A DNA stretch of 8,656 nt from Candidatus Lindowiibacteriota bacterium (GTDB lineage Bacteria > Lindowbacteria > 2-12-FULL-62-27), in the NCBI GenBank assembly GCA_023249255.1, contig JAHFCY010000144.1, positions 1 through 8,656 of the forward strand. Reading direction: 5' to 3'. Position numbers and translations under genes: made by a program. Each line of letters begins with the position of its first letter. The stretch's first letter is position 1. Shown here piece after piece: positions 1-8,656 of the stretch. The notes beneath the pieces were generated by a model, which saw only the letters and a list, made by a program, of their open reading frames with translations, had not been told where the DNA came from and ran no database searches.

Positions 1-1
1 C

Positions 2-2011
2 ATGGCCGGCAAGATTGCAGATCTCACGGCCGATATGAACGCCGGCTGGAAAGACCGTTTTTTCTGGCCGGTTTTGCGCGACCTGTATTATCCCGAGGGA
101 AACGGATACGGCGTGGCGGCCAATACGTTCTGGGGCGTGCCGATTTCAGCTCAAAATATGCAGATTTTCTACAATCGCGACCTCTTCGCCCGCGCGGGAT
201 TGAATCCCGACAAACCGCCCCGCACATGGCCGGAATTTCTCGACACGTGCCGGACACTCAAGTCAGGCGGAATCGTTCCGTTCATTTCCGGATTCGGCGA
301 TCTCTGGATGAACGAGGCATTCCATGACGTCTACGCGTGGCATTACAACGGGGAGGACGGCATCCGGGAAACCATCACCGGCAAACGTTCGTACCAGTCC
401 CCCGAGTGGCGAAAGTCATTCGAGCGGATATCGGACCTTGCGCCTTACACCGCAAAGGGCGTGGTGGGCATTCCAAACAAGGACGCCGAGCGCGCATTCT
501 GCGACAGCCAGGCGGCCATGGCTTTGAACGGTTCGTGGGCCGTCAACGTCTACCGGCAGATGAATCCCGGCTTGAAATTCGGCGTGATGTCCTTCCCGGT
601 CGATCCGTCGGCCACTCATCCGCTCTTTCTTCGCGGCGGCGTGGGAGCGGCCATTGCCGTTACCGCGAACAGCCCGAACCGCGCCGAGTCCATCCGCTTC
701 TTGAAATGGCTGACCGACCGGCCGCAGATGCTCGCGCTTGCGCGGGAAGGATCGGACATCCCCGCGAACAAGGACGTGCTGGGCGAAATCGAAGATCCGG
801 TTCTCAAACAATTTTGCGCCGGGCTCGACTCGCTCATGCCGGGTCTTCAGATGAGCGAACCCGGGGAAGTTCACAACGAGATTTCCCGGGGCGTGCAGTC
901 GATTCTCTCCGGACAGGAATCCAACATGGACCGGGTCCTCGAACGGATTCAGACGCTCAAAACCAAACTCGTCGACCAGAATGCCCGCATGGCGAACTTG
1001 CAGGTCAATCCGGAACACAGTGAGCGGATGTTCCTCTGGAGCATCTTCGCCGTCGTCGCGGCCGCCGCCGCCGGTGTTGCATGGAAAATGAAATGGACCG
1101 GCGACAAAATTTCGTCCGGAGCCGCCGAGGCGTGGCGGAGCCGCGGCATTTATGTATTTCTCGCGCCCGCCCTGCTGATCTACCTCGTCTTCGGCTTGTA
1201 TCCGTTCATCAAGACGTTCCTGTTGAGCTTTTACAGCTGGGACGGCCTGTCGGAGAACGTGGCGTTTGTCGGCTGGCAAAATTATATCAACGCCCTGACC
1301 GACGATCCGGCATTTTGGAGTTCGATGTGGCACGCGGTCCTCATCGCGATCGCCGCCCTCACCTTGCAGAACGGCGTGGCGCTTCTTCTGGCCCTGATCG
1401 TCGACGGAGACATTCGCGGGAAAAACATTTACAAACTGATTCTCTACGTCCCGCCGATTTTGTCCGTGATCGTCGTGGGGCTGGTATGGCGGTGGATTTT
1501 CGGAAGCGACGAGACGACGGGATTGTTCAACCAGCTTCTGGCCGCGGTCGGACTCAAGCGTCTCGCGGCGGCATGGCTCGGCGAACCCGGACTCGCCCTG
1601 GCGAGCGTGATTTTCGTCCAGTGCTGGCAGGGGTTTGGCAACGCGTTCCTTCTGTTTCTCGCGGGACTCCAGACGATTCCGGAGGAACTCTACGAAGCCG
1701 CATCGATCGACGGAGCGCGCGGATGGAGCCGGTTCCGCCACATCACGTTTCCGATGCTCTTCCCGGTCCTCGCCATCATCTCGATTCTGACGATCCTGGG
1801 CACGATGCAAACCTTCGCGCTGGTCATGGCCATGACTGACGGCGGACCGGTCGGTGCGACGGAAGTTCCGGTGAGCGTGATCTACAAGGCGGCGTTCGAG
1901 AATTTCAAGTTCGGGTATTCGACGGCGATGGCGGTGATTCTCGGACTGATCCTGATGGGACTGGCCTTTGTGCAGATCCAGATTTCAAAAAAAGCGTACA
2001 CGAAACATTAA
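2..2011 (+). CDS. Fused sugar-binding protein and MalF-type ABC permease (5' partial)
   Basis: This is the capture and first channel subunit of a CUT1 sugar importer in one chain; the reading frame is open to the window edge. Residues about 1-307 look like the C-terminal three quarters of a family 1 extracellular solute-binding protein (a WGVPISAQ stretch followed by FYNRDLF, and WPEFLD further on). A charged helical linker (about 308-340) leads to an extra membrane helix (343-361, rich in Ala/Val), then a basic loop (K362, K364, K369, R379, R381). MalF-type membrane helices start near residue 383. The EAA loop that docks on the ATPase starts at E565 (EAAxxDGA). The topology is consistent: binding domain outside, extra helix inward, basic loop in the cytoplasm, permease helix 1 outward. 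The ATG at base 2 is probably internal, since roughly 80-100 residues including any signal peptide are missing. SBP fusions are known in GlnPQ- and OpuA-type importers; to my knowledge they are less usual in this family. Confidence 0.92.
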   Translation: MAGKIADLTADMNAGWKDRFFWPVLRDLYYPEGNGYGVAANTFWGVPISAQNMQIFYNRDLFARAGLNPDKPPRTWPEFLDTCRTLKSGGIVPFISGFGDLWMNEAFHDVYAWHYNGEDGIRETITGKRSYQSPEWRKSFERISDLAPYTAKGVVGIPNKDAERAFCDSQAAMALNGSWAVNVYRQMNPGLKFGVMSFPVDPSATHPLFLRGGVGAAIAVTANSPNRAESIRFLKWLTDRPQMLALAREGSDIPANKDVLGEIEDPVLKQFCAGLDSLMPGLQMSEPGEVHNEISRGVQSILSGQESNMDRVLERIQTLKTKLVDQNARMANLQVNPEHSERMFLWSIFAVVAAAAAGVAWKMKWTGDKISSGAAEAWRSRGIYVFLAPALLIYLVFGLYPFIKTFLLSFYSWDGLSENVAFVGWQNYINALTDDPAFWSSMWHAVLIAIAALTLQNGVALLLALIVDGDIRGKNIYKLILYVPPILSVIVVGLVWRWIFGSDETTGLFNQLLAAVGLKRLAAAWLGEPGLALASVIFVQCWQGFGNAFLLFLAGLQTIPEELYEAASIDGARGWSRFRHITFPMLFPVLAIISILTILGTMQTFALVMAMTDGGPVGATEVPVSVIYKAAFENFKFGYSTAMAVILGLILMGLAFVQIQISKKAYTKH

Positions 2012-2015
2012 AAGG

Positions 2016-2022
2016 GGAGGAG
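2016..2022 (+). promoter_or_regulatory. Strong Shine-Dalgarno site for the MalG-type gene
   Basis: GGAGGAG lies four bases before the ATG at 2027 and directly after the stop codon of the fused gene at 2009-2011. It is the strongest ribosome-binding site in the window and fixes the downstream start. It suggests that the second permease is translated independently of the large fusion rather than only by coupling. Confidence 0.85.
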
Positions 2023-2026
2023 TCCC

Positions 2027-2869
2027 ATGAGGTATAAAATCGAAAATTTCATCCGGGGCGCGATGAGCCACATTCTTCTGTGGATGGTCAGCATCGTCTG
2101 CCTGTTCCCGCTGGTCTGGATGCTCTCGACCTCGTTCAAACGGATGGACGAAGTCAACACCAGCGTTCTGACGTTCTGGCCGAAGGAATTCCGGTTCGAC
2201 AATTACGTGACGGTCATTCGCGAAGCCCACTTCGGCCAGTATTTCATGAACAGCGTCTTCTACACCTCGCTCACGGTCCTCGGAGTCCTGACGTTCGCAT
2301 CCATGGCGGCGTTCGTTTTCAGCAAATTCAAATTCCCGGGCGACCGCCTCTTCTTCTACCTGTTCATCGGTTCGATGATGATCCCGATTCCCGGCGCGTT
2401 CATCCCGCTCTTCATCCTTCTCATCAAACTGAATCTTGTCAACACCAGACTTGGCCTGATCCTGCCGTACATCAACAGCGGCCTCGCGTTCGCGATTTAT
2501 CTTTTCAAAGGATTTTTCGACGAGATCCCGAACGAACTTCTGGAGGCCGCGGAACTGGACGGATGCACCAAATGGAAGGTCTACCGCATGATCATGATCC
2601 CGCTGGCGAAACCGATCCTGGCGACGGTGTCGATCTTCACCGCGATGGCCATCTGGAACGAATATCTTCTGGCGCTGGTGATCATGATCAGCCGGCCGGT
2701 CCTCTTTCCCCTGCAGGTGGGCATCATGAAATTCCAGGGCGTTCATATCACTGATTATCCGCACCTCATGGCCGGCATGGGTCTGGCGACCATTCCGATC
2801 CTCGTCATTTATCTTCTTCTGCAGAGATTCATGATCAAAGGCGTCACAGCCGGGGCGATCAAGGGATAG
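2027..2869 (+). CDS. MalG-type carbohydrate ABC transporter permease
   Basis: This is the second membrane subunit of the CUT1 sugar importer, pairing with the permease half of the upstream fusion to form the channel. Its 280 residues match the usual MalG family length. About six hydrophobic segments are visible (near 14-33, 72-97, 107-135, 142-164, 197-222 and 247-269). The cytoplasmic EAA loop begins at E173 (EAAELDG) and continues to a Pro-rich end (IPLAKP), which is the coupling helix contacting the ATPase. The C-terminus, with KG repeated around VTAGAIKG, is typical of the family. The start is set by a strong Shine-Dalgarno 15 bases after the previous stop. Two bases separate its stop from the GH130 gene. 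Nothing looks broken. The substrate cannot be read from the permease itself; the neighbouring GH130 enzyme suggests a mannoside. Confidence 0.96.
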   Translation: MRYKIENFIRGAMSHILLWMVSIVCLFPLVWMLSTSFKRMDEVNTSVLTFWPKEFRFDNYVTVIREAHFGQYFMNSVFYTSLTVLGVLTFASMAAFVFSKFKFPGDRLFFYLFIGSMMIPIPGAFIPLFILLIKLNLVNTRLGLILPYINSGLAFAIYLFKGFFDEIPNELLEAAELDGCTKWKVYRMIMIPLAKPILATVSIFTAMAIWNEYLLALVIMISRPVLFPLQVGIMKFQGVHITDYPHLMAGMGLATIPILVIYLLLQRFMIKGVTAGAIKG

Positions 2870-2871
2870 CG

Positions 2872-4119
2872 ATGGACGGATGCGGGACGGCGCGCGTGGA
2901 GGTTGAGCAATCGTCCGATCCTGTCCTCGTCCCCCGCGACGGATGTCCCTGGGCCGAGACGGCGGTTCTCAACCCGGCCATCGTCCGAGACGATGGGTCG
3001 GGCCTTCTGCACATGCTCTTCCGCGCAACCGGCCCATTCGATGGGAAATGGCCGGCAGGAAACGTCGCGCCCTATCCGATTTTTCTCGGATACGCGTCCA
3101 GCTCGGACGACGGCAGGACGTGGGATCCGGATTTTTCGCGACCGGCGCTGGCGCCCGCTCTGGAAAGCCGGATCGATCGGATGACCGTTACCGACTCGCA
3201 GGGGCGACGGGTCACCAACTTCGCCAACGGATGCATTGAAGATCCCCGGATCACGATCATCGACGGAACTGCATATCTATCGGCGGCAGGCCGGATGTTT
3301 CCGCCCGGCCCGTACTGGATTCACGACGATCCGATGCAGTGCGCGCCCGACTGGGCCCGACACGGCGATCATCCGTTCGGGCGGGAAGCGGCAGAAAACG
3401 TGACGGTCTCGGGGCTCTTCGAACTCGACCTCGACCGGCTGGCCGCCCGCGATTACGACGCGGCGTTCCGATACATCGGCCCCCTCACGGACGCGGAACT
3501 CGGAGACAACCGCGACGCATTTCTCTTTCCCGAACAGCTGAACATCCGCGGCCGAAACAAATTCGTCGCGCTCCACCGCCCCTGGAAAGGTTCGGGGTAT
3601 CCCGGCGGGCGGCCCGGCATGAAACCGTCCATCTGGATGGCCTGCGCAGACCGGATGGAGGATCTCGCGACGGGGCGGGCGACCCACCGTATTCTGGCCG
3701 AACCGGTTCTTGACTGGGAAGGCGACCGCATCGGCGCCAGCTGGCCGCCGATCCGCCTGTCTTCTTCGGAATGGCTCCTGCCATATCACGGCAAAATGGA
3801 CACCGTCACCGGATACACGCAATCATTTCTGATTTTGGACGCCGGGCGCGACGGATGGCCCGAAATCAAACACCGATGTTCCGATCGTCTGATGTACGCC
3901 CGCCACCCCTGGGAGCGGGATGAAAGCAAATTCAAAACGCCCTGCGTCTTCACGACCGCCGGATGCCTGGTCAACGGCACGCTGGTCATGTCATACGGCG
4001 CGGCGGATCTGAAGGTCGGCATCGGACGGGTCCGGTTTGAAGAACTCGTCCGTCATGTCCGAACCTTTGACGCGAGCGGGCACGAGATCGCTGGGAGGAT
4101 GACACGATGGCAGAGGTGA
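2872..4119 (+). CDS. GH130 family glycoside phosphorylase/hydrolase
   Basis: This is a 415-residue five-bladed beta-propeller enzyme of family GH130, lacking a signal peptide and so probably cytoplasmic. Characterised members phosphorolyse beta-mannosides (for example mannosyl-glucose to mannose 1-phosphate plus glucose), while others hydrolyse beta-1,2-mannosides. Landmarks in order: N34-P35-A36, R51-A52 (family YRA position), the catalytic-site motif E123-D124-P125-R126, LFPE at 218-221, H235-R236-P237, K251-P252-S253 before an IWMA stretch, Y305-H306-G307, and Y375-G376-A377-A378-D379 near the end. D124 aligns by motif with the general acid aspartate of mannosylglucose phosphorylase. The HRP motif and nearby basic residues fit phosphate binding, favouring a phosphorylase, but I cannot assign a subfamily or exact substrate. 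Some 415 residues is on the long side, with an insertion around 145-215. An AAGGGA inside the end of malG (2861-2866) may serve as ribosome site. The last 13 bases overlap the ATPase gene. Confidence 0.9.
   Translation: MDGCGTARVEVEQSSDPVLVPRDGCPWAETAVLNPAIVRDDGSGLLHMLFRATGPFDGKWPAGNVAPYPIFLGYASSSDDGRTWDPDFSRPALAPALESRIDRMTVTDSQGRRVTNFANGCIEDPRITIIDGTAYLSAAGRMFPPGPYWIHDDPMQCAPDWARHGDHPFGREAAENVTVSGLFELDLDRLAARDYDAAFRYIGPLTDAELGDNRDAFLFPEQLNIRGRNKFVALHRPWKGSGYPGGRPGMKPSIWMACADRMEDLATGRATHRILAEPVLDWEGDRIGASWPPIRLSSSEWLLPYHGKMDTVTGYTQSFLILDAGRDGWPEIKHRCSDRLMYARHPWERDESKFKTPCVFTTAGCLVNGTLVMSYGAADLKVGIGRVRFEELVRHVRTFDASGHEIAGRMTRWQR
4093..4099 (+). promoter_or_regulatory. Shine-Dalgarno site of the ATPase gene, inside GH130
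   Basis: GGGAGGA lies seven bases before the ATG at 4107 and sits inside the last codons of the GH130 gene. It supports this start and the real 13-base overlap between the two genes. Confidence 0.75.
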
Positions 4120-5219
4120 TATTGAAAAACGTCAGCAAGATTTATCCGGGCGGATACTGCGCCGTGCAGGACATCTCGATGGAAATCCGGGACAAGGAGT
4201 TCATGATTCTGGTCGGGCCGAGCGGCTGCGGGAAATCGACGACGCTGCGAATGATCGCGGGCCTCGAATCCATCAGTTCGGGCGATCTGTTGATCGACGG
4301 CAAACGGGTCAATGACGTGCCGGCGATGGACCGCGACATCGCGATGGTGTTTCAGAACTACGCCCTCTATCCGCACATGACGATCTTCGACAACATGGCT
4401 TTCAGCCTCCACATGCGCAAATATCCGAAAGCCGAGATCAAAAAGCGGGTCGAGGAGGCCGCGGAAATTCTGGGGCTGACGGCGGTTCTGGACCGAAAAC
4501 CGAAATCCCTCTCCGGCGGCCAGCGCCAGCGCGTCGCCGTCGGGCGCGCGATCGTCCGGAAACCCAAAGTGTTCTTATTTGACGAACCGTTGTCGAACCT
4601 CGACGCGGCGCTTCGAGTCCAGATGCGCGCGGAACTCAGCAACCTTCACCACCGCCTCCAGACCACGATGATCTACGTCACGCACGATCAGGTCGAGGCA
4701 ATGACGATGGGCGACCGGATCGCGGTCCTACATAAAGCCCGGATACAGCAGATTGACCGGCCGATGGCGCTCTATGACCGGCCGGCGAGCCAGTTCGTGG
4801 CCGGATTCATCGGAAGCCCCGCCATGAATTTTTTCCGGGGCAGGATCAAAGAGGTCAACAACGAAATGTTCCTTGAATCCGACGGATTTTCCCTCAAACT
4901 TCTGCCGCAGACCCGGGACTCCCTCGCGCGCGGCGGGCAGAATGTCACGGACGTGATGCTGGGCATCCGGCCCGAAGACGTGTACGACAAATTGTTCATT
5001 CCGGCTGCGGAGGACCGAAACGTCCTGCCGGCGACGGTGGATTTGGTGGAGCCGATGGGCGCCGAAATTTTCCTTCGTCTCCGATGCGGGGCGTATTCCA
5101 TCACCGCGCGGATGCGCAAGGACGTCACCGTGACGGTGGGGCAGGACATGGATCTGGTGCTGGACATGAAACGAATTCATCTCTTCGAGGCGGACTCCGG
5201 GCGAGCTCTGCTTTCATGA
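4107..5219 (+). CDS. Sugar ABC transporter ATPase, MsmX/UgpC/MalK type
   Basis: This ATPase powers the importer encoded just upstream; in this family two copies bind the EAA loops of the two permeases on the cytoplasmic face. All motifs are intact: Walker A G37-T45 (GPSGCGKST), Q-loop Q83, signature LSGGQ 135-139, Walker B ending D159 with catalytic E160, D-loop S163-D166 and switch histidine H193. The C-terminal part from about 235 is the TOBE/OB regulatory fold, including the GIRPED motif at 286-291. At 370 residues it is full length. Many MsmX-type ATPases serve several importers, but here the gene lies inside the operon, so a dedicated role is likely. Translation begins from a Shine-Dalgarno inside GH130, and the stop TGA (5217-5219) overlaps the ATG of the next gene, a diguanylate cyclase. 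Confidence 0.97.
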   Translation: MAEVILKNVSKIYPGGYCAVQDISMEIRDKEFMILVGPSGCGKSTTLRMIAGLESISSGDLLIDGKRVNDVPAMDRDIAMVFQNYALYPHMTIFDNMAFSLHMRKYPKAEIKKRVEEAAEILGLTAVLDRKPKSLSGGQRQRVAVGRAIVRKPKVFLFDEPLSNLDAALRVQMRAELSNLHHRLQTTMIYVTHDQVEAMTMGDRIAVLHKARIQQIDRPMALYDRPASQFVAGFIGSPAMNFFRGRIKEVNNEMFLESDGFSLKLLPQTRDSLARGGQNVTDVMLGIRPEDVYDKLFIPAAEDRNVLPATVDLVEPMGAEIFLRLRCGAYSITARMRKDVTVTVGQDMDLVLDMKRIHLFEADSGRALLS

Positions 5220-6586
5220 TTCGTTTTCAGTTCGACGAAACGCGGATATCGATCCATCCCGAAACCGTATACGCAGCCGTGGCCGTGTTCTGCGCCGCGT
5301 TTCTGGCGGCCGTCGGCGCCGCGTCAACGCTTGGCGGCATCGAATTCCACCGCCTTCAGCCGCTCCTGATTTTGCCGATCCTTGCGGCGACATTTGCATT
5401 CGGCGGCGCCGGCGCGGGGTTTTGCGCGGGCATCGCGCTGATCTCGGGTCTTGCGCCCATCGTCCTGACCGACGGCGCGCCCAAACTCCTCTACGCCGGC
5501 CAGACGGCCGTCCTGTGTCTCATTGCGTGGGGAGCGCGGCAGATCGTCTCGGCCCGGCAAGACCGGCAGATCCAGCACTACAACTTCCTCAATCACCGCA
5601 AAGGCGAAGTCGATTTTCTCGCGGCGTGGCTTGAAACGGAACGATCCATGGCCGGTCTGTTGCGCGACAAAGCCGGGCAGTGGGAGCGACTGGACAGCGT
5701 GGTCCACGCCGTCACGGCGAGCCTCTTCCCCAAGCGCGTGGTGGAAATTCTGAAGAATAAAACGCGGGCGCTCTTTCCGGATTTCGATGTGTCGCTCGAG
5801 TTGAAAACGGACGCCGGCGCGCGTGACGCGGCCGAACGGCCGATTCTCGATTGGATCATCAACCGCAACGAAACCATTCTGATCCCGGACATCACAAACG
5901 ATTTCCGGTTCCGCCATCTTGACGGCAAAGTGCCGTTTCGTTCGTTCATCGGCGTGCCGATTCTCGAAGAGGGCGCGCCGGTCGGCGTCCTGTCGGTTTC
6001 GAACACGAAGCCGGGAACGGTCGACATGGACCACCTCCGGCTCCTCTACAAATTTTCGGAAATTGCGGGCGTCATTCTGCGAAACGCGGATATTTACAAA
6101 AAAACCGACCACCTCGGCCGCATCGACGGCCTGACCGGCCTCTATAAGCGCTGGTACGTCCAGACCCGTCTTGACGAATTGAGCCGGGCGGTCCGGCGCA
6201 ACGCCACGCCGCTTTCGGTCGTCATGAGCGACATTGATTTTTTCAAAAGCGTCAACGACCGGTTCGGCCATCAGGAAGGCGACCGCGTGCTGACGGCCGT
6301 CGGTGAAATTTTCCGCGCGGCGTTCGAAGAACGGGGCATCACAGGGCGGTACGGCGGAGAGGAATTCATCGCGGTCGTTCCGCAGACGCAGGCCGGGGAC
6401 GCCCGGGAGTTGGCGGAATCCTATCGAGCCGCCATCGCGGGCCGGACCGACATCGGCGTGACGGTCTCCTGCGGCGTCGCGGTGTATCCCCACTCCTGCG
6501 CCGATCCGGATCGCCTGATCGATTTTGCCGACCGCGCGCTCTACCGCGCGAAGGAATCGGGACGCAACCGCGTGGTGATGGACTGA
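5216..6586 (+). CDS. Membrane diguanylate cyclase: 4 TM, GAF, GGDEF
   Basis: It probably makes cyclic di-GMP from two GTP at the inner membrane. I chose the ATG at 5216, which overlaps the ATPase stop (ATGA), over an open frame reaching back to 5084, because the first membrane helix starts near residue 18 and the earlier part is out-of-frame ATPase coding. The 456 residues hold four hydrophobic segments (about 18-39, 48-63, 66-84, 90-111; reminiscent of the DUF4118 sensor domain of KdpD), a helical linker, a GAF domain (about 160-296, with RSFIGVPI) and a GGDEF domain (about 298-456). Catalytic features are present: D304 of DGLTGL, metal ligand D339 in SDIDFFK, NDRFGH, and G380-F384 (GGEEF) preceded by RY. 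The inhibitory RxxD site is missing: the matching positions are E371 and G374. The four-helix plus GAF plus GGDEF order recalls PelD, but PelD has a degenerate active site. No strong Shine-Dalgarno is visible, so translation is likely coupled to the ATPase. Confidence 0.92.
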   Translation: MIRFQFDETRISIHPETVYAAVAVFCAAFLAAVGAASTLGGIEFHRLQPLLILPILAATFAFGGAGAGFCAGIALISGLAPIVLTDGAPKLLYAGQTAVLCLIAWGARQIVSARQDRQIQHYNFLNHRKGEVDFLAAWLETERSMAGLLRDKAGQWERLDSVVHAVTASLFPKRVVEILKNKTRALFPDFDVSLELKTDAGARDAAERPILDWIINRNETILIPDITNDFRFRHLDGKVPFRSFIGVPILEEGAPVGVLSVSNTKPGTVDMDHLRLLYKFSEIAGVILRNADIYKKTDHLGRIDGLTGLYKRWYVQTRLDELSRAVRRNATPLSVVMSDIDFFKSVNDRFGHQEGDRVLTAVGEIFRAAFEERGITGRYGGEEFIAVVPQTQAGDARELAESYRAAIAGRTDIGVTVSCGVAVYPHSCADPDRLIDFADRALYRAKESGRNRVVMD

Positions 6587-6588
6587 CC

Positions 6589-7680
6589 GTGTGGGTCCTC
6601 TGGATTCTGGCCGCGGGCATCGGAAGCGCGATTTTTTTCTACGTCGAGCGACATCTGGCGGCGGAACAGCGTCAGTGGTTTCTGGCGGCGCTGTACCGGC
6701 TCGACGAAGACGAGCGCCGTCTGACGGCGGAACTCAATCTGACGAAGACGATCCAGGACGGCTTCCGCGCCAAAACCTCGCGCTTGCGAAAACAATATCA
6801 GCTCGTGTCCCTCCTCGCCAAAACACTCAACATCGAACAGTCATGCCGGCGGATCGGCGATTTTTTAAAAACAGAACTGCCGGAAATTCAGGGCCGGCTC
6901 GAATTTTCCTGCGCAACGAAATCCTATGCCTACGATGTCGCATCCGGAGAGTTCGGACCGGCGCGCGGCGGACCGGAGGGAGACGACACCATCCCGGGGC
7001 GGGTGATTTTGCCGCTGGTCTACGGCGAACGAAAACTGGCTGACCTCATCGTGTGGCTGCCGTCCGTGAATGCGCCGGACGCGCCATTCACCGCATCGGA
7101 CATTGAATCTATTCGCGCTTACGTCGGCCAGATTCAGATGACGTTCGCGACAGCGATCCTCTACGAGGAATCCAGAATTCGGGCCGTCACCGACGCGCTG
7201 ACCGGAAGCGCCGCCCGATGGTACTTCGACGACCGGCTCCGCCAGGACATCCGGCTGGCGCAAACGTCCGGACAACCCTGCGGCCTCATCATGATCGACA
7301 TCGACCATTTCAAACAGATCAACGACAGATTTGGCCACGTCTTCGGCGACGAAGTCCTGCGCGGGGTCAGCGCGGCGATTCTCAAAACCTGCCGCGAATC
7401 GGATCTTGTGGCAAGATACGGAGGCGAGGAATTCGCCGTCATCGCGCCGGCGATCAACCGCGAGCATCTGATCCATCTTGCGGAACGGTGCCGGACTGCC
7501 GTCGAATCGCGTACGTTTCCTTCGCCGACCGACGGAACTGAAATCCACGCAACGATCAGCCTTGGAGTTGCCCTCTGGGACAAACCCATCCACGCCGACG
7601 CATCCGGCCTCATCGCCGCCGCCGACAAAAACCTCTACGCCGCCAAACACGCCGGACGAAACCGCGTCGAAATTCGTTGA
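6589..7680 (+). CDS. Membrane diguanylate cyclase: 1 TM, coiled coil, GAF-like, GGDEF
   Basis: This is a second probable c-di-GMP synthase, starting with GTG only two bases after the previous stop; no in-frame ATG occurs until near residue 180, so GTG is the best start. The 363 residues begin with one membrane helix (about 3-19), then a charged helical region likely to be a coiled coil (about 22-75), a GAF-like region (about 75-195, weaker match) and a GGDEF domain (about 200-363). The active site looks intact: DALTG near 202, metal ligand D237 in MIDIDHFK, NDRFGH, and G278-F282 (GGEEF). An inhibitory I-site R269-x-x-D272 sits the canonical five residues before GGEEF, unlike the upstream cyclase. 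One oddity is S instead of L after DALTG. Its N-terminal half differs from the upstream protein, so this is not a simple recent duplication. No clear Shine-Dalgarno is visible, which fits translational coupling. Confidence 0.9.
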   Translation: MWVLWILAAGIGSAIFFYVERHLAAEQRQWFLAALYRLDEDERRLTAELNLTKTIQDGFRAKTSRLRKQYQLVSLLAKTLNIEQSCRRIGDFLKTELPEIQGRLEFSCATKSYAYDVASGEFGPARGGPEGDDTIPGRVILPLVYGERKLADLIVWLPSVNAPDAPFTASDIESIRAYVGQIQMTFATAILYEESRIRAVTDALTGSAARWYFDDRLRQDIRLAQTSGQPCGLIMIDIDHFKQINDRFGHVFGDEVLRGVSAAILKTCRESDLVARYGGEEFAVIAPAINREHLIHLAERCRTAVESRTFPSPTDGTEIHATISLGVALWDKPIHADASGLIAAADKNLYAAKHAGRNRVEIR

Positions 7681-7689
7681 CGGGTGAAG

Positions 7690-7703
7690 CGTGACCCCAT
7701 GAC
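7690..7703 (+). repeat. 14-base direct repeat, copy 1 of 2
   Basis: The sequence CGTGACCCCATGAC occurs here and, identical, at 7716-7729, with a 26-base period. The flanking bases diverge at once on both sides. Each copy holds GTG and an ATG whose last two bases begin a TGA, and TGAC appears twice within it. Confidence 0.9.
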
Positions 7704-7728
7704 GAATCCCCCGACCGTGACCCCATGA
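7699..7728 (+). CDS. Possible 9-codon leader peptide before the SGNH gene
   Basis: An ATG in repeat copy 1 opens a frame for MTNPPTVTP and stops at TGA 7726-7728, overlapping the ATG (7725) of the SGNH gene as ATGA. A weak Shine-Dalgarno-like GGGTGAAG lies at 7682-7689, nine bases ahead, whereas the SGNH start has nothing comparable of its own. Reading of this mini-frame could therefore deliver ribosomes to the SGNH start. The frame is very short and could be chance. No function is claimed for the peptide itself. Confidence 0.25.
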   Translation: MTNPPTVTP

Positions 7729-7729
7729 C
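7716..7729 (+). repeat. 14-base direct repeat, copy 2 of 2
   Basis: This is an exact copy of the element at 7690-7703. Its ATG (7725-7727) is the start codon of the SGNH hydrolase gene, so the repeat spans the translation start. The two ATGs differ by 26 bases and therefore lie in different frames. Confidence 0.9.
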
Positions 7730-8656
7730 CAAAAAACTCGCCCTGGCCGCCGCATCGGTCGTCGTATCCGCCCTTCTGTGCGAAATCTATCTCCGCACTT
7801 TTCCACCGAAGGAATTTCAGCGGCTCGACAATTTGTATTCCCTCATGAAACCGGATGACCTTCTCGGCTACTCGATGAGACCCAACACGCGAGGGATGGT
7901 GCTTAGCGAGGACGGCAACTCCGAATATCTCGTCGAACTCAACGAGCACGGACTTCGCGACGCGGCCTACGCCGGCAAACGGGGCCGGCGCACCATCCTG
8001 GGGCTCGGTGATTCCTTTCTCTTTGCCGAGAGCGTCAACAGGGAAGATGCCCTGATGGCTGTGCTCCAGAACCTGCTGGAAGCCGGACATCCCGGGCGGT
8101 TTGGGACGATGAATGCAGGCGTGCCCGGGTACTCGACCAATCAGGAAATCCTCTATTATCTGACGCGGGGCGACCGCGATTTCGATCCCGACATCGTCAT
8201 CCTCTTTTTTTACATCAACGACTTCGCGCTGTACGTGAAGAATTATTCCGGCGCGAAGTGGTTCGACGGAATTCCCGTCCCCGACGATGCCGAAAAGTTG
8301 CCGGTCCGCTGGGAAAAAGACAGTCCCTTCCAGACATGGAAATTTATTCGTTACTGGGAAAAAAAGAGAAATCAGGCAAACCAGGTCACCGGGCGGCCGA
8401 CTCGGAAATCGCCGGTATTGGGTGGTGAACCAAAAATGTTCAATCGCGAGTGGGACGCCTTCCAAACCCTGCAATTTCATAATCTGGAAATCATGCTGGA
8501 CATCCTCAAAGCCAAAATCCGGGGAAACGACGCCAAATTGATGCTTGTGTATCTTCCGTCCTCAACCGAGATAGAACCGGGTCCGATCCGAATCGATAAT
8601 CTGACCCGGCACTCCTATCCCGTGTCGAGCTGGGACTGGGATTTGCCCAGCCATGA
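7725..8656 (+). CDS. Membrane-anchored SGNH/GDSL hydrolase family protein (3' partial)
   Basis: I translated this frame by hand; it stays open for 310 codons to the window edge. The N-terminus (MTKKLALAAASVVVSALLCEIYLR) is a signal-anchor of the type common in envelope SGNH proteins, placing the rest outside the cytoplasm. SGNH landmarks follow: GLGDSF with nucleophile S97 (block I), NAGVPGYSTNQE starting at N130 with G132/G135 (block II), and FFYIND with N165-D166 (block III). The block V Asp-His pair should lie beyond the edge. The family includes esterases and acetyltransferase-like proteins; relatives (AlgJ/AlgX type) acetylate exopolysaccharides next to MBOAT acyltransferases, but that role here is inference. 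An in-frame stop at 7692-7694 and no other start codon between fix ATG 7725. Part of the gene (about 8320-8420) is more A-rich than the rest of the window. Confidence 0.87.
   Translation, partial: MTKKLALAAASVVVSALLCEIYLRTFPPKEFQRLDNLYSLMKPDDLLGYSMRPNTRGMVLSEDGNSEYLVELNEHGLRDAAYAGKRGRRTILGLGDSFLFAESVNREDALMAVLQNLLEAGHPGRFGTMNAGVPGYSTNQEILYYLTRGDRDFDPDIVILFFYINDFALYVKNYSGAKWFDGIPVPDDAEKLPVRWEKDSPFQTWKFIRYWEKKRNQANQVTGRPTRKSPVLGGEPKMFNREWDAFQTLQFHNLEIMLDILKAKIRGNDAKLMLVYLPSSTEIEPGPIRIDNLTRHSYPVSSWDWDLPSH

Follow-up and report, generated by a model that had tools for sequence, protein, structure and literature searches.

A joined receptor and permease gene in a sugar importer locus

The window analysed is the entire contig C129 (8,656 nucleotides) of a Candidatus Lindowiibacteriota genome whose assembly is fragmented (3.35 Mb in 366 contigs, 88.7% complete). 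It carries the genes of an ABC sugar importer, in which a binding protein (SBP) and a MalF-type permease share a single frame. The features are as follows:

2..2011, + strand: SBP-TM0-MalF fusion, visible part (669 of 776 codons), the other 107 codons lying on contig C219
2..1000, + strand: binding-protein domain SBP_bac_1/SBP_bac_8 (Pfam); end approximate, first part and signal peptide outside the window
1028..1084, + strand: TM0 (MFLWSIFAVVAAAAAGVAW), residues 343-361, predicted to run out-to-in (hydropathy; counterpart in 30/30 fused proteins)
1085..1153, + strand: basic loop (KMKWTGDKISSGAAEAWRSRGIY), predicted cytoplasmic (5 K/R against 2 D/E)
1154..2008, + strand: MalF/UgpA-type permease domain, BPD_transp_1 (Pfam; NCBIfam best model UgpA)
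1694..1753, + strand: EAA coupling motif (EAASIDGARGWSRFRHITFP), read from the sequence and containing invariant and near-invariant alignment columns
2027..2869, + strand: MalG-type permease subunit, partner of the fusion (Pfam; NCBIfam MalG/GlcU/UgpE; GGGGAGGAG site)
2872..4119, + strand: GH130-like protein, distant from mannoside phosphorylases (Pfam E 2e-10; PDB 1,2-beta-oligomannan phosphorylase E 6e-16)
4107..5219, + strand: MalK/UgpC-type ATPase with the GIRPED CUT1 motif, LSGGQ and Walker A (Pfam, NCBIfam, motif reading)

Bases 2-2011 are free of stops over 669 codons and hold both receptor and permease, namely SBP_bac_1 at residues 3-240 (E 2e-20, profile 68-303) and BPD_transp_1 at residues 469-654 (E 4e-14), with both matches exceeding the Pfam cut-offs. 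Hydropathy analysis places six further hydrophobic segments beside TM0, and the basic loop spans 23 residues (362-384) before the first core helix.

The gene does not in fact begin with the methionine at base 2. The window opens with 36 bases that contig C219 also has, in reverse, as its own first 36, this 36-mer being unique in the genome. A Pfam search of the genome found, at the C219 edge, a fragment of an SBP N-terminus covering profile positions 5-75, and the window takes up the profile at position 68. The joined frame, for which this one overlap is unique and in frame, begins 321 bases earlier with an ATG behind AGGAG and encodes 776 residues. Recovery of the 5′ end, proposed in the original prediction as a check for a signal peptide or anchor, thereby yields a complete binding protein (profile 5 to 402 of 403) with an N-terminus (MNPTGIPRRSKFVLGVILCAEIALMGGRAAEG) that resembles a signal peptide and in which no lipobox was seen.

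In its components the importer is of the CUT1 type. The receptor gives a full-length SBP_bac_1 match in the joined protein, the fusion and MalG provide two dissimilar permease subunits with the EAA motif, and MalK has OB_MalK and TOBE domains (Pfam) together with GIRPED at residue 286, which agrees with G[IV]RPE[DH], the motif given for CUT1 ATPases (PMC11519228). Four separate gene products, a feature typical of CUT1 systems but not defining them, are not found here, as SBP and MalF form one frame. The stop codon of a GH99 gene overlaps the ATG of the fusion (ATGA), and the fusion therefore looks like part of a single operon in the order GH99, SBP-MalF, MalG, GH130-like and MalK.

Authenticity and distribution of the fusion

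The original prediction of one frame running through receptor and permease was accompanied by the caution that an error removing a stop or start near bases 920-1040 could have produced it. Some circumstances favour such an artefact, with the two genes being separate in the organism: the window is a contig of a fragmented assembly that is broken within the fusion gene, and several genomes hold SBP and MalF in frame with one to a few stops between them, where a single error could fuse the two. Third-position GC is, however, even over the junction (0.72-0.78 over bases 842-1201 in the fusion frame), and no in-frame start with a good ribosome-binding site was found near it, the best being a weak AGGA before ATG 926, which falls within the final stretch of the binding protein. 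An error would also not create a helix precisely where the topology requires one; all checked fusions have TM0, whereas unfused in-frame pairs show stops. Moreover, this genome contains a second gene of the same build (on contig C56, cut at the contig end and with MalG after it). An intact orthologue of that gene is present in G001, a genome from a different genus in the same family, and is 73% identical to it over 470 residues that take in SBP, helix and MalF; about 45 further genomes also have the architecture. An assembly or sequencing error behind the fusion appears very unlikely, to the point of being scarcely credible, and at the level of sequence the gene can be regarded as confirmed by its stop-free frame, its Pfam domains and the intact gene within the same taxonomic family.

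A profile built from ten fused proteins was searched against 386 bacterial genomes, and receptor-to-permease matches without a stop were counted. Uninterrupted fusions were found in about 47 of the 386 (~12%, about one in eight), belonging to 32 families (manual count of the table). Thirty distinct fused proteins were checked frame by frame, with the exclusion of read-through pairs that have an intervening stop. All 30 have a hydrophobic helix between receptor and permease (mean hydropathy 2.3, minimum 1.7), 29 have a net positive loop after it, and MalG lies directly downstream in 28, one of the other two being at a contig edge. These counts bear out the added helix and basic loop with a consistent predicted topology. 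Fused proteins from other bacteria (e.g., L033, L035, L036, and L047) are 24-29% identical to the window protein and share with it the order of signal peptide, SBP, TM0, basic loop and MalF, then MalG. Among the wide loci, those with an intact fusion yielded no stand-alone receptor, including in the operon, where one had been proposed as a point to look for, while those with an unfused MalF all contain a separate SBP.

A number of candidates were rejected. The apparent long frames of G047, G021, and G051 were found by a codon-by-codon check to read through stops, and rhizobial plasmid matches covering the entire protein in one piece turned out to be distinct genes divided by a stop. With plasmid relatives of two of the fused proteins, the annotated ones among the matches listed have separate receptor and permease features.

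With about an eighth of the sampled genomes possessing this architecture, the suggestion that it is unusual in the maltose-type family does not hold. As ordinary Pfam models recognise all ten aligned fused proteins, the SBP and MalF combination is probably already listed in domain-architecture databases. No description of a CUT1 receptor-permease fusion was found in the open-access literature searched, and one may exist elsewhere; the fusion is apparently a widespread and undescribed variant of CUT1 importers.

Recurrence of the fusion and its anchor helix

A tree of 63 MalF cores (30 fused, 33 unfused) needs nine changes between the fused and unfused states, at least seven of which are forced by well-supported branches. 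The trees reject a single fused clade (AU p about 1e-45 for the 63 cores), so that fusion, or splitting, seems to have happened several times over. In the tree the window's MalF falls among unfused MalFs, and its grouping with the other fused protein of the genome is rejected (p 0.0003). Its nearest MalF relative found (L104, 45%) begins at a contig edge and is probably unfused, because its start codon stands behind AAGGTGGG. Gains and losses are not distinguishable by the tree; repeated fusion of the canonical SBP-MalF gene order is the simpler reading, because several genomes hold SBP and MalF in frame only a few codons apart.

Each such join faced the same problem, in that the C-terminal end of the receptor lies outside the membrane and the N-terminal end of MalF inside it, and TM0 solves it. 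The added inward helix of the original prediction is upheld as a feature but is not without precedent, as TM2 of E. coli MalF (residues 40-58) occupies the equivalent position ahead of the conserved core, with a basic loop next and the core helix at residue 73. Because of this shared place and the loop after it, the anchor may have long belonged to some MalF proteins, TM0 and TM2 being alike in position, with the receptor replacing the first helix. Compared with E. coli MalF, the fusion has its receptor at the position of TM1 and TM0 in the slot of TM2, and it is without the large P2 loop, just 44 residues separating its first two core helices.

Locus L048 of genome G030 (L048:5173-7305) has an unfused MalF with a long N-terminal extension containing extra hydrophobic segments, which lies near the fused proteins L047 and L081 in the tree. 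This 711-residue frame was rejected as a fusion, its receptor being separate, and it could show how an anchor helix precedes fusion. A 511-residue frame (L049, genome G027) was also rejected, it being an unfused MalF with no SBP in its 5′ part and with its receptor in a separate frame.

The predicted tether, its likely cargo and neighbouring genes

It is highly probable, in our view, that the locus encodes a CUT1-type ABC sugar importer with a binding protein permanently tethered to its MalF subunit, where the tethering, the topology and the cargo are predictions from sequence. The signal peptide would take the N-terminus into the membrane and the binding domain would fold outside, after which a short linker and TM0 would return the chain across the membrane. 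In the predicted topology the basic loop would remain inside and a normal MalF core would come next, with its N-terminus in the usual place. MalG and two copies of MalK would complete the importer, giving one receptor to each, and this receptor would capture the sugar and dock on its own channel without diffusing. At the sequence level receptor and permease are covalently joined, and the one-to-one tether proposed originally is still the best reading, there being no stand-alone receptor in these operons.

Maltose systems normally have their receptor in 30-50-fold excess (PMC9045158). In OpuA, the osmolyte importer of Lactococcus lactis, an 11-residue linker has been estimated to give a receptor concentration of about 4 mM close to its site (PMC11065425), and with the same arithmetic longer linkers give 1.8 mM (16 residues) and 0.3 mM (33 residues). 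The linker of the window fusion has 9-33 residues depending on the end of the last SBP helix, which is at residue 333 in a weak AlphaFold model (mean pLDDT 52, 9-row alignment). A tether of this kind would approach the millimolar receptor levels that excess provides in free systems, with far less receptor protein and one receptor per channel.

CUT1 importers have been described as four separate gene products (2024 review, PMC11212667). E. coli MalEFGK2 and other CUT1 systems (UgpABCE) share with the present importer an SBP_bac_1 receptor, a heterodimeric MalF/MalG with EAA motifs and a MalK with an OB/TOBE domain and GIRPED motif; the fusion differs in joining receptor and MalF in one chain, which makes receptor excess impossible. 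Similar in principle are OpuA, where a short linker and a membrane-spanning anchor helix connect receptor and permease (PMC11065425), and GlnPQ, an amino acid importer of L. lactis in which a single chain contains both the receptor domains and the permease (PMC8025302). The fusion resembles the first in its short linker and membrane helix and the second in its single chain, but uses other parts, as the receptors and permeases of both belong to other families. OpuA has two covalently linked receptors per complex, and GlnPQ has two tandem receptors on a homodimer with a 19-residue linker. A homodimeric permease with two or four receptors is not what is found in the window, where a receptor-less MalG follows and a single receptor stands ahead of MalF in a MalF/MalG heterodimer. 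In OpuA the receptor follows its permease in the chain.

Two further readings accept the gene and dispute the tether. The polypeptide might be made as one and cut after insertion, releasing a free receptor and leaving TM0 as a stop-transfer remnant; this is compatible with the linker sequence and with the receptor excess usual in maltose systems, yet cleavage would keep the 1:1 stoichiometry and not restore that excess, and the alignment has no conserved linker motif, so we regard it as improbable. The fused receptor might otherwise serve mainly as a sensor or low-affinity gate, with cargo delivered by free receptors encoded elsewhere. The genome does possess two separate SBP_bac_1 proteins (C70, C151) besides its two fused ones (Pfam search), and, the assembly being 88.7% complete, this importer could have a stand-alone receptor in a part of the genome that the assembly lacks. 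The C70 receptor, however, adjoins its own permeases (locus L052), fused genes have no separate receptor beside them, the EAA motif of the permease is ordinary, and MalG and MalK adjoin. This second reading appears slightly less probable still.

Returning to a permanent tether, we lean, with some reserve, towards the broader view that receptor-MalF fusions are widespread, repeatedly evolved and undescribed, that they reuse the N-terminal helix slot of MalF as an anchor and that they provide exactly one receptor per channel. If true, many bacteria would import oligosaccharides with one receptor for each channel, against the textbook excess. A fused form present in so many of the sampled genomes, and arrived at several times with the same helix added, allows free and tethered receptors to be compared in nature inside a single transporter family, and so provides a test of the purpose of receptor excess. 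For annotation, it should be mentioned that searches for stand-alone receptors miss fused systems and that gene callers could split them wrongly.

The cargo is likely a mannoside, because GH99 and GH130-like enzymes flank the importer. The GH99 part matches endo-alpha-mannosidase structures (E 6e-21) and occupies the C-terminal half of a frame of 724 residues, counted between stops, on the minus strand of C219 (L100:356-2527), with no Pfam match in the N-terminal half. The GH130-like protein (415 residues) is the sole PF04041 protein found in the genome; its similarity to known GH130 enzymes is partial, lying mainly in the C-terminal half, and it may represent a distant subfamily.

Upstream of the GH99 gene there are four long frames of 512-1421 residues on the minus strand (L100:1411-5673, 5403-6938, 7015-10836, and 10811-14116), sitting between a LacI regulator farther upstream and the importer operon. 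Two of these match DUF6259, one of them weakly, and two are without any family; they are possibly unknown glycoside hydrolases. Two consecutive GGDEF diguanylate cyclases are present in the window (5216-6586 and 6589-7680), the first with a GAF domain, N-terminal hydrophobic segments and a likely ATG that overlaps the MalK stop, and a third, of GGDEF-PilZ type, lies upstream on C219 (L100:15175-16392). A link between the sugar locus and c-di-GMP signalling is possible. The window ends with a GDSL/SGNH-like hydrolase (7725-8654; weak Pfam match), which has an N-terminal hydrophobic segment and runs off the contig end.
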